From: Christiangramia gaetbulicola
GTDB taxonomy: Bacteria > Bacteroidota > Bacteroidia > Flavobacteriales > Flavobacteriaceae
Length of the DNA: 64,000 nt
Reading direction: 5' to 3'
NCBI RefSeq assembly: GCF_003054225.1
Contig: NZ_QBKQ01000001.1
Span: 124,001-188,000, forward strand
Shown here: positions 1 through 64,000 of the stretch, piece by piece
How the letters are laid out: every line of letters begins with the position of its first letter
How positions within the stretch are numbered: position 1 is the first letter of the stretch
Translations under genes and position numbers: made by a program
Notes under the pieces: generated by a model
Seen by the model: the letters and a program-made list of their open reading frames with translations, nothing else
Databases searched by the model: none
Told to the model about the DNA's origin: nothing

Positions 1-265
1 AGAGCTTTACAGCAAATTCAATCCTATAATCAGTAATTCCCTGGATAAGGTTGGAGCTACCCAGGTATGGAGAAATATTATTCAGAAATATAACTCGCTT
101 CCCATTACCACCAATGTGAATCCAGATCTACCAGATTATGTTACTCATGAGGCTCTGGACGGTGTATACGTGATGATCGCCCAGGAAGAAAAAGACATAA
201 GAAACACTCTTTCTGCAAGATCCACAGATCTTCTGCGTAGGGTATTTGCTTTGCAGGATCGATAG
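1..265 (+). CDS. DUF4197 family protein (3' part only)
   Basis: The window opens inside this gene; only the last 87 codons are present, ending at TAG 263-265. The translation ends with the pattern typical of DUF4197 proteins: a segment like VTHEALDGVYVMIAQEE, then a run around SARSTDLLRRVFALQ at the C-terminus. In complete members a signal peptide or lipobox precedes this domain, so the product is probably periplasmic or outer-membrane attached, but the N-terminus is not visible here. The function of the family is unknown. The family call rests on recalled family pattern, not on a search. Confidence 0.75.
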   Translation, partial: ELYSKFNPIISNSLDKVGATQVWRNIIQKYNSLPITTNVNPDLPDYVTHEALDGVYVMIAQEEKDIRNTLSARSTDLLRRVFALQDR

Positions 266-370
266 GTTTTTTCTTACATAATTTAATATTTTAACAGTTT
301 CAATCCTATTTCAGCACTATTTTAAAACAACCTTAACTTCACGTTATTATACTATATAGGTACTACTCCT

Positions 371-378
371 TAGCTTTG
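371..378 (+). promoter_or_regulatory. Candidate Bacteroidota -7 box (TAGCTTTG)
   Basis: TAGCTTTG fits the TAnnTTTG consensus of the Bacteroidota primary sigma factor. It lies 20-50 nt upstream of the two possible starts of the small gene that follows. No clear -33 TTG is seen at ideal spacing, so this is a pattern match only. Confidence 0.4.
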
Positions 379-424
379 TTTTGTGTAGAAATGATTAATG
401 ACGATAGATAAGATTAAAATTACC

Positions 425-622
425 ATGTTTAGAATTTTTGAAAATAAATCTAGAGAGGAACGCCTTTGTGAAAAATATTCGAGGTTAATGCAACGTTCGT
501 ACAAGATCGCTCTGATAGATAAAGAGAAAAGTGATCGTTTGAATTACCGGGCAAGAAAGATCCTGGCTGAATTAAAAAGAATGAAATGCGATCTGGTAGA
601 AACTAGGAGTGAAACTGCTTGA
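425..622 (+). CDS. Lacal_2735-type small protein
   Basis: A 65-residue basic, charged, probably helical protein beginning MFRIFENKSREERL. This matches the pattern of the small Lacal_2735 family of Flavobacteriia (MF-x-x-F-KKK start, then a charged helix pair). An in-frame ATG at 398 would add nine residues; I prefer 425 because family members start with the MFxxF motif. A TAnnTTTG box lies upstream at 371-378. The 3' end overlaps by 20 nt the end of the convergent metal-receptor gene. No function is known and no signal peptide or membrane segment is visible. Confidence 0.65.
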   Translation: MFRIFENKSREERLCEKYSRLMQRSYKIALIDKEKSDRLNYRARKILAELKRMKCDLVETRSETA

Positions 623-1376
623 AGTAGTCCATCGCCTCTAAAAGTCGGCTACCATACCAGCTGAAATACTCTCCATCTACAATTTTAATTTCCCTGGCGA
701 CATACTTGAAAAGCGCTTTATGTTCTTCACTAAAGGGAAATGGCTCAGAAGATAAAAGACATATATCGATATTTTTATCCTTAAGTTCTTCTATACTAGT
801 TTCCGGATATCTCTCCTCTGAAAATACGTTTTGAAATCCGTTCAATTTCAATATTTCATCAATGAATGTTCCCTTCCCGGCAACCATTAATGGATTATTC
901 CATATAAAATAGGCAACTCTTTTTTCAGAAGAATTAGTCACCAGCTTTCCTAAACTTTCAGATTTCTTTCTTATTGAACTCACCATGGTACTGGCAAGCT
1001 GAGAGCAATTAAGGATCCTGCCATAATCCAGCATTAAATTAAACGCATCCTCGAGAGTAGCAACATCTGATACATGCACCGGAGCAATTTTTTCAAGCTC
1101 TTCCACCATCTCCCGGGTATTCTCCTCCTTATTACAAAGAATAATATCGGGTTCAAGCTCCCTGACCTTTCTGAAATTTACTTTTTTTGTTCCTCCAACG
1201 CTGGTCTTGATTTCCTTCAAAACAGCGGGATGAACACAATAATGAGTGATCCCAACAATTGAGTCCTGCAGACCGAGGTCTACCAGAAGTTCTGTCTGGC
1301 TGGGCACCAATGAAATTATCTTTTTAGGAGTTTTTTTCAGTCCAATTTTTCGGCCTAACTGATCCTGAATTTCCAT
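603..1376 (-). CDS. Helical-backbone metal receptor, BtuF/FepB-like
   Basis: 257 residues with the fold signature of class III periplasmic binding proteins: N-terminal KKIISLVPSQTELLVDLGL, then GITHYCVHP and a PDIILCNKEEN segment, a long linking helix and a second lobe. Such proteins bind cobalamin, haem or ferric siderophores. No signal peptide is visible at the N-terminus (MEIQDQLGRKIGLKK), so this copy may be cytoplasmic or not a classical transporter receptor; this type of unsecreted paralogue is common in Flavobacteriaceae. No permease or ATPase gene is adjacent. It lies 9 nt downstream of pyrF on the same strand and probably shares its transcript. The ligand cannot be told from sequence. 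Confidence 0.75.
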   Translation of the reverse strand: MEIQDQLGRKIGLKKTPKKIISLVPSQTELLVDLGLQDSIVGITHYCVHPAVLKEIKTSVGGTKKVNFRKVRELEPDIILCNKEENTREMVEELEKIAPVHVSDVATLEDAFNLMLDYGRILNCSQLASTMVSSIRKKSESLGKLVTNSSEKRVAYFIWNNPLMVAGKGTFIDEILKLNGFQNVFSEERYPETSIEELKDKNIDICLLSSEPFPFSEEHKALFKYVAREIKIVDGEYFSWYGSRLLEAMDYFKQFHS

Positions 1377-1385
1377 GACGTAGAA

Positions 1386-2204
1386 TTATAATTTTTCCAG
1401 TTCCTGGGCCATCTGGTTCTGTATGGCTTCAGCTTTTGCAGCAGCGATTTCAGCAAAATTAGAGGAGTCTGAAGCGTAAATGATCTTCCTGGAAGAATTC
1501 ACGAGTAGCCCGACATTCTTAGTGATGCCATATTTGCAAACCTCTTCAAGACTTCCTCCCTGGGCACCTACACCTGGTACCAGAAGAAAGTTCTCTGGAA
1601 TTATCTTCCTGATATCTGCCAGGTACTCTGCCTTGGTCGCTCCAACAACATACATTAGATTTTCAGAATTCTGCCAGTCTTTAGAGGTCTTGATCACCTT
1701 TTTATAAAGATCATCATCCCCAGTTTTCAAGGTCTGAAAATCGAATGCACCTTCATTGGAAGTAAGAGCCAGTAAAATAGTATGCTTATTAGTGAACTCC
1801 AGGAAAGGTTCTACAGAATCCTTACCCATATAAGGCGCTACGGTCACAGAATCGAATCCAAGGTCTTCAAAAAAAGCCTTGGCATACATACGGGAGGTAT
1901 TCCCGATATCTCCACGTTTGGCATCTGCGATGGTATAGAGATCTGGATATTCTGAATGCAGATAATTGATCGTTTTCTTCAAAGACTTCCAGCCATCAAC
2001 ACCCAAAGCTTCGTAAAAAGCAATGTTTGGTTTATAGGCCACACAATATTCGTGAGTGGCATCGATGATCGCTTTATTAAAGCTGAAAACAGGATCTTTT
2101 TCAGAAAGTAAATAGGTTGGGATCCTTTCGAGATCTGTGTCCAGGCCTACACATAAAAAAGATTTTTTCTTGAAGATCTGTTCAGTCAGCTCCTGTGATG
2201 TCAT
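1386..2204 (-). CDS. pyrF: Orotidine 5'-phosphate decarboxylase
   Basis: Converts OMP to UMP, the last step of pyrimidine synthesis. At 272 residues it belongs to the longer type 2 group (pyrF of actinobacteria, Bacteroidota). Visible signatures are [14 protein letters not shown] near the N-terminus, the catalytic lysine region [25 protein letters not shown], and [11 protein letters not shown] near the phosphate-binding end. It is transcribed behind prfA, but a strong hairpin lies in the 92-nt gap, so it probably has its own promoter. The metal-receptor gene follows 9 nt downstream. Confidence 0.93.
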
Positions 2205-2251
2205 AATATCAATTATCTGTTAGCGAATGTTGGTTAGCGTTTGTCAAAATA

Positions 2252-2289
2252 AAAATGCCATTCTTCGACTGAGCTCAGAATGGCATTTT
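2252..2289 (-). terminator. Rho-independent terminator behind prfA
   Basis: Arms 2252-2263 and 2278-2289 are perfect 12-bp complements (AAAATGCCATTC and its complement), followed on the minus strand by a T-rich stretch. The loop carries TTCGACTGAGCTCA, a near copy of the motif seen in the tRNA-Gly repeats at 56.6 kb. Confidence 0.8.
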
Positions 2290-2296
2290 GTATTCT

Positions 2297-3373
2297 TTAA
2301 AGTATATCTGAATTCTCTTTTAACTTTTCGGTATTTTCTGCAAGCTGCAATTCATCAATGATCTTTTGTATGTCACCATTAATGATATTAGACAGGTCAT
2401 AAAGAGTTAGGTTGATCCTGTGATCTGTCACCCGGCTTTGAGCGTAATTATAGGTCCTGATCTTCGCACTACGGTCACCACTGGAAACCATCGAGTTTCT
2501 CTTGGCTGCATCTGCTTCCATTTTCTTGGCAAGCTCCATCTCATATAATCTTGAACGAAGTACACGGAAAGCTTTTTCCTTGTTCTTATGCTGAGATTTC
2601 TGATCCTGGCACTGAGCAACTAATCCTGTTGGCTCGTGGGTTAATCTTACTGCGGAATAAGTCGTGTTCACCGACTGACCTCCCGGACCTGAAGAACAGA
2701 AGTAATCTATTCTTACATCCTTTGGATCTATCTCTACATCGAATTCTTCGGCTTCTGGCAACACCATTACGGTTGCAGCTGAAGTATGCACCCTTCCCTG
2801 GGTTTCAGTTTGAGGAACACGCTGTACACGGTGAACCCCTGCTTCGAATTTCATGGTTCCGTAAACATCTTCTCCAGAAACTTCAAAGATCATCTCTTTG
2901 AAACCACCACTGGTACCTTCACTATAATCAACGATATTATGACTCCAGCCCCTGCTTTCTACATATTTGGTATACATACGGTAAAGGTCACCGGCAAAAA
3001 TACTGGCTTCGTCACCACCGGTTCCTGCACGAATCTCCATCACCACGTTCTTACCATCTTCCGGATCTTTAGGAATAAGCATCATTCTTATTTTATCCTC
3101 AAGTTCAGGAAGCTGTCCTTTAGCTTCTTCCAGCTGAAGTTTTGCCATTTCGGTCATTTCAGGGTCACTACCGTCTGAAATTATCTCTTCGGCTTCTTTA
3201 ATATTATCGGTAAGGCTAATATATTTCTCGCGCTCATCCATCAAAGCCCGAAGGTCTTTGTACTCTTTATTTAATTCAATATATCGCTTCTGGTCTGATA
3301 TTACATCCGGCTGAATAATCAAATCGTTCACCTCATCGAACCGTTGTTTTACGATATTAAGTCTCTCAATCAT
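2297..3373 (-). CDS. prfA: Peptide chain release factor 1
   Basis: Class I release factor that reads UAA and UAG and triggers peptidyl-tRNA hydrolysis on the ribosome. The protein is 358 residues, the normal length. It shows the universal GGQ motif in [17 protein letters not shown], whose glutamine is the methylated catalytic residue, preceded by [18 protein letters not shown] and followed by a [18 protein letters not shown] segment typical of RF1. The start ATG is at 3373. A strong terminator closes the gene downstream at 2252-2289. Confidence 0.96.
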
Positions 3374-3436
3374 ATAATACTACTGAATTTAGGATAGCAA
3401 ATTTACGATAATTTGCCTGAAATTTTAGAGAAAGCT

Positions 3437-4135
3437 TTAAAGGCTTTCTAATTCGGCAACAGCCGCGTGGCTTCGGGCGAAAGTAGTAAATTTCACGAGG
3501 CCCGCGATTCCCAGAATATAAAAAATCCTGTCTGGAAAATAAAATTCATAGAATTCCAGGTAGTAGGCAATGAAAGAAGTAATATCAGAAAAAACCAGGC
3601 ATAAAGTGGCCGCGGTGTAAAAGAAGGAAGTTTTATTAGAGTACCTATTGGAGTAAGAAATTGCGGCGATCACCAGCGTGATCATAGAAATCCCATAGGC
3701 GTAGAATAAAACATTTAGAAAAGGATATCCAAATTTTGCCGGCACCATGTCTACCAGCATGAATAACATGCCCAGATTCAGAATGAATACCCCAAAGAAC
3801 ACCAGTTTCTGAAAAGGACTCGATTTAAGATTTTTCAGTTCCGGGACTACCGTAAAGACCAACATCAAATAAGCGGAGATCCGCATTAAAAAAGTACCGG
3901 TATTCGCCAGCGCATTTTCATAATAAAAGAGAAGCAGATCTGAAATGAGCAAAAAACAAAAGGCTACTAATATTTTAAGGTTGCAAGTTCGTTGCCAAAT
4001 GAGTAAGAGAAGGAAAATAGCTGTTGAAATAAGACGGGCCCAACGACTGGCATCCTGATCGAATTCATAAATAATAAAGCAATTCACCAGTAGCAACGCC
4101 AGGGTGATCACCGAGAGATAGGTTTTTGGTAACAT
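3437..4135 (-). CDS. Multi-pass membrane protein, possibly YhhN-like
   Basis: 232 residues composed of about seven or eight hydrophobic helices with short loops, including LALLLVNCFIIYEF, AIFLLLLIWQ, ILVAFCFLLISDLLLF and FYILGIAGLVKFTTFA. The paired aspartates in membrane helices (FLLISDLLLF and LVFSDITSF) recall the YhhN/TMEM86 lysoplasmalogenase family, which hydrolyses vinyl-ether lysolipids, but the match is weak and from memory. It stands alone on the minus strand, 63 nt downstream of prfA's start and 143 nt from the divergent gene pair. The safest description is integral membrane protein of unknown function. Confidence 0.6.
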   Translation of the reverse strand: MLPKTYLSVITLALLLVNCFIIYEFDQDASRWARLISTAIFLLLLIWQRTCNLKILVAFCFLLISDLLLFYYENALANTGTFLMRISAYLMLVFTVVPELKNLKSSPFQKLVFFGVFILNLGMLFMLVDMVPAKFGYPFLNVLFYAYGISMITLVIAAISYSNRYSNKTSFFYTAATLCLVFSDITSFIAYYLEFYEFYFPDRIFYILGIAGLVKFTTFARSHAAVAELESL

Positions 4136-4278
4136 TTTAATTTTGGATTGGTTGTAACATACTTACGCAAAAAATATATTCCCGGTTTTAGCTGGTAGAA
4201 AATTTTCTTGAAGAGCGAACAACCCACTTATTGTTACTATAATCGATTAGTGCGAAATTTCCTATTTTGCAGGGTCTT

Positions 4279-4584
4279 ATGAAAAAAGTCCGGAAATTTC
4301 TTTTCAAACTAAAGTTGTGTTTTTCTTTTTATAGAAAATTGTTATTCATTTCTATTGGACTTACTATTCTTTTATTGTTCCTCAATAATCCATTAGAAGC
4401 AACGCTATTTATTAAAATCTGCCTGCTGGGATTACTCTTTCTAAATTATCATTTCCTGGAGGCAAAGGATAAACTATTGTTCTATAAGAATTTCTCGATC
4501 ACTCCTTTATTTCTATTTGCCATCTGTATTTTTTATGATTTTCTACTGAGCCTGGTGCTTTATAAAACCGCAATGCTGTTATGA
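4279..4584 (+). CDS. Small membrane protein paired with an ABC ATPase
   Basis: 101 residues starting MKKVRKFLFKLKLC. A basic amphipathic start precedes three hydrophobic segments: LLFISIGLTILLLFL, ATLFIKICLLGLLFLNYHFL and PLFLFAICIFYDFLLSLVL. A TTG 12 nt upstream is also in frame, but ATG 4279 gives the natural start. The gene overlaps the following ABC ATPase gene by 4 nt, so the two are very probably cotranslated. It is too small to be a normal ABC permease, though it could be a minimal membrane partner. I do not recognise a family. Confidence 0.6.
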   Translation: MKKVRKFLFKLKLCFSFYRKLLFISIGLTILLLFLNNPLEATLFIKICLLGLLFLNYHFLEAKDKLLFYKNFSITPLFLFAICIFYDFLLSLVLYKTAMLL

Positions 4585-5234
4585 AGTTCGAATTAGACAA
4601 TGTAGAGCTTAGCTTTCAGGGAAAAAGGATCTTATATGGAGTTTACTTAAAAGCTGAAAAAGGAAGGATCACCGGCATTCTGGGACCTAATGGTTGCGGA
4701 AAGACAAGCTTGCTAAGGATATTCTTCGGAAACCTGGCCTGTAATAATAGGCTGGTGAAAATTGACAACAAAGGAACTCTTAAGCCGCTTTATTCAGTTG
4801 AAAACATTAAAATAGTCCCGCAATCAGATCTACTCCCATCCGGTCTATCGCTTTCAAAACTATTCCGGATCTATAAAGTTTCCTGGGATGCTTTTATAAA
4901 GAACTTTCCCAGTTTCAGAAATTATAGCTCACATAAACCAAATCAACTTTCTGGTGGTGAAAGACGGCTTCTGGCGATCTGGCTCAATATAAAATGTGAT
5001 TCTGAACTCCTTCTTCTTGATGAACCTTTCACGCATCTAACTCCTATATATATTGAAAAAATCAAAAAGGAAATAGAACTAGAAAAGAAGAATAAGGCGA
5101 TCGTATTAACCGATCATTTTTACCGGGACCTCATAGAGATTACCGATGACCTTTATTTTTTAACTAAAGGATGCACACGATTAATAGACGATCCCGCTCA
5201 ACTGGGTGAACTGGGTTATATTAATTCTCATTAA
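4581..5234 (+). CDS. ABC transporter ATP-binding protein
   Basis: 217-residue stand-alone ATPase of the ABC class. Visible motifs in order: Walker A GILGPNGCGKTSLLRI (about residue 33), signature QLSGGERRLLA, Walker B SELLLLDEPF, and an H-loop in IVLTDHFYRD. It overlaps by 4 nt the upstream gene for a 101-residue membrane protein and no full-size permease is nearby. The stop codon overlaps the end of the convergent purM gene by 4 nt. It resembles the LptB/CcmA size class. Substrate unknown. Confidence 0.85.
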   Translation: MKFELDNVELSFQGKRILYGVYLKAEKGRITGILGPNGCGKTSLLRIFFGNLACNNRLVKIDNKGTLKPLYSVENIKIVPQSDLLPSGLSLSKLFRIYKVSWDAFIKNFPSFRNYSSHKPNQLSGGERRLLAIWLNIKCDSELLLLDEPFTHLTPIYIEKIKKEIELEKKNKAIVLTDHFYRDLIEITDDLYFLTKGCTRLIDDPAQLGELGYINSH

Positions 5235-6409
5235 TATTCGAAAGTACCGTGCTCGCTCTTTATTGTCAGCTTTTTGGTTTCTGAAGCTTCAGCTCTACCT
5301 ACGATCTTCGCATCCACATTAAAAGATTTCGAAATTTCGATGATATCCGCAGCTATACTTTCATCTACATATAGTTCCATTCTATGTCCCATGTTGAATA
5401 CCTGGTACATCTCTTTCCAGTCGGTTTTACTTTCCTGCTGGATCAGTTTGAAAAGTGGCGGAGTATCGAACATATTGTCTTTTACAATATGAAGGTCATC
5501 TATAAAATGCAGGATCTTAGTCTGGGCACCACCGCTGCAATGAACCATTCCGTTAATCTTATCTGCACCAATATCGTTAAGTATCTTTTTGATGATAGGC
5601 GCATAGGTCCTGGTTGGAGATAATACCAACTTCCCGGCATCTATTGGACTATCCGCTACCTCATCGGTAAGTTTTTTGGTTCCAGAATAGATTAGATCTT
5701 CAGGAATTGAAGCATCGAAAGATTCCGGATATTTTTCAGCAAGGATCTTCGAGAAAACGTCGTGACGGGCAGAAGTAAGACCGTTACTACCCATACCGCC
5801 ATTATATTCCTTTTCATAAGATGCCTGCCCGAAAGAAGACAGACCAACGATTACATTACCAGGCTTGATATTGGCATTATCGATCACATCTTTTTTGGCC
5901 ATTCTTGCAGTTACGGTAGAATCTACAATGATGGTTCTTACAAGATCCCCAACATCGGCGGTCTCCCCTCCGGTAGAATGAATTTCAACGCCAAAATCCT
6001 TAAGTTCTGAGATCAGTTCTTCAGTCCCATTAATAATAGCCGAGATCACTTCACCCGGAATCAGGTTTTTATTCCGCCCGATGGTAGATGAAAGTAGAAT
6101 ATTATCTGTCGCACCCACACAAAGCAGGTCGTCTATATTCATGATCAAAGCATCCTGAGCGATTCCCTTCCAAACCGAAAGATCACCAGTTTCTTTCCAG
6201 TACATATAAGCAAGCGAAGATTTTGTTCCAGCTCCATCGGCATGCATGATCAAACAATGATCGTCACTTCCGGTTAAATGGTCTGGCACAATTTTACAGA
6301 AAGCTTTAGGGAACAGGCCTTTATCTACATTCTTAATAGCATTATGCACATCTTCCTTTCCTGCGGAAACACCTCTTCCTGAATATCGTTTACTTATTTC
6401 TTTGCTCAT
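5231..6409 (-). CDS. purM: Phosphoribosylaminoimidazole synthetase (AIR synthase)
   Basis: Closes the imidazole ring of AIR in purine synthesis, using ATP. The 392-residue protein begins with RYSGRGVSAGKEDV and carries the PurM-family ATP site ALIMNIDDLLCVGATD, followed by IHSTGGETADVGDLVRT and GLSSFGQASYEKEYNGGMGSNG; the C-terminal lobe contains NMGHRMELYVDES. This long form is the usual one in Bacteroidota. It is monocistronic, separated from glnN by a strong terminator hairpin. The two convergent stop codons at its 3' end overlap. Confidence 0.9.
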   Translation of the reverse strand: MSKEISKRYSGRGVSAGKEDVHNAIKNVDKGLFPKAFCKIVPDHLTGSDDHCLIMHADGAGTKSSLAYMYWKETGDLSVWKGIAQDALIMNIDDLLCVGATDNILLSSTIGRNKNLIPGEVISAIINGTEELISELKDFGVEIHSTGGETADVGDLVRTIIVDSTVTARMAKKDVIDNANIKPGNVIVGLSSFGQASYEKEYNGGMGSNGLTSARHDVFSKILAEKYPESFDASIPEDLIYSGTKKLTDEVADSPIDAGKLVLSPTRTYAPIIKKILNDIGADKINGMVHCSGGAQTKILHFIDDLHIVKDNMFDTPPLFKLIQQESKTDWKEMYQVFNMGHRMELYVDESIAADIIEISKSFNVDAKIVGRAEASETKKLTIKSEHGTFEY

Positions 6410-6480
6410 GACTTTTTCTTAGAGTTTTCAAAGATAATTAGTTTAAACAGTTCTGGTAAATAATCGGCAATTTTTAAAGC

Positions 6481-6510
6481 AAAAAGCCACGCTTTTGGGC
6501 GTGGCTTTTT
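6481..6510 (-). terminator. Terminator behind glnN
   Basis: Perfect stem GCCACGC (6486-6492) with GCGTGGC (6499-6505) flanked by A-run and T-run, so it can work in either direction. It lies 24 nt past the end of glnN and upstream of purM on the minus strand. Confidence 0.85.
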
Positions 6511-6533
6511 CAATATTCAGTTTAACAGTAAAA

Positions 6534-8720
6534 TTATCTAGTGAATAATAACTCTCTGTACTTGGTCAATGGCCAAAGCTCATCGTCTACCAATAATTCA
6601 AGTTTATCACAGTGATATCTAATTTCCTCAAAGAAAGGTTTTACATCATCACAGTAAGCAAAAGCTCTTTTCTCTGCATCTTCGATCTTATTAGCAACTT
6701 TTCTTGCTTCGATCATCGCATTCACATTAGAGTTAATGCTGGCGATATGAGCAGAAATACTTTCGATGATCTCTAATTGCTCTTTTGCATGTCTGGTGTA
6801 TTCCTCACCGTATATAGACTTAAGACCAGTAACGTTCTTGATCAAAATATTCTGGTAACGAATAGCCGTTGGGATCACATGATTTCTGGCGATATCTCCA
6901 AGGATACGTCCTTCGATCTGGATTCTCATCGCATACTCTTCAAGTTCGATCTCATGACGAGCTTCGATCTCTACTTCATTCATTACCCCAAGTTCTTTAT
7001 ATAGAGCAATGGTCTTCTTGCTTACCTGAGCTTTTAAGGCTTGCGGAGTAGTTCTATTGTTACTTAGACCTCTTTTCTTAGCTTCTTTCTCCCATGCATC
7101 TCCATAACCGTCACCTTCGAAACGGATCTTTTTAGACTTCTTGATGTAATCCCTAAGTACATTAAAGATCGCATCATCCTTTTTCATCTTCTTATCCTTG
7201 ATCAACTTATCTACTTCAACTTTAAAGTCTTTAAGTTGCTTGGCCACGATACTGTTCAGTACGGTCATTGCTCCGGCACAGTTGGCAAGAGAACCTACCG
7301 CACGGAATTCAAATTTATTACCGGTAAAAGCAAAAGAAGAAGTCCTGTTTCTATCTGTGTTATCTAGAAGAATTTCAGGGATTTTACCAACTACGTTTAA
7401 TTTAAGCTCTGTTTTCTCTTGTGGAGAAAGCTTACCGTTGGTCACTTTTTCAAGTTCATCAAGAACCTTGGTTAACTGAGAACCTATAAAAACAGAAATA
7501 ATTGCAGGTGGTGCCTCATTCGCCCCTAAACGGTGATCGTTAGATGCACTTGCAATCGCAGCTCTTAATAATTCCTCATTATCGTATACCGCTTTAATAG
7601 TATTCACAAAGAAAGTAAGGAACTGTAGGTTCTTCATTGGAGTTGAACCTGGAGAAAGTAAATTCACTCCGGTATCTGTAGCCAATGACCAGTTATTATG
7701 TTTACCACTACCGTTAATTCCGGCAAATGGTTTTTCGTGCATTAATACACTAAGGTTATGTCTTTCTCCAACTTTCTTCATCACATCCATGATCAAGGAG
7801 TTGTGGTCTACGGCAAGGTTAGCCTCTTCAAAGATCGGTGCAAGCTCGAACTGGTTAGGTGCTACCTCGTTGTGACGGGTTTTTACCGGTATACCAAGTT
7901 TCATACATTCGATCTCAAGATCCATCATAAAAGCGATCGCTCTGGAAGGAATAGATCCAAAATAGTGATCGTCTAATTGCTGACCTTTTGCAGGGGAATG
8001 CCCAAGAAGGGTTCTACCTGTAAGCTGTATATCAGGTCTTGAAGCTACAAGAGCTGAATCTATCAAGAAATATTCCTGCTCCCATCCAAGGGTAGCATTT
8101 ACTTTCTTTACATTTTTATCGAAATACTTAGCAACATCTGTTGCAGCCTGGTCGGCAGCCTGCAATGCTCTAAGTAGAGGTGTTTTATTATCCAGTGCCT
8201 CTCCTGTATAAGAAACAAAAATGGTTGGGATACATAGCGTAGTTCCCCAGATAAATGCCGGAGATGTAGGATCCCATGCTGTATAACCTCGAGCTTCAAA
8301 AGTGTTTCTAATACCACCGTTAGGGAAACTTGATGCATCAGGTTCCTGTTGCACTAATTGTCCTCCACCAAATTTTTCGATGGCAAGGCCTTCTCCTAAT
8401 GGCTCAAAGAAAGCATCGTGCTTTTCAGCAGTTGCTCCTGTAAGCGGCTGGAACCAGTGGGTATAATGCGTAACTCCTTTAGAGATCGCCCATTCCTTCA
8501 TTCCGGTAGAAATATGATCTGCTACATTACGGTCAATTTTCTTTCCCGTACGCATAGCCTCGATCACATTCTCATAGGCTTCTTTAGTTAAAAACTGCCT
8601 CATGATAGTTTCATTGAACACATTACTAGAAAAGATCTCAGATCTCCTAGCCGGCTCTTCTATCTTAATAGGCTTTCGGTTTAAAGTTTCTTTTAAAGCT
8701 TGAAATCGTAAAGTTGACAT
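6534..8720 (-). CDS. glnN: Glutamine synthetase type III
   Basis: ATP-dependent ligation of ammonium to glutamate, the entry point of nitrogen assimilation. The 728-residue length and the motifs identify the GSIII class common in Bacteroidota rather than GlnA type I: TLGWEQEYFLID for the glutamate-binding acidic cluster, VKTRHNEVAPNQFELAP, and KPFAGINGSGKHNNWS for the nucleotide/glutamate loop, with NRTSSFAFTGNKFEFRAVGS further on. The gene is monocistronic. A 580-nt upstream region without genes offers room for regulation; a CGAATATA on the plus strand at 8812 (TATATTCG on the coding strand) is a one-mismatch -7 candidate. Confidence 0.96.
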   Translation of the reverse strand: MSTLRFQALKETLNRKPIKIEEPARRSEIFSSNVFNETIMRQFLTKEAYENVIEAMRTGKKIDRNVADHISTGMKEWAISKGVTHYTHWFQPLTGATAEKHDAFFEPLGEGLAIEKFGGGQLVQQEPDASSFPNGGIRNTFEARGYTAWDPTSPAFIWGTTLCIPTIFVSYTGEALDNKTPLLRALQAADQAATDVAKYFDKNVKKVNATLGWEQEYFLIDSALVASRPDIQLTGRTLLGHSPAKGQQLDDHYFGSIPSRAIAFMMDLEIECMKLGIPVKTRHNEVAPNQFELAPIFEEANLAVDHNSLIMDVMKKVGERHNLSVLMHEKPFAGINGSGKHNNWSLATDTGVNLLSPGSTPMKNLQFLTFFVNTIKAVYDNEELLRAAIASASNDHRLGANEAPPAIISVFIGSQLTKVLDELEKVTNGKLSPQEKTELKLNVVGKIPEILLDNTDRNRTSSFAFTGNKFEFRAVGSLANCAGAMTVLNSIVAKQLKDFKVEVDKLIKDKKMKKDDAIFNVLRDYIKKSKKIRFEGDGYGDAWEKEAKKRGLSNNRTTPQALKAQVSKKTIALYKELGVMNEVEIEARHEIELEEYAMRIQIEGRILGDIARNHVIPTAIRYQNILIKNVTGLKSIYGEEYTRHAKEQLEIIESISAHIASINSNVNAMIEARKVANKIEDAEKRAFAYCDDVKPFFEEIRYHCDKLELLVDDELWPLTKYRELLFTR

Positions 8721-9302
8721 ATAAAATATTTAAGTTGTGTTTTTCAGATCATAATTGACCTTTTTACCCTTTAAAAAAGTCACCTATAACAAAAAATCTT
8801 GTTTCAAGCTGCGAATATAGGATATATGTGTTGATAATTTAAAAAAATCATCCTTAAAAAATGCTAATTTTTGAATTCAACCCCTCAAAAAATAGGGTTC
8901 AAATAAAATTTAACATGTTTTAAGTTTTTGAAGCCCCTTTTCTAACGGGGTTTAAGAATAAATTAATATTATTAGAAATTCAACCTGTAATTTTATCACT
9001 TCGATAATAAACAATAGGCTTAACTGAAGTTTTAATAATGCAAGGTTATGATATGGTTCAAAAGATGCGAAATGATAAATAAGGGAAAAACTGATTTTAG
9101 CGCAAACCGGCAGAAATGGAGATCTATCCTTAACTGAGGATACCTATTAATTTTGAAAGAATTAACCGGAAGGAGATTAGCAGATAATCTAAATCTCTGG
9201 TCTCAACCATAGAATCATTAAGAAGAATCTTCAACTTTCACTATGATTGCATAATCATTAATATAATAAGGAGAAGAAACCATCTCAAGTGATGGTTTTC
9301 AT
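8721..9302. other. Intergenic region upstream of glnN
   Basis: 582 nt without a convincing gene. It holds the glnN promoter zone at its left end, a short inverted repeat AACCC/GGGTT around 8879-8898, a hairpin-like AAGCCCC/GGGGTTT at 8931-8953 without a T-run, and the terminator of the exchanger gene at its right end. No open frame above about 40 codons looks coding. Confidence 0.5.
9277..9298 (-). terminator. Terminator behind the Ca/Na exchanger gene
   Basis: AAACCATC (9277-9284) pairs with GATGGTTT (9291-9298) over a 6-nt loop. It lies 5 nt past the stop on the minus strand and runs into CTTCTCCTTATTATATT, a weak T-rich tail. Confidence 0.55.
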
Positions 9303-10247
9303 TTATATAAATGTTAGAATTATAAAAACGGAATACCCTGTTAGTAACACGAAACCTTCCTTACGGCCCATTTCTGAAAACTTAGGAATAAGAAGCATAG
9401 GTAAAAGTACAAAAGCGATACCCAGCATCCAGAACATATCATTGCTAAGGATCTGCGAAGACTGCACTACAACGGGCTGAATTAATGCTGTTAGACCTAA
9501 TACCGAGGCTATATTAAAGATATTGGAACCGATAAGATTCCCTAGTGAAATAGCTTTTTCTTTTTTAATGGCTGCTATCAATGATGCAGCCAGCTCTGGA
9601 ACACTGGTCCCAATCGCGATCACGGTGACCGAAACAACTCTTTCGCTTACCCCAAGCTGAGTAGCCAGATCTACAGCTCCCATCACCAAAAGCTCAGATC
9701 CACCCCATAGAGCGAAAATTCCAATTAGAAGCCAAAGACTCATTTTAAATCCTCTTACATCCCGGAGGGATTCATCTACTTCTTCCACGATAACCTTATC
9801 TTTTCGTCGAGATCTTTTGATCAATATGAAAAGGTAAACTACAAGACCTAATAATAAAGCTCCACCTTCTATCCTGCTCAAAGTGTTTTCGCTTAAAAGG
9901 AAGAAATACAGAATTATGGAAAACACCATCATCACAGGCCAATTGATCCTGTAAAAATCCCGGTCTACCATCAAAGGAGAGACCATCGCAGTTAAACCAA
10001 GCACCAGACCTATATTGGCTATATTAGAACCAATGACATTCCCCAGGGAAATATCTGAAAAACCATCTATGGCAGCCTGGAGACTTACCAGTAATTCTGG
10101 CGCAGACGTAGCGAATGATACTACCGTAAGCCCTATTACCATTCTGGAAATATTCAGTTTAAGGGATAAAGCTACCGAAGCTCTCACCAGAAACTCTCCG
10201 CCTATTACCAGCAAAACAAAGCCAACGAGTAGATATACAACGCTCAT
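9303..10247 (-). CDS. Calcium/sodium antiporter (YrbG type)
   Basis: Inner-membrane exchanger of the CaCA superfamily, 314 residues with about ten hydrophobic helices. The two inverted alpha repeats that bind cations are clear: GNVIGSNIANIGLVLGLTA in the first half and LGNLIGSNIFNIASVLGLTA in the second, each preceded by a conserved acidic stretch (FATSAPELLVSLQAA and GTSVPELAASLIAA). Length and architecture match bacterial YrbG/MJ0091-type exchangers. It is transcribed alone and divergently from the BlaI-type regulator gene. Confidence 0.88.
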   Translation of the reverse strand: MSVVYLLVGFVLLVIGGEFLVRASVALSLKLNISRMVIGLTVVSFATSAPELLVSLQAAIDGFSDISLGNVIGSNIANIGLVLGLTAMVSPLMVDRDFYRINWPVMMVFSIILYFFLLSENTLSRIEGGALLLGLVVYLFILIKRSRRKDKVIVEEVDESLRDVRGFKMSLWLLIGIFALWGGSELLVMGAVDLATQLGVSERVVSVTVIAIGTSVPELAASLIAAIKKEKAISLGNLIGSNIFNIASVLGLTALIQPVVVQSSQILSNDMFWMLGIAFVLLPMLLIPKFSEMGRKEGFVLLTGYSVFIILTFI

Positions 10248-10340
10248 AAATCAATTTTTGACGAAGATAGAAGAAATGCCTTAAATACCAGCCAGAATAA
10301 AAAACAACTACTTTTATAGTTTATCAACTATTTTTTTCGT

Positions 10341-10348
10341 TATATTTG
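10341..10348 (+). promoter_or_regulatory. Candidate -7 box for the BlaI/M56 operon
   Basis: TATATTTG matches TAnnTTTG and lies 29 nt upstream of the ATG at 10377. BlaI-type repressors usually bind their own promoter, so an operator is expected nearby, but I see no clear dyad. Confidence 0.5.
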
Positions 10349-10376
10349 AAAATCAAATCTCACAAAGTATTGTTTC

Positions 10377-10739
10377 ATGGAAAAACTAACTAATAAAGAA
10401 GAAGAGATCATGCGAGTTCTCTGGGACCTGGAAAAAGCTTTTGTCAAGGAAGTATTGCCAGAATTAAAAGACCAGAAACTGCATTATAATACCGTTTCTA
10501 CTATTATTAGAAATCTGGAGGAGAAGGGATATGTTTCACATAAAGCTTTTGGCAAGACCCATCAATATTTTCCGGTGGTTTCCAAGGAAAGTTACCGCAA
10601 GCAATTTATGAACATGGCCACGAAACGCTTTTTTGACAATTCATTCAAGAATGTAGTTTCTTATTTCGCGAAAGAGGAAAAAATAAGCGCTGAAGAACTT
10701 AGAGAGATCCTGGATATTATCGAAAATGAGAAAAAGTAA
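10377..10739 (+). CDS. BlaI/MecI/CopY-type transcriptional repressor
   Basis: 120-residue winged-helix regulator. The N-terminal segment LTNKEEEIMRVLWDLEKAFVKEV and the recognition-helix region HYNTVSTIIRNLEEKGYVSHK match the BlaI/MecI family. These repressors are inactivated by cleavage when a partner M56 membrane protease senses a signal. That partner follows directly, overlapping by one base (TAATG), so the pair should form a sensing switch. Which genes it controls here is unknown; no beta-lactamase gene is adjacent. Confidence 0.88.
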   Translation: MEKLTNKEEEIMRVLWDLEKAFVKEVLPELKDQKLHYNTVSTIIRNLEEKGYVSHKAFGKTHQYFPVVSKESYRKQFMNMATKRFFDNSFKNVVSYFAKEEKISAEELREILDIIENEKK

Positions 10740-12751
10740 TGGAAAGTTTTCTGATCTACATTTTTAAAGCTTCTGCCCTGCTGGGTATTTTTTACCTCAG
10801 CTATCTCTTACTTCTTAAAAGGGAAACTTCATTTGAGCTGAACCGAAAGTTTTTACTTTCAGGTTTATTTACCTCCTTGATTCTACCCCTGATAAGTTTG
10901 AAGAAAAAAGTATATATCGAAGCCGCTCCTGAAACCTTCAATTACATACCGACCTCGACCAATATCACTGAGATTCCTGTGGAAAACACGCTGGATTGGT
11001 GGTACATTTCAGGAATCATTTATCTCATCATCACCGGATTTTTTCTCACCAGGTTTTGTATTCAAGTAAGTGCTGTCATAAAAATAATCCTCATTAATAA
11101 AGTTCAGAAAAGATCAGCTTTCAAATATCTTGAAGTAACAGATGATCAGCTGCCATTTTCATTTTTCAATTATATCGTATTCAATCCATATAAACATTCC
11201 GAAAAAGATCTTAGACTCATCCTCGAACATGAAAAAGTTCATGCCCGCCAATTACATTCTGCAGATATCATCCTGGTGAACCTGATCAATTGCGTTTTCT
11301 GGTTTAACCCTTTTTCATGGTTCTATAAAAAAGCGGTAGAACAGAATCTTGAATTCATCGCAGACAGGGAAACCGTGAGCAGAACAGAAGAAATTAAAGA
11401 GTATCAGCATGCGCTGGTAAAAGTTTCAATCGCCGATCTAAGACCGGCACTTACTAATCATTTTTATCAATCATTTATCAAAAAACGAATTCTTATGTTA
11501 AACAAAAAATCATCATCCCAAAGTCCAGCATGGAAGTTAAGCCTGATAATGCCAATAATTCTTGCTTTCATGCTACTTTTTAATGTCAAGACCGAAGCAC
11601 AGGTCGTTGAAAAAGACATTTATCGAAATACTGATAAGCAAGAAGCTCCGCAACCTCAGCACGAAACTGAAGTCGTAGAAGATATTGAAATCACCGAAGC
11701 TCCCGGAGAGATCGAAATTGAGACTGAAGACGCTCCTGAAATTACATGGACTGCCAAAACCATTACCAGCACACGAAAAAGTAAAAAAGACCTGGGTAGA
11801 GATCCTTTATATGTGCTAAACGGAAAAAGATACAAGGCTTCAAAACTCAAAACTAAATACATAAGCCTTGGATCTGAATTTGAGATCTTAACCGGTAAAG
11901 ACGCGACAAATACTTTTGGCGAAGACGCTGAAGGTGGAGCGATCATAATTCCGGATGCAGAGATCATTAAGAACTTTGATAAGGTCATGGAAGAAATTGG
12001 TGGAAACAACCAGTTTTCCGGTAGATATATTATGGTAGATGAAAGTGGAAAACCAAACTATGTAAGACTGAATGCTTCCACTTCAGCTCCAAACCATCAA
12101 AAAGTAATCTTTGGTAAGGGTTATTCCACAGTTCGTATCTCTCCTAAAATGAGTGACTACGAAATAATGCATGGTGGCATTGCTAAGGGAATAAACAGAA
12201 GAGGTGCATATGGATTCAGAACTAAAAATAGAAATGTATCAGGAAATAATGTAAGTATCCGAAAGATCAATAAGGATTCTAATAAGGTATATGTCCAGAC
12301 CCAGAATGCTGAGCCAATCTATGTGGTTGATGAAGAAATAAGAACCAAGGATTTTATTCAGTTAATCCAACCTGAAGATATTGCCTCAATCAATGTACTA
12401 AAGGGTGAAAAAGCTACGGCAAAGTATGGTAAAAAAGGAACAGAGGGAGTAATCGAAATTTACACCAAGAAAGACTCAGGGGAGCTGAGTGATTCTGTAT
12501 TCTTAATTTCCAAATCATTTACTAATGCTGAAATTGAGAATCTAAAGAAGGAAGTACTTAAAAAAACTGGATACACCTTAGAAGTTAAAGATATCGAACG
12601 CAATGGGAAGGGGCAGATCGCAAATATCGCCGTAAAATTCTTTAATTCGAATAGTATGGTTCAATCCAGCTATAGTAATGAAAATGGGATTCCGAATATT
12701 CATGTTGGTCTAAAAAAAGGTGGTGGATTGATTATTTCTGCCTCAGAGTAA
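10739..12751 (+). CDS. M56 (BlaR1-type) membrane metalloprotease with TonB-plug-like tail
   Basis: 670 residues. The first 300 contain four hydrophobic helices (for example SALLGIFYLSYLLLL and SLIMPIILAFMLLF) and the M56 zinc site ILEHEKVHARQ (HExxH at about residue 163) with a downstream acidic ligand region EFIADRETV. The C-terminal half is unusual: two segments, DPLYVLNGKRY at about 359 and PIYVVDEEI around 525 followed by IASINVLKGEKATAKYG and VIEIYTKK, look like the plug domains of TonB-dependent receptors. This combination is recurrent in Bacteroidota M56 proteins and probably serves as a periplasmic sensor or docking part. The gene overlaps the upstream BlaI-type repressor, which is likely its substrate or target. 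Confidence 0.85.
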   Translation: MESFLIYIFKASALLGIFYLSYLLLLKRETSFELNRKFLLSGLFTSLILPLISLKKKVYIEAAPETFNYIPTSTNITEIPVENTLDWWYISGIIYLIITGFFLTRFCIQVSAVIKIILINKVQKRSAFKYLEVTDDQLPFSFFNYIVFNPYKHSEKDLRLILEHEKVHARQLHSADIILVNLINCVFWFNPFSWFYKKAVEQNLEFIADRETVSRTEEIKEYQHALVKVSIADLRPALTNHFYQSFIKKRILMLNKKSSSQSPAWKLSLIMPIILAFMLLFNVKTEAQVVEKDIYRNTDKQEAPQPQHETEVVEDIEITEAPGEIEIETEDAPEITWTAKTITSTRKSKKDLGRDPLYVLNGKRYKASKLKTKYISLGSEFEILTGKDATNTFGEDAEGGAIIIPDAEIIKNFDKVMEEIGGNNQFSGRYIMVDESGKPNYVRLNASTSAPNHQKVIFGKGYSTVRISPKMSDYEIMHGGIAKGINRRGAYGFRTKNRNVSGNNVSIRKINKDSNKVYVQTQNAEPIYVVDEEIRTKDFIQLIQPEDIASINVLKGEKATAKYGKKGTEGVIEIYTKKDSGELSDSVFLISKSFTNAEIENLKKEVLKKTGYTLEVKDIERNGKGQIANIAVKFFNSNSMVQSSYSNENGIPNIHVGLKKGGGLIISASE

Positions 12752-12772
12752 ATTATTAATTTGAATGCCTCC

Positions 12773-12806
12773 AAAACCTGTCAACGTACTCATTGACAGG
12801 TTTTTT
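12773..12806 (+). terminator. Terminator behind the M56 gene
   Basis: Arms AAAACCTGTCAA (12773-12784) and TTGACAGGTTTT (12793-12804) form a perfect 12-bp stem followed by a T-run. It argues against any start codon upstream of it for the next small gene. Confidence 0.88.
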
Positions 12807-12817
12807 TATACTTTGCT

Positions 12818-12825
12818 TATCTTTG
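12818..12825 (+). promoter_or_regulatory. Candidate -7 box (TATCTTTG)
   Basis: TATCTTTG matches the TAnnTTTG consensus, 17 nt upstream of the ATG at 12843 and just after a terminator. It supports a separate transcript for the 50-residue gene. Confidence 0.5.
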
Positions 12826-12842
12826 GAGTAAACCGACCGAAA

Positions 12843-12995
12843 ATGAAAAAGCAAATTTTTAAAGCTTTAGCAAAACTGAATAAAAAGGTATTCCCCAGTT
12901 ATTCTAAAAAAGGCCTCGACCTTCAAAAAGCCAGTAAAGTGCAAATGGCTATTATTGGCTGGAAACTCTGGGTGACCAAAAACTCTTTGAGTTAA
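12843..12995 (+). CDS. Small conserved basic protein (about 50 residues)
   Basis: Begins MKKQIFKALAKLNKKVFPSY and ends with IIGWKLWVTKNSLS; 50 residues, strongly basic. Similar short proteins occur next to core genes in many Flavobacteriaceae and are sometimes mislabelled as SsrA-binding protein; I see no SmpB fold here. The longer in-frame start at 12765 would place codons through the upstream terminator hairpin, so ATG 12843 is preferred, backed by a TAnnTTTG box at 12818. The end overlaps by 4 nt the end of the convergent apt gene. Function unknown. Confidence 0.6.
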   Translation: MKKQIFKALAKLNKKVFPSYSKKGLDLQKASKVQMAIIGWKLWVTKNSLS

Positions 12996-13510
12996 GAATA
13001 TTTGATCAAAGAAGAGACACCATAATTCTTGATCTTTTCAGCGCCATGTAAAAATTCCAGTTCAACCAGAAAGCTACATTGCACGATCTCCCCTCCACAC
13101 TTTTCTATCAGCTTACAGGTTGCCGCAGCGGTTCCTCCAGTTGCGAGAACATCATCATGCAACAATACTTTTTCTCCCTTTTTAATAGCGTCTTCATGGA
13201 TCTCTAAAGTATCGCTGCCATATTCCAGATCATAATTTTCAGTATGGGTTCTATGGGGTAGCTTACCAGGCTTTCTTACCGGAATAAAACCGGCATTCAA
13301 TTTTTCAGCCAGAAGCGTGGCAAAGAAGAATCCGCGTGATTCTATACCTACTACCTTATCTATATTGGTATGAGGTAAATTCTGCATGAACAGTTTCACC
13401 GCGAGACGCATGGCATCTGGATCCAGCAATAGCGGAGTGATATCTTTATAACTCACCCCTTTTTTTGGGAAATCTGGGATATTTCTAACGTAAGATTCTA
13501 ATTTCATCAT
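12992..13510 (-). CDS. apt: Adenine phosphoribosyltransferase
   Basis: Salvages adenine to AMP using PRPP. 172 residues, typical of the family. The PRPP-binding motif is present as KVLLHDDVLATGGTAAA, and the N-terminal IPDFPKKGVSYKDITPLL plus VVGIESRGFFFATLLAEKL and PVRKPGKLPHRT are the standard Apt blocks. The first two codons are both ATG. It lies 6 nt downstream of the DUF2461 gene on the same strand, so they probably form a two-gene transcript. Confidence 0.95.
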   Translation of the reverse strand: MMKLESYVRNIPDFPKKGVSYKDITPLLLDPDAMRLAVKLFMQNLPHTNIDKVVGIESRGFFFATLLAEKLNAGFIPVRKPGKLPHRTHTENYDLEYGSDTLEIHEDAIKKGEKVLLHDDVLATGGTAAATCKLIEKCGGEIVQCSFLVELEFLHGAEKIKNYGVSSLIKYS

Positions 13511-13516
13511 GTAGTA

Positions 13517-14170
13517 TTAAACGGTGACGGCATGGTTCAGATATTTCCTGAACGGTAGCATCTCCTTATATATATCTATTAATTTATCCTGAAAATCATC
13601 CTGCATGATCTCCTTCTGGGTAAGACTATGCATTACCGCGAAGCTCTTATTTCTAAGAAGCTCTATATGCTCATGGTCCTGTGAATAGCCCTTTGGTGAG
13701 GTCTTTAATTTTTCCTCTTCCATGAGTCCGCCAAATGTATCCTTAAACGATTTCTTATTGAGGATCTTTTTAAATTCATCTCCATTATAATCTATGGCCG
13801 CCCTTATACTATCCAGCTTTTTCTTCTCTGGCTTATAAAAACCTCCAGCGACAAAACTTTCATTGATACCTATATGAATATAAAAATCGCCTTTCCCCTT
13901 TTCCTTATCCAGCCCTGCTCCAAAATGATCTTTATAAACAGGTTTGTTTGGATGAAAAAGCAAATTATTATTGATCCTGTTAATGGCCTGCTTGCCTGTA
14001 GTTGGTGAATATTCCGGATCTATCTGTGCAAGTTTTATATCCATTTGGTTGAGCCATTCAATATAAAAATCGCGTACCTCATGGTATTGCTTGCGATGAT
14101 TATCCATCCACTCTTTATTATTGTTCCGGTTAAGGTCTCTCAGGAATTCGAATAATTTATAGAAGCTCAT
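13517..14170 (-). CDS. DUF2461 family protein
   Basis: 217 residues matching the DUF2461/TIGR02453 pattern: FLRDLNRNNNKEWMDNHRKQY near the N-terminus and PVYKDHFGAGLDKEKGKGDFYIH in the middle (shown in parts: PVYKDHFGAGLDKE and GDFYIHIG), with SFVAGGFYKPE following. Soluble, no signal peptide. The biochemical function is not established. It precedes apt by 6 nt. Confidence 0.82.
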   Translation of the reverse strand: MSFYKLFEFLRDLNRNNNKEWMDNHRKQYHEVRDFYIEWLNQMDIKLAQIDPEYSPTTGKQAINRINNNLLFHPNKPVYKDHFGAGLDKEKGKGDFYIHIGINESFVAGGFYKPEKKKLDSIRAAIDYNGDEFKKILNKKSFKDTFGGLMEEEKLKTSPKGYSQDHEHIELLRNKSFAVMHSLTQKEIMQDDFQDKLIDIYKEMLPFRKYLNHAVTV

Positions 14171-14370
14171 TTTTGTTTTAAAGATATTAAACTGAAACCG
14201 AACCTTAAAAAAGGAAGTCTCTAATTAATTTCTGAAGTCCGGATAAATTGAAGCAGGCAATAAAATAAACCTGATATTCAATGGATTGAATCCATTTTCC
14301 TCTAGATAGAGTTAATATAAAAGAAGAAATTATATTAATTTTAAAGTACCTAATCAATAAATCAACCAGT

Positions 14371-14718
14371 ATGGACTACCAAAAACTGGGGGAGGATATC
14401 TATATCCCCAAACGAAATGTTTCAGCGCTTAAAGACTCTGGAGAGATTAAATTTCATTATTTCCTGGATAGCCGTATTAATGGTCACTGGGTAGATCTTG
14501 ATGTCACCAGTAAACTTTTCGACAACGATAAACTGTATGTAAGAAAATCCTGTTACAGGGTAAAACTGGGACAGATAGAGAATTGCGTAAAGGCGAATAT
14601 CATAGACCATATGAAGAGCCTTGGCCTCCCAACCAAAAACATTCCGAAAGCACTATATAACCGATCTACAACTAATCAATCTTTAAGACACAAGACGAGT
14701 AAAGTCTATAGTGATTAG
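14371..14718 (+). CDS. Hypothetical protein, 115 residues
   Basis: A soluble protein with an alternating hydrophobic pattern (YFLDSRINGHWVDLDVTSKLF, KLYVRKSCYRVKLGQIENC shown in part) and a basic, Thr/Ser-rich tail. No signal peptide, membrane segment or known motif. A good terminator follows at 14739-14769, and about 200 nt of non-coding DNA precedes it, so it looks like a genuine single-gene unit. I do not recognise a family. Confidence 0.55.
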   Translation: MDYQKLGEDIYIPKRNVSALKDSGEIKFHYFLDSRINGHWVDLDVTSKLFDNDKLYVRKSCYRVKLGQIENCVKANIIDHMKSLGLPTKNIPKALYNRSTTNQSLRHKTSKVYSD

Positions 14719-14738
14719 TTGATCTGATCCTTCAGAGT

Positions 14739-14769
14739 AAAAACCCTGCCAGAAACGGCGGGGTTTTTA
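14739..14769 (+). terminator. Terminator behind the 115-residue gene
   Basis: AAAACCCtGCC and GGCgGGGTTTTT form a GC-rich stem over AGAAAC with a T-run. Stem strength suggests efficient termination before the TonB-receptor gene. Confidence 0.85.
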
Positions 14770-14898
14770 TTTTGGTAAAAATCAAGCTGAATTCAATAAA
14801 CAGCAAAAACCACAAATCCCTGATATTATTGCTTTTAAGCAGAAAAAATAAAAATGAAATAACTGAAAAAATTAATATTGAAAACAATTTGGAAACAC

Positions 14899-14906
14899 TA
14901 CTTTTG
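14899..14906 (+). promoter_or_regulatory. Candidate promoter of the TonB-receptor gene
   Basis: TACTTTTG fits TAnnTTTG and has a TTG at 14878-14880, 18 nt upstream, matching the -33 element spacing of Bacteroidota. It lies 39 nt before the ATG at 14945. Confidence 0.6.
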
Positions 14907-14944
14907 CAAAAATTTTAGAATAATTTAACACAACACAATTACCC

Positions 14945-17900
14945 ATGAAAAGACTACTACTGCTATGCCTCATAGCATTATTTTCGAATCTTTCAGTAAT
15001 GGCACAGGTTACCACGGCTGAGATTAGCGGAGAGGTATTTTACGAAGAAAATACACCTCTTCCCGGAGCTAATGTTACCGCAGTGCACACCCCTACCGGA
15101 ACCACTTATGGTGCCGTAACTAATTTTGATGGTGGTTTTAATCTCCTTAACCTTAGAGTTGGAGGTCCCTACAAGATCTCTGTAAGTTATGTTGGATTCA
15201 AGACTTCAGTTCTTGAAGGAATTAATCTTAATCTTGGACAGACTTACAATGTAGAGATCGAAATGGTTTCTGATGCTACCCAGCTTGACGCCGTGGTCAT
15301 CAATGCTACAAGAAACCAGGTGATCAACAGCGATCGTACGGGAGCTGAAACTAACATTGGAAGCAGAGAACTAAAATCTTTGCCAACAATTTCAAGATCT
15401 GCTTCAGATTTTTACCGATTAGAACCTACTGCTTCCAGCAATGGTTCATTTGGAGGTAGAAACGACCAGTTCAACAACTTCAGCCTTGACGGATCTATCT
15501 TCAACAACCCATTTGGGCTTGATGCAGCGACTCCAGGAGGACAAACCAATGCACAACCTATTTCTCTTGATGCGATTGATCAAATCCAGGTTTCTACCGC
15601 TCCTTATGATGTAACCCAGGCTGGTTTTACCGGTGCGTCTGTAAACGCTGTTACTAAAAGTGGTACTAACGAATTGAAAGGAACCGTTTATGGATTCTAT
15701 CGTAACGAAGACATGACCGGAGATAAAGTAGGTGGCGACGATATAATCGTACCAGACCTTAAACAGGCTCAGTATGGATTTAGTATCGGTGCCCCGATCA
15801 TAAAAGACAAACTTTTTATTTTCGCAAACTTCGAAAAAGACGATCGTGAAGACCTTGGTTCAAACTTCCTTGCAAGCAGACCAGGTTTAACAGGATCTAA
15901 TATTTCAAGAGTTACTGCTGAGGATCTTGAATATGTTTCCAGCTCACTTGCTTCTCTAGGATATGAAACCGGAGCTTATGAAAATTATACTCATGAGACT
16001 GCTTCTACTAAAGGTATTTTGAAACTTGACTGGAACATTAACCAGAAGCACCGTCTTGCTTTTATCTACAACTTCCTTGATGCTTCAAGAGATCTTCCGG
16101 CTAACCCGGAAGCGATAGGAAGAAGAGGACCAGACCTTACTACCCTTCAGTTCAGAAATTCTGGATACGAGATCAACAATAAGATCGATTCATGGTTGGT
16201 TGAACTAAACTCGAATTTCGGAAATAACATTTCAAATAAATTCCAGGCGGGTTATACCTTCTTCGACGACAGTCGTGATCCTTTCTCTGCTCCTGCTCCG
16301 GCAATAAGCATCCAGAAAGATGGAGTGCGTTATATCGTGGCTGGTCATGAGCCTTTTTCTGTGAACAACAGACTGGAACAAAATGTTTACCAGATCACCA
16401 ACAACCTTAATGTGGTTTCTGGAAACCATACTTTCACTTTTGGTGGAAGCTTTGAAAGATTCGATTTCGATAACTCTTTCAACCTTGGTGCCTATACTTA
16501 CTTTAATGAAAATGGCGGAGTTGGAGTTTTTGCTCCAGATTTTGCAAGCGTAAGAACAAATCCTGATAATCCAGGAACTAGCTTCCAGGAAGCAATTGAG
16601 AACGGATTGATTGGAGCGGCTTTAGATAATGCTCAAAACGTTTTTGATTCAAACAATGCTAACGATAGCTGGGCTTTAGCTGAAACTAATGTTGGTCAGC
16701 TTGCTTTTTATGCTCAGGACAGATGGAAGATCACAGATGATTTTACCTTCACTTACGGTCTTAGAGTAGACAAGCCATTATATTTCGACACTAAAGACAA
16801 GATCCAGGAAAACATAGAGCGTCTTGCCGGTGGAACTTTCCCTGACGGAGATTATCAGCCAGAGATCACTTATTTTGATGAAAATGGAGATCCGGTAAAA
16901 CTTAACAGTTTAGAACTTCCTTCAAACGATCTACTTTGGTCTCCAAGACTTGGATTCAACTGGGACGTGATGGGAGATAACCAGCTACAGCTTCGTGGTG
17001 GAACTGGTATCTTTACAGGTAGACTTCCATTTGTATGGATAGGAAACCAGGTTGCGAATCCTGCTTTCTATTTCTACCAGACCACAGCGCCAGATTTCCA
17101 GTTCCCACAGGTTTGGAGAAACAGTTTAGGTGCAGATTACAGGTTTGAAAATGGTCTTGTTGCTACTACAGATATCATCTACACTAAGGACCTTAATGCT
17201 CAAATGGTAAGAAACTATGGTCTTTCAAGACCTTCAGGAACTTTGAACGGAGTAGATAACCGTCCTATTTATCTGAACAGCGATAAAGCTGTGAACGAAT
17301 TTGGCGGTCCTAACAACGCTTACGTATTCACAAATACAGATGTTGGATATTCCTTCAACTGGTCTGTAAAACTGGCTAAAAGCTTCGAGAAGGACTTTTA
17401 TGCAAGTATCGCTTATAACTATTTGAAGTCTGAAGACGCTAGTTCCCTGGATGCAGAGATCTCTAGTGATGCTTACGACAGGAACCCTGCTTTAGGAAAT
17501 GTGAACGCAGCAGTTGAAAGCGCTTCAAGATATGGAGACAAACACAGAATAGTAGGACAGCTTAACAAAGAGTTCAATTACGGTAAAAATGACCAGTGGA
17601 GAACCTCTATTGGTGCTTTCTATGAGTATGCCCAGGGAGGTAGATTCTCTTACACATATTCAGGAGATATCAATAATGACGGTTCTGTATTGAACGATCT
17701 TATTTATATCCCTACTAATTCTGAACTACAGCAATATACCTTTACGGGTACTATCGAAGAGCAAGAAGCTCAGAGACAGGCTTTCGAGCAGTTTATCCAG
17801 CAGGATGATTACCTAAGCGAGAACCGTGGGGAATATGCTGAAAAATATGGTATTCTTAGCCCATGGAGAGGTCGTTGGGATGTGAAATTCCTTCAGGATT

Positions 17901-18148
17901 ATAACTTCAAAGTTGGTAAGAAAACCAATACTATCCAGTTAAGCCTTGATATCCTTAACTTCGGAAACCTATTGAATTCAGATTGGGGTGTGATCCAGAT
18001 CCCGGTGAACGATCAGCCGCTTGGAGTTAGTGTTGGTGAAGACAACACTCCGGTATATACTTTCGGAAATCAAACCAGAACTTTTGCCAATGACTTTAGC
18101 CTTCAATCAAGATGGCAGGCACAGGTAGGTTTACGTTATATCTTCTAG
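14945..18148 (+). CDS. TonB-dependent outer-membrane receptor with carboxypeptidase-like N-domain
   Basis: 1067 residues. A signal peptide (MKRLLLLCLIALFSNLSVMA, then Q) is followed by a carboxypeptidase regulatory-like beta-sandwich (EISGEVFYEENTPLPGANV), a plug domain (about 110-240, including DGSIFNNPFG and IDQIQVSTAPYDVTQAGF), and a long region of alternating beta strands ending in aromatic Phe (GLRYIF), typical of OMP barrels. It is of the OmpA/Oar-like type rather than SusC with SusD, because no susD gene is adjacent. The transported substrate is unknown. Monocistronic, between a promoter-like box and a terminator. Confidence 0.92.
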   Translation: MKRLLLLCLIALFSNLSVMAQVTTAEISGEVFYEENTPLPGANVTAVHTPTGTTYGAVTNFDGGFNLLNLRVGGPYKISVSYVGFKTSVLEGINLNLGQTYNVEIEMVSDATQLDAVVINATRNQVINSDRTGAETNIGSRELKSLPTISRSASDFYRLEPTASSNGSFGGRNDQFNNFSLDGSIFNNPFGLDAATPGGQTNAQPISLDAIDQIQVSTAPYDVTQAGFTGASVNAVTKSGTNELKGTVYGFYRNEDMTGDKVGGDDIIVPDLKQAQYGFSIGAPIIKDKLFIFANFEKDDREDLGSNFLASRPGLTGSNISRVTAEDLEYVSSSLASLGYETGAYENYTHETASTKGILKLDWNINQKHRLAFIYNFLDASRDLPANPEAIGRRGPDLTTLQFRNSGYEINNKIDSWLVELNSNFGNNISNKFQAGYTFFDDSRDPFSAPAPAISIQKDGVRYIVAGHEPFSVNNRLEQNVYQITNNLNVVSGNHTFTFGGSFERFDFDNSFNLGAYTYFNENGGVGVFAPDFASVRTNPDNPGTSFQEAIENGLIGAALDNAQNVFDSNNANDSWALAETNVGQLAFYAQDRWKITDDFTFTYGLRVDKPLYFDTKDKIQENIERLAGGTFPDGDYQPEITYFDENGDPVKLNSLELPSNDLLWSPRLGFNWDVMGDNQLQLRGGTGIFTGRLPFVWIGNQVANPAFYFYQTTAPDFQFPQVWRNSLGADYRFENGLVATTDIIYTKDLNAQMVRNYGLSRPSGTLNGVDNRPIYLNSDKAVNEFGGPNNAYVFTNTDVGYSFNWSVKLAKSFEKDFYASIAYNYLKSEDASSLDAEISSDAYDRNPALGNVNAAVESASRYGDKHRIVGQLNKEFNYGKNDQWRTSIGAFYEYAQGGRFSYTYSGDINNDGSVLNDLIYIPTNSELQQYTFTGTIEEQEAQRQAFEQFIQQDDYLSENRGEYAEKYGILSPWRGRWDVKFLQDYNFKVGKKTNTIQLSLDILNFGNLLNSDWGVIQIPVNDQPLGVSVGEDNTPVYTFGNQTRTFANDFSLQSRWQAQVGLRYIF

Positions 18149-18170
18149 AGTAACTAAAACCTGATAAATT

Positions 18171-18203
18171 AAAAAGCAGTCTTAGAAATAAGGCTGCTTT
18201 TTT
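18171..18203 (+). terminator. Terminator behind the TonB-receptor gene
   Basis: AAAAAGCAGtC pairs with GgCTGCTTTTT over about 8 nt, followed by a T-run. One G-T wobble. Confidence 0.85.
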
Positions 18204-18282
18204 TATTTGAAATATCTGAAAACCCGGAACAGATTTATTATATGATCTTTTTTATCTTTATTAAGTATCTAAATTTAAGCAT

Positions 18283-18840
18283 ATGAACAGATGGTCTGGA
18301 CAGATCGATAAAGTAACCGAGGATTTCCTGAATTCCTTTACTAATCTTACCGAAGAGGAATTAAACTGGAAGCCCGATGCCGGAACCTGGAGCATCGCTG
18401 AAAATATAGATCACCTTATCCAGGTAAACAAAAGCTACTTTCCAATCCTGGAGAAATTAATAAAAGGCAATTATAGATTACCCTTTATCGCAAGGTTTGG
18501 CTTCGTTGTTCGCTTTTTCGGGAATATGATCCTGAAATCTGTTCAACCAGATCGCACGAAAAAAGTAAAAACCTTTCCTCTTTGGGAGCCTAAAAAGAGT
18601 CATTTTAGCCGGGATATTCTAAACAGTTTCGAAGAACACCAGAAACAGCTCAAGGCAGAAATTCTGAAGGTAGACGATAAAGTAAGAGAGAATGCTGTGA
18701 TTTCTTCCCCAATCAATAAGAATATAGTTTACAAATTAGAAACCGCTTTCGATATTATCGTAAGTCATGAGAAAAGACATTACGAGCAGGCTGAAGAGGT
18801 TTACCAATTACTGAAAGTTCAAAAAAATAAATCATCATGA
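18283..18840 (+). CDS. DinB-like four-helix protein
   Basis: 185 residues. N-terminal segment FLNSFTNLTEEELNWKPDAGTWS, then ENIDHLIQVNKSYF, and a C-terminal SHEKRHYEQAEEVYQLL give the DinB_2 pattern with three metal-ligand histidines (HL in the first part, H and H near the end). Such proteins bind a divalent metal and often act on bacillithiol or damaged small molecules. It overlaps the start of the RidA gene by 4 nt (ATGA), indicating a two-gene operon. Confidence 0.85.
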   Translation: MNRWSGQIDKVTEDFLNSFTNLTEEELNWKPDAGTWSIAENIDHLIQVNKSYFPILEKLIKGNYRLPFIARFGFVVRFFGNMILKSVQPDRTKKVKTFPLWEPKKSHFSRDILNSFEEHQKQLKAEILKVDDKVRENAVISSPINKNIVYKLETAFDIIVSHEKRHYEQAEEVYQLLKVQKNKSS

Positions 18841-19337
18841 AAAAATTACTGTTTTCTATTTGTATTGCCCTGCTATGTTTTTCAGCCACAGCACAACAAA
18901 GTCCTGAAGAAAGACTCAAAGAACTCAATATAGAACTTGGTGAGGTTACTGCACCGGTCGCTAATTATGTGAAATGGCGCCGGGTTGGCAATCTGCTTTT
19001 CCTTGCGGGCGATGGTAGCGATATCAAAGGAAAACTAGGCCAGGACCTTACCATAGAAGAAGGTTATGCCGCGGCGAGAAAAACCGGTATAGAAATTCTT
19101 ACAACACTAAAAGCGGCTTGTGGCGACCTGAGCAATATCAAACAGTTCGTGAAGGTACATGGCATGGTGAATTCCACTCCCGATTTTTACGACCAGCCAA
19201 AGGTCATCAACGGTTTTTCAGATCTTATGGTCGAGGTATTTGGTGAAAAAGGTAAACATGCCAGGGCTGCAGTGGGCCACTGCTCTCTACCTTCGAATAT
19301 AGCCGTCGAGATAGAGGTTATCGTGGAGTTGGAATAA
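18837..19337 (+). CDS. RidA family protein with signal peptide
   Basis: 166 residues. A clear signal peptide (MKKLLFSICIALLCFSATAQ) directs export, unlike classical cytosolic RidA enamine deaminases. The mature part contains AGDGSDIKGKLGQDLT and the family motif ARAAVGHCSLPSNIAVEIEV, with the arginine that binds substrate carboxylates. It belongs to the longer YjgF-like subgroup related to the aldolase-associated proteins. It overlaps the DinB-like gene. The exported substrate is unknown. Confidence 0.85.
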   Translation: MKKLLFSICIALLCFSATAQQSPEERLKELNIELGEVTAPVANYVKWRRVGNLLFLAGDGSDIKGKLGQDLTIEEGYAAARKTGIEILTTLKAACGDLSNIKQFVKVHGMVNSTPDFYDQPKVINGFSDLMVEVFGEKGKHARAAVGHCSLPSNIAVEIEVIVELE

Positions 19338-19470
19338 CTACCTACTTTCCCTTATTTTCAGTTTAGTAATAAGTCTTAAGGAACTCATAAACTTATACTA
19401 AACTCTTGGGTTTTGTTTAAGTCTAGGCATACATTGCACCTGATTTTTCTGGCGATAGAAATATACATAA

Positions 19471-19478
19471 TATTTTTG
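19471..19478 (+). promoter_or_regulatory. Candidate -7 box of the sensor kinase gene
   Basis: TATTTTTG fits TAnnTTTG, 66 nt upstream of the ATG at 19544. Confidence 0.4.
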
Positions 19479-19543
19479 TGATCGCCTATAATCACTAATA
19501 ATTCAAAAGCCCCCTATTCACTATTACCTTGAATTAATTGATT

Positions 19544-21910
19544 ATGCTAACCGCTTCAGACTTTAAACAAAATTTAAATCTTCAAGGCCTTCCATTTAAT
19601 ATTGAAAACGCCCTGGAAGACCTTCCAATCCCAGTTCTTATTTGCGATAACAAAGGTGATATCATATATTTTAATACGGCCTTCAATGATGTAACCGCGA
19701 AAAAGATCAATCATGGAGATTCGATTTTCGATGAAGAAATAATACAGTTTTTAGATACTTCGGGTAACCCGATACCTGCTAATGCCTCACCAATAGCACA
19801 GATCATCCTGAAAAAAGAATCTGCCAGTGCGCTAAAGGTATTCCTTAAAAAGAAAGGTGATCTGCCGCACACCATGGTTACCAAGATTCATACAGATGCA
19901 TCTAAGGAGATCCTGGCCTTCCAATTTAGCTTTTCACCGCAGGCATATTCAGAAAAGAGAAATCTAAAAAGAAACACTCTTTCAGCGATTGTTGAATCGT
20001 CTAATGACGCCATAATCAGTAAAGATCTAAATGGCACTATCACCAGCTGGAATAAAGGCGCTGAAAAGATCTTTGGATATACAGAAAAGGAAATATTAGG
20101 CAAAAAAGTAAATATTCTTATCCCCAAAGACCGAATAAGTGAAGAAAAACTGATCCTTAAAACGATTAAAAGCGGGAAGTCCCTGGATCATTTAGAGACC
20201 AGGAGATTAAACAAAACAGGAAAAGAGATAAGTATCTCCCTAACTGTCTCACCAATAAAAGACATTTTCGGGAACATCATTGGAGCATCTAAAGTTGCCC
20301 GGGATATTTCTGAAAGACTTAAAGGAGATGAAAGGCAGGCGCGTTTATCGGCAATCGTAGAATCATCTGATGACGCCATTGTGAGTAAGGACCTAAATGG
20401 TACTATTACCAGTTGGAATCGGGGCGCGAAGAGGATATTTGGATATTCAGAGGCTGAAGTCCTGGGAAAATCCATTACTATTCTTATTCCGAAGGAAAGA
20501 CTGGATGAAGAAAAACATATCCTGAAAAATATAGCTTCCGGAAAAAGGATAAATCATTTTGAAACGATCAGGCTCACTAAAGATGGCAGGAGTATCCATG
20601 TTTCCCTTAGTGTTTCTCCCTTAAAGGACCGAAAAGGCAAGATCGTTGGTGCTTCAAAAATTGCCAGAAATATTGAGGACCAGGTGAGATCTAAAAAGAA
20701 GATCGAGAGTTATGTTGAAAAACTGAGGATCCTGAATTCGGTTGGAAAAGATATCTCTTCAAAACTTGATCTGGAAAACGTATTGCAAAAAGTTACCGAT
20801 GCCACCACTACCCTATCTGGTGCAAAATTCGGAGCTTTCTTTTATAATACTGAAGTGGCGTCTGGAGAATCCATGATGCTATACACTCTTTCTGGCGCTC
20901 CCAAAAGTGCTTTTGAAAAATTGGGAATGCCGAGACACACAGCTGTATTTCAGCCAACATTCTCTGGTCAGGGCGTGATAAGGGTAGATGATATTAAAAA
21001 AGATGAACGTTACGGCAAGAATGAACCTATTTACGGAATGCCAAACGGGCACCTGGAGGTTACTAGTTATATGGCCGTTCCGGTGGTATCTAACTCAGGT
21101 AAAGTTATAGGCGGCCTTATTTTTGGTCATCCTGAAGAGGGTGTTTTTAAGAAAGACCATGAGGTCATGGTGAGAAACATCGCGGCACAGGCGGCAATCG
21201 CACTGGATAACTCGCAGTTATTCGAAAGGGTAAAAACCTTAAGTGAGAAAAAGGATGAATTCATCGCATTAGCAAGTCATGAACTAAAAACCCCGCTTAC
21301 CACGATCAAGGGATACTTGCAGATCCTGGAGAAAAAGATCAGCGAACCTAAATCGAGGTTATTCCTGAATAAAACTTTAGACCAGGCAAACAGGTTAAAC
21401 ACGCTAATTGACGACCTGTTGAACATGTCGCGCATAGAAGCAGGTAAACTGGAATTCAATTACGAAGATTTCGATATCAGGGAATTACTTCTGGACGTGA
21501 GCGAAACCTTCAATTATAGTGAGAACAAGCATGAACTTATCACCGATTTCGGCGATCTGCCGGTTTTGATACATGCAGACAAACAAAGGATCGAACAGGT
21601 AATAAATAATCTTTTGAGCAATGCTGTTAAATATTCTCCTTTAGCAGATAAAGTTTATCTAAATCTAAAGCTTGATCAAGGCAAAGCGAAGGTCACTGTA
21701 AAAGACCAGGGCTTAGGCCTCACCCAGGAACAGCAGCAGAAGGTATTTACCCGCTTTTACCGGGCTGAATCTACCAAAGGCATTAATGGACTGGGATTAG
21801 GATTATATCTCACCAAACAGATCATGGACGCACATGACGGAATGCTGGATGTGAAAAGCGAAGAAGGAATAGGATCTGAATTTTATTTCACGCTTCCCCT
21901 GGCCAAATAA
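19544..21910 (+). CDS. PAS/GAF sensor histidine kinase
   Basis: About 788 residues without transmembrane segments, so probably cytosolic. Order: a divergent PAS (about 24-130), two nearly duplicate PAS domains (about 145-262 and 268-386; both read AIVESSxDAIxSKDLNGTIT and then SWN), a GAF domain (about 400-555, TTLSGAKFGAFFYN), HisKA with phospho-acceptor histidine about residue 578 in LASHELKTPLTTIKGYL, and HATPase_c with N box VINNLLSNAVKYSPL and G2 box NGLGLGLYLTKQIM. A TTG six nt upstream is in frame; ATG 19544 is preferred. A single-domain response regulator follows 87 nt downstream with its own promoter-like box, so it is the likely phosphotransfer partner. Signal unknown. Confidence 0.9.
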   Translation: MLTASDFKQNLNLQGLPFNIENALEDLPIPVLICDNKGDIIYFNTAFNDVTAKKINHGDSIFDEEIIQFLDTSGNPIPANASPIAQIILKKESASALKVFLKKKGDLPHTMVTKIHTDASKEILAFQFSFSPQAYSEKRNLKRNTLSAIVESSNDAIISKDLNGTITSWNKGAEKIFGYTEKEILGKKVNILIPKDRISEEKLILKTIKSGKSLDHLETRRLNKTGKEISISLTVSPIKDIFGNIIGASKVARDISERLKGDERQARLSAIVESSDDAIVSKDLNGTITSWNRGAKRIFGYSEAEVLGKSITILIPKERLDEEKHILKNIASGKRINHFETIRLTKDGRSIHVSLSVSPLKDRKGKIVGASKIARNIEDQVRSKKKIESYVEKLRILNSVGKDISSKLDLENVLQKVTDATTTLSGAKFGAFFYNTEVASGESMMLYTLSGAPKSAFEKLGMPRHTAVFQPTFSGQGVIRVDDIKKDERYGKNEPIYGMPNGHLEVTSYMAVPVVSNSGKVIGGLIFGHPEEGVFKKDHEVMVRNIAAQAAIALDNSQLFERVKTLSEKKDEFIALASHELKTPLTTIKGYLQILEKKISEPKSRLFLNKTLDQANRLNTLIDDLLNMSRIEAGKLEFNYEDFDIRELLLDVSETFNYSENKHELITDFGDLPVLIHADKQRIEQVINNLLSNAVKYSPLADKVYLNLKLDQGKAKVTVKDQGLGLTQEQQQKVFTRFYRAESTKGINGLGLGLYLTKQIMDAHDGMLDVKSEEGIGSEFYFTLPLAK

Positions 21911-21973
21911 ATTTTATCATTTCCCTTCGGAGTTTTTAACAAAACCTTTTTAAGAAGGAATTCACTGGCAATA

Positions 21974-21981
21974 TATATTTG
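21974..21981 (+). promoter_or_regulatory. Candidate -7 box of the response regulator gene
   Basis: TATATTTG matches TAnnTTTG and lies 16 nt upstream of the ATG at 21998, suggesting a short-leader transcript separate from the kinase gene. Confidence 0.55.
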
Positions 21982-21997
21982 CCACAAGAAGCAGAAA

Positions 21998-22351
21998 ATG
22001 AAAACAATATTTTTAGTTGAAGATGACCATAGCTTGAGAGATCTTATAAATTTTCTTTTAAGCGATAAGGAATATAATGTAGAGGCTTTTGCAAATGCGA
22101 ATACTTTTGAGAATAGAATAAAAAACGGGGAACCCGATCTTATTTTAATGGATATCATGCTTCCAGACGGGAACGGAGTTGAGCTTTGCAAGGCTCTTAA
22201 ACTTAATAGCACTAAAGGTAACATCCCGGTTATCCTGATGTCTGCTCATGCAGATCCTTCTATTGCCGATGATTCTGGTGCCTGTCACTTTATCAAAAAA
22301 CCATTCGATATCGACGAATTATATACCGAGATCCAGAAGTATATAGGTTAG
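21998..22351 (+). CDS. Single-domain response regulator (CheY-like)
   Basis: 117 residues forming a receiver only. Acidic pair EDDHS near the N-terminus, phospho-acceptor Asp52 in LILMDIMLPDGNG, switch Ser/Thr in VILMSAHAD, and conserved lysine in HFIKKPFDI. No output domain, so it should act by protein contact or phosphorelay. Location directly after the PAS/GAF kinase makes that kinase its likely donor. Confidence 0.92.
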   Translation: MKTIFLVEDDHSLRDLINFLLSDKEYNVEAFANANTFENRIKNGEPDLILMDIMLPDGNGVELCKALKLNSTKGNIPVILMSAHADPSIADDSGACHFIKKPFDIDELYTEIQKYIG

Positions 22352-22440
22352 GTTTTCAAACTTTAGAATAAATATTTTCTGATTTTCAAGCTAAACCGTT
22401 TTAAAGAATACCCAATACCAACCCTAACCACTAAAACTAA

Positions 22441-22470
22441 AAAAAGTCCTCAGAAATCTGAGGACTTTTT
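22441..22470 (+). terminator. Terminator behind the response regulator gene
   Basis: Perfect 13-bp stem AAAAAGTCCTCAG / CTGAGGACTTTTT with AAAT loop and a T-run. It marks the end of the core region before the accessory segment. Confidence 0.9.
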
Positions 22471-22508
22471 TTTATGTCTACCAGGATTGGAGTTTCTGAA
22501 AAAGCTAA

Positions 22509-22904
22509 AGTAAGCTGGGATATGAGAATGATCTAAAGCAGTATCGAGCAAGTATTTCTCTCTATACTCCTACTCCAACTAACTCAAGCATTACGCTAGT
22601 CAAAACTGCACTGACAGGGCTTTCGATGATATACAAAGAAGGGTATAACTATAAAAAAGCGGGCATTATCGCATTAAAACTTACTCCAGCCAAAGAGAAG
22701 CAGTTCAAGTTATTTTTAGAAGAAAATCCCGAACATGAACAGTTAATGAAGGTGGTAGATCAGTTAAACTTCCGAGAGAATGGTAAAGTTAAATTTGGTG
22801 GTCAGGATCTTGGGCGAACCTGGAGGATTAAACAAGAGAAGCTTTCAAATAGATTTAGTACACGACTGAATGAAATTATCCAAGTTAAAAATGCTAATAT
22901 TTAA
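22509..22904 (+). pseudogene. umuC: 3' remnant of umuC (DNA polymerase V catalytic subunit)
   Basis: From the stop at 22506 the frame reads through DLKQYRASISLYTPTPTNSS, then KEGYNYKKAGIIALKLTP and VKFGGQDLGRTWRIKQEKLS, ending at TAA 22902-22904. This is the C-terminal part of UmuC: the little-finger end with its PTNSS block and the DUF4113 tail (QDLGRTW...RQERLSPRYTT in intact proteins). The roughly 290 N-terminal codons with the polymerase active site are absent and the upstream frame is closed by stops, so the gene is a truncated relic. An ATG at 22626 would give a 92-residue protein, but it would lack any catalytic part. No umuD is nearby. It lies exactly at the junction between core DNA and the A/T-rich accessory segment. 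Confidence 0.8.
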
Positions 22905-22928
22905 TCCATATTATTTTAGCCTAAAGCT

Positions 22929-23591
22929 TTACAAAAACCCATGTCTTTTAGCGTATTCTATTAATATTAAATCCCCTCCAGAAATATCAAATACTTCCTT
23001 CATGATCCTTTTTCTTTTTTCAATACCTGCAAGAGAGAGTGGAATATTTTGAGGCAAATCTTTAGTTTTTATACCTTTTGATAGATAATACAAAATGGCT
23101 CTATCAATTTTATCTAGCACAAAATCGGATGTAACAGTAGAGCGCAGTAAAGTATTGACAGTATTACTATAATAAATCTCACCATTAATACACTTTCTAA
23201 TCGCTAACTTGAACTCAGTAGGATCTATATCACCTTTAATTAGAAATCCTTCAGGTTCCAAATTTTTTAAAATATTGTATAATCTAAAATTGTCTGAGTA
23301 CATGGTTAGGACAATGAGTTTCGTGTCAGAAAACCATTTTCTTACAATTAAACCTAAATCCTCTCCTGAGTATAAACCTTTCTTTTCATAACCTGGAAGA
23401 TTCATATCTAAACATATCATATCATATCCAACTCCAACACTCTTTGCCTTAGCCATTAAATCATAGGCTTCCTTGCAATCGTTTGCAGCTGTAATATCAA
23501 CATCCAATTTAGCGTCATTATTAATCACCTGTTTGTATCCTTCAACTATTAAAGGATGATCATCAACTATAAGCAATTTTATTCTACTCAT
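22929..23591 (-). CDS. NarL/FixJ-like response regulator
   Basis: 220 residues. Receiver with acidic pair VDDHP, phospho-acceptor Asp62 in YDMICLDMNLPG, Thr in IVLTMYSD and Lys in FLIKGD. The C-terminal domain occupies the position of a LuxR-type helix-turn-helix (AILYYLSKGIKTKDLPQNIP, SLAGIEKRKRIMKEVF) but is divergent. The start overlaps by 8 nt the end of the TPR kinase gene, making it the cognate regulator. This arrangement is frequent in Flavobacteriaceae (TPR kinase plus LuxR-type partner). Base composition is A/T-richer than in the core genes. Confidence 0.85.
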   Translation of the reverse strand: MSRIKLLIVDDHPLIVEGYKQVINNDAKLDVDITAANDCKEAYDLMAKAKSVGVGYDMICLDMNLPGYEKKGLYSGEDLGLIVRKWFSDTKLIVLTMYSDNFRLYNILKNLEPEGFLIKGDIDPTEFKLAIRKCINGEIYYSNTVNTLLRSTVTSDFVLDKIDRAILYYLSKGIKTKDLPQNIPLSLAGIEKRKRIMKEVFDISGGDLILIEYAKRHGFL

Positions 23592-25566
23592 TGTTATAAT
23601 TTAATAATACTCTTATTTCGGTTTTACCTTTTTCAGAAAAAATATTCCAAACTCCATCCATTTCATTAATTCTGTTTCCAATATTCTTTAGTCCAATTCC
23701 TCTTTTAATCTCATTTGGATCAAAGCCTTTACCGTTATCGATTATCCTTAAAATCATTTTTTCCGAAGACGTTTTTATAAATACTTTACATTCTGATCCA
23801 TTGGAGTGTTTAATTACATTGTAAATAGCTTCTTGAATTATTCTATATATATTCACCTTGAATGTAATTGGAAGATTATTGAGAAAGGAATATTTATCCT
23901 TTAAAATCAATTTAAAGTTTAACTTAGACTGATCCTGCTCTCTTTGAATTAATTTCTCTATTATTGATTTAAAATCTTCCTTAAATAAATCGGTGGATTT
24001 TGATAAGTTATGCGAAATAGATCGTATTTCTTCTTCAATTTCTTTCAATTCACCAAGATATTTTTTCTTGGCCTTTCTTTCCTGGGGGATATCTGGATCT
24101 GTTAAATTTGATAATAAAAATCTGATCCCAAAAAGCTTACCTAAAACTCCGTCATGCAATTCCCTGGAAATTCTCTCTTTTTCGATTCTACGTCCTTCTT
24201 CTAACTTACCATGTTGAGAAAGTAACAATTCATAAATCTCTTGATTATTCCTAGTCTGATTCTGCTCCAGTTGTAATTTTTTATTACGAATTCTTTGAGA
24301 AATAAGGAATGAGAGTAAACTTATAATCAAAATTGAGCCTAAACTTATTCCTATTATTAGTTCTCGTTGAGTTATAAGTTTCTGATTAACCTTTTCTATT
24401 TTATCAATTTGATATTTAGTTCTTGCAAATTTATTTCTAACCCTTCGCTCCCTCCTCGTTAAACTATCAGAAATTCTAATATATTCTTGCAAATAGTCCT
24501 TTGACCTTGAATCATCTATTTCCCCTAAATTTTGCAAAGTGTACAACATATCACTTGCACTTTCTATTTCCCTGGCGAATTGATAGGCATCCAAAAATTG
24601 TTTTTTAGCCAAATTGGTATCTTCTTTTTTGAGATAAAATTCAGCTAAATGAATATTACTAATAGAAACACCTGCTTGATCCTGAAGACTTTCCCTCATA
24701 TTTTTAGACTTAATAAGGTCCTTATATATTGGATCAAGGTCGTATTTTGAAGAAATAAGTTTAGTATAAGCTAAGTTATCTATTAATCTAGCATATAATT
24801 TTGGGTTTAACCTTTTAATACTATCAAGCTCTAAACCTTTATTAAAATTTTCAACGGCCTTTAAATAATTTTCAAGATTTTTCTGAACTACTCCTATGTT
24901 ATTCCTGCTAATTGCTATTAATTCTTGTTGACCTAAATTTTCTGCTATTGCTAAAGCTTGTTCATGAAATGATAATGCTACATCATATTGCTCATAATTG
25001 TTGTAAATAACAGCAAGGTTATTATAACCATAATAGATTCCTTTTTCGTCATCGACCCTTTCAAATAATTTTATTGCATCTATTGTTGTATTCTCGCTAC
25101 CTTGATAGTCTCTTAAATCTTTCTGAACAATCCCCATACTATACAACATTTTTGCAGCATGCGGTATGTCTTCAATGATACTATAATCATTGTAGGATTT
25201 TGAATAATAGTAATAGGCACTATCGTATATTCCTGTGTTATAATAAAAAGAACCTAAATCCCAATAAGATTCAGCTATTTTAGAGGTGTCTTGAAGTTTT
25301 TCGGATAATTCTAAAGTTTTATTATTCCAAAATAAAAATTCAGATCTATTTCGTTTTCTCAAATAATGGTAGCTAAAGTCAAAAAGATTCTTCAATTTTT
25401 GTGAATCTATAGGAATAGATTTTATATGCTTGAGTAAAGAATCTCTAGAAACTTTATCTGTAATTTCTAATTCTTGACTATTAATCTTAAGCGATTTGTT
25501 CCGGGAATTATCTCCGGAACAACCGCCAAGAATATATAGTATTAGAATTAGGAGTCTTTTGTTCAC
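23584..25566 (-). CDS. TPR-containing sensor histidine kinase (HisKA_3)
   Basis: 660 residues. A lipoprotein-type signal (ILILYILGGCSGD) precedes about eight tetratricopeptide repeats (about 60-380; for example AYYYYSKSYNDYS, ALSFHEQALAIAENLG, AVENFNKGLELD), one transmembrane helix (LIIGISLGSILIISLLSFLI, about 395-415), then a HisKA_3 segment with His471 in ERISRELHDGVLGKLFG and a HATPase_c with DNGKGFDPNE and GIGLKNIGNRI. The TPRs should face the periplasm and the kinase the cytosol. Cotranscribed with its overlapping response regulator. Signal unknown. Confidence 0.9.
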   Translation of the reverse strand: MNKRLLILILYILGGCSGDNSRNKSLKINSQELEITDKVSRDSLLKHIKSIPIDSQKLKNLFDFSYHYLRKRNRSEFLFWNNKTLELSEKLQDTSKIAESYWDLGSFYYNTGIYDSAYYYYSKSYNDYSIIEDIPHAAKMLYSMGIVQKDLRDYQGSENTTIDAIKLFERVDDEKGIYYGYNNLAVIYNNYEQYDVALSFHEQALAIAENLGQQELIAISRNNIGVVQKNLENYLKAVENFNKGLELDSIKRLNPKLYARLIDNLAYTKLISSKYDLDPIYKDLIKSKNMRESLQDQAGVSISNIHLAEFYLKKEDTNLAKKQFLDAYQFAREIESASDMLYTLQNLGEIDDSRSKDYLQEYIRISDSLTRRERRVRNKFARTKYQIDKIEKVNQKLITQRELIIGISLGSILIISLLSFLISQRIRNKKLQLEQNQTRNNQEIYELLLSQHGKLEEGRRIEKERISRELHDGVLGKLFGIRFLLSNLTDPDIPQERKAKKKYLGELKEIEEEIRSISHNLSKSTDLFKEDFKSIIEKLIQREQDQSKLNFKLILKDKYSFLNNLPITFKVNIYRIIQEAIYNVIKHSNGSECKVFIKTSSEKMILRIIDNGKGFDPNEIKRGIGLKNIGNRINEMDGVWNIFSEKGKTEIRVLLNYNNE

Positions 25567-25584
25567 TAAATCTTTTGTAATAAA

Positions 25585-25776
25585 TTAATCATTGCCTCTT
25601 TCTTTTTCAGCTGGCGGAGCCTCTTCCTCTCCTTCAGTTGCGAACACATCATTAACTTCTATTTCCCCGGCAGGTTGATCCGAATAGTTAGTTCCATCCA
25701 CAATTGCATCATCAGGATCACAAGAAAAGCAAAAAATTGTAATAAAAACCAAAGTTAAACTTCTTAAATTTTTCAT
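25585..25776 (-). CDS. Small acidic lipoprotein
   Basis: 63 residues with a lipobox in VFITIFCFSCDPDD and a short, highly acidic and Pro-rich tail ending APPAEKERGND. It lies 18 nt upstream of the TPR kinase gene on the same strand, so it is probably the first gene of that operon and could be a periplasmic accessory of the kinase. I do not recognise a family; the assignment to the signalling unit is inference from position. Confidence 0.6.
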   Translation of the reverse strand: MKNLRSLTLVFITIFCFSCDPDDAIVDGTNYSDQPAGEIEVNDVFATEGEEEAPPAEKERGND

Positions 25777-25905
25777 TTTGTTTCGATTTTAAATGTTAAT
25801 AAAATCAAAACTATTCTCTAACTACACCTTATCCTATGGTTTCAGTAGGATTATAGTGAATGACCCTAGTTTATTAGTGGATAAAGACATATAAAGGGTA
25901 TTTGA

Positions 25906-26646
25906 CTAATTTAGTAAAGTGGATAAGCGATTTTCAAGAATTTTTTTGTTAAAACTCATTAAGTCATCACGATATTTCTTGGATAATGGAATATTAATCA
26001 AATTTTCAAAACCAGCTAAACTTATCTTATTTTTCCCAAAATTAACTCTATTAATTAATCTAGAATTAACTATATAGCTATTATGAGTTCTAATAAAAGC
26101 TTCAGGTAATTTGTTTTCGAATTTTTTTAACGTCTCGAAAGCAGCTATTTTAGATCCATTGGATAAAAATATATCTGTTGAATTATTATCTGCTTGTAAA
26201 TAAAGTATGTCGTCGAGTTTAATATAATGGTAATCTGAATTCGATTTTAGACATAGCCGCATCTTACTAATTCCTCTATTGTCTTTTTCAAATCGCATGA
26301 CGGATTTTCTTAGTTCAAATTCATTTAAGGGGTAAAGAATATAATCATAGAAATTATTCTTTAGGCATAAATACGCCAAATCGGTTCCCCGTGAAATTCC
26401 TATAAATTTTGGTAGGGTTTCTTTGTAGAAAAGGAATTCTTTTACAAATTCAAAACAGCTCTTATCCTTTAAAGTCATATCTAAATCTATAAATGTGATA
26501 TCAGGATTCAACTTGAGTATCGAATTTGCTCCCTTTTCGTAATTATTTGAAATATCGAGGCATGTTGATTTTGTGATTGCTTGCATCTTAAAATCAATTT
26601 CTTCTATAAGATTTTGATTTTGACTAATAATACAAAATTTGAGCAT
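25906..26646 (-). CDS. LytTR-domain regulator with degenerate receiver
   Basis: 246 residues counted from ATG 26646 (MLKFCIISQNQNL). The N-terminal half has receiver topology and an Asp in DITFIDLDM, but the usual acidic pair is replaced by ISQNQN and the conserved Lys of the KP motif by YILYPLNEFEL, so phosphorylation is doubtful. The C-terminal half is a clear LytTR DNA-binding domain: YIKLDDILYLQADNNSTDIF, FIRTHNSYIVNSRLI, NIPLSKKYRDDLM. An upstream in-frame ATG at 26787 would add 47 residues with no family likeness. No LytS-type kinase adjoins; the neighbours are lipoprotein genes. Confidence 0.8.
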   Translation of the reverse strand: MLKFCIISQNQNLIEEIDFKMQAITKSTCLDISNNYEKGANSILKLNPDITFIDLDMTLKDKSCFEFVKEFLFYKETLPKFIGISRGTDLAYLCLKNNFYDYILYPLNEFELRKSVMRFEKDNRGISKMRLCLKSNSDYHYIKLDDILYLQADNNSTDIFLSNGSKIAAFETLKKFENKLPEAFIRTHNSYIVNSRLINRVNFGKNKISLAGFENLINIPLSKKYRDDLMSFNKKILENRLSTLLN

Positions 26647-26778
26647 TAGCTTTTTAAGCCACAATCTAGGCTTTGGAGACCCGCTATCTATAAAGAATAA
26701 CCTTACTAATAATACGGTTCGATTCAATAAGCTCTTATATCCTCGCAAAGCTACAACTATGTCTAATCTGGTGGGATG

Positions 26779-26795
26779 CCTTACCAATAGTAAGG
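26779..26795. repeat. Short hairpin upstream of the LytTR gene
   Basis: CCTTAC-CAATA-GTAAGG is a 6-bp perfect inverted repeat in the divergent region between the LytTR regulator gene and the lipoprotein gene. A related AACCTTACTAATAATA occurs at about 26700. LytTR proteins bind spaced direct repeats, so these could be regulator sites; this is inference. Confidence 0.35.
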
Positions 26796-26888
26796 TTTAA
26801 TCTTCCGCTTTTCTTCTTATAAGCCAATAGATTAGCCGAAACGAAAATCCCTACTAAATTAATTTATCAACCTTTTAATTATTTAAAG

Positions 26889-28451
26889 ATGAAATTTAAA
26901 TTTTTACCATTGTTTATGAGTGTCTTTGTTCTCTGGTCCTGTAGCCAAGATGACACTCAGATTGAGCCCGAAGAAAGTCTGACTGTCTATCGAGACAAGG
27001 AAATTGTCGATGACAAATTATATTTTTCTAGTAGGGAATCTCTTGACGATTTTATAAATGAAAAATCAGAGTCAGAATTTCAAAAAGCAGCTAATTCGTT
27101 CCGAAAAAAAGGTTTTAAACCTCTAGCTCCAATGTTTACTGAAGATGAAGCTCAGAAAAAAACAGAATTTCTTCAGAAAAAAAAGGAGCGACTTCTAAAA
27201 AAGAGTGATCTATATACATCTAAAAATCATGAAAATGCAGAAGTAGATGTAGATGACGAATTAATTATGGATCCTAGATTTGCTGCTTTGTTAAATGAAG
27301 GCAGAGAAATAATAGTAGGTGACACAATTTATGTTTACACTCAAAAAGGACTATTCTATAGTGATCTTAGTCATGAATCCAATCTAAGAGATTATTTGGC
27401 AAAGAAAAATAAAGCATCTTTAGAGAAACGCGAAGAAATCATCGATGTTTGTGGGACTGGTGAAGTTGAACCTTATGTTTTTCAGCATTCTGACTGCGAT
27501 GGCGGCGGCGGAGGCGGAGGCGGAGGCACCCCACCCGCTCCAAGTTATGACGATTTCCCATTAGATATAAAAAGAAGCTTAGGAGTTTGTGTTGTGGATG
27601 ATACCAGTCTATGGCAACAAGTTTTTGGACAGGCAGAAACTTGCCATGACTATTTTGCAGACGATAGAAGAGCGAAAGTGAAATTCTGGAATCAGAATTA
27701 TTTCATTTTCTCATCTATTGGAGCCCAGGTAAAACATCAAAAAAAGAACTTCTTCATTTGGGACTCGTCTGATGCTACAGATTATATCGAGATGGGATTA
27801 ACTAATGTATCCTTCAAATATAATTTCCCAACAGCGGTATATGGTGAAATCTTCCGAAATATATCATCTGGCGTAATAATTACTTGGAAGGGTAAAACCT
27901 ATACAGCTGATGGTCGAGTAATTAATGGTTACCCTCTTCAAGCATCCAACCTACCTTTTGATGTTCAGGATAATGATGCTATTTCAGTCTACCTCTTTAA
28001 TGAAGATATTAATATAATTGACGAACAGCAAGCCAATAATATTATTAGGGATGCTGCTAGGAACTTTATTTCCACTTATGGTAGTAGTCTAGAAACTCCA
28101 ATTTCTAATACTTCAGACGACCTTGGTATTCATGGAGTTATTATTGATCCTCTTAGTAACGGAGCAACATTTACTATAGTTGGCCAAATCATACGTCAGC
28201 AGAATGCCAGTTCCATAACTAAAATTTTTGATTTTAATGTATTAGTTGGGTTCAATTTGAAATTGTCTGGAGGAAGTTACTCTGTTGGACCCAAAGGTGA
28301 TGCTATGGTTTACAATTCGGGTGCTAGCGTCGAGTATGAGTCTGTTATGGCAACCTCCTATACAGACGTTACACTTGACATGTATGGAGTTGTAAGACGA
28401 AATGGAGATGAATACCGAGGAAGAAGAGTAATTTCAGAGAATTTAGAGTAA
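26889..28451 (+). CDS. Large lipoprotein with polyglycine linker, unknown function
   Basis: 520 residues. Lipobox signal MSVFVLWSCSQDD gives an envelope lipoprotein. Residues about 30-200 are charged and helix-forming, then VCGTGEVEPYVF leads into a run of nine glycines encoded by GGC/GGA repeats (27501-27527) and TPPAP, and a C-terminal domain of about 300 residues rich in beta strands (SVGPKGDAMVYNSG, SYTDVTLDMYGVV). No known domain is recognised. The polyglycine is a hinge between two modules. The gene is followed 8 nt later by a small secreted protein gene, and lies divergently from the LytTR regulator, which may control both. Confidence 0.7.
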   Translation: MKFKFLPLFMSVFVLWSCSQDDTQIEPEESLTVYRDKEIVDDKLYFSSRESLDDFINEKSESEFQKAANSFRKKGFKPLAPMFTEDEAQKKTEFLQKKKERLLKKSDLYTSKNHENAEVDVDDELIMDPRFAALLNEGREIIVGDTIYVYTQKGLFYSDLSHESNLRDYLAKKNKASLEKREEIIDVCGTGEVEPYVFQHSDCDGGGGGGGGGTPPAPSYDDFPLDIKRSLGVCVVDDTSLWQQVFGQAETCHDYFADDRRAKVKFWNQNYFIFSSIGAQVKHQKKNFFIWDSSDATDYIEMGLTNVSFKYNFPTAVYGEIFRNISSGVIITWKGKTYTADGRVINGYPLQASNLPFDVQDNDAISVYLFNEDINIIDEQQANNIIRDAARNFISTYGSSLETPISNTSDDLGIHGVIIDPLSNGATFTIVGQIIRQQNASSITKIFDFNVLVGFNLKLSGGSYSVGPKGDAMVYNSGASVEYESVMATSYTDVTLDMYGVVRRNGDEYRGRRVISENLE

Positions 28452-28459
28452 TTACGATA

Positions 28460-28990
28460 ATGAAGAATTATATCTATTTAATAATCATCTTTACCAATCT
28501 TGCGTTTGGTCAAAATCAAGGTGAAAGAACCTCAAACCTACTTTCTATCAATGTACTTACACCTTCGATTGAATGGGAAGTACCTCTTGGTGAGAAATCA
28601 ACATTTGATTTGAAGATTGGAACTGCAATCGGATTTACCAGATCCGGAAATAATACGGAAGTAGGCTTTTTTCCTGAGTTTGAAACCCAATATCGATATT
28701 ATTACAATTTTCAAAAAAGACTTGCAAAGGATAAAAGGATTAAAGATAATAGTGGAAATTATTTACTTTTCCTTGGTAGTTTGAGGAGTGGTAATTCGAT
28801 CATTGGTGAAATGGAAATTGACGACAACTTCGCAGGTTTCGTTGGTCCCGGTTGGGGCTTCCAGAGAGTTTACAAAAGCGGATTTAAGCTGAATTTCAAT
28901 ACTGGAATTGGCTATGGAGCGAATGATAGAGGCGATTTCTATTTCGCCCCATTTATAGGAGTTCAACTTGGTTGGGTGATAGCTAGATAG
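28460..28990 (+). CDS. Secreted or outer-membrane protein, unknown
   Basis: 176 residues with a signal peptide (MKNYIYLIIIFTNLAFG, then Q). The mature part alternates hydrophobic and polar residues and aromatic residues (TQYRYYYNFQKRL, FAPFIGVQLGWVIA), consistent with a small outer-membrane beta-barrel or secreted beta protein. It follows the polyglycine lipoprotein gene by 8 nt and ends at a strong terminator, so the two form an operon. No family recognised. Confidence 0.65.
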   Translation: MKNYIYLIIIFTNLAFGQNQGERTSNLLSINVLTPSIEWEVPLGEKSTFDLKIGTAIGFTRSGNNTEVGFFPEFETQYRYYYNFQKRLAKDKRIKDNSGNYLLFLGSLRSGNSIIGEMEIDDNFAGFVGPGWGFQRVYKSGFKLNFNTGIGYGANDRGDFYFAPFIGVQLGWVIAR

Positions 28991-29008
28991 TTATTAAGGT
29001 ATATATTG

Positions 29009-29046
29009 AACCGGTCATTATTTAAATAATAATGACCGGTTTTTTT
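29009..29046 (+). terminator. Terminator behind the secreted-protein operon
   Basis: AACCGGTCATTATT / AATAATGACCGGTT stem over a short A/T loop, followed by a T-run. Very strong hairpin. Confidence 0.9.
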
Positions 29047-29292
29047 ATTTCTATCAATATCACCTCTGTTATCTTCGTTATAAATCTAAGAAAATAATTC
29101 TCTATTTATTACTGAAACTTATTCGTCTCAGATTAGTAAAACAATTATTCTAAATTGCGATCTAAAATTTCAACGATCTATCAGTAATGCCCCGTAATAT
29201 CAATTCGTTTTGTATAGAGGTCGTATACCATAAGGAGAGAAATAATAACAACTGCTCTATAACAGAATAAAACTAAAATAAACATATACAAA

Positions 29293-29322
29293 AAAGCACT
29301 CAAAATTTAATTTGAGTGCTTT
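29293..29322 (-). terminator. Terminator behind the 148-residue lipoprotein gene
   Basis: Perfect 12-bp stem AAAGCACTCAAA / TTTGAGTGCTTT over ATTTAA, with a T-run on the minus strand. Confidence 0.85.
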
Positions 29323-29358
29323 AATAATGGCTCTTTCAAATTTAGCTATCGAATAAGG

Positions 29359-29805
29359 TTACTTAGATATTCTAATTATCTTAAACGGCTGCATTTCTAC
29401 CTGTTGATTTCCGGTGCCTTCGATAGTAAAATCGACATATATCTGAGTGTCTTTACGTTTGTACACATTTTCGATACTAATCGATTTACAGCACAATTCT
29501 TCAAACTTTGCCGTAATAAATACTATTGAATTAGCCTCAAAATCGAAATTTAAACTTTCTATCTGTTCAAATTCTTCAATTTGACGCCTCTTCAAATTTG
29601 TAAGGAAAGAATTCCACTCATCCAAAGTATGAAATACTAAATATTGTTCGGGAATAGCTTCTTCACGAGAATAACTTAAATTACCTGTTTCTATCTCTTC
29701 GAAGCCAATTGCCCTCTCCTCAAGAGGTACTTGATCATCTTTGGTTTCACAACCTGTTATCATTAGTACAAACACACAACGGAAAAGAATTTTTTTTAAT
29801 TTCAT
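29359..29805 (-). CDS. Small lipoprotein, unknown function
   Basis: 148 residues from ATG 29805 (MKLKKILFRC). The lipobox VFVLMITGCETKD marks an envelope lipoprotein. The mature part has a Cys pair (EELCCKSISIENVYKR) and ends with strands typical of a small beta-sandwich (IYVDFTIEGTGNQQ). A start nine nt upstream is also possible. Transcribed alone towards the lipoprotein operon, with its own terminator. No family recognised. Confidence 0.6.
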   Translation of the reverse strand: MKLKKILFRCVFVLMITGCETKDDQVPLEERAIGFEEIETGNLSYSREEAIPEQYLVFHTLDEWNSFLTNLKRRQIEEFEQIESLNFDFEANSIVFITAKFEELCCKSISIENVYKRKDTQIYVDFTIEGTGNQQVEMQPFKIIRISK

Positions 29806-29814
29806 AATAGACAT

Positions 29815-30279
29815 AATTTATTTGGGATATTTAAATTATTCACTTTATAAAATTGAATAATTTAATCTAAGACAATTAACTAATATTAAAAAGTTTTAAG
29901 TAATCATAAAATCGATCATACTTCATGTGTCTTAATTTTTCCGAAAAATGGCTTAAAATTACTTTTTTTAATATCTGCTAAAATATTACTACAATCACAG
30001 TCAAAAATGTATTAAACCGTAAAATAAGTAAGGTTCAATATCTTTTAAGGTAATTCGGCTTGATAATTAAACTATCTCAAAACAGTTTTTATATTTCTTT
30101 TATTACGTATGACCTGAATATGGATTTGAGGATAGTATGAAAAACTATATTTCAAGAAAATAATACTAAATAATTAAATCGTTTTAAAAGATTCCAGTAC
30201 AGATAGTAAGGGTATTTATTTAAAAACCATATGGTTACAAATTATCTTTGAAATATTAATAACCCTAAACTATCAAATC
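29815..30279. other. A/T-rich intergenic region
   Basis: 465 nt of strongly A/T-rich DNA between divergent genes. Apart from the -7 candidate at 30243 I see no gene, RNA or repeat. Such length may hold regulatory sites for the protease gene. Confidence 0.4.
30243..30250 (+). promoter_or_regulatory. Candidate -7 box of the metalloprotease gene
   Basis: TATCTTTG matches TAnnTTTG and lies 29 nt upstream of the ATG at 30280. Confidence 0.5.
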
Positions 30280-31116
30280 ATGATTAAAAGAATTTTATGT
30301 TTGTCCTTACTAGCTGTTTCCATAGGTTTTACCTCTTGCGAGAAGGAGCAGGTTTCTGAGCAACCTGTGAGTGAAGTAGCTAAAGAAGGCCCTGATGTGC
30401 CTAACCATATCCGAAAAAAAGTAGCAGATCTTAATTTTAACTCAAAGCATATAGTAAAGAATGATATGCTTTTACCTGACGGAAGTTTTTTAGAAAATTA
30501 CTTAATTGAAGGTGATATCGCAATGTCAGAAGAACAGATGAGCACCATGTCATCTAAGCCTATTACAGATAAGCAGTATAGGACTTATAATTTAGTAAAT
30601 ACTCCCAGAACAGTAAATGTTATTGGTTATACAGGCGGTTCTCAAGCCCTCACTACCAAACAGCGAACAGCACTTCAATGGTCTATAGATAATTACAATG
30701 CCCTAAATTTAGGTATTACTTTTACGCTTACATTTGGTACTAACTACGCACCTTATGACATTGTGGTTTATCAAAATAAAAATGGCCAAGCTGGTGGTGT
30801 GGCAGGATTCCCAAGTAGTGGAAATCCTTATAAATATGTACAGATCTTCTCAGGTATGGAAGCTTATAGTACTAATACTAATGAACATGTGATTACCCAT
30901 GAAATTGGTCACTCTGTTGGTTTACGACACACGGACTGGTTTAGCCGCCAGAGTTGCGGACAGTCAGGGGAAAGTGCTAATCCAGATGGAGCTGTACATA
31001 TTCCTGGCACCCCAACAGGTTATGATTCAACATCCGTAATGCTAGCTTGTTTTGGAGCGAATGAAGACGGAGAGTTCGGGCCAAATGATGAAGTCGCATT
31101 AAATTATCTCTACTAA
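30280..31116 (+). CDS. HEIGH-type (M57-like) secreted metalloprotease
   Basis: 278 residues. Lipobox in AVSIGFTSCEKEQ, a propeptide-like region, and a zinc-protease core with HVITHEIGHSVGLRHTDW (HExxHxxGxxH) followed by a Met-turn-like segment TSVMLACF. This matches the dual-action HEIGH metallopeptidases common as small lipoproteins in Bacteroidota. The final ligand histidine and glutamate are intact, so it should be active. Monocistronic, ending at a strong terminator. Confidence 0.85.
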   Translation: MIKRILCLSLLAVSIGFTSCEKEQVSEQPVSEVAKEGPDVPNHIRKKVADLNFNSKHIVKNDMLLPDGSFLENYLIEGDIAMSEEQMSTMSSKPITDKQYRTYNLVNTPRTVNVIGYTGGSQALTTKQRTALQWSIDNYNALNLGITFTLTFGTNYAPYDIVVYQNKNGQAGGVAGFPSSGNPYKYVQIFSGMEAYSTNTNEHVITHEIGHSVGLRHTDWFSRQSCGQSGESANPDGAVHIPGTPTGYDSTSVMLACFGANEDGEFGPNDEVALNYLY

Positions 31117-31150
31117 TTTCTTTACTAGAAATTTTCAGAAAAGCCAAACA

Positions 31151-31180
31151 AAAAAGGATGTCATAAATGACATCCTTTTT
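31151..31180 (+). terminator. Terminator behind the metalloprotease gene
   Basis: AAAAAGGATGTCAT and ATGACATCCTTTTT form a 14-bp stem with a minimal loop and T-run. Probably bidirectional. Confidence 0.88.
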
Positions 31181-31331
31181 TCTATTACAAAATACTCATT
31201 TAAAAGAATCAATTATAATTTCAAAAGATCGATTATCCGACTCACTATAGATTTAAAAAATAAATCCGTTTTCAAAAATCCTATAAATTTCTTTAGAAGT
31301 GTAACTAGATGAGTTTTTAAAATAAAAACCA

Positions 31332-31352
31332 GGCGGTACATTTGGCGGTACA
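31332..31352. repeat. Paired repeat GGCGGTACA, candidate arm site of a lost integrase
   Basis: GGCGGTACA occurs at 31332-31340 and 31344-31352, a 12-nt period. It has the same layout as the paired GTGGACTAA repeats inside the island but a different sequence, and it lies 57 nt to the left of the island's left border. That is where the right arm of an earlier element in the same tRNA would sit. The function is inferred. Confidence 0.4.
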
Positions 31353-31363
31353 AAAAAACAACA

Positions 31364-31404
31364 AAAAACCCTAACAATCTTGTTCATAGATTATTAGGGT
31401 TTTT
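31364..31404 (-). terminator. Displaced terminator of tRNA-Arg (left border)
   Basis: AAAAACCCTAA / TTAGGGTTTTT with an inner AATCT/AGATT stem, ending 4 nt from the left tRNA-end repeat. On the minus strand it is followed by a T-run. It looks like the terminator that originally followed the tRNA-Arg gene before the island inserted. Confidence 0.7.
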
Positions 31405-31408
31405 AATC

Positions 31409-31421
31409 GTGACCTCGCCAG
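31409..31421. repeat. Left attachment repeat (attL)
   Basis: GTGACCTCGCCAG is identical to the tRNA-Arg 3' end at 45279-45291. The similarity continues imperfectly for 26 nt (22 of 26 matching from 31405 and 45275). This marks the left border of the island. Confidence 0.85.
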
Positions 31422-31525
31422 AACTTAAACAATTCTACTTCCGAAATTTATAAGAGATTGCTAATCTTAATTCAACCCTTGTATTTAGTACTCTTTCCAT
31501 AGATTATGGTTTATTATCCAGTCTA

Positions 31526-31542
31526 ATTTGATTGAATCAAAT
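31526..31542. promoter_or_regulatory. Palindrome upstream of the integrase gene
   Basis: ATTTGATT-G-AATCAAAT, 8-bp perfect arms, 100 nt upstream of the integrase start. Possible operator or recombination-accessory site; inferred from position. Confidence 0.4.
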
Positions 31543-31561
31543 CTAAAATAATTGAAGATTG

Positions 31562-31581
31562 GTGGACTAAATGTGGACTAA
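31562..31581. repeat. Left arm-type repeats GTGGACTAA
   Basis: GTGGACTAA at 31562-31570 and again at 31573-31581, an 11-nt period, between the left border and the integrase gene. The same motif recurs near the right border at 45181-45200. Typical of paired integrase arm sites. Confidence 0.55.
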
Positions 31582-31641
31582 GATGTTTAGCGAATTGTTT
31601 TTTGGATTACATTTAGCAGGTTTATCCTAACAATAAAGACT

Positions 31642-32958
31642 ATGGCAATTTCATTCTACATTCAATCCAAGAATAACCCTGCTCCAATTTATGTTAGAGT
31701 TAGAGAAGGACGTTCAGTTGATGCAAAATCAAAGACCGGATTAGTAATAGATCCTCAGCACTTTCAAAAGAATAAGATTAAAATTATTAGGATGATTGCA
31801 GGCGCTGATGCTGAAACGAAGAAAAACATTCAGGTTCAGAACGATGAACTGAATAAACTTCAATCTAAACTGGATGAAATACGTACTTCAATCAGTACTG
31901 CCTTAAATAATCGACAAGATTATGAAACCATCAATTCTGACTGGTTAAAGGATATTATTAATCCCAAGCAGGATTTAGAGATACCGAACCAACTAACTGA
32001 ATTCTTTGATTTCTATTTACAAGCGCGCAGAGGAGAAATTGCTGGGAGTACGTATAAGAAACTGAATACAACCAAAAATAGATTCTCAAAATTCCAAAAT
32101 GATTATAAGGTATTACATATTCAGGAAGTCAATAAATCGGTAATTCAATCTTTTAAGAAATGGTGTACAGATAAATATGATTACAATACTATGCTCGGTT
32201 CTATAAAGAATCTACTAACGGTGTTAAATTATGCAAAGGAAAACGGACTGCCTGTTCATCCTGAGTATGAGTATATAACCAAAGGTATGAAGTATAAGAA
32301 GCATGAAAGAATCTATTTATCCTTAGAAGAAATTGAACAGATTAATAGCACCAAAATATTGAACAAAGACCTTGACGCAGCGAAAGACTGGTTGGTTATT
32401 AGTTGCTACACTGCTCAAAGGGTATCAGATTTCCTGAACTTCAAGAAGAAAGATGTTACCCTACATTTGAAAGATGGAGTTGAAATCCCCTGCCTTACTA
32501 TCACACAAAAGAAAACTGGAAAACCTGTCGGACTCCCCTTAGCTCCTCCGGTAATGAAAATACTCAATAAACGTAATGGTAATTTCCCGCCAACATTTTC
32601 TACCGATCCAAATAGCAATGCAACCTTATATAATAGATTGATCAAAGATGTTTGTAGGCTTGCAGGATTAAAGCAGAAGGTTGAGGTTATGCGCAAGACT
32701 GGAAAAAACAAATTATATGAAAAGAAAACGGTCGCAAAGTATAAAGCAGTTACCAGCCATATTGGAAGGAGATCATTTGCAACCAATTATTATGGTAAAA
32801 TAGCTACCCCTTTGCTACTGGATGCTACCGGTCATTCAAGCGAAAGACAGTTTCAAGCCTACGTTGGAAAGCCACCACATCACAATATCAACATTTTGTA
32901 TGATGGGATCGTTAGGATATACAAGGAAACGAAGAAGAAGATTAAGAAAACAGCATAG
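31642..32958 (+). CDS. Tyrosine integrase of the island
   Basis: 438-residue site-specific recombinase of the Bacteroidota phage-integrase type: N-terminal arm-binding domain, SAM-like core-binding domain (TEFFDFYLQARRGEIAGSTY about 110-200) and a catalytic domain. All catalytic residues are visible: Arg260 in TAQRVSD, His373 and Arg376 in HIGRRSF, His398 in TGHSSE and nucleophile Tyr407 in QAYVG. It starts 221 nt inside the left border and its recombination would use the tRNA-Arg repeats. It overlaps by one base the downstream gene that starts with GTG. Confidence 0.93.
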   Translation: MAISFYIQSKNNPAPIYVRVREGRSVDAKSKTGLVIDPQHFQKNKIKIIRMIAGADAETKKNIQVQNDELNKLQSKLDEIRTSISTALNNRQDYETINSDWLKDIINPKQDLEIPNQLTEFFDFYLQARRGEIAGSTYKKLNTTKNRFSKFQNDYKVLHIQEVNKSVIQSFKKWCTDKYDYNTMLGSIKNLLTVLNYAKENGLPVHPEYEYITKGMKYKKHERIYLSLEEIEQINSTKILNKDLDAAKDWLVISCYTAQRVSDFLNFKKKDVTLHLKDGVEIPCLTITQKKTGKPVGLPLAPPVMKILNKRNGNFPPTFSTDPNSNATLYNRLIKDVCRLAGLKQKVEVMRKTGKNKLYEKKTVAKYKAVTSHIGRRSFATNYYGKIATPLLLDATGHSSERQFQAYVGKPPHHNINILYDGIVRIYKETKKKIKKTA

Positions 32959-33917
32959 TGAAAAAGCTATTCTTCTCTGATTACCGGAACGTTTATTCTG
33001 ATTCAGATGTTTTCCTTATGATTCAACACCTAATCAAAAAGGAATGCGATATTGATATACCTTTAAAACGTATGGCAATTGCTGAATTGATCAAACATAT
33101 CAATTCTTCAACATTACTAAGCAAAACCCTTGATTTAGTTATCGACTTTGATTTGTTTGATGGATTCACCTTCTTAAATAATGAACTAATATCTAATGTG
33201 GATTTTGATTCTTACAGCGATTCAGATCGTATTAAGATCAAAGCTATAAGCTTTTCAGAAGCTATCTTATTCAATCTTTACCTCGGCAGGTTAGGATTTA
33301 AACAAGATCCCAATTTAGTTCTCCAACTAAACTATGGGAAGGATTATGTTGAATCCAACTATGACGAGATCTATTCTTATACCAAACGTAAAGTATATTC
33401 TGGTCTACTTACCCATTTTGGTAATCAACCTGAGGAAATAAAACAGGATTTCTACAAAAAAGCCTTATCATCCATAGCTCAATTAGACTATGAAAATGCT
33501 ACAAATACTTTTTCAGAGGAAAAGCAGCTATTTAGAGATCTAATCAATCCAATTGCCATGGTAGTCAGACAAGATAATTTTCCTGAAATCCCAATTTCGA
33601 CCAATTCATATCCGAAGATATTTTTAGGAACGGATGATAAAGGTTATCAGCTTTTCAGGGAGTTTGTAAATCTGACACAAATTAAGGAACATAAAGATTG
33701 GAGCTTTTTTTTTCAGTTTCTATTAAAGGACGAAATAATTTGGCCTATAAAGCATAGTACCTTTGTTGATTGGCTTTACTCGGAAGGATATGTAAATCAG
33801 GATTTCTGTGATGAATTTGAACAAAAAAGGAACTTTACTTCGCTTAAAAAGGTCAAAGGAAACGCCTTACTTAATACCTACAAACAGCTTAGAAAGAAGC
33901 ACTTCGGGAATTACTAA
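32958..33917 (+). CDS. Hypothetical protein following the integrase
   Basis: 319 residues, starting with GTG directly at the integrase stop (TAGTG), so translationally coupled. Mostly helical and charged, for example VYSDSDVFLMIQHLIKKECD and SSIAQLDYENATNTF; no catalytic motif. The C-terminal half (TFVDWLYSEGYVN, NTYKQLRKKHFGNY) is basic and may bind nucleic acid or protein. Genes of this kind often follow integrases in Bacteroidota elements and may be accessory recombination factors, but that is a guess from position. Confidence 0.6.
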   Translation: MKKLFFSDYRNVYSDSDVFLMIQHLIKKECDIDIPLKRMAIAELIKHINSSTLLSKTLDLVIDFDLFDGFTFLNNELISNVDFDSYSDSDRIKIKAISFSEAILFNLYLGRLGFKQDPNLVLQLNYGKDYVESNYDEIYSYTKRKVYSGLLTHFGNQPEEIKQDFYKKALSSIAQLDYENATNTFSEEKQLFRDLINPIAMVVRQDNFPEIPISTNSYPKIFLGTDDKGYQLFREFVNLTQIKEHKDWSFFFQFLLKDEIIWPIKHSTFVDWLYSEGYVNQDFCDEFEQKRNFTSLKKVKGNALLNTYKQLRKKHFGNY

Positions 33918-33948
33918 TATGATGTTAATAATTTACTGATCATTTTCC

Positions 33949-33956
33949 TATATTTG
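33949..33956 (+). promoter_or_regulatory. Candidate -7 box of the type I RM operon
   Basis: TATATTTG fits TAnnTTTG, 36 nt upstream of the hsdM start. It suggests that the restriction operon has its own promoter and is not driven from the integrase gene. Confidence 0.5.
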
Positions 33957-33992
33957 GGCAACGCCCTACCGTTACCAAATTAAAACCAATCA

Positions 33993-35555
33993 ATGTCCGA
34001 AGATCAGAAGAAAGCGCTGGAAACCCAGCTATGGAATATTGCCAACGAATTACGTGGTAAGATGGATGCCGATGAATTTAGAGACTATATTCTCGGCTTT
34101 ATTTTTTACAAATACCTATCAGAAAAGCAGCACCTATACGCTAACAAGCTGCTTGAAACCGAAACAGTTAAAGAATACATCAAGATCAAGGAAGAAGAAA
34201 TCCTTGATGTGATCAAAGAAGAATCTGTTTTAAAGCTTGGTTACTTCCTAAGGCCAGAGGAACTGTTCACCGCTATGGCTGAAAAAGGTAATGCCGATGA
34301 GGAAGTAGAGGATAACTTTATTCTGGAAGACCTTCAAAGCGTTCTGAACAATATTGAGCAAAGTACAATGGGTACTGAAAGCGAGGAAGACTTCAACAAA
34401 CTGTTTGAAGACCTCGACCTCAACAGTACCAAGTTAGGGAGAAGCCCTAAAGCGAGGAACGAATTAATCGCAAAGGTACTTGGCCATCTGGATCAGATAG
34501 ACTTTAAATTGGATGATGCTGATAGCGATATACTTGGAGATGCCTATGAATATCTGATAGGACAATTCGCCAGTGGTGCGGGAAAGAAAGCAGGAGAATT
34601 CTATACACCTCAGCAGGTTTCCAAGATTCTTGCTAAGATTGTTACCAGTGGAAAGAACAGATTGAAAAGTGTTTATGATCCTACCTGTGGATCTGGATCT
34701 TTGTTGCTTCGGGTAGCGAAGGAAGTGAAGGTTGATGATTTTTATGGGCAGGAATTAAATCGTACCACCTACAATCTTGCCCGGATGAATATGATTCTTC
34801 ACGATGTACATTACAGGCACTTCGATCTGCAACAGGAAGACACCCTGAAAGAACCTCAGCATTTGGAAGAACGATTTGAAGCTGTTGTTGCAAATCCACC
34901 TTTTTCTGCAAAGTGGGCAGGAAAGAAAAACCCACTGTTTGAAAATGATGAACGCTTTAGCCAGTATGGAAAGTTAGCGCCAAGCAGCAAGGCCGACTTT
35001 GCTTTCGTACAGCATATGATCTACCAGCTTGCTGAAAATGGAACAATGGCATGTGTGTTACCACATGGGGTGCTATTTCGGGGATCTGCGGAAGGCACGA
35101 TTAGAAAATATCTGATCGAGAAACTAAATTATCTGGATGCCGTGATCGGCTTACCCTCTAATATTTTCTACGGAACAGGAATTCCAACCTGTATTCTGGT
35201 AATAAGTAAATGCCGGGTGAATGATGATAATATTTTGTTCATAGATGCTTCCGAAGGATATGAAAAGGATGGCAACAAGAACAAATTAACCGAAGCCCAT
35301 ATTGAAAGAATCATAGACACTTATCGCAACCGAGAAACTATTGAGAAATATAGTTATGTAGCCGGTTTGGAGGAGGTGAAGGAGAACGATTATAACCTGA
35401 ACATTCCAAGATATGTAGATACCTTTGAGGAAGAAGAACCAGTGGATCTTGATTCTGTTTCATTAGAACTAAAACGGATTGGAATGGCCTTGAATGAGAA
35501 TGATGAGAAAGTAGTTGGATTTTGTAAAGCATTAGGAATCGCAACTCCCTTTTAA
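33993..35555 (+). CDS. hsdM: Type I restriction-modification methyltransferase subunit
   Basis: 520-residue N6-adenine methyltransferase. The N-terminal HsdM_N domain starts with KKALETQLWNIANELRGKM. SAM-binding motif I is DPTCGSGSLLLR (about residue 229) and the catalytic motif is VVANPPFSA (about 301, NPPF). QFASGAGKKAGEFYTPQQV is the conserved HsdM block. It forms the M2S1 methylase with HsdS and protects host sites. First gene of a five-gene unit; hsdS follows 2 nt later. Confidence 0.95.
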   Translation: MSEDQKKALETQLWNIANELRGKMDADEFRDYILGFIFYKYLSEKQHLYANKLLETETVKEYIKIKEEEILDVIKEESVLKLGYFLRPEELFTAMAEKGNADEEVEDNFILEDLQSVLNNIEQSTMGTESEEDFNKLFEDLDLNSTKLGRSPKARNELIAKVLGHLDQIDFKLDDADSDILGDAYEYLIGQFASGAGKKAGEFYTPQQVSKILAKIVTSGKNRLKSVYDPTCGSGSLLLRVAKEVKVDDFYGQELNRTTYNLARMNMILHDVHYRHFDLQQEDTLKEPQHLEERFEAVVANPPFSAKWAGKKNPLFENDERFSQYGKLAPSSKADFAFVQHMIYQLAENGTMACVLPHGVLFRGSAEGTIRKYLIEKLNYLDAVIGLPSNIFYGTGIPTCILVISKCRVNDDNILFIDASEGYEKDGNKNKLTEAHIERIIDTYRNRETIEKYSYVAGLEEVKENDYNLNIPRYVDTFEEEEPVDLDSVSLELKRIGMALNENDEKVVGFCKALGIATPF

Positions 35556-35557
35556 CC

Positions 35558-36814
35558 ATGGAAACAATAATTAATAGTAAATTAAAAATACCACAATTGA
35601 GGTTTCCAGAATTTGAAGACGAATGGAATGTTCATAAAATTGAAGATACCTTTTCAATTTTCAATGGTTACGCCTTTTCAAGTTCTGATGCTGTCAAAGA
35701 AAACGGTATAATATGGGTGAAAATAGCTGATGTGGGAATAAATAGAATGAAGAGGGATAACATATCCTATTTACCACCAGAATTTCTTAAGAAATATGAA
35801 AAATTCGTATTAAAAGAGAATGACTATGTCATTGCCCTAACTCGTCCAATACTCAGTGGAAAATTGAAGATTGCTCGAATTAATAGTTTTTTTAATAATT
35901 CACTTTTAAATCAAAGAGTAGGAAAAATAGTTACCCATCACAACTCTCGCTTTATTTTCAATCTTTTACAAAATTCAAAACTTATTAGCAAAATTGAAAA
36001 TAATATAGCAGGAAGTGATCCACCCAACCTTTCCGCTAAAGAAATTAAAAATATCAAAGTTTTTTTGCCAAATGCTTTCGAACAACAAAAGATTGCGTCT
36101 TTCCTTGCGACCGTTGATAAACGAATCAATTTACTGGAACAGAAAAAAGCTAAACTGGAAGAATACAAGAAAGGCGTAATGCAGCGGATCTTTAGCCGAG
36201 AAATTAGGTTCAAGGATGAGAATGGGAAGGAGTTTCCAGAATGGAATAAAACAAAATTAAAGGAGGTTCTTACGGAACATAAAAAGAATAATGAAGAAGA
36301 TAAATATGATGAAGTTTTTTCTGTATCAAAATCAAAAGGCGTTATCAATCAAATAGATCATCTTGGTAGATCCTATGCTGCTAAATCGATAAGTCATTAC
36401 AAATTGGTTTTTCCATTTGATATTGTTTACACTAAAAGCCCTACATCTGAATTCCCTTTTGGAATTATTAAACAAAACCTTACTGGTAGAACAGGGGTAG
36501 TTTCCACCCTATATGCAGTTCTAAAGCCTAAGAATCAACACTTAGGTTATATAATACATTCCTATTTCAATTCGTGGGTTAAAACATATAATTACCTAAA
36601 TCCTTTAGTTCAGAAGGGAGCTAAGAATACCATGAATATCAATAATAAAACCTTTTTAGATGGCAAACCTATTTCCTTACCAACTTCTGAGAAAGAACAG
36701 GAATTAATATCAAGGTTTCTTGAAGCACTTGATAGAAAAATTTTAGTTCTGAATAATCAAATAGAAACTTCTAACAAATTTAAAAAAGGCCTATTACAGC
36801 AGATGTTTGTATGA
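35558..36814 (+). CDS. hsdS: Type I restriction-modification specificity subunit
   Basis: 418 residues with two target-recognition domains (about 10-185 and 215-400), each beginning near an LRFPEFEDEWN or KEFPEWNKTKL segment, separated by the conserved helical spacer KIASFLATVDKRINLLEQKK and closed by a second spacer QELISRFLEALDRKILVLNN. The first TRD should read the 5' half-site and the second the 3' half-site; the recognised sequence cannot be deduced. Codon and base use are A/T-rich, as usual for exchangeable specificity genes. Overlaps the next gene by 4 nt. Confidence 0.92.
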   Translation: METIINSKLKIPQLRFPEFEDEWNVHKIEDTFSIFNGYAFSSSDAVKENGIIWVKIADVGINRMKRDNISYLPPEFLKKYEKFVLKENDYVIALTRPILSGKLKIARINSFFNNSLLNQRVGKIVTHHNSRFIFNLLQNSKLISKIENNIAGSDPPNLSAKEIKNIKVFLPNAFEQQKIASFLATVDKRINLLEQKKAKLEEYKKGVMQRIFSREIRFKDENGKEFPEWNKTKLKEVLTEHKKNNEEDKYDEVFSVSKSKGVINQIDHLGRSYAAKSISHYKLVFPFDIVYTKSPTSEFPFGIIKQNLTGRTGVVSTLYAVLKPKNQHLGYIIHSYFNSWVKTYNYLNPLVQKGAKNTMNINNKTFLDGKPISLPTSEKEQELISRFLEALDRKILVLNNQIETSNKFKKGLLQQMFV

Positions 36815-37974
36815 GTGAAACGAATGCAACTATAATTAGCGAAAATCAATTAACCGATCAGATCGATACCCGCTATGTTTTTTCTTACGGAAACATACCA
36901 TATATCGAGGACGCCATTATTGATTATGAATTTAAGTTACCGATATATCAAAAGGTCTTGATTGAAGACCTGACAGGAACTAAATCAACCCACGATCTCT
37001 ATTTCATGGATTGTAATTTTGAAAAGAAAGTAAGAGTGGAAGATTATGAAGGTTTACTATATTTTGATCGCTGCACATTCAATTCCTTTGTTGATCTTGC
37101 GAACACAAATTTTCATAGCAAAATAAGGTTTAGACAATGTATCTTCCATGGGGAAGTTTACTTCAACAATACTACCTTTCATGATCTTGCCGATTTTTGG
37201 CGATGTAAGTTTGAAAAAAGAACGAGTTTTTTTAAAACAGATTTTTTAGCCACGACCGTATTTTCAGGATCCATATTCAAAGAGAATGCTCTTTTCACTT
37301 ATTCCCAAATTGAAAAGTTATTGATATTACGAAGAACAACTTTCATACAAGGGTTAGACCTATCTCTTGCAAATATTAACGGAGATTTAAAATTGTTTGA
37401 CATTCAATTAGATGATTTTAAAAGTGTTGATAATATGCCCGAAACCATTGAATATGAAGAAGGTTTAGAAGAAAAAGGCGAAATTTATACAGCCAACAAA
37501 CGGGAAACCTTTAGATTGATAAAACACATTTTCCAAAGCAATAATGATTCGGTCACTTCTCAGAAATTCTCGCTGTTAGAAAGTATAACACACAGGAAAG
37601 AAATATGGTTTCGCTTGAATCATGATTTTAGGTCGAAAGATCTCTGGGATTATATTTTATTAACCCTTAACCGGTTTTCGAATAATCATAAAACCTCCTA
37701 CATCCGGGGTTTTGCATTTACTATTTTTTTAGGATTATTTACTTTCATTTTCGTAGCCTGGTCTTCCAAAACTTATGAACCAGCGACAAATTTTGACCAA
37801 TTTGATTTTGGCTTGGCTGTTTCACATTTTGTTCAATTTCTAACACCAACCCACAAATTTGACTATATCGATGAAAACCCATCAGGCCAATTTTATCTTC
37901 TCGACTTTTTGGGAAGAATAATTATTGCCTACGGAATTTATCAAACAATTCAGGCATTCAGAAAATTTAGATAG
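36811..37974 (+). CDS. Pentapeptide-like membrane protein inserted in the hsd operon
   Basis: 387 residues. Residues about 60-200 show the quasi-repeats of a pentapeptide beta-helix with a phenylalanine every fifth position (FDRCTFNSFVDLANTNFHSK, IRFRQCIFHGEVYFNNTTFH, CKFEKRTSFF). The C-terminal 110 residues contain two hydrophobic helices (IRGFAFTIFLGLFTFIFVAW about 300-325 and LDFLGRIIIAYGIYQTI near the end). It overlaps hsdS by 4 nt (ATGA) and is 2 nt from the next gene, so it belongs to the operon. Its role is unknown. It could be a membrane anchor or effector linked to the restriction system, or cargo captured by chance. Confidence 0.7.
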   Translation: MSETNATIISENQLTDQIDTRYVFSYGNIPYIEDAIIDYEFKLPIYQKVLIEDLTGTKSTHDLYFMDCNFEKKVRVEDYEGLLYFDRCTFNSFVDLANTNFHSKIRFRQCIFHGEVYFNNTTFHDLADFWRCKFEKRTSFFKTDFLATTVFSGSIFKENALFTYSQIEKLLILRRTTFIQGLDLSLANINGDLKLFDIQLDDFKSVDNMPETIEYEEGLEEKGEIYTANKRETFRLIKHIFQSNNDSVTSQKFSLLESITHRKEIWFRLNHDFRSKDLWDYILLTLNRFSNNHKTSYIRGFAFTIFLGLFTFIFVAWSSKTYEPATNFDQFDFGLAVSHFVQFLTPTHKFDYIDENPSGQFYLLDFLGRIIIAYGIYQTIQAFRKFR

Positions 37975-37976
37975 TT

Positions 37977-39080
37977 ATGTATCGGATTAATAAAGATAAA
38001 AATAATATCGCCAAGCTTGAAGAACGGCTTTTCAGTGATCTTAAAATCAGGGAAAGAGAAAACCTGCAAGAATGGATAGCCAAGAATCCAGATATGTTAG
38101 GAGAAGACCTGCTAATCATTCAAAAGGAATTTGATGGCTTTAATGACACCCACGAACGCTTGGATCTCTTAGCAATCGATAAGGAAGGTGGTTTGGTTAT
38201 TATTGAGAATAAACTTGATGATACGGGGAGAGATGTGGTCTGGCAAGCTTTGAAATACACCTCCTATTGCTCTACTCTAACCAATCAGCAGATAATCAAG
38301 ATATATCAATCATATTTAAATTCTTACGAAGGTGGTGGAAACGCCAAAGAGAATCTACTTGAATTTTTAGAAAGAGACGAGGAAGATCTATTACTGAACA
38401 AGAATGATCAAAGGATAATTTTTGTTGCTAATAAATACAGGAAAGAAGTTACCTCAACTGTTCTTTGGTTATTAGCTCACGACATCCAGATTCAGTGTTT
38501 TAGGGCAATTCCTTACACTATGGCTGATGAAGCTTTCCTACAAATTGAGCAGATCATACCTCTTCCTGAAACCAGAGAATTTATGATTGATGCAATGGAA
38601 AAGGAAAAGGAAGAACGGAGTAAATCAATGGCAGTTGCAGAAACAGAAGCAAGAATGTTGGATCTATGGACTAAATTAAAACAGCGCCTGAGTGATCAAA
38701 ACATTAACTACTTAGACAGAGTTAGCGCTAAACATTATTTCGATTTAGGATTTAGCAAAGGTTCAGGGCGTTTTGCCTTTTGTGTTGGACGAGATTCAGT
38801 TAGAGTAGAATTATATTTCTCCAATGATCCTGAAAAATTGTTAATAGATGAAATGTCTAAACACAAAGAAAAGATTGAACAGCAATTTGGCAATGAATTA
38901 GTATTTGAAAGACTGGATGGAAAGAAAGCTTCCAGAATAAGATACGATAGACCAATAAGCCCTAATGAGAATTATTCAGTAAGCGAAAATAGGGATGAAT
39001 ACATTGACTGGTTCATACCTACCATGAAACAATTTTATGAAGCCACTTATCCCATCTTAGAAAAGGTTCAAAATAATTAA
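37977..39080 (+). CDS. DUF4268 protein with a PD-(D/E)XK-like nuclease site
   Basis: 367 residues. The N-terminal half carries ERLDLLAIDKEGG and VIIENKLDDTG: Asp63 followed by Glu77-Asn78-Lys79, the layout of the PD-(D/E)XK (NucS-like) nuclease core. A following QALKYTSYCSTL is the usual helix. The C-terminal third resembles DUF4268 (AKHYFDLGFSKGSGRFAF, WFIPTMKQFYEATYPIL). No helicase or methylase motif. The gene lies between the pentapeptide-like gene and hsdR, 2 nt and 11 nt away, so it is cotranscribed with the restriction system. Function: a putative DNA-cleaving accessory, inferred. Confidence 0.72.
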   Translation: MYRINKDKNNIAKLEERLFSDLKIRERENLQEWIAKNPDMLGEDLLIIQKEFDGFNDTHERLDLLAIDKEGGLVIIENKLDDTGRDVVWQALKYTSYCSTLTNQQIIKIYQSYLNSYEGGGNAKENLLEFLERDEEDLLLNKNDQRIIFVANKYRKEVTSTVLWLLAHDIQIQCFRAIPYTMADEAFLQIEQIIPLPETREFMIDAMEKEKEERSKSMAVAETEARMLDLWTKLKQRLSDQNINYLDRVSAKHYFDLGFSKGSGRFAFCVGRDSVRVELYFSNDPEKLLIDEMSKHKEKIEQQFGNELVFERLDGKKASRIRYDRPISPNENYSVSENRDEYIDWFIPTMKQFYEATYPILEKVQNN

Positions 39081-39091
39081 GTCCTTATTTA

Positions 39092-41929
39092 ATGCCCCAA
39101 CCAGAACATATTTTAGAACAAAACCTGATCAAACAACTTCAAGACCTTAAATATGAAAAGGTCTTGATCAGAGATGAAGATGATCTACTTTCTAACCTGA
39201 AAAAGCAGCTTGAAAAGCATAACAAGACCGAGCTATCAGAACTTGAATTTAAGCAGGTATTAAACAAGCTTACGAAGGGAAACATTTTTGAACGTGCAAA
39301 GATCCTACGTGATAAGGTAGACTATGCTAAAGACAATGGAGATACCGGCTATCTGGAATTGATCAATCAGGTACATTGGTGCAAGAATGAATACCAGGTT
39401 ACCAACCAGATCAAAATGGAAGGTAAATACAAGAATCGCTATGATGTTACCATCCTGATCAACGGTCTTCCACTCTGCCAGATCGAACTAAAAAGGCGTG
39501 GTTTGGAAATGAAGGAAGCTTTTAACCAGACTAACCGTTATCAAAGACACAGCTTTCAGGCCGGAAAGGGTTTGTTCCAGTATATCCAGTTGTTTGTAAT
39601 CAGTAATGGGGTAAATACGAAGTATTATGCCAATAATCCAATCAAGGCAAGAACCTTCAAACAGACTTTCTTTTGGGCAGATAAAGAGAATAAAAAGATC
39701 ACGCAACTAAGCGACTTCGCTGAGGTTTTTCTTGAACCCTGCCATCTTTCAAAGATGATCACGAAGTATATTGTTTTGAATGAAAGTCAGAAGATCCTTA
39801 TGGTACTTCGCCCCTATCAATATTACGCTGTTGAAGCAATTGTGGAAAGGGTTAAAAATAGCAGGAAGTTTGGTTATATATGGCACACAACCGGATCAGG
39901 TAAAACCCTAACCTCGTTCAAAACAAGCCAAATCCTTACCAATTTGCCAGAAGTAAAGAAAGTGGTCTTTGTAGTTGATCGTAAAGATCTGGACTACCAG
40001 ACCATTAAGGAATTCAACCACTTTAGTGATGGCAGTATAGATGGAACAAACGACACCAAGTCTTTGGTTAAGCAATTCAACGATGATACCAAGATCATAG
40101 TCACCACTATCCAGAAATTGAATACAGCCATTCACAAAGATCGTTACCGGAATAAAATGGAACGGTTCAGGAACGAAAGAATGGTTTTCATTTTCGATGA
40201 ATGCCATCGAAGTCAGTTCGGAGATACCCACCAAAGGATCAAAGACTACTTCCAAGATGTTCAGATGTTTGGTTTTACCGGAACACCAATATTTGCTGAT
40301 AATGCAGTCAGGAACGAGTTAGGTAAACGAACAACCAAGGAACTATTTGATAAATGCTTACACAAATATGTAATTACAGATGCGATCCGGGATGGCAATG
40401 TTTTAAAATTTGCAATCGAATATATCAGAACTTTTAAAAAGAAAGAGGAAGTCGTTGATATAGATGTGGAGTCTATTGATAAGGCTGAGGTTATGGAAGC
40501 ACCGCAACGGCTCGAAGGAATCGTTGATTACATTATCGCAAATCATACCCGTAAAACGCATAATAAGCGATTTACTGCAATATTTTGCGTTCCGAATGTG
40601 AACACCTTAATCGAGTATTACAAGCTGTTTAAAGCGAAAAAATTGAACGGAGATCATGATCTCAAAATAGGAACGATATTTTCCTATCAGGCCAATGAAG
40701 AGGATGCCGATGCCACCGGAATCGTAGAAACAGATCCGGGTGATATGCAGATGGCTGCCGAAGATCAGGAAACCTATGAAACCAAACATAGCCGGGAACA
40801 TCTGGAAGATTTTATTAAGGATTACAATGAAATGTTTCAAAGAAACTACTCTACCAACGATTTTTATGGCTATTACAAAGACATAGGAAAGCAGGTTAAA
40901 AATCAGCAATTGGATATTCTACTGGTTGTTAATATGTTTCTTACAGGATTTGACAGTAAAACCCTGAATACGATATACGTAGATAAGAACCTTCGCTATC
41001 ATGGATTGATTCAGGCCTATTCCAGAACAAATAGGATCCTGAACGAACTGAAATCTCAAGGGAATGTTGTTGCTTTTAGAAACCTGAAAAAACGGACAGA
41101 TGAAGCGATCACCTTATTCTCAAATAAGGATGCAATTGAAGATATTATTCTACAACCCTATGAGAATTACGTTGCTAAATTTGATGCTGCTATCAAACGA
41201 TTACTGGAAATTACCCCAACCGTTGATAGTGTAAATGATCTACCTTCTGAAAATGAAGAATTTGAATTTGTAACGGCATTCAGGGAACTACTTAGGATCA
41301 AGAACGTACTTAGTACTTTTACCGAATTCACCTTCTGTGATCTGGACATAAACGAACAGACCTTTGAAGATTATAAAAGCAAGTACTTAGATATCCGGGA
41401 TAAGGTTAGAAACGATAATAGTAAAGAACAGGTTTCTATACTGGACGATATAGATTTTGAGGTAGAGTTAATTCATAGAGATGAAATCAACGTGGTTTAT
41501 ATACTTACTCTACTTGCTGAACTCAAAGATTCAAAACCAAGCGAACAGGCAAAGAAAAGGAAACAGATCTCAGATTTGATGGCTTCTGAAACTCAATTGA
41601 GAAGCAAGAAAGAATTGATAGAACGCTTCATATCCGAAAACCTTCCTTTAATAACCGATAGGGAAAACATACCGGAAGAATTTGAAAACTTCTGGACTGT
41701 GGAGAAAATGAAAGCTCTCGAAGATCTAAGTATCAATGAAAATCTTGATCAGGAGAAATTAAACAAGCTAATCGCCAATTATCTATTCACAGAGAAGCAG
41801 CCACTTAGAGATGAGGTGATTGATACAATGAAGGAAAAGCCAGGTCTAAGAGAGCGAAAGAAATCTTCTGAGAGAGTAATTGACAAGATCAAAGGTTTTA
41901 TTGAAACCTTTATTAATGGAATGGGTTAA
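39092..41929 (+). CDS. hsdR: Type I restriction endonuclease subunit
   Basis: 945 residues. The N-terminal nuclease domain has an ExK-type site in LCQIELKRRGLEMKEAF (about 130) preceded by RYDVTILING. Two RecA-like motor domains follow: Walker A IWHTTGSGKTLTSFK (about 266), DEAD-type VFIFDECHRSQFG (about 369), motif III GFTGTPIF, and motif VI QAYSRTNRILNE. The C-terminal helical domain serves to bind HsdM. The subunit translocates DNA and cleaves non-methylated DNA. It closes the hsd operon; a terminator follows at 42047-42076. Confidence 0.95.
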   Translation: MPQPEHILEQNLIKQLQDLKYEKVLIRDEDDLLSNLKKQLEKHNKTELSELEFKQVLNKLTKGNIFERAKILRDKVDYAKDNGDTGYLELINQVHWCKNEYQVTNQIKMEGKYKNRYDVTILINGLPLCQIELKRRGLEMKEAFNQTNRYQRHSFQAGKGLFQYIQLFVISNGVNTKYYANNPIKARTFKQTFFWADKENKKITQLSDFAEVFLEPCHLSKMITKYIVLNESQKILMVLRPYQYYAVEAIVERVKNSRKFGYIWHTTGSGKTLTSFKTSQILTNLPEVKKVVFVVDRKDLDYQTIKEFNHFSDGSIDGTNDTKSLVKQFNDDTKIIVTTIQKLNTAIHKDRYRNKMERFRNERMVFIFDECHRSQFGDTHQRIKDYFQDVQMFGFTGTPIFADNAVRNELGKRTTKELFDKCLHKYVITDAIRDGNVLKFAIEYIRTFKKKEEVVDIDVESIDKAEVMEAPQRLEGIVDYIIANHTRKTHNKRFTAIFCVPNVNTLIEYYKLFKAKKLNGDHDLKIGTIFSYQANEEDADATGIVETDPGDMQMAAEDQETYETKHSREHLEDFIKDYNEMFQRNYSTNDFYGYYKDIGKQVKNQQLDILLVVNMFLTGFDSKTLNTIYVDKNLRYHGLIQAYSRTNRILNELKSQGNVVAFRNLKKRTDEAITLFSNKDAIEDIILQPYENYVAKFDAAIKRLLEITPTVDSVNDLPSENEEFEFVTAFRELLRIKNVLSTFTEFTFCDLDINEQTFEDYKSKYLDIRDKVRNDNSKEQVSILDDIDFEVELIHRDEINVVYILTLLAELKDSKPSEQAKKRKQISDLMASETQLRSKKELIERFISENLPLITDRENIPEEFENFWTVEKMKALEDLSINENLDQEKLNKLIANYLFTEKQPLRDEVIDTMKEKPGLRERKKSSERVIDKIKGFIETFINGMG

Positions 41930-42046
41930 TCGAATTAAATTTTGATTTAATTTTGACTGTTGAAATTCTATATGTGTTTAAGGGAATTTCAAATCTGTTT
42001 TTAAGTTGCCTTTATTCTGTTTTGAAGGCATTTTAATTTCTGTTTA

Positions 42047-42076
42047 AACCTTGTCAGCCAACTGACAGGGTTTTTT
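42047..42076 (+). terminator. Terminator behind hsdR
   Basis: AACCtTGTCAG pairs with CTGACAgGGTTTTTT over CCAA, followed by a T-run. Stem has one or two mismatches. Confidence 0.8.
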
Positions 42077-42141
42077 ATTTCTATTGATTTCTTCTGCTTT
42101 CCGAGAATCGGAATAGACCGCTATTAATAGGAATCGAATAT

Positions 42142-42155
42142 GGCAAACATTTGCC
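42142..42155. promoter_or_regulatory. Palindrome upstream of the excisionase-like gene
   Basis: GGCAAA-CA-TTTGCC, perfect 6-bp arms, 25-38 nt upstream of the ATG at 42180. Together with the next element it makes a compact control region. Confidence 0.5.
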
Positions 42156-42177
42156 GGTATAAACTTAAAATATACCG
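42155..42177. promoter_or_regulatory. Inverted repeat directly before the excisionase-like start codon
   Basis: CGGTATA (42155-42161) and TATACCG (42171-42177) are perfect complements over a 9-nt spacer, ending 2 nt before the ATG. It may be an autoregulatory operator or an excision site. Confidence 0.5.
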
Positions 42178-42179
42178 CT

Positions 42180-42470
42180 ATGTTACAATCAACAATTCTT
42201 CACAACACAAGTCCAGAAGACTTAATTAATCAATTGGTTACCATCTTAAAAAAAGAAATCCAAGACCTCAAACAAAACTTTCAACCAAAACAGCCAGAGG
42301 AATACCTAACCCGGCAGCAAGTAGCAGAATTACTTAAAATAGATAAAAGTACTGTTCACAATCACGTAAAAAAAGGTGTTTTAAAACAATATGGGATAGG
42401 AGGAAAAGTCTATTACAAGAGAAGCGAAATTGAAGCCGGAATGATTCCTTTATCGCCTTTATCTAATTAG
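42180..42470 (+). CDS. Helix-turn-helix protein, excisionase-like
   Basis: 96 residues. The C-terminal half is a MerR/excisionase type winged HTH: EYLTRQQVAELLKIDKSTVH and NHVKKGVLKQYGIGGKVYYK, the pattern of HTH_17 proteins. The N-terminal 40 residues are helical and charged. Such small genes control excision of Bacteroidota integrative elements together with the integrase. Two palindromes immediately upstream suggest self-regulation. It precedes by 29 nt a putative replication initiator gene. Confidence 0.85.
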   Translation: MLQSTILHNTSPEDLINQLVTILKKEIQDLKQNFQPKQPEEYLTRQQVAELLKIDKSTVHNHVKKGVLKQYGIGGKVYYKRSEIEAGMIPLSPLSN

Positions 42471-42499
42471 TATTCGAAAGGTATTAATTTTTTGAACTT

Positions 42500-43462
42500 A
42501 TGAAATTAGATACTGTTCAATTAACCACCTCTGTTGATTATTTAAGGGAATTTGATAAAAACAAATTCTATGAAAACGATATAACCAGAAGGAATAACAA
42601 TATTAAATGTCATTCTCTTGATAACAAACCTTGGGGATTAGAAACGTTATCAATCAATGAAACCTCTGGAAGCATTATTATGAAGGTGAATAGTAAAATT
42701 TTAGGTAAGGATTATTCCAAATCGATTCAACTGAACACATTAGATCAGGTTTTAAACAGTTTGAATCAGACCGGGATTAAATTAGATCCAAGCTTTCTGG
42801 ATGATGCAGCAGTTAGGGAAATTCATGCAACTGATGATATAAGGGTTTTTGATCCTGTTGCAAGCATTTTAGCTTTTCAACATCTACTTGCCCCTAAATT
42901 TATTAAAACAGCCTATGACCACGAAGGAATTGTTTTTAAGGAAAGAATTCTTCAAGGCCTATATACTACTGTATATAACAAGTTTTATCAAATGAGTAAG
43001 GATCGTAAATTTTTCAAACAAAATCCTTTTCTTGCCAAACAGTTTGAGAATATGCTAAGGATTGAATCTAAGCTTACAAGAGCCAATTTAATCAACAAAT
43101 ACACTGGCGGTGGATCCTTGCCTGAAATTTTATCAAGAGATAGTCCAAATGGTGTAATACTCAACAAGATTATTGCAGGGCAAACTTTATATAAACCGGA
43201 TCTATTACACAATCTAAGCTGGAAAGATCAGAAGGATATTGGAATTGCTAAACTTTTATTCGAGCATTACAATGGTAATTTTGAATTAATTAAAGAACAT
43301 CTACGAAATCAAGTGGGGAAGAATACTAAACCCAATTACTTATTTAATCAATACAAAGCAGCCTGTTTTAAACTATTAAATATTGAGAATCCTAATATGT
43401 TTGATTCTGTTCTGGAAGTATTAGCTGCATTAAATAATAATAACATTGAAGCAGCGGCATAA
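42500..43462 (+). CDS. Putative rolling-circle replication initiator (gene II/X-like)
   Basis: 320 residues starting MKLDTVQLTTSVDYLREF. The DTVxL opening, the middle block VYNKFYQMSKDRKF (K/YxxYxKxxE-like) and LRIESKLTRANLI are reminiscent of the phage/plasmid replication protein family that includes filamentous phage gene II. The Tyr-rich stretch GLYTTVYNKFYQM could hold nicking tyrosines. The likeness is from memory and the protein could also be an unrelated DNA-binding factor. Directly behind the excisionase-like gene, which supports an element-maintenance role. Confidence 0.5.
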   Translation: MKLDTVQLTTSVDYLREFDKNKFYENDITRRNNNIKCHSLDNKPWGLETLSINETSGSIIMKVNSKILGKDYSKSIQLNTLDQVLNSLNQTGIKLDPSFLDDAAVREIHATDDIRVFDPVASILAFQHLLAPKFIKTAYDHEGIVFKERILQGLYTTVYNKFYQMSKDRKFFKQNPFLAKQFENMLRIESKLTRANLINKYTGGGSLPEILSRDSPNGVILNKIIAGQTLYKPDLLHNLSWKDQKDIGIAKLLFEHYNGNFELIKEHLRNQVGKNTKPNYLFNQYKAACFKLLNIENPNMFDSVLEVLAALNNNNIEAAA

Positions 43463-43640
43463 AAGCTAAAACATTTTAAGAGAACGGGATTTTTGGTCTA
43501 CCCATAGGCTGAGAATTCCGTTTTTCCATTCTGAATTTTCATAATCAATAATAGCATTCAGCCTTTCCCTTGACCGGAAGTACCTTTTTTAAATTTTTAA
43601 TCTGGGGAAGTTTTATTGAGTTAAGAATACTTGAATTAAT

Positions 43641-43648
43641 TAGATTTG
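43641..43648 (+). promoter_or_regulatory. Candidate -7 box of the DUF3800 module
   Basis: TAGATTTG fits TAnnTTTG, 23 nt before the ATG at 43672; a TTG lies at 43616-43618. It supports independent expression of the two-gene module. Confidence 0.5.
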
Positions 43649-43671
43649 ATGTTTGAAAGAAAGTATTAATT

Positions 43672-44385
43672 ATGGATACACAAAACTTTGACATCTTTAT
43701 CGATGAAAGTTGCCATTTAGAGAATGACCATAAAAGTGTTATGGGGATAGGATACTGTAAAGTTCCACAAGTAGATTATGATACTTTGAAAACTCAAATA
43801 CACCAAATCCTTATCAAACATAATCAATATGCTGAATTAAAATGGAATAAGTTTTCCACTTCCCGCTTAGATCTTTATAAAGAGTTGGTGGATTTTTTCT
43901 TTCAAAGTTCAATGGAGTTTCGTGCCATTCTTGTTAAATATAAGGATAGACTTAATCATGAAGATTTCAATCAAGGGTCGCACGATAACTTTTATTATAA
44001 AATGGTTTATTTCTTATTAAGACCAAATGGAGAAGATGCTAATAAACAATTTAGAGTTTTCATTGACCTAAAGGACACAAGAGGCAGGGAAAAACTGAAT
44101 AAGATTAGGGAAGTTTTCGATAATGCCCACAAAGGGGAGTCTCCATTTATCTACTTTCAACACATACAATCTCATGATAATATATTCCTCCAAATAGCAG
44201 ATTTCTTTATAGGAGCTGTAACCTATAAGAGTCGGATGGCATCAGATGAATTTATACCAACTGAATCAAAACTTGAATTCATAAATTATCTGGAAGATGT
44301 TTCTGGTTTTAGCTTAAACGAAGGAACAGCCCCTTGGGAAAAGAAATTCAACATATTTGATCACCAGCCAAAAAAAAGAAATTAA
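43672..44385 (+). CDS. DUF3800 protein (RNase H-like)
   Basis: 237 residues. The DUF3800 pattern is clear: FDIFIDESCHLE at the N-terminus with the catalytic-type Asp and Glu, LVKYKDRLNH and FRVFIDLKDTRGREKL with a second Asp, and IQSHDNIFLQIADFFIGAV near the C-terminus with a third acidic position. These features place it with RNase H-like enzymes often found in defence islands. It overlaps the next gene by one base. Substrate unknown. Confidence 0.82.
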   Translation: MDTQNFDIFIDESCHLENDHKSVMGIGYCKVPQVDYDTLKTQIHQILIKHNQYAELKWNKFSTSRLDLYKELVDFFFQSSMEFRAILVKYKDRLNHEDFNQGSHDNFYYKMVYFLLRPNGEDANKQFRVFIDLKDTRGREKLNKIREVFDNAHKGESPFIYFQHIQSHDNIFLQIADFFIGAVTYKSRMASDEFIPTESKLEFINYLEDVSGFSLNEGTAPWEKKFNIFDHQPKKRN

Positions 44386-44873
44386 TGGATTTATTCGATC
44401 TGGATGATCTAATACCTTCGCTTGGCATAGATCCTACTGATGAACACCTCGAGGAATTATACGAAACGTTTAAACAGGATTTTGTAATTACTAATTATTC
44501 TATCGATGGATTTGATGTTAAAATTGATTTAGCAGATTCTAAGGAAGATGGTTTTGAGAATTACCCACATACATTTGTGAAATTAATTACTCGAGGAAAA
44601 AAAGGAAAAAGAGTTTTTGATAGAAAAAGAGCCAATAAGATTCATTGGATTAAAGTTATACTTGAGAATAGACACACAGAGGATATTCTTTGTTTCCAAT
44701 ACAAGGAAGGGAACGGATCTATACGAGATTATTTCTGGTTTAAAGAAGGTGATTATTTGGTAATTATGGAGAAAATTACTCCTAACTATATAATTATCTC
44801 AGGTTTCCATATAGATGATGAAAGAAACCGTAAATACTACCAGAAAAGATTAGATAATTGTGTAAAAAAATAA
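44385..44873 (+). CDS. Hypothetical partner of the DUF3800 protein
   Basis: 162 residues, starting in the stop codon of the DUF3800 gene, so tightly coupled. A short acidic N-terminus (MDLFDLDDLIPSLGI) precedes a compact beta-rich domain: RANKIHWIKVILENRH, ILCFQYKEGNGSIRDYFWF, YLVIMEKITPNYIIISGFHI and a basic C-terminal helix KYYQKRLDNC. The His/Lys/Arg-rich strands and terminal helix suggest a small ribonuclease-like fold of the BECR type (RelE/barnase-like), but this is only a shape impression. Probably acts with DUF3800 as a two-gene defence or addiction unit. Confidence 0.55.
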   Translation: MDLFDLDDLIPSLGIDPTDEHLEELYETFKQDFVITNYSIDGFDVKIDLADSKEDGFENYPHTFVKLITRGKKGKRVFDRKRANKIHWIKVILENRHTEDILCFQYKEGNGSIRDYFWFKEGDYLVIMEKITPNYIIISGFHIDDERNRKYYQKRLDNCVKK

Positions 44874-45180
44874 AGCCACAAATTACGGTATTGTGGCCAA
44901 CCAGGTCCTTTTCCCTCTGGGAAATGACAAGACAAATATAAGCATATACTTACCTAAACATAAAATACATTAACATTTTTTTCTGATCAAGGTTAAAATT
45001 GTATCTATTGTTCTATAATTAATAATCTTAATTTCACACCACTCTATTTTGATTTTTCCCAACAATACACCTTGAATCCATCAGTCTTCTAAGTACTTTC
45101 CAATTATTTGCAATTCTAAAATTGCTATATTTTGTTTACGTGCGAGAATTTTTGCCAATAATACTGTCCAGAAATCAATT

Positions 45181-45200
45181 GCGGACTACCGGTGGACTAA
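45181..45200. repeat. Right arm-type repeats GCGGACTAC / GTGGACTAA
   Basis: GCGGACTAC at 45181-45189 and GTGGACTAA at 45192-45200, the same 11-nt period as at 31562-31581. They lie 79 nt inside the right border. Confidence 0.55.
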
Positions 45201-45225
45201 ATTTGGAAAGTTTATTAGAATAAAA

Positions 45226-45260
45226 AAGCGCAACCTCTTCATATATAGATGATTGCGCTT
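45226..45260 (-). terminator. Present terminator of tRNA-Arg, carried by the island
   Basis: AAGCGCAA / TTGCGCTT stem over a 19-nt loop, followed on the minus strand by a T-run. It restores transcription termination behind the tRNA after integration. Confidence 0.7.
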
Positions 45261-45278
45261 AATATTAAAATTCAAATT

Positions 45279-45291
45279 GTGACCTCGCCAG
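45279..45291. repeat. Right attachment repeat (attR) inside tRNA-Arg
   Basis: GTGACCTCGCCAG at the 3' end of the tRNA gene, identical to 31409-31421. Integration here rebuilds the intact tRNA. Confidence 0.85.
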
Positions 45292-45353
45292 GATTCAAAC
45301 CTGGAACCTTCTGAGCCGTAATCAGATGCGCTATTCAGTTGCGCCACGAGGCC
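45280..45353 (-). tRNA. tRNA-Arg (anticodon ACG)
   Basis: 74 nt on the minus strand. Acceptor GGCCTCG pairs with CGAGGTC (one G-T), D stem GCGC/GCGC, anticodon stem TCTGA/TCAGA with loop TTACGGC (anticodon ACG), T stem CCAGG/CCTGG with loop TTTGAAT, discriminator A. No CCA is encoded. It is intact although its 3' end is the integration site of the island. Confidence 0.95.
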
Positions 45354-45440
45354 TTTATAATGCCGCTCTACTGTTTTGCAAAGCGGGTGCAAATATATTG
45401 TTTATTTTAAAATCTGAAAAGATTAAAAGGATTTTTTGTT

Positions 45441-45716
45441 CTAAATTATTTCAGCGCTTAATCCGGCATCAAGTAATTTTGAACAACGGGGCTTTAATTC
45501 TTCATAAATACCCGTCTTTACAGTACACTTTCCTTTGTAATGCACAAGTATAGAACATTGTTCTGCCTGCTCTGGAGTATGGTCACAGGCATAAATTAAA
45601 GTTTCTATGACATGATCGAAGGTATTATAATCATCATTGTATAATACGATCTCGTTTTCTTTCTTCTCTTTGGTCTTTACATCAACCTCTTCTAATAATT
45701 CTTCTTTCGTGCTCAT
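45441..45716 (-). CDS. clpS: ATP-dependent Clp protease adaptor
   Basis: About 91 residues from ATG 45716 (MSTKEELLEEV); an upstream start at 45746 is less likely. It shows the ClpS core IVLYNDDYNTFDHVIETL (NDDYNTF for N-degron binding) and QAEQCSILVHYKGKCTVKTG, with the histidine-lysine-G segment. It delivers N-end-rule substrates to the ClpA-type unfoldase. prmA lies 24 nt from its ATG on the same strand. Confidence 0.92.
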   Translation of the reverse strand: MSTKEELLEEVDVKTKEKKENEIVLYNDDYNTFDHVIETLIYACDHTPEQAEQCSILVHYKGKCTVKTGIYEELKPRCSKLLDAGLSAEII

Positions 45717-45769
45717 CTTCAAAAATTTCTCTTCTACATGGTTCAAAGATACAAAATATGATAAAATAC

Positions 45770-46603
45770 TTAGCGTGAAAACTTTACAGCTACCCAGTCG
45801 TTCCTTTCAAAGTTCTCTACATAATAGAGCCCTAACTTTTTACAGGCCTTCTTTATTTGTGGCAGATCATCCTCATAAAAACCACTTAAAAATATACTTC
45901 CATTCGGATTAAGACATTTTTCATAGATAGGAAGATCCCGTTTTAAAATATTGAGATTTATATTGGCCAGGATCATATCATATTTCCTACCTTCAAGCAG
46001 TTCTGCCCCTCCCTCTTCTACATTAATATGTTCACAATCGTTCCTGGATATATTTTCAAGGGTATTGAGATAACACCAATTATCTATATCTATGGCATCA
46101 ATGGTCTTGGCCCCTTTCATCGCGGCAAGAATAGCCAGAACACCTGTACCAGAGCCCATATCTAAAACCGATTTACCTTCCCAGTCATTTTTCAGGATAT
46201 GCTGGATCATCATATGCGTAGTCGCATGATGACCTGTCCCAAAAGACATTTTCGGCTCGATGACTATATCAAATTCTGTATCTGGTTTTTCGTGAAACGG
46301 TGCTCTCACACTGCAGATCTCATCTACCAGAATGGGCGTAAAATTCTTTTCCCATTCTTCATTCCAATTCACTCTTTCGATCTCTTTTTGATCGTAAGTG
46401 ATCTTAAAATCTTCAGATTGGAGAATATGCACCCCGGCCAGAAGGTCATCTTCATATTCCTCTTCCGGAATATAGGCCGTGATACCATCATCATTTTCCA
46501 CAAAACTTTCAAAACCTAAATAACCAAGTTCGGCTATAAGGATCTCTGAAGCCGGCTGAACCGGGTCTATGGTAAAATGAAATTCAAAATAATTCCCGGC
46601 CAT
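45770..46603 (-). CDS. prmA: Ribosomal protein L11 methyltransferase
   Basis: 277 residues. SAM-binding motif VLDMGSGTGVLAILAAMKGA and catalytic-type motif MILANINLNIL are typical of PrmA, with MSFGTGHHATTHMMIQ upstream. It trimethylates the N-terminus and lysines of ribosomal protein L11. tpiA precedes it on the same strand with only 2 nt between, and clpS follows; the three probably form an operon. Confidence 0.92.
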   Translation of the reverse strand: MAGNYFEFHFTIDPVQPASEILIAELGYLGFESFVENDDGITAYIPEEEYEDDLLAGVHILQSEDFKITYDQKEIERVNWNEEWEKNFTPILVDEICSVRAPFHEKPDTEFDIVIEPKMSFGTGHHATTHMMIQHILKNDWEGKSVLDMGSGTGVLAILAAMKGAKTIDAIDIDNWCYLNTLENISRNDCEHINVEEGGAELLEGRKYDMILANINLNILKRDLPIYEKCLNPNGSIFLSGFYEDDLPQIKKACKKLGLYYVENFERNDWVAVKFSR

Positions 46604-46605
46604 TT

Positions 46606-47358
46606 TTAAAATGAGTTTACGATAGCCATAAAGTCTACCGCGTTAAGACTGGCACCACCAATTAAGCCGCCATCTACATCTTCCTTTGCAAAGATCTCTT
46701 TTGCATTATTTGGCTTAACACTTCCACCATATAAGATAGAGGTGTTTTCAGCTACTTCTTTACCAACATTCTTATTCAGAAGGTTTCTTATATGCTTGTG
46801 CATTTCCTGAGCCTGCTCTGGACTTGCAGTTTCTCCTGTTCCTATGGCCCAAACTGGTTCATAGGCAAGAATGATATTCTTCCATGAGCTTTGGGGAAGA
46901 TTAAATAATGCCTCTTTCAATTGCTGCTCTACCAGGTCAAAATGTTTATCGTTCTTTCTGTCTTCAAGTTCTTCACCAAAACAAAAAATAACGGTCATTC
47001 CATTATCGATAGCGGTTTTTACTTTTTTAGCAAGTAATTCACCGGTTTCATGAAAATATGCCCGACGTTCACTATGCCCGAGGATAACGGTATTTACTCC
47101 TACGCTTTTAAGCATTGAAGCAGATATCTCTCCCGTAAAAGCACCATTTTCACTCTCATGCATATTTTGAGCAGCCACGATCACCGAAGTACCTTTTAAA
47201 GCCTGGAAGGTTGGATATAGATTTGTAAAAGAAGGAGCCACCATTACGGTTGCTTCAGGTTCCTTTACCATTTGCATTTTTAACTTCCCGAGTAATTCCT
47301 CGGTCTCTGCAAGGTCATTATTCATTTTCCAGTTTCCGGCAACTATTTTATCTCTCAT
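46606..47358 (-). CDS. tpiA: Triosephosphate isomerase
   Basis: 250 residues, the usual length. Catalytic lysine in KIVAGNWKMN, electrophilic histidine in TVILGHSERRAYF, catalytic glutamate in ILAYEPVWAIGTG, phosphate-binding GGSVKPNNA and GLIGGASL near the C-terminus. It interconverts dihydroxyacetone phosphate and glyceraldehyde 3-phosphate. Two nt upstream of prmA. Confidence 0.97.
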   Translation of the reverse strand: MRDKIVAGNWKMNNDLAETEELLGKLKMQMVKEPEATVMVAPSFTNLYPTFQALKGTSVIVAAQNMHESENGAFTGEISASMLKSVGVNTVILGHSERRAYFHETGELLAKKVKTAIDNGMTVIFCFGEELEDRKNDKHFDLVEQQLKEALFNLPQSSWKNIILAYEPVWAIGTGETASPEQAQEMHKHIRNLLNKNVGKEVAENTSILYGGSVKPNNAKEIFAKEDVDGGLIGGASLNAVDFMAIVNSF

Positions 47359-47509
47359 GATATTATATTTTGGTTCGCTAGTTTATTTTAAGCAGACCTA
47401 AGAATGATCTGTGTGAATCACAAATATAAGTAAAGGAGGTTTGAATGTTTCTTAAACCCAAGCTAAACCTTGAAGTTTTAGGGAGTATTCAAAAGATTTC
47501 GGGATGTAT

Positions 47510-48604
47510 TTATAATTCGATATCAGATGCGTCGAACCAATGCTTTTTCTGAGTGATTGTTCCGTTGTTCAGGGTTAGAAAACCTGGATTGGAGCGAACA
47601 ATTGTTTTAAGAGCGGTCTCATCTGTCTGGTAAAAATCGAAATTTAGATCGAATTCTTTCTTCAGTTCAGATTGAAATTCCGGCCCTGATGCGGTAAGTC
47701 CAATGACCTTATATCCTTTTTTCATAGCTTCCTCACTGAGAGATTTTACGGCCTTATAACCATCTTTTTCGGTAGCCCTTAAATTATAAGTTACGATCAG
47801 CAATACTTTATCTGCCGTAAGAACTTCATTGGTTATATCACCTTCTTCTCCTTCAATAACGAAGTCATGAATTGGAGCGATCGCGTTCTCCCCGGTCTGG
47901 GTAGTTTCCACTCCGATAAATTCACCATCTACCTGTGGATAGGCACCATTGTTTTTAATGATCTTTTCCTCCCCTTTCACTTTGAATTTCCAGCTATAAA
48001 CTACCTCAGCCTGTTCTGCACCTTCAGGGATCTTCATTTTTTCAGGAATGTTATTTCCTATTTTATAAGGTCTGAAATCAAAAACAGGCAAATGCATCAA
48101 TACATGATAACAAAAAGCAAAACAAGCCATAAAGGAAACAAACACCACCCATTTATGATATTTCAATGGAAAAATTGGATTGATGTATTTCTGATTAAAA
48201 AAGATAATCAGAATCAAAAGCAGCAGAACTATATCCTTATAAAAAGACTCCCACGGAGTAAGCGGAATCGCATCTCCAAAACAACCACAATCGGTCACTT
48301 TATTGAAATAGGCTGAGTAAAAGGTTAGAAATGTGAAAAAGATGATCATCACCAGCAAACTCCAACTGGTAAATTTAGGAGCGTAACCAATAAGCAACAT
48401 GATCCCCACTACCAACTCAAAAATGACCAACAGAATGGCAATAATGAGTGCAAACGGAATTAAAAATGGAATATCCAGAACGGGTTCACTAAAATATTCC
48501 TGCAATTTGTAAGAGAAGCCCACGGGATCGTTCAACTTGATAAATCCTGAAAAAATAAAAAGGACTCCCACCAGGATCCTGGAGATACTTACAATTGCTT
48601 TCAT
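47510..48604 (-). CDS. BT_3928-type DoxX membrane protein
   Basis: 364 residues. The N-terminal half is a DoxX-like four-helix membrane domain (RILVGVLFIFSGFIKLNDPV, IIAILLVIFELVVGIMLLIG, KVTDCGCFGDAIPLTPWESF, shown within the limits) containing a Cys-Gly-Cys, and the C-terminal part (about 190-364) is a periplasmic or thioredoxin-like segment. This is the BT_3928 architecture found next to tpiA in Bacteroidota. Suggested role is respiratory-electron or thiol redox handling, but the function is not established. It follows DUF1599 with a 4-nt gap. Confidence 0.82.
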   Translation of the reverse strand: MKAIVSISRILVGVLFIFSGFIKLNDPVGFSYKLQEYFSEPVLDIPFLIPFALIIAILLVIFELVVGIMLLIGYAPKFTSWSLLVMIIFFTFLTFYSAYFNKVTDCGCFGDAIPLTPWESFYKDIVLLLLILIIFFNQKYINPIFPLKYHKWVVFVSFMACFAFCYHVLMHLPVFDFRPYKIGNNIPEKMKIPEGAEQAEVVYSWKFKVKGEEKIIKNNGAYPQVDGEFIGVETTQTGENAIAPIHDFVIEGEEGDITNEVLTADKVLLIVTYNLRATEKDGYKAVKSLSEEAMKKGYKVIGLTASGPEFQSELKKEFDLNFDFYQTDETALKTIVRSNPGFLTLNNGTITQKKHWFDASDIEL

Positions 48605-48608
48605 AGTA

Positions 48609-49172
48609 TTATTTTTTATCTGCCGTTTTTTCTTCAGCTTCGCTAAAATGGATCATAGCGAATACCGAGTAATTGATCATATCCTGGTAATTAGCATCTA
48701 TACCTTCGCTTACCAGTGTTTTGCCTTTGTTATCTTCAATCTGCTTAACACGTAATAACTTTTGAATAATAAGATCTGTTAGAGAGCTTATACGCATATC
48801 ACGCCAGGCTTCACCATAGTCATGGTTTTTATTCATCATCAACTCCTTGGTCTCCTGTATCTTTTCGTCATATAATTTGATGGCATCCTCCGGAGAGAGA
48901 TCTGGCTGAACCGCAATTCCCTTTTCCAGTTGAATTAGCGCCATTACAGAATAATTAATGATCCCTATAAATTCAGATTTTTCATCCTCATCTACTTTTC
49001 TCACTTCGCTTTCCTGTAACTGGCGAATCCTCTGGGCTTTGATAAATATCTGGTCGGTGAGTGACGGCAACCTTAAAATTCTCCAGGCACAGCCATAATC
49101 TTTCATTTTATTTAGAAACAAACTGCGGCAACTCGCGATCACCGCGTCGTATTGTTTTGAGGTATCCTGCAT
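48609..49172 (-). CDS. DUF1599 family protein
   Basis: 187 residues from ATG 49172 (MQDTSKQYDAV); an upstream TTG in frame at 49205 would add eleven residues unlike the family. It contains two similar halves, each with a KMKDYGCAWRILRLPSLTDQ or KNHDYGEAWRDMRISSLTD core, the signature of the family (internal duplication). Soluble; function unknown, with a suspected nucleotide or pyrophosphohydrolase relation. Cotranscribed with the DoxX gene, divergent from folP. Confidence 0.85.
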   Translation of the reverse strand: MQDTSKQYDAVIASCRSLFLNKMKDYGCAWRILRLPSLTDQIFIKAQRIRQLQESEVRKVDEDEKSEFIGIINYSVMALIQLEKGIAVQPDLSPEDAIKLYDEKIQETKELMMNKNHDYGEAWRDMRISSLTDLIIQKLLRVKQIEDNKGKTLVSEGIDANYQDMINYSVFAMIHFSEAEEKTADKK

Positions 49173-49260
49173 GAAGTAGATGTAATTTGCGTAAATTTCG
49201 GGCAAATATTTCAGATAGTCAAAGTTAATTTCCCGGCTATCAAAAAACCTAAATTACAAT

Positions 49261-50085
49261 ATGTTTATCAACTGCAAAGGAAATCTTATTGATCTCGCTC
49301 AGCCAAAAGTCATGGGCATTATTAATATCACCCCAGATTCCTTTTACAGCGGAAGCCGTTCTAATACCGAAAAGGAGATCCTTACCAATGCTGAAAAATT
49401 GCTTCAGGAAGGAGCCACTTTTCTCGATCTTGGAGCCTATAGTTCCAGACCGGGAGCAGATGATATTTCGATTGAAGAGGAGCTCGGAAGAATGATGCCC
49501 GCCATCGAGATGATCCTGAAGGAATTTCCGGAAGCTGTTCTTTCGATCGATACTTTCAGATCTGAAGTTGCCGAAAAAAGCATTCAGGCTGGCGCTGCAA
49601 TTATCAATGATATTTCCGCAGGGAAACTGGATGAAAAAATGATGCCGGTAATTGCCAGATACCAGGTTCCTTATATTATGATGCACATGAAGGGAACTCC
49701 GCAGACCATGAAAGAACTTAATCAATATGATGATCTTACCGCTGATGTTCTTTTTTATTTTTCAGAAAGAATCAGGGCGGCAAGGAAGCTTGGCATCAAT
49801 GACCTTATTGTGGATCCGGGTTTCGGTTTTGCGAAAAACATAGCTCAGAATTTTGATCTGTTATCTAAACTGGAACTCTTTAAAAACCTTGAACTTCCTT
49901 TACTGGTTGGAGTTTCCAGGAAAAGCATGATCTGGAAATCACTAGACATTACTGCCAGTGAAGCCCTGAATGGCACCACTGTTCTTAACACTGCTGCCCT
50001 GCTGAAAGGTGCAGACATATTGCGAGTTCATGATGTTAAGGAAGCCATGGAATGCATCAAATTAACCCGTGAATTGATAAACTAA
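49261..50085 (+). CDS. folP: Dihydropteroate synthase
   Basis: 274 residues. Signatures: KVMGIINITPDSFYSGS, FLDLGAYSSRPGADD, SIDTFRSEVAEKSIQAG, INDISAGKLD and ILVDPGFGFAKN-like block (IVDPGFGFAKN), then VGVSRKSMIW. It joins p-aminobenzoate to the pterin and is the sulfonamide target. It is followed 37 nt later by cdaA on the same strand, a conserved pairing in Bacteroidota. Confidence 0.95.
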   Translation: MFINCKGNLIDLAQPKVMGIINITPDSFYSGSRSNTEKEILTNAEKLLQEGATFLDLGAYSSRPGADDISIEEELGRMMPAIEMILKEFPEAVLSIDTFRSEVAEKSIQAGAAIINDISAGKLDEKMMPVIARYQVPYIMMHMKGTPQTMKELNQYDDLTADVLFYFSERIRAARKLGINDLIVDPGFGFAKNIAQNFDLLSKLELFKNLELPLLVGVSRKSMIWKSLDITASEALNGTTVLNTAALLKGADILRVHDVKEAMECIKLTRELIN

Positions 50086-50122
50086 TTTTAGTTTTTCTAT
50101 TTTTACATAAAACCCCCGCAAT

Positions 50123-50896
50123 TTGGACATCATAGATCTTCGAATTCTCGATATCCTGGATATTGTTTTTGTAGCCCTGCTACTTTACTATGTTTATAAA
50201 CTTGTTCGCGGTACCGCGGCAGTGAATATTTTCATCGGTATTGTGGTCATCTACCTCGCCTGGCTGCTTACCCAGTTATTGCAAATGGAATTACTAAGCA
50301 GTGTGCTTGGTGAGTTTATCGGGGTTGGAGTTTTCGCGCTCATCGTAGTTTTCCAACAGGAGATCAGGAAATTCCTATTGATGATAGGATCTACTAATTT
50401 CACTCAAAAGGGAAGATTTTTCAGAAGTTTTAAATTCAGCAGGGATGATTTTGAAACCAAGATAGATATAGATGCGATCATCAATGCTTGCGAAGCTATG
50501 GGCAAGACCTATACGGGAGCCTTAATGGTTATACAAAAGAACAATAAACTGGATTTTGTAAAGAATACCGGGGATAAAATGAAAATTGAGCTAAACCAGC
50601 CCATAATAGAGTCTATCTTCTTTAAGAACAGTCCGCTTCACGATGGGGCGATGATCATTGAAGAAAATAAGATCACCGCAACTAGGGTAATTTTACCGGT
50701 TTCCAATGATCGCTCCATCCCTTTAAGATTCGGATTAAGACATAGAGCAGCAGTAGGTATTACTGAAAAAACTGATGCCCTGGCACTAATCGTAAGTGAG
50801 GAGACCGGGCAGACATCTTATGTTAGGGATGGCCAGTTCGTAATGTTCGAAACTCTTGACGAGTTAAAAGAAAAATTAAAAGAAGATCTTAGCTAA
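50123..50896 (+). CDS. cdaA: Diadenylate cyclase (c-di-AMP synthase)
   Basis: 257 residues starting with TTG. Three N-terminal transmembrane helices (IVFVALLLYYVYKL, IFIGIVVIYLAWLLTQLL, GVGVFALIVVF) are followed by the DAC domain with motifs SPLHDGAMII (DGA) and RFGLRHRAAVGI (RHR). It condenses two ATP to c-di-AMP at the membrane. No cdaR is adjacent; folP lies upstream and a convergent ABC exporter gene ends 6 nt away. Confidence 0.94.
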   Translation: MDIIDLRILDILDIVFVALLLYYVYKLVRGTAAVNIFIGIVVIYLAWLLTQLLQMELLSSVLGEFIGVGVFALIVVFQQEIRKFLLMIGSTNFTQKGRFFRSFKFSRDDFETKIDIDAIINACEAMGKTYTGALMVIQKNNKLDFVKNTGDKMKIELNQPIIESIFFKNSPLHDGAMIIEENKITATRVILPVSNDRSIPLRFGLRHRAAVGITEKTDALALIVSEETGQTSYVRDGQFVMFETLDELKEKLKEDLS

Positions 50897-50902
50897 GTTC
50901 CT

Positions 50903-52669
50903 TTATAAAGCCTCTTCAGCCTTAAACTGCACTTCATATAGCTTTCTGTAATAACCATCGGTCTTTTTGAGGAGTTCCTTATGGTTACCAATCTCAACGA
51001 TCTGCCCCTGATCCATCACAATAATCTTATCGGCCTTTTTGATGGTAGCAAGTCTGTGCGCGATCACAATAGAAGTACGCCCCTCGGTGATCTTATCTGT
51101 AGCATCCTGTATCAACTGCTCGCTGTACGAGTCTACCGAAGAAGTAGCCTCATCCAGAACAAGAATACTCGGGTTGCTTACAAAAGCTCTCAGGAATGAG
51201 ATCAATTGTCGCTGGCCAGAGGATAACATCGCGCCCCTTTCTTTCACATTATAATAATAACCATTAGGCAATGTACTTATGAATTCATGTATCCCGATAC
51301 GTTTTGCTGCCGCGATCACGTCTTCATCGGTAATATCTGGATTATCCAGTGTAATATTATTCATGATGGTATCGGCAAAAAGAAAGACATTCTGCAACAC
51401 CACCGCTATCTGAGCCCGTAGAGATCTAAGTTTTATATCCTTAATATCGGTTCCATCAACCAGAATAGAGCCGATGTCTATCTCATAAAACCTACTTAGA
51501 AGATTGATGATCGTGGATTTACCGGCACCGGTAGCCCCAACGATCGCGACGGTTTCCCCTTCCTGAACTTTAAAGGAAATTCCTTTTAAAACCTCTTCAT
51601 CATCTACGTAACTAAAGCGAACGTCTTTAAATTCGATCTCACCTTTTAGATTGTCGATTTCAATGGTTCCTTTATCTTCTATACTGGCTTCGGTATCAAG
51701 AATTCCAAATACCCTGTTTGCAGCAACCATACCCATTTGCAGAGTGTTGAATTTATCTGCGATCTGCCTCAATGGCCTGAAAAGCATTTGAGAAAGCTCA
51801 ATAAAAGCTACAATAATACCAAGAGACATCTCGTCACCGGCAACCACTCTAAGACCACCAAACCAAACGATAAGACCAATAGTTATGGAAGTAGACATTT
51901 CAGCGATCGGGAAAAATATAGAGTTATACCAAACCGTTTTCACCCATGCTTTACGGTGCTTATCGTTAATATCCTTAAAATTGGCATATTCGGTCTTCTC
52001 CCTGGTAAAAAGCTGAACGATCTTCATCCCGGTAATTCTCTCCTGCACGAAAGTGTTCAGATTTGCCACCTGTGTTCTCACCTCTTCAAAGGCAAGCTTC
52101 ATTTTCTTCTGAAAAACACGCGTAGCATAGAGAATGAATGGAAGTACGGTTAAGACCAGCAGGGTCAATTCCCAGCTTTTATAGAACATTACCCCTAATA
52201 CCACCAGCATCTTAAGCAGGTCGCTAATGATCATGAACAAGCCCTGACTAAAAATACTTGATATAGTTTCGATATCACTTACCGCCCGGGTTACCAATCT
52301 TCCCACAGCAGACTTGTCATAATACTTCATTTTGAAGCCAAGCATATGCTCGAACAGTTTTACCCGTATATCGCGCACAACGCCTAAACCAAGCCAGTTT
52401 GCATAATAAATAAAGCAGAACTGAAAAACCACTTCTAGAACGAGCACCCCAAGCATGAGGCTTACGTAATAAATAAGGCTTTCAAAATCTGAATTCATTA
52501 GAGCCTTGTCTATGGTTTCCTGCAACAGGATAGGCCTAAGTACAGCAAACAGTGAGACAAGTATAGCCGCAATACCAACGAAATAAAAGATTCGCTTATA
52601 AGGATTGGTATATTTAAGCAATCGCTTAAACAGATCCATATCGAACGCATTTCCCGTCTTTGTTGCCAT
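50903..52669 (-). CDS. ABC exporter, fused membrane and ATPase domains
   Basis: 588 residues. Six transmembrane helices in the first 320 residues (for example RIFYFVGIAAILVSLFAVLR, VLVLEVVFQFCFIYYANWLG within limits) and a nucleotide-binding domain with Walker A VAIVGATGAGKSTIINLL, Q-loop AVVLQNVFLF, signature MLSSGQRQLISFLRAF, Walker B SILVLDEATSSVD and an H-loop in IVIAHRLAT. A homodimeric MsbA/LmrA-type exporter of lipids or drugs. One nucleotide separates it from truA, with which it is cotranscribed. Confidence 0.93.
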   Translation of the reverse strand: MATKTGNAFDMDLFKRLLKYTNPYKRIFYFVGIAAILVSLFAVLRPILLQETIDKALMNSDFESLIYYVSLMLGVLVLEVVFQFCFIYYANWLGLGVVRDIRVKLFEHMLGFKMKYYDKSAVGRLVTRAVSDIETISSIFSQGLFMIISDLLKMLVVLGVMFYKSWELTLLVLTVLPFILYATRVFQKKMKLAFEEVRTQVANLNTFVQERITGMKIVQLFTREKTEYANFKDINDKHRKAWVKTVWYNSIFFPIAEMSTSITIGLIVWFGGLRVVAGDEMSLGIIVAFIELSQMLFRPLRQIADKFNTLQMGMVAANRVFGILDTEASIEDKGTIEIDNLKGEIEFKDVRFSYVDDEEVLKGISFKVQEGETVAIVGATGAGKSTIINLLSRFYEIDIGSILVDGTDIKDIKLRSLRAQIAVVLQNVFLFADTIMNNITLDNPDITDEDVIAAAKRIGIHEFISTLPNGYYYNVKERGAMLSSGQRQLISFLRAFVSNPSILVLDEATSSVDSYSEQLIQDATDKITEGRTSIVIAHRLATIKKADKIIVMDQGQIVEIGNHKELLKKTDGYYRKLYEVQFKAEEAL

Positions 52670-53413
52670 TTAATCTATTCTGATGTTATCAGGATATTCT
52701 ATCCTGGTTAAATATAATCCGTGAGCCGGCACCGAAGTTCCCGCCATTCCCCTATCCTTACTTTCTATAACTTCATGAATATGGGATACAGGATATTTAT
52801 TCTGTCCTATTTCTACAAGTGTTCCAACTACCGCCCGAACCATATTCCTTAGAAATCTGTCGGCAGTAATATGAAAAACCAACTTATTATCTTCTACTTT
52901 CCAAACGGCATGATCTATTCTACAATTGTATGTTTTCACATCTGTCCTGCTCTTGGAGAAACTTTTAAAGTTGGTATATTTTTTTAAAATAGCGGCCGCT
53001 TCGTTCATTTTTTCAACATCCAGTTCATACTTTAGAAACCAGGCAAAATCCCTGCTAAAGGCATCTTTCTCCTGAACTATATGATATTCATAACTCCTGG
53101 AGGTCGCATCAAACCTGGCATGCGAATCTTCCCTAACTAGAAATATCTCTGAGATCGCCACATCTTTTGGAAGCATAGAATTAAGTTTATACTTCAATAA
53201 TGCCGTATCCACTTCTGAATTATCAAAATGCGCGAACATTTGTTTGGCATGCACCCCGGCATCTGTTCGCCCGGCACCAACGATATCGATCTTAGAACGA
53301 AGAACCTTACTAAGGTTTTCTTCCAGAACCTCCTGTACACTTATAGAATCAGGTTGATTTTGCCAACCATGATAAGCTTTTCCAAAATATGAGAGTTCTA
53401 TAAAATACCTCAA
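52670..53413 (-). CDS. truA: tRNA pseudouridine synthase A
   Basis: 247 residues if started at TTG 53413 (reading RYFIELSYFGKAYHGWQNQP, the standard N-terminus); an earlier TTG at 53446 would add eleven residues unlike TruA. It contains the catalytic aspartate in VGAGRTDAGVHA, and FLRNMVRAVVGTLVEIG, DRFL typical for TruA. It makes pseudouridine at positions 38-40 of tRNAs. Directly upstream of the ABC exporter gene. Confidence 0.93.
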   Translation of the reverse strand: MRYFIELSYFGKAYHGWQNQPDSISVQEVLEENLSKVLRSKIDIVGAGRTDAGVHAKQMFAHFDNSEVDTALLKYKLNSMLPKDVAISEIFLVREDSHARFDATSRSYEYHIVQEKDAFSRDFAWFLKYELDVEKMNEAAAILKKYTNFKSFSKSRTDVKTYNCRIDHAVWKVEDNKLVFHITADRFLRNMVRAVVGTLVEIGQNKYPVSHIHEVIESKDRGMAGTSVPAHGLYLTRIEYPDNIRID

Positions 53414-53524
53414 GCTCCGCTTTATTTTTATATTAGCGAAATGCAAAGATAAGGCAATTATAACAAGGAGAAAGGCTTTGCGAAGCCATCCTTTGTTAAA
53501 CGAATTTTAAATCTGAATCCAATT

Positions 53525-54013
53525 TTGAAAAAGATACTTCTCCTTAGTGACACTCATGGACATATGGATGACCGCATCCTGCATTATGCAAAAGAAGCAG
53601 ATGAATTATGGCATGCCGGGGACATTGGCAGCCTTGAGGTTACCGATAAACTTGAAGCTGTAAAACCTTTGAAGGCAGTTTATGGAAATATAGATAATGC
53701 TGAAATAAGAAAAGAATTTCCGCTGAACAATAGATTTATGTGCGAAGAAATCGATGTCTGGATCACTCATATTGGTGGATACCCGGGAAGATATTCTCCG
53801 GCAGTAAAGGAAGAAATAAGGAAGAATCCACCAAAAATTTTCATCTCTGGGCATTCCCATATTCTAAAGGTGATGAACGATAAAAACCTGAACCTTTTGC
53901 ACATGAATCCGGGCGCTGCCGGCAAACAGGGTTTTCATAAGAAAAGGACCATGCTAAGATTCAAAATAGATGGCAAGAACATAAGTGATCTTGAGGTAAT
54001 TGAACTGGAATAG
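53525..54013 (+). CDS. YfcE/MJ0936-type metallophosphoesterase
   Basis: 162 residues starting with TTG (KKILLLSDTHGH follows). Metal-binding motifs are all visible: LLSDTHGH, LWHAGDIG, VYGNIDNAE, FISGHSHILK and MNPGAAGKQG. Small phosphodiesterase of the YfcE class; natural substrate unknown. It is divergent from truA by about 110 nt. Confidence 0.9.
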   Translation: MKKILLLSDTHGHMDDRILHYAKEADELWHAGDIGSLEVTDKLEAVKPLKAVYGNIDNAEIRKEFPLNNRFMCEEIDVWITHIGGYPGRYSPAVKEEIRKNPPKIFISGHSHILKVMNDKNLNLLHMNPGAAGKQGFHKKRTMLRFKIDGKNISDLEVIELE

Positions 54014-54088
54014 TTCTTTTGATTAAGCTTAACCGATAGTTTTTATAATTTAAAGCTAATCTTCAACATTTGCTTTATTTGAAGAATT

Positions 54089-54119
54089 AAAAAACCCGAA
54101 GCTTTCACTTCGGGTTTTT
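54089..54119. terminator. Bidirectional terminator between convergent genes
   Basis: AAAAACCCGAAG / CTTCGGGTTTTT over CTTTCA, a perfect 12-bp stem with T-runs in both directions. It serves the phosphoesterase gene and the DUF4293 gene. Confidence 0.92.
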
Positions 54120-54148
54120 CACGCACTAATACTACTAAGATGATAGGC

Positions 54149-54559
54149 TTATCGTAATCGGTCAACAGATTTTACGAGATCTTCGTCCTTTTTGATGGCT
54201 TTATTCGCCAAAACAATAAAAACGATAGAAATAATAGGAAGAAACATCCCAATACCCTTCTCTGAAATATCCATCTCTCCAGGTAAAGTTAGAGACCAAT
54301 AAACAAACACTCCTAGTAAAAAAAGGTTCAATATTATATTTAGACGCCCCAGTACGAACTGGAGTTTTCTATTTTTAAACATAAAGATACTCACCAGTGA
54401 AATTGCCGCCGATGCTATGTACATTCCAAAAGCGATCAATACATCAATAGCATATACAGACTCACCGGCATTATTTTCCCAAAGTGGAAATACAAATATA
54501 AGGCCTGCAGCGATAATCGCAGCTATAAGTAGGTAAACAGTTTGTATTCTTTGAAGCAT
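54149..54559 (-). CDS. DUF4293 family membrane protein
   Basis: 136 residues with four hydrophobic segments (VYLLIAAIIAAGLIFVFPLW, VLIAFGMYIASAAISLVSIF, INLILNLFLLGVFVYWSL region, MFLPIISIVFIVLANKAIKK). The MLQRIQTVYLL opening is characteristic of DUF4293. Function unknown; conserved next to rho in Bacteroidota, from which it is divergent. Confidence 0.85.
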   Translation of the reverse strand: MLQRIQTVYLLIAAIIAAGLIFVFPLWENNAGESVYAIDVLIAFGMYIASAAISLVSIFMFKNRKLQFVLGRLNIILNLFLLGVFVYWSLTLPGEMDISEKGIGMFLPIISIVFIVLANKAIKKDEDLVKSVDRLR

Positions 54560-54751
54560 ATTTCTTACTGTTGCGGCACAAAAATAAAAGATTCTTTTTA
54601 GAATTACAGTCTAAAAGTTTAAAATAAAGTTGTATTATTGCAATAACATTTCGTAACCCATTCAACGTTGGTTACTTAAGTCTCCAAACTTTTTGTTCTT
54701 CCTCGAGAAGTTTTTTAAATCAATCCAAACAAAAATTATTTTAACGCATAC

Positions 54752-56440
54752 ATGTTTGAAATTTCAGAATTAAAAGCTAAAAAGCTTCCTGAACTTAAGG
54801 AAATCGCTGAAACGCTGAATGTTCCTAAGTACAAGACTTTAAAAAAACTAGATTTGGTGTATCAGATTCTGGACTACCAGGCATCGAATCCTAACAAAGT
54901 GAAAGAAGTTCTCACAGAGGACAACAACCAGGAACAGGCGAAACCAAAGCCAGCCAAAAAAGTAGGTAGCGAAAAAAGACCTCCAAGATCTTCTGCTTCC
55001 GAAAAAACCCCTCAATCTAAGCCTTCAGGAAAAGACTCCAGTCATTCTTCAAAAAAAGATGACTCCAGGAAATCTCCTGCACCTAAAGGAAATAGCAAGG
55101 ATAGAAACCAGGGCAACAAAAAAGATACTCGCAGTCGCAACGATAACAGAAATGATAATCGTAACGACAATAGAAATGATAATCGCAACGACAACAGGAA
55201 CGACAATCGCAACGATAACAGAAATGATAATCGTAACGATAACCGTAATGACAATCGTAACGACAACAAAAAGAATAATGGAAACCGCGATAACAGGAAT
55301 CGTTACCGCGAGCCAGATTACGAATTCGACGCGATCATAGAAAGTGAAGGAGTTCTTGACATCATGCAGGATAACTATGGTTTCCTGAGATCATCAGACT
55401 ACAACTACCTTACTTCTCCAGATGATATTTATGTATCCCAGTCACAAATAAGACTTTTTGGACTTAAGACCGGAGATACTGTACAGGGACAAATTAGACC
55501 TCCTAAAGAAGGAGAGAAATATTTCCCACTTATTAAGATCAATAAGATCAATGGTCTGGACCCACAAGTGGTAAGAGACCGTGTTTCTTTTGAACACCTA
55601 ACTCCATTGTTCCCTAAAGATAAATTCACTCTAGCCGAAAAGCAGAGCTCTATCTCTACAAGGGTAATGGATCTATTCGCACCTATTGGTAAAGGACAAC
55701 GTGGAATGATCGTTTCCCAGCCAAAGACAGGTAAGACCATGCTGCTTAAGGATATCGCCAATGCAATTGCGGCGAACCATCCTGAGGTTTATCAGATCGT
55801 GCTACTTATCGATGAAAGACCTGAAGAGGTTACCGATATGCAGCGTAATGTAAAAGGTGAAGTTGTTGCTTCAACCTTCGACAAAGAAGCACACGAGCAC
55901 GTAAGAGTTGCGAATATAGTATTAGAAAAAGCTAAACGTTTGGTAGAATGCGGTCACGATGTAGTAATACTTCTTGACTCTATCACCAGGCTTGCGAGAG
56001 CCTACAACACTGTTCAACCTGCCAGCGGTAAGGTATTGAGTGGTGGTGTGGATGCTAACGCTTTACATAAACCAAAAAGATTCTTTGGTGCTGCCCGTAA
56101 TATCGAAAACGGAGGTTCGTTATCTATTATAGCGACTGCGCTTACTGAAACCGGTTCTAAAATGGATGAAGTGATCTTCGAAGAATTTAAAGGTACCGGT
56201 AACATGGAGCTTCAATTAGACAGAAGAATCTCTAATAGAAGAATATTCCCTGCGATAGACCTTGTTTCTTCAAGCACACGTAGAGATGACCTTCTTTTAG
56301 ATGATACAACGATACAGCGTATGTGGGTACTAAGAAAGTATCTTGCAGACATGAATCCTGTAGAAGCTATGGAATTCATTAACGAAAAAATCAAAAGCAC
56401 CAGGAATAACGAAGAGTTTTTAATCTCTATGAACGGTTAA
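54752..56440 (+). CDS. rho: Transcription termination factor Rho
   Basis: 562 residues. N-terminal Rho_N helical domain ([20 protein letters not shown]), then a long Lys/Arg/Asn/Asp-rich insertion with about ten tandem NDNR units (about 128-176), the RNA-binding cold-shock-like domain ([20 protein letters not shown]), and the ATPase: Walker [40 protein letters not shown] and [20 protein letters not shown]. The disordered insertion is typical of Bacteroidota Rho and may aid RNA binding or condensation. Followed by a terminator. Confidence 0.95.
55137..55266 (+). repeat. 12-nt tandem repeat in rho (NDNR units)
   Basis: About ten imperfect copies of AAYGAYAAYMGN-like triplets encode alternating Asn-Asp-Asn-Arg. 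Synonymous changes differ between copies, so the repeat is maintained at protein level but could still expand or contract. Confidence 0.8.
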
Positions 56441-56461
56441 AATATTTAGATCCCTACTTAT

Positions 56462-56495
56462 AAAAAGCCGGTTGCAATTTGCTACGGGCTTTTTT
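56462..56495 (+). terminator. Terminator behind rho
   Basis: AAAAAGCC / GGCTTTTT outer stem with an imperfect inner stem, then a T-run. Confidence 0.75.
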
Positions 56496-56531
56496 ATTGA
56501 ATCATTTTAAATTCCTCAAAATTAAAAACCT

Positions 56532-56758
56532 AAAAAAAGCTCCATCATTCGATGAAGCTTTTAGAGCGGGAGACCGGGCACCCTTCGACTTCGCTCAGGA
56601 CAGGCTTCTCACCCTCTATTCTTCTCCACTAAACTTCAGACATAAAAAAAAGCTCCATCTTTCGATGAAGCTTTTAGAGCGGGAGACCGGGTTCCCTTCG
56701 ACTTCGCTCAGGACAGGCTTCTCACCCTCTATTCTTCTCAACACTAAACTTCAGACAT
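56532..56758. repeat. Two tandem copies of the tRNA-Gly 3' end plus terminator
   Basis: Unit 1 (56532-56643, 112 nt) and unit 2 (56644-56758, 115 nt) each contain the tRNA-Gly terminator hairpin (GCTCCATC / GATGAAGC), then the last 16-19 nt of tRNA-Gly (AGAGCGGGAGACCGGG), then about 65 nt ending CTTCAGACAT with CCTTCGACTTCGCTCAGG inside. The full tRNA gene with the same terminator follows directly as a third copy. Units 1 and 2 are about 95 percent alike by eye. Confidence 0.85.
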
Positions 56759-56790
56759 AAAAAAAAGCTCCATCTTTCGATGAAGCTTTT
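56759..56790 (-). terminator. Terminator of tRNA-Gly
   Basis: AAAAGCTtCATC / GATGgAGCTTTT stem over GAAA, with an eight-base T-run on the minus strand. The same hairpin is repeated in the two tandem units to the left. Confidence 0.88.
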
Positions 56791-56792
56791 AG

Positions 56793-56865
56793 AGCGGGAG
56801 ACCGGGTTCGAACCGGCGACATTCAGCTTGGAAGGCTGACGCTCTACCAACTGAGCTACTCCCGC
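56793..56865 (-). tRNA. tRNA-Gly (anticodon TCC)
   Basis: 73 nt on the minus strand. Acceptor GCGGGAG / CTCCCGC, D arm GCTC-AGTTGGTA-GAGC, anticodon stem TCAGC / GCTGA with loop CTTCCAA (TCC), T stem CCGGG-type pair around GTTCGAAC, discriminator T. No CCA encoded. Confidence 0.95.
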
Positions 56866-56912
56866 CTTTCGCTGCAAATATAATCTGAAACGATTTCAAA
56901 ATCCAAAAAAAA

Positions 56913-57365
56913 TCACAGCTTTTTTAAAAAATGATATCCTCGAATTACGTATCCCAGGTTCATATAAAATTTATGAGAAGCGAAATTTTCAACATAAGAA
57001 TTCAATTCCATTGTCTCACAGTCTTTTGACCTCGCATATTCATGTATGAACTCCATTAATGACTTTCCAATTCCCTTCCCCTGGAATTCATCTTCAATAT
57101 AAATATGATCGGCTTCACAAGACCTGCCTGCATAATGACGGGTCATAAACCAGAGACCAAAAACTCCAATGAGCTTATTTTGATGATAAATACCGAAACA
57201 TTCGTAATTCTGATCGAACATTTCCAGCAGGCGCTGCCTCAATAATTCCTCTGATGGTGGCTGCTTATGTAGTTTCTTGAGATAGGGTAAAACTTTGGCA
57301 GAATCTTCTTTTAAAATCTTGTTAAATGCCACTTCCATCGTTCTGTTTTCTGCTAAAATAGTCAT
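56913..57365 (-). CDS. GNAT-family acetyltransferase
   Basis: 150 residues with the acetyl-CoA binding loop DEFQGKGIGKSLMEFIHEYA (Q/RxxGxG/A) and a preceding beta strand CEADHIYIED. C-terminal FASHKFYMNLGYVIRGYHF is the usual GNAT end. Substrate unknown. Divergent from clpP across a 47-nt gap. Confidence 0.87.
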   Translation of the reverse strand: MTILAENRTMEVAFNKILKEDSAKVLPYLKKLHKQPPSEELLRQRLLEMFDQNYECFGIYHQNKLIGVFGLWFMTRHYAGRSCEADHIYIEDEFQGKGIGKSLMEFIHEYARSKDCETMELNSYVENFASHKFYMNLGYVIRGYHFLKKL

Positions 57366-57412
57366 ATTTTTAGCTTCGACTTACAAACCGAAAATACTCT
57401 TAAACATATTTC

Positions 57413-57964
57413 ATGAAAAATAAAACCGGAAAGATCCAGGACTTAATAGATATAAAATTATTAGAAGAAAGAAAGATCTACATGTGGGGAGAAGTGAGTG
57501 ACAAATCTGCCAAATATGTGATCGACAGGCTGGAATACCTTGACCTTGAAGGTGAAGGTGAAATTCAGTTATTCATCAATAGCCCAGGTGGATATGTAAC
57601 CGATGGATTTGCGATTTATGATACTATAATGAGCTTAACTTCACCAGTTTCTACTATCTGTACTGGTCTGGCGGCTTCTATGGGATCTATTTTACTATCA
57701 GCAGGTAAAAAAGGAAGAAGATTTATTCAACCTCATGCAAAAGTAATGATCCACCAGCCTAGTGGTGGTGCCAGAGGTCAGGCTTCGAATATCGAGATCG
57801 CAGCCAACGAGATCCTAAAAACAAAACATCTTAGTGCCGAGATCCTTGCTGAGAACTGCGGCCAGACCGTGGAAAAAGTTCTTAAGGACTTTAACCGCGA
57901 TTACTGGATGGACGCAAAAGAATCTATGGATTATGGTATCGTAGACGGTATCTATAAGAGATAA
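57413..57964 (+). CDS. clpP: ClpP-like serine protease (paralogue)
   Basis: 183 residues. The full catalytic triad of ClpP is present: Ser89 in LAASMGSILL, His114 in VMIHQPSGG and Asp167 in YWMDAKES. Oligomer contacts such as LFINSPGGYVTDGFAIYDTI and AAN-EILKTKHLS are conserved. It is not next to tig or clpX, so it may be a second ClpP or a stand-alone copy; Flavobacteria usually have another clpP elsewhere. A small acetyltransferase gene follows 2 nt later. Confidence 0.88.
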   Translation: MKNKTGKIQDLIDIKLLEERKIYMWGEVSDKSAKYVIDRLEYLDLEGEGEIQLFINSPGGYVTDGFAIYDTIMSLTSPVSTICTGLAASMGSILLSAGKKGRRFIQPHAKVMIHQPSGGARGQASNIEIAANEILKTKHLSAEILAENCGQTVEKVLKDFNRDYWMDAKESMDYGIVDGIYKR

Positions 57965-57966
57965 GC

Positions 57967-58251
57967 ATGGAAATCAAACATAAGGAGAATAACAGCCGCG
58001 GAATGTTCTATATCGAAAACGAAAAAGGACTTATCGGTGAGCTGACCTATCATAAAAGCGGAGATAACATTCTCACTATAGACCATACCGAGGTTAAACG
58101 TGAGATGGAAAACCAAGGTATAGGCTCTAAACTTATTGCCAAAAGTGTGGAATACGCGAGGGAAAACAATTTAAAGATCGATCCCCTCTGCCCTTTCGCC
58201 GAAGTGAAATTCGACCAGAATGAGTCTTACTCAGATGTGAGAGTTTCTTAG
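57967..58251 (+). CDS. YjdJ-type small N-acetyltransferase
   Basis: 94 residues with the minimal GNAT fold of the YjdJ family: RGMFYIENEKGLIGELTYHK, IDHTEVKREMENQGIGSKLI (acetyl-CoA loop) and PLCPFAEVKF near the end. Such proteins acetylate small or protein targets; substrate unknown. Two nt behind clpP, hence cotranscribed. Confidence 0.88.
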   Translation: MEIKHKENNSRGMFYIENEKGLIGELTYHKSGDNILTIDHTEVKREMENQGIGSKLIAKSVEYARENNLKIDPLCPFAEVKFDQNESYSDVRVS

Positions 58252-58282
58252 TATTACTTCACCACAAGAACTAAATTTAAAC

Positions 58283-59914
58283 ATGCGCTGCCCCTCTTTA
58301 TTATTTACACTATGTTTTCTGCTATTGTTTAGCAGTTGTAAGAATGATAAAGAGGAGCCGGGCATTGAAGAGCGCAATGAGGTTGAAGAAATTGCGCAAC
58401 TTACCGATGCAGATGAAATTGAAGATTTCTTTGACGACATCCAGGAAGAACCTGCAGTCATTTATCATCCCAAAGAGATCCTGGAATTCTACCAGGAAAA
58501 TGATTTTGAACCCGTTTGGACCAACCGTGAATTAAGAGAAGACCTTTTCAGAAATATTGAAAGTATTGAAGATGAAGGCCTGTTCTTTGAAGATTATCAT
58601 GGAGAAAAGATCCAAGAGCTACTTTCTTCCCTTAATAGCAATTCTGAAGAAGAAAACAACCTACTAGAAATTCTGCTTACCGATGCTTTTTTCCAGTTGT
58701 CTAATCACCTTGCTACCGGTAAACTTAACCCCAAGGAGATCTATGAGATCTGGGGCACTCCTTTAAATGAAATAAATCTAAAAGAGTCTTTAAGATCTGC
58801 CATTGCTAATGAAGATATAAGTGAAGCTCTGGAAGCTTTAAAGCCTAAGCATATTGTTTATCAGGGTTTAAAAAATGCCTTGAGAGAGTTTAAAAAAACA
58901 GACTGGAGAAATGCTCCGGCAACCAGAATAAGCACCGGGAAGTTGATAAAACCAGGAGAATCTGATGACCGCATGTTCTCCATCACAAAAAGACTGTCTG
59001 AACTTGGCCACTATCAAGGCCAAATTGATTCCACGAACACGAAGTACAATGAGAGTATTCAGAATGCCTTAAAGGAATTCCAGAAGGAACATGACTTGCA
59101 GATCGATGGATTACTTGGAAATACAACTATCAAAAACTTAAATTATACCAAGGAAGACAGGTTACACCAGATCCTTATAAATCTTGAAAGATGGCGCTGG
59201 TATCCAAGAGATCTTGGAGAACATTATATCATTGTAAATATTCCAAATTACGAACTTACCGTAGTTAAGGATGGAGATACCATCAGAACCCACAAGACCA
59301 TGGTGGGAACTGAAGTTAGAAAAACACCAGTATTTTCTGATGAAATAGGCTACATCATTTACAATCCAACCTGGACCATTCCACCAACCATTAAAAAGAA
59401 TGATGTGATCCCGGGAGCATCCAGGGATATTAATTATTTAAAAAAGAAAAACATCAAGATCTATGATGGTTCGGGAAAAGTTGTAGATCCTTCAGAGGTA
59501 GACTGGAATTCATCCAAGGTAAAATCTTATACCTATCGTCAGCCGGCAGGTCCAACAAATCCGCTAGGGGTTGTTAAGATCATCTATCCTAACGAATATA
59601 TGATCTATTTACATGATACTCCTTCAAAAAAATTATTTGAAAATAATGCGAGGGCTCAAAGTTCGGGATGTGTGAGGGTTGAAGATGCTCTTGGCCTGGC
59701 CGGGTATTTATTGAGCGATCAGGACAAGTATGATCAAGATAAGATCGATGAAATATTAAAGTCTGGTAAAACCACAGAAATCAAGGTCACCCAGAACGTG
59801 AAAGTTCATCATTTTTACTGGACCGCATTCCAAAAAAAAGATACCATCAAATATATTGATGATATCTATGATCTTGATCAAAAGCTCTGGAATCTTCTAA
59901 AACCGGAAGCTTAA
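58283..59914 (+). CDS. L,D-transpeptidase lipoprotein with peptidoglycan-binding domain
   Basis: 543 residues. Lipobox in LLLFSSCKND, a helical N-terminal region, a peptidoglycan-binding block (SKRLSELGHYQGQIDSTNTK region, FQKEHDLQIDGLLGNTTI) and a YkuD catalytic domain with the nucleophile in AQSSGCVRVEDALGLA (about residue 462) and a conserved His in YLHDTPSKKLF. YcbB-like architecture. It cross-links or releases peptidoglycan at the outer-membrane side. A second L,D-transpeptidase gene is convergent 1 nt away. Confidence 0.9.
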   Translation: MRCPSLLFTLCFLLLFSSCKNDKEEPGIEERNEVEEIAQLTDADEIEDFFDDIQEEPAVIYHPKEILEFYQENDFEPVWTNRELREDLFRNIESIEDEGLFFEDYHGEKIQELLSSLNSNSEEENNLLEILLTDAFFQLSNHLATGKLNPKEIYEIWGTPLNEINLKESLRSAIANEDISEALEALKPKHIVYQGLKNALREFKKTDWRNAPATRISTGKLIKPGESDDRMFSITKRLSELGHYQGQIDSTNTKYNESIQNALKEFQKEHDLQIDGLLGNTTIKNLNYTKEDRLHQILINLERWRWYPRDLGEHYIIVNIPNYELTVVKDGDTIRTHKTMVGTEVRKTPVFSDEIGYIIYNPTWTIPPTIKKNDVIPGASRDINYLKKKNIKIYDGSGKVVDPSEVDWNSSKVKSYTYRQPAGPTNPLGVVKIIYPNEYMIYLHDTPSKKLFENNARAQSSGCVRVEDALGLAGYLLSDQDKYDQDKIDEILKSGKTTEIKVTQNVKVHHFYWTAFQKKDTIKYIDDIYDLDQKLWNLLKPEA

Positions 59915-59915
59915 T

Positions 59916-60653
59916 TTATACGCTTAAATAATCTGAATTCTCAAGGTAGTTCTTGTCATTCTTGTGAATGTAGACTACAGACTTTCCTTTAATCTTATGA
60001 ATAAGTTCCTTGGCGATCTTATTTGGAACCGCAGGACAACCATAACTTCTTCCAAGCCTACCTACTCTTTTAATAAAATCTGGTTCAGCATAATCTGCTC
60101 CATGAATCACTACATAGCGCTCTCGGGCATTGGAATTGAAACCTTTTTCCATACCATCTATAAAAAGTGACAACCCATTTTTCCCGTAATAAGTTTCACC
60201 GGTAACATAAAAACCTAAAGAACTTTTATGGGAATTCTGTTTATTAGAAAAATTTTCAGCAAACTCTCCACCGGTATTCTGACCATGTGCCACATAGGTA
60301 TTAAAGATCACTTCCTGGGTTTCCATATTCAGGATCCACATTCTTTTTTTGGTTGAGGAAAGATTAAAATCGATTACTGTTAGCAGGGGATTTGAAATTC
60401 TTCCGGCATCATCGAGCTTCATATAACCACTAATGGCCTTTTCAAAAACAGGCAATTGGGGCATTGTGGAATTTTTCAGGGAAAATGTTTCATATAATTC
60501 TACAACTTTCGCCTCAAAGGATTTCTCAACTTCAAGTTCAGAAGAAAGCTCTTCATTTATTCCGGAACCTTTAGAGTTGTTGATCTCAGCGGTGCTACTA
60601 AAAGCAAATGAGAAAATTAAAACTCCAACAACAGTAAGGATTCTATACTTCAT
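59916..60653 (-). CDS. Murein L,D-transpeptidase catalytic domain protein
   Basis: 245 residues with a signal peptide (MKYRILTVVGVLIFSFAFSS). The catalytic segment YVVIHGADYAEPDFI and LGRSYGCPAVPNKIAKEL (Cys nucleophile in SYGCPAVP) match the YkuD-like family often called murein L,D-transpeptidase catalytic domain family. It stops 1 nt from the end of the convergent L,D-transpeptidase gene, so the pair is an envelope locus. Confidence 0.87.
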   Translation of the reverse strand: MKYRILTVVGVLIFSFAFSSTAEINNSKGSGINEELSSELEVEKSFEAKVVELYETFSLKNSTMPQLPVFEKAISGYMKLDDAGRISNPLLTVIDFNLSSTKKRMWILNMETQEVIFNTYVAHGQNTGGEFAENFSNKQNSHKSSLGFYVTGETYYGKNGLSLFIDGMEKGFNSNARERYVVIHGADYAEPDFIKRVGRLGRSYGCPAVPNKIAKELIHKIKGKSVVYIHKNDKNYLENSDYLSV

Positions 60654-61168
60654 ATAAATTATGTTTTTTAAGTTCTGTTAATAAAAACCAAAAGCCCTGC
60701 CAACATACAAAATTTCAAAACTAATCTGCAAAAAAGCCAAAATTTAACATTCATGAGCCTTATTATACTCAAAATGAGCTCTATAATAAAGTTTTCAGGC
60801 GTGATATGTAAACGCAGAAAAGCAGATATTATTCTTTGATTTTAAAATTTATATGTTAAAAATTTAAGTCATCAGTGATTTCGATTACAGAATGTAATGT
60901 TAAAACCCCTGAAAGAGTGAAGAGTAGTGTATTTCAACGCTATACAAAAAATCTGGATCTGGAAGTAGACCAGCATCGATTTCGTAAAATACTTTCACAA
61001 TAATCAAACATTATAAGTGTGTATTAAATGGATCGCATTCAAGAAAAATCATTCTAGAGAGAATGATTGTTATAGATCAATATGAATAGATTTAATAAAA
61101 CATTATACCGTGTTGCTCTGGCATTACATTCAATTGTTTTTATCTTTAACACCAAATTATTTTAACAG
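60654..61168. other. Intergenic region upstream of gpmI
   Basis: 515 nt, A/T-rich, between divergent genes. It contains the perfect inverted repeat at 61047-61068 and a 46-codon stop-free stretch ending at TAA 61001 that has no start and no recognisable protein. No RNA gene is seen. Confidence 0.45.
61047..61068. promoter_or_regulatory. Inverted repeat AATCATTCT-AGAG-AGAATGATT
   Basis: Nine-base perfect arms over a 4-nt loop, about 100 nt before the gpmI start. It could be an operator or an RNA hairpin in the leader; there is no T-run, so a terminator is unlikely. Confidence 0.45.
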
Positions 61169-62686
61169 ATGAACAAGAAAGTCCTTTTAATGATATTGGA
61201 TGGTTGGGGAATCACTCAAAATGAAGAAGTTTCGGCAATTGCAAAGGCCAAAACACCCTTTATGGACTCCCTGCCAAAGAAGTTTCCTCATGCTACTTTG
61301 AGAACCGACGGTATGAATGTTGGTCTTCCTGAAGGGCAGATGGGAAATTCTGAAGTTGGACATATGAATCTTGGCGCTGGCCGTATAGTTTATCAGGACC
61401 TGGTGAAGATCAATATGGCGGTGGAAAAAGACACCCTTATTGACGAGCCGGTGCTGGAAGAAGCATTCAGCTATGCTGTAAAAAATAATAAGCCAGTCCA
61501 TTTCATGGGACTATTAAGTGATGGTGGCGTTCATTCCCATATTAAACATTTGAAAGGCTTGCTTTCTGCAGCCGAAAAATTAGGCGTAAAACAAAAATAT
61601 GTACACGCCTTTACCGATGGTCGTGATGTAGATCCACATTCTGGAAAGGGATTTATTGAAGACCTTTTACCGCATCTTGAGAAAACAAATTCTAAACTTG
61701 CTTCGGTAATTGGAAGGTATTATGCCATGGACCGTGACAAACGCTGGGAAAGAGTAAAACTGGCCTATGACCTTATCGTAAAAGGTAAGGGAAAAGAAAC
61801 TACAGATGCCCTGGCTTCTATCCAGGAGAGCTATGATAAAAATGTAAGTGACGAATTCATCAAACCAATTGTATTAACCGGTGATGATGGTAAACCTGTG
61901 GCTACATTGAATGAAAAAGATGTGGTCATTTATTTCAATTTCAGAACAGACAGAGGGAGACAACTTACCCAGGCTTTATCCCAGGATGATTTCCCTGAGT
62001 ATGACATGAAGAAATTAGCGCTGTACTATGTAACAATGACCAAGTATGACGACAGGTTCGAAAATATAAATGTGATATTCAAAAAATCTAATATCAAAGC
62101 CACCCTTGGCGAGGTATTGGAATATGAAGGAAAAAAACAAATCAGGATCGCTGAGACCGAAAAGTATCCTCATGTTACCTTTTTCTTTTCAGGAGGCCGT
62201 GAAGAACCTTTTGATGGAGAGAAAAGGATCATGTGCAATTCCCCTAAAGTTGCCACTTATGACCTTCAGCCCGAAATGAGTGCTTTTGAAATAAAGGATA
62301 AGATCGTTCATGAAATCGATAAGGAATCTGCAGATTTCATCTGTTTGAATTTCGCAAATCCAGACATGGTTGGTCATACCGGAGATTTTGATGCGGCGGT
62401 TAAGGCATGCGAGACCGTAGACACCTGCGCCAAAGCAGTAGCTGAAAAAGCTTATGACCATGGATACTCCGTCATAATTATTGCCGACCATGGTAATAGT
62501 GAAGTCATGAAAAATCCTGATGGCAGCCCGAATACAGCACATACAACCAATCCGGTACCATTGATCCTTATGGATAAGGATGTAAAAAGTATTAAAGATG
62601 GTAAGTTAGGAAACATTGCTCCGACAGTTTTAAAACTTATGGGTATTACCCAACCAGATTTAATGACCGAAGACCCATTAATCTAA
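61169..62686 (+). CDS. gpmI: Phosphoglycerate mutase, cofactor-independent
   Basis: 505 residues, the iPGM type with two manganese ions. Metal-binding VLLMILDGWGI, catalytic serine in QMGNSEVGHMNLGAGR, FTDGRDVDPHSG, and VIIIADHGNSEVM near the C-terminus with the remaining metal ligands. It interconverts 3- and 2-phosphoglycerate. A thioredoxin-like lipoprotein gene follows 5 nt later. Confidence 0.96.
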   Translation: MNKKVLLMILDGWGITQNEEVSAIAKAKTPFMDSLPKKFPHATLRTDGMNVGLPEGQMGNSEVGHMNLGAGRIVYQDLVKINMAVEKDTLIDEPVLEEAFSYAVKNNKPVHFMGLLSDGGVHSHIKHLKGLLSAAEKLGVKQKYVHAFTDGRDVDPHSGKGFIEDLLPHLEKTNSKLASVIGRYYAMDRDKRWERVKLAYDLIVKGKGKETTDALASIQESYDKNVSDEFIKPIVLTGDDGKPVATLNEKDVVIYFNFRTDRGRQLTQALSQDDFPEYDMKKLALYYVTMTKYDDRFENINVIFKKSNIKATLGEVLEYEGKKQIRIAETEKYPHVTFFFSGGREEPFDGEKRIMCNSPKVATYDLQPEMSAFEIKDKIVHEIDKESADFICLNFANPDMVGHTGDFDAAVKACETVDTCAKAVAEKAYDHGYSVIIIADHGNSEVMKNPDGSPNTAHTTNPVPLILMDKDVKSIKDGKLGNIAPTVLKLMGITQPDLMTEDPLI

Positions 62687-62691
62687 ATGCT

Positions 62692-63249
62692 ATGAATAAA
62701 TTTTTGATCGTACTGGCAGCTTTAACCATAAGCTGCGGAAATACTGTAAGAAAAACGAACATCGAAAAATCTTCAACAGACCAGATTGAAGAAGCAGATC
62801 TTCAAAAAGATATACTCTTAGGGAATTTTGAAAAGAAAGATCTACAGCAGAAACCATTTTCACAATGGTTTGAACCGAGATATGACAAATTTTCTCCACA
62901 AACTGCAGAGATGGAAACCATCAAAGAGAACATTGGGGATTATGAAATAAAAGTTCTTATGGGTACCTGGTGTGGAGATAGCAAAAGAGAAGTACCAAAA
63001 TTGATCAAAATACTGGACCAGGCAGATTATAATTACAACAATGTAGAGATGGTTGCGGTAGACTATGATAAAAAGACTCCTTCTAAGATCGAAGAAGAAT
63101 TGAATGTCCACAGGGTGCCAACCATTATTTTCTATAAAGATGGTAAGGAAGTGAACAGATTTGTAGAGTATTCTCAAGGGGAGAGTATAGAAGAGGATAT
63201 CGCTAAAATAGTTAGTGGGAAAAAGTACAAAGATTCCTACACAGACTAA
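62692..63249 (+). CDS. Thioredoxin-like lipoprotein
   Basis: 185 residues. Lipobox in LAALTISCGN directs it to the envelope. The thioredoxin-fold core has VLMGTWCGDSKREVPKL, with CGDS instead of CxxC, so it cannot form the normal two-cysteine disulfide and may act as a binding or single-cysteine redox protein. HRVPTIIFYKDGKEV supplies the cis-Pro loop. Placed in the gpmI transcript. Confidence 0.85.
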   Translation: MNKFLIVLAALTISCGNTVRKTNIEKSSTDQIEEADLQKDILLGNFEKKDLQQKPFSQWFEPRYDKFSPQTAEMETIKENIGDYEIKVLMGTWCGDSKREVPKLIKILDQADYNYNNVEMVAVDYDKKTPSKIEEELNVHRVPTIIFYKDGKEVNRFVEYSQGESIEEDIAKIVSGKKYKDSYTD

Positions 63250-63300
63250 CTTATAGCCGAGCTTAATACATAAATTAGAAAATATTAACTAATTTCGCAT

Positions 63301-63705
63301 ATGCCCAATTCTCTAACCTTAGCAGTTGATTTTGACGGGACTATAGTAGAGAACAGATTTCCTGAAATAGGAAAACCTATACTTTTTGCTTTTGAGTCCC
63401 TTAAAAAATTACAGGATGAAGGTCACCGAATTATTTTATGGACCTATCGTCATGGTGAACGACTTGAAGAAGCTATAAAATTCTGTGAAAAGAACGGATT
63501 ACATTTTTACGCTGTAAATAAAAGCTACCCAGAAGAAGAGTTCGATGGGACAATTAGTAGAAAGATTCTCGCAGATATTTTTATTGATGACCGTAATCTT
63601 GGAGGAATGAAAGGCTGGGGAGAAATTTTCCAGAGCCTGAGCAACGAGAGACCAGGCAGAGAAAAAAAGAAAAAAAGATCCGGTTTATTCGGAAGATTGA
63701 AATAA
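63301..63705 (+). CDS. HAD-like phosphatase, BT0820 type
   Basis: 134 residues. LAVDFDGTIVE gives the HAD nucleophile Asp and acid Asp, and IFIDDRNLGGMKGWG the C-terminal acidic motif. The short cap-less form matches the BT0820-like group of Bacteroidota. The Lys-rich tail GREKKKKRSGLFGRLK is unusual. Substrate unknown. map follows directly. Confidence 0.8.
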   Translation: MPNSLTLAVDFDGTIVENRFPEIGKPILFAFESLKKLQDEGHRIILWTYRHGERLEEAIKFCEKNGLHFYAVNKSYPEEEFDGTISRKILADIFIDDRNLGGMKGWGEIFQSLSNERPGREKKKKRSGLFGRLK

Positions 63706-63708
63706 AAT

Positions 63709-64000
63709 ATGATAATACCTAAATCCAGAGAAGAGATAGAATTAATGCGTGAAAGCGCACTGATAGTTTCAAAAACTTTAGGCATGCTTGCTCCTGAGAT
63801 CAAACCGGGAGTAACCACTTTGCAACTGGATAAATTAGCCGAAGAGTTTATTAGAGATCACGACGCTGTACCAGGATTCCTGGGACTGTATGATTTCCCT
63901 AATTCTCTTTGTATGAGCCCAAATGCCCAGGTAGTTCATGGAATACCTAATGACACCCCTTTAAAGGAAGGTGATATTATTTCTATAGACTGCGGGGCCA
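63709..64000 (+). CDS. map: Methionine aminopeptidase (5' part)
   Basis: The window ends after 97 codons. The visible part reads IIPKSREEIELMRESALIVS, then EIKPGVTTLQLDKLAEEFI and NAQVVHGIPNDTPLKEGDII, ending at SIDCGA, the start of the first metal-ligand block of type I MetAP. It removes the N-terminal methionine from nascent proteins. Starts at ATG 63709, 3 nt after the HAD gene. Confidence 0.93.
   Translation, partial: MIIPKSREEIELMRESALIVSKTLGMLAPEIKPGVTTLQLDKLAEEFIRDHDAVPGFLGLYDFPNSLCMSPNAQVVHGIPNDTPLKEGDIISIDCGA

Follow-up and report, generated by a model that had tools for sequence, protein, structure and literature searches.

The window (the whole 64,000-nucleotide stretch of Christiangramia gaetbulicola DNA analysed here) contains five consecutive genes on the + strand, in the order hsdM, hsdS, PPM, DUF4268 and hsdR:

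33993-35555, +: hsdM, type IC-like methylase subunit (TIGR00497 at 476 bits, over the cut-off; N6_Mtase; NPPF motif)
35558-36814, +: hsdS, specificity subunit (Methylase_S; PADLOC Specificity_I)
36811-37974, +: PPM, predicted pentapeptide beta-helix and two-TM membrane protein, 387 aa (Pentapeptide_3)
37977-39080, +: DUF4268 protein, PADLOC candidate PDC-S11, 367 aa (PDC-S11 E 3.9e-137; DUF4268 67.7 bits, cut-off 27)
39092-41929, +: hsdR, restriction/translocase subunit (EcoR124_C; over the TIGR00348 cut-off; motifs)
42046-42073, +: terminator-like stem-loop from a pattern scan (12-bp stem and T run), 116 nt 3' of hsdR

The junctions range from -4 to 11 nt: hsdM and hsdS lie 2 nt apart, hsdS and the PPM gene overlap by 4 nt (ATGA), and gaps of 2 nt and 11 nt precede the DUF4268 gene and hsdR, respectively. 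These coordinates agree with the preliminary description, in which the five genes were joined by an overlap or by gaps of 2-11 nt, and the short gaps suggest that the genes are co-transcribed. The terminator scan (10 sites on both strands against 6.1 expected) also placed weaker + strand sites within the PPM, DUF4268 and hsdR genes; thus, a single transcript is neither proven nor excluded by the scan. Besides NPPF, the SAM motif DPTCGSG is visible in the HsdM translation, and HsdR contains D..IELK, QxxRY, GSGKT and DECH. With a TIGR00497-kind HsdM, an HsdS, and an HsdR carrying EcoR124_C together with nuclease and motor motifs, the window system is a predicted type IC-like restriction-modification system, whose restriction and methylation activities are predicted from the genes.

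The operon is carried by a 13.9-kb island at a tRNA-Arg gene, with the following additional features:

31409-31430, no strand: left attachment site, core GTGACCTCGCCAG (direct repeat 31405-31430 versus 45275-45300, 85%)
31642-32958, +: tyrosine integrase (Phage_integrase, Phage_int_SAM_5)
32958-33917, +: 319-aa protein following the integrase (no family match at E ≤ 0.01)
42180-42470, +: HTH_17 protein (family match)
42500-43462, +: 320-aa island protein (no family match at E ≤ 0.01)
43672-44385, +: PDC-M04A candidate (DUF3800; PADLOC E 7.9e-80)
44385-44873, +: PDC-M04B candidate (PADLOC E 4.2e-64)
45278-45300, no strand: right attachment site, direct repeat at the 3' end of tRNA-Arg (45279-45353, - strand)

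The attachment core occurs in the window only at 31409 and 45279. A genome of the same genus (G732, locus L216) has the empty site, where both island flanks are contiguous with a 23 bp overlap. Small HTH genes like the HTH_17 gene of the window were also seen near hsd genes at three other loci (L064, L065 and L098).

The two proteins encoded between hsdS and hsdR have the following predicted regions:

36883-37425, +: PPM beta-helix region, approximately residues 25-205
37699-37968, +: PPM membrane region, with TM1 (297-318), a short helix (330-344) and TM2 (359-386) from AF2 helices
38037-38519, +: NucS/EndoMS-like PD-(D/E)XK domain of the DUF4268 protein, residues 21-181
38640-39077, +: DUF4268 domain, residues 222-367, YbjN/secretion-chaperone-like fold

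The DUF4268 protein matched PDC-S11 over its full length (residues 1-366) and retains the PD-(D/E)XK residues D63, E77, K79, Q90 and Y94 (motifs D..ExK and QxxxY). Some DUF4268 match was found in 24 of 395 genomes. For all eight strong Bacteroidia homologues (E ≤ 7.9e-80), the stretch inspected includes hsdM or hsdR; three of them lie in the hsdS-hsdR gap and two directly 3' of hsdR. DUF4268 genes without PPM are also embedded in hsd operons of Vibrio, Shewanella, E. coli, E. fergusonii, Klebsiella and Paracoccus plasmids. Among 11 plasmids read of 359 with matches, seven carry the gene between hsdS and hsdR and four elsewhere, although two of these four records cover only about half of the query. 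The weaker homologues L076, L077 and L081 had no hsd match at the fetched loci, and such copies apart from hsd rule out an exclusive tie of DUF4268 to restriction-modification. A sequence search of the PDB with the DUF4268 protein and a viral scan with this protein alone were unproductive.

For PPM, the AF2 model (pLDDT 88.3) comprises a beta-helix followed by a TM-helix-TM unit, of which hydropathy flags TM1 only. In a Foldseek search of the PDB with this model, HalA, the channel of the Hailong system, was the sole match at E ≤ 0.001, and the membrane region gave weak matches to Kv and KcsA structures (E > 1). The VIA list placed HalA 11th, with unrelated beta-helix enzymes and tailspikes at nearly equal Z. 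Besides HalA, only a hormone receptor (7fih, rmsd 10.8) extended in that list to PPM residue 387, and other relatives of the membrane part are possible. A search of a viral structure library returned nothing at E ≤ 0.001. At the sequence level, the window PPM had no match at E ≤ 10 to the NCBIfam HalA model (cut-off 250 bits), which weakly matched seven of 26 PPM relatives (best E 4.7e-4). The model had matches in 199 of 395 genomes, and the best matches listed fell mainly within positions 45-130, the pentapeptide part. Similarly, only the pentapeptide part aligned when the whole PPM profile was compared with HalA by hhalign, and a profile comparison of the C-terminal half with one genuine HalA sequence revealed no kinship. 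Across 28 loci with 545 ORFs, no HalB-like gene was found (best E 0.064), whereas the Sulfitobacter control locus has HalB. With no HalB at these loci, no match of the window protein to the HalA model and no C-terminal kinship to that HalA sequence, PPM was rejected as the HalA of a Hailong system, and a possible likeness in architecture is retained. A viral scan with HalA and a search for HalA in phages were unproductive.

The hsdS-hsdR gap was surveyed at 30 loci of the window's HsdR lineage (HsdR identity ≥ 55%), two of which (L131 and L142) were not assessable; one locus with a broken hsdR (L141) was scored as filled, and a genome with HsdR pieces on two contigs (G115) was left out. Extra genes occupied the gap in 24 of the 28 assessable operons. 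The other four were empty, indicating that the cargo is dispensable. The content is highly variable, and many cargo proteins belong to no known family. A PADLOC scan of ten cargo proteins identified AbiD, PDC-S26, an SpbK-like TIR protein, Fic PDC-S24 and PDC-S14, with a weak match to Shedu SduA; a DUF262-like protein (L121) was recognised by eye, and in four of the 24 occupied operons the gap contains an integrase and inverted hsdS copies. PPM was the commonest cargo family in this class sample (5/24). Judged from these sequences, the gap between hsdS and hsdR has long served as a slot for additional genes, many being predicted defence genes, and the window pair is embedded cargo in the sense of co-oriented genes between hsdS and hsdR that recur among related operons.

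Neither PADLOC-DB v2.0.0 nor NCBIfam yielded a match for the window PPM. One scan found PPM homologues inside the slot at 18 of 27 loci, and PPM lies immediately 3' of hsdS in 16 of 19 different slot copies (not counting L093, L095, L096 and L105, which are on the same contigs as L063-L066). The preliminary description would have been refuted had the inserted pair proved sporadic and unlinked in all other hsd operons; for PPM, the linkage to hsd is not sporadic. The complete five-gene order recurred once, in Mesohalobacter (L108), and 17 further records have PPM in the slot without DUF4268, so the arrangement is not due to chance. The reading of the locus as a type I operon enlarged by genes for a membrane protein and another putative nuclease stands, but a fixed pair or a fusion of two defence systems does not, since PPM and DUF4268 occur together in only two of the 19 slot copies. 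The PPM tree (without L102 and L106) requires two changes between embedded and other positions, against a mean of 11.5 after shuffling; among the seven standalone rows, three (L083, L101 and L107) are close to contig ends. PPM distances correlate with those of HsdR (Mantel r = 0.62) and HsdM (0.55), although shared host ancestry can also give such correlation. PPM thus appears from sequence comparison to co-diverge with both subunits. Slot recurrence, the lineage survey and tree clustering rule out sporadic insertion of PPM. Standalone PPM genes without hsd were found in at least four loci (L086, L097, L100 and L109), and embedding is therefore not required. Searches with PPM were uninformative in the first scan of genome contigs (PPM alone) and among plasmids, and a viral scan was unproductive apart from one distant locus.

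Two other slot proteins (L087 and L106) combine a HEPN-like RxxxxH motif with a C-terminus that is a copy of the HsdR C-terminal domain (E 3e-15 and 6e-11, respectively, own HsdRs excluded; best E of the reversed-ORF control 0.46). This makes it plausible that some slot cargo docks on the type I methylase. An HsdR C-terminal profile applied to 1052 ORFs matched neither the PPM nor the DUF4268 proteins, and such a docking domain on either was rejected on this search. PrrC, an hsd-embedded effector, is made up of an ABC-type ATPase and a HEPN domain, and family profile searches found PrrC-type domains on neither window protein.

We consider it about an even chance (ca. 0.5) that the locus encodes a layered defence, presumably from a single transcript, in which a type IC-like operon on a mobile island carries a nuclease and a membrane effector in its slot. 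HsdMSR would methylate self DNA and cut unmethylated DNA. The DUF4268 protein would be a NucS-like nuclease, most likely attacking invading DNA in a manner other than restriction, and PPM a membrane effector, most likely opening a pore as infection advances and causing growth stop or cell death. Both may serve as further defences where restriction alone fails. An anti-phage function, pore opening and action of both cargo genes without HsdR are proposed rather than observed properties.

Of the alternatives, the first in rank, though unlikely, is that HsdMSR holds PPM shut until a phage inhibits or overwhelms restriction. According to the published description, PrrC, embedded in a type IC operon, stays sequestered in the EcoprrI complex until inhibition of this enzyme by T4 Stp activates it. 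The EcoR124-like HsdM and HsdR of the window, the co-divergence of PPM with both and the domain copies on L087 and L106 cargo fit such an arrangement by analogy, but the lack of that domain on PPM and the DUF4268 protein and the existence of hsd-free PPM genes argue against it. Ranked behind this and also unlikely, PPM and DUF4268 could be passengers with no defence role here, in a slot that tolerates insertions since genes there stay transcribed. The diverse slot content, including integrases and inverted hsdS copies, is consistent with this, whereas the predominance, recurrence and tree clustering of PPM and the conserved catalytic residues of DUF4268 speak against it. A doubtful third possibility is that PPM is a HalA-like channel gated by the type I machinery instead of HalB, sensing restriction DNA products or loss of HsdMSR and opening the membrane. 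If so, DNA-cutting immunity would be wired through the hsdS-hsdR slot to a membrane-killing switch, and HsdR C-terminal domain copies would be a general means of attaching effectors to the type I methylase. It is very improbable that the two genes form a system of their own, with the DUF4268 nuclease making or removing a DNA ligand that gates PPM: the possibly HalA-like architecture, the published blocking of the HalA channel by poly-dA, the product of HalB, and the adjacency in the window and L108 would suit it, but DUF4268 accompanies few slot PPMs and in the loci read mostly occurs without PPM, and no HalB-like gene was found.

With PPM, the genes carried within type I restriction operons come to include a membrane-pore-like family, whose association recurs in Bacteroidota. 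Our results also make testable whether hsd-embedded genes are merely parked or are coupled to the restriction enzyme in both physical and logical terms, and the HsdR domain copies found on HEPN-like proteins of the slot provide a direct way to address such coupling.

Accessory defence genes within hsd operons have already been published (PrrC, TgvAB and DarTG2). TgvAB, a GmrSD-like type IV enzyme of V. cholerae VPI-2, is described as protective with HsdR inactivated, and tgvAB alone as 10- to 100-fold less protective against several phages than the complete cluster; the DarTG2 (DarTG toxin-antitoxin) genes of EPEC are reported between hsdS and hsdR. In both, as proposed for the window, a type I operon houses additional genes for defence, but their protein families differ from PPM and DUF4268. 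The window DUF4268 protein matches PDC-S11 over its full length and is here encoded 3' of another cargo gene; the PDC systems as such are guilt-by-embedding candidates for defence. Its likeness to NucS/EndoMS is at the domain level, with an extra C-terminal DUF4268 domain behind the nuclease domain. The modelled architecture of PPM may resemble that of HalA, but HalA has a HalB partner, whereas PPM accompanies hsdMSR and shares sequence kinship at most in the pentapeptide region. The window resembles EcoprrI-PrrC in that a type IC-like hsd operon houses the gene of a putative effector; PrrC is a tRNA (anticodon) nuclease and PPM a predicted membrane pore.

The five genes of the type I restriction operon were located where the preliminary description had put them, and their spacings, in order, are 2, −4, 2 and 11 nt. 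These genes and two neighbouring features are as follows:

31642–32958, integrase (family search)
33993–35555, hsdM (TIGR00497, 476 bits in the family search; NPPF motif present)
35558–36814, hsdS (confirmed by family search)
36811–37974, pentapeptide/membrane protein (PPM), 387 aa (Pentapeptide_3 in the family search)
37977–39080, DUF4268 protein, 367 aa (DUF4268 in the family search)
39092–41929, hsdR (family search, EcoR124_C domain; nuclease and motor motifs present)
45279–45353, tRNA-Arg

A pattern scan detected a terminator-like stem 3' of hsdR (42046–42073) and weaker patterns of the same kind inside the operon. It is fair to infer that the five genes form one transcript. Elsewhere in the same genome, a 142-aa ORF (G000:C2:4603–5031; L079, L001) matched DUF4268 positions 1–138 of 140 and was too short for an additional nuclease part.

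The operon is located on an integrative island. A 26-nt direct repeat (85%) pairs 31405–31430 with the 3' end of tRNA-Arg (45275–45300), and its 13-nt core was found at only two sites within the window, both of them repeat copies. A genome of the same genus (G732, L216) provides a clean empty site, in which the left flank up to 31430 joins the right flank from 45278 with a 23 bp overlap. The island sequence had no match in the five same-genus stretches compared (L215–L219). The island spans 13.9 kb (31409–45300) at tRNA-Arg and also carries PDC-M04A and PDC-M04B (43672–44873), PADLOC candidates that form a second candidate defence pair.

An HsdR search of 395 genomes of the class Bacteroidia gave matches at E ≤ 1e-100 in 50. 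The slot between hsdS and hsdR was surveyed in the close HsdR lineage (identity of at least 55% in that search; 30 loci with the window counted and G115 left out) and was assessable in 28 loci, containing at least one gene in 24 and being empty in four. Among the filled slots, PPM was present in 5/24 and DUF4268 in 3/24. Inverted hsdS copies together with a tyrosine integrase occupied four of the 24 (L130, L132, L137 and L141), and part of this arrangement was visible in L131; such slots suggest specificity switching instead of defence cargo. Cargo proteins from the survey loci and named loci were scanned with Pfam (20 proteins) and PADLOC (10 proteins), which revealed Abi_2/AbiD, a PDDEXK_4 nuclease (PDC-S26), an SpbK-like TIR protein, Fic (PDC-S24), a Shedu-like protein, GIY-YIG/DUF4357 (PDC-S14), REase-ARP, DUF3800, HTH, integrase and a weak Mrr_cat, while nine of the 20 were unmatched in Pfam at E ≤ 0.01. 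The cargo of L121 was judged by eye to be a DUF262/GmrSD-like protein. On a Shewanella aestuarii plasmid that also carries qnrS2 (L170), a Fic gene and DUF4268 share one slot.

A scan with a five-member PPM alignment as the query yielded 27 loci, in records named as Bacteroidota. PPM lay between hsdS and hsdR in 18 of these and, split into two ORFs, 3' of hsdR in L106; in eight, no hsd gene was seen in the stretch examined, four being near contig ends (L083, L101, L102, L107) and four having 3 kb or more of sequence on either side (L086, L097, L100, L109). Directly 3' of hsdS was the position of 16 of the 19 different slot PPMs, the window counted. Mapping the embedded copies onto the PPM tree took two changes, where shuffling gave 11.5 on average. 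Distances between PPMs correlated with those of HsdR (Mantel r = 0.62) and of HsdM (r = 0.55), whereas the correlation with HsdS was slight (r = 0.15). Host ancestry may account for part of this pattern. A wider family of pentapeptide proteins (445–577 aa) occurs in the same phylum (L067, L082, L113–L117, L010, L011). Profile comparison showed that it has a C-terminal membrane region in common with PPM, and this region of the family had no convincing Pfam match; HsdR was not found in the stretch read for L067.

The preliminary description proposed a search for the same gene order in other hsd operons, and hsdM-hsdS-PPM-DUF4268 was indeed present in Mesohalobacter halotolerans (L108), followed by DUF3800 and Fic genes and then hsdR. 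Because the window and L108 PPMs have 30% identity and the closest PPM relatives of L108 (L066, L104) occupy slots without DUF4268, the pair was probably brought together more than once.

The slot proteins of four loci (L087, L106, L126, L139) belong to one family and share an RGDISH motif, which fits the HEPN pattern, RxxxxH. The L087, L106 and L139 proteins were without a Pfam match. The L087 protein weakly matched the PADLOC LeoA model (E 2.3e-5) and had a weak relative in Sinorhizobium meliloti pSymA (L208; 27.5% over half of the L087 protein, E 1e-5), annotated as 'abortive infection family protein'; its gene follows a hypothetical one and lies between hsdM and hsdR. Two members end in a copy of the HsdR C-terminal domain:

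L087:8855–9913, RGDISH protein between hsdS and hsdR, domain copy at residues 265–342
L106:4570–5706, RGDISH protein between hsdS and hsdR, domain copy at residues 292–365

With their own HsdRs excluded, these copies matched at E 3e-15 (L087) and 6e-11 (L106), against a best E of 0.46 in the reversed-ORF control. The L126 and L139 homologues were without the copy, and neither PPM nor DUF4268 was among the matches to the domain profile. Going by its title, a 2018 study by Grinkevich et al. reportedly connects complex assembly and DNA binding with a novel domain in the motor subunit of EcoR124; we take this domain to be the C-terminal one. The L087 and L106 effectors may thus dock on the methylase in the manner of HsdR.

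Layered defence from one transcript is the best-supported reading of the window operon: restriction by HsdMSR would act first, the DUF4268 protein, a predicted second nuclease, would follow, and PPM, a predicted membrane effector, would be the last resort. In Vibrio cholerae, TgvAB was still protective with HsdR inactivated, though tgvAB alone gave weaker protection than the complete cluster against several phages (PMC11411939). The main rival is a PrrC-like guard, in which the effector would be held by the restriction-modification complex and become active once restriction is inhibited. The tight association of PPM with hsd points to such coupling, although standalone PPM and DUF4268 genes point to autonomy.

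Embedded cargo in hsd operons is already known. Full-text searches, DUF4268 papers included, gave no description of PPM as such cargo; they covered few subscription papers and not the 2024 preprint on guilt by embedding. PrrC is likewise an effector embedded in a type IC operon; its gene lies within the EcoprrI operon, the protein is sequestered in the complex, and inhibition of EcoprrI by T4 Stp activates it (PMC3874165, PMC12707154). DarTG2 is likewise cargo between hsdS and hsdR, a site termed a potential recombination hotspot (PMC12255303).
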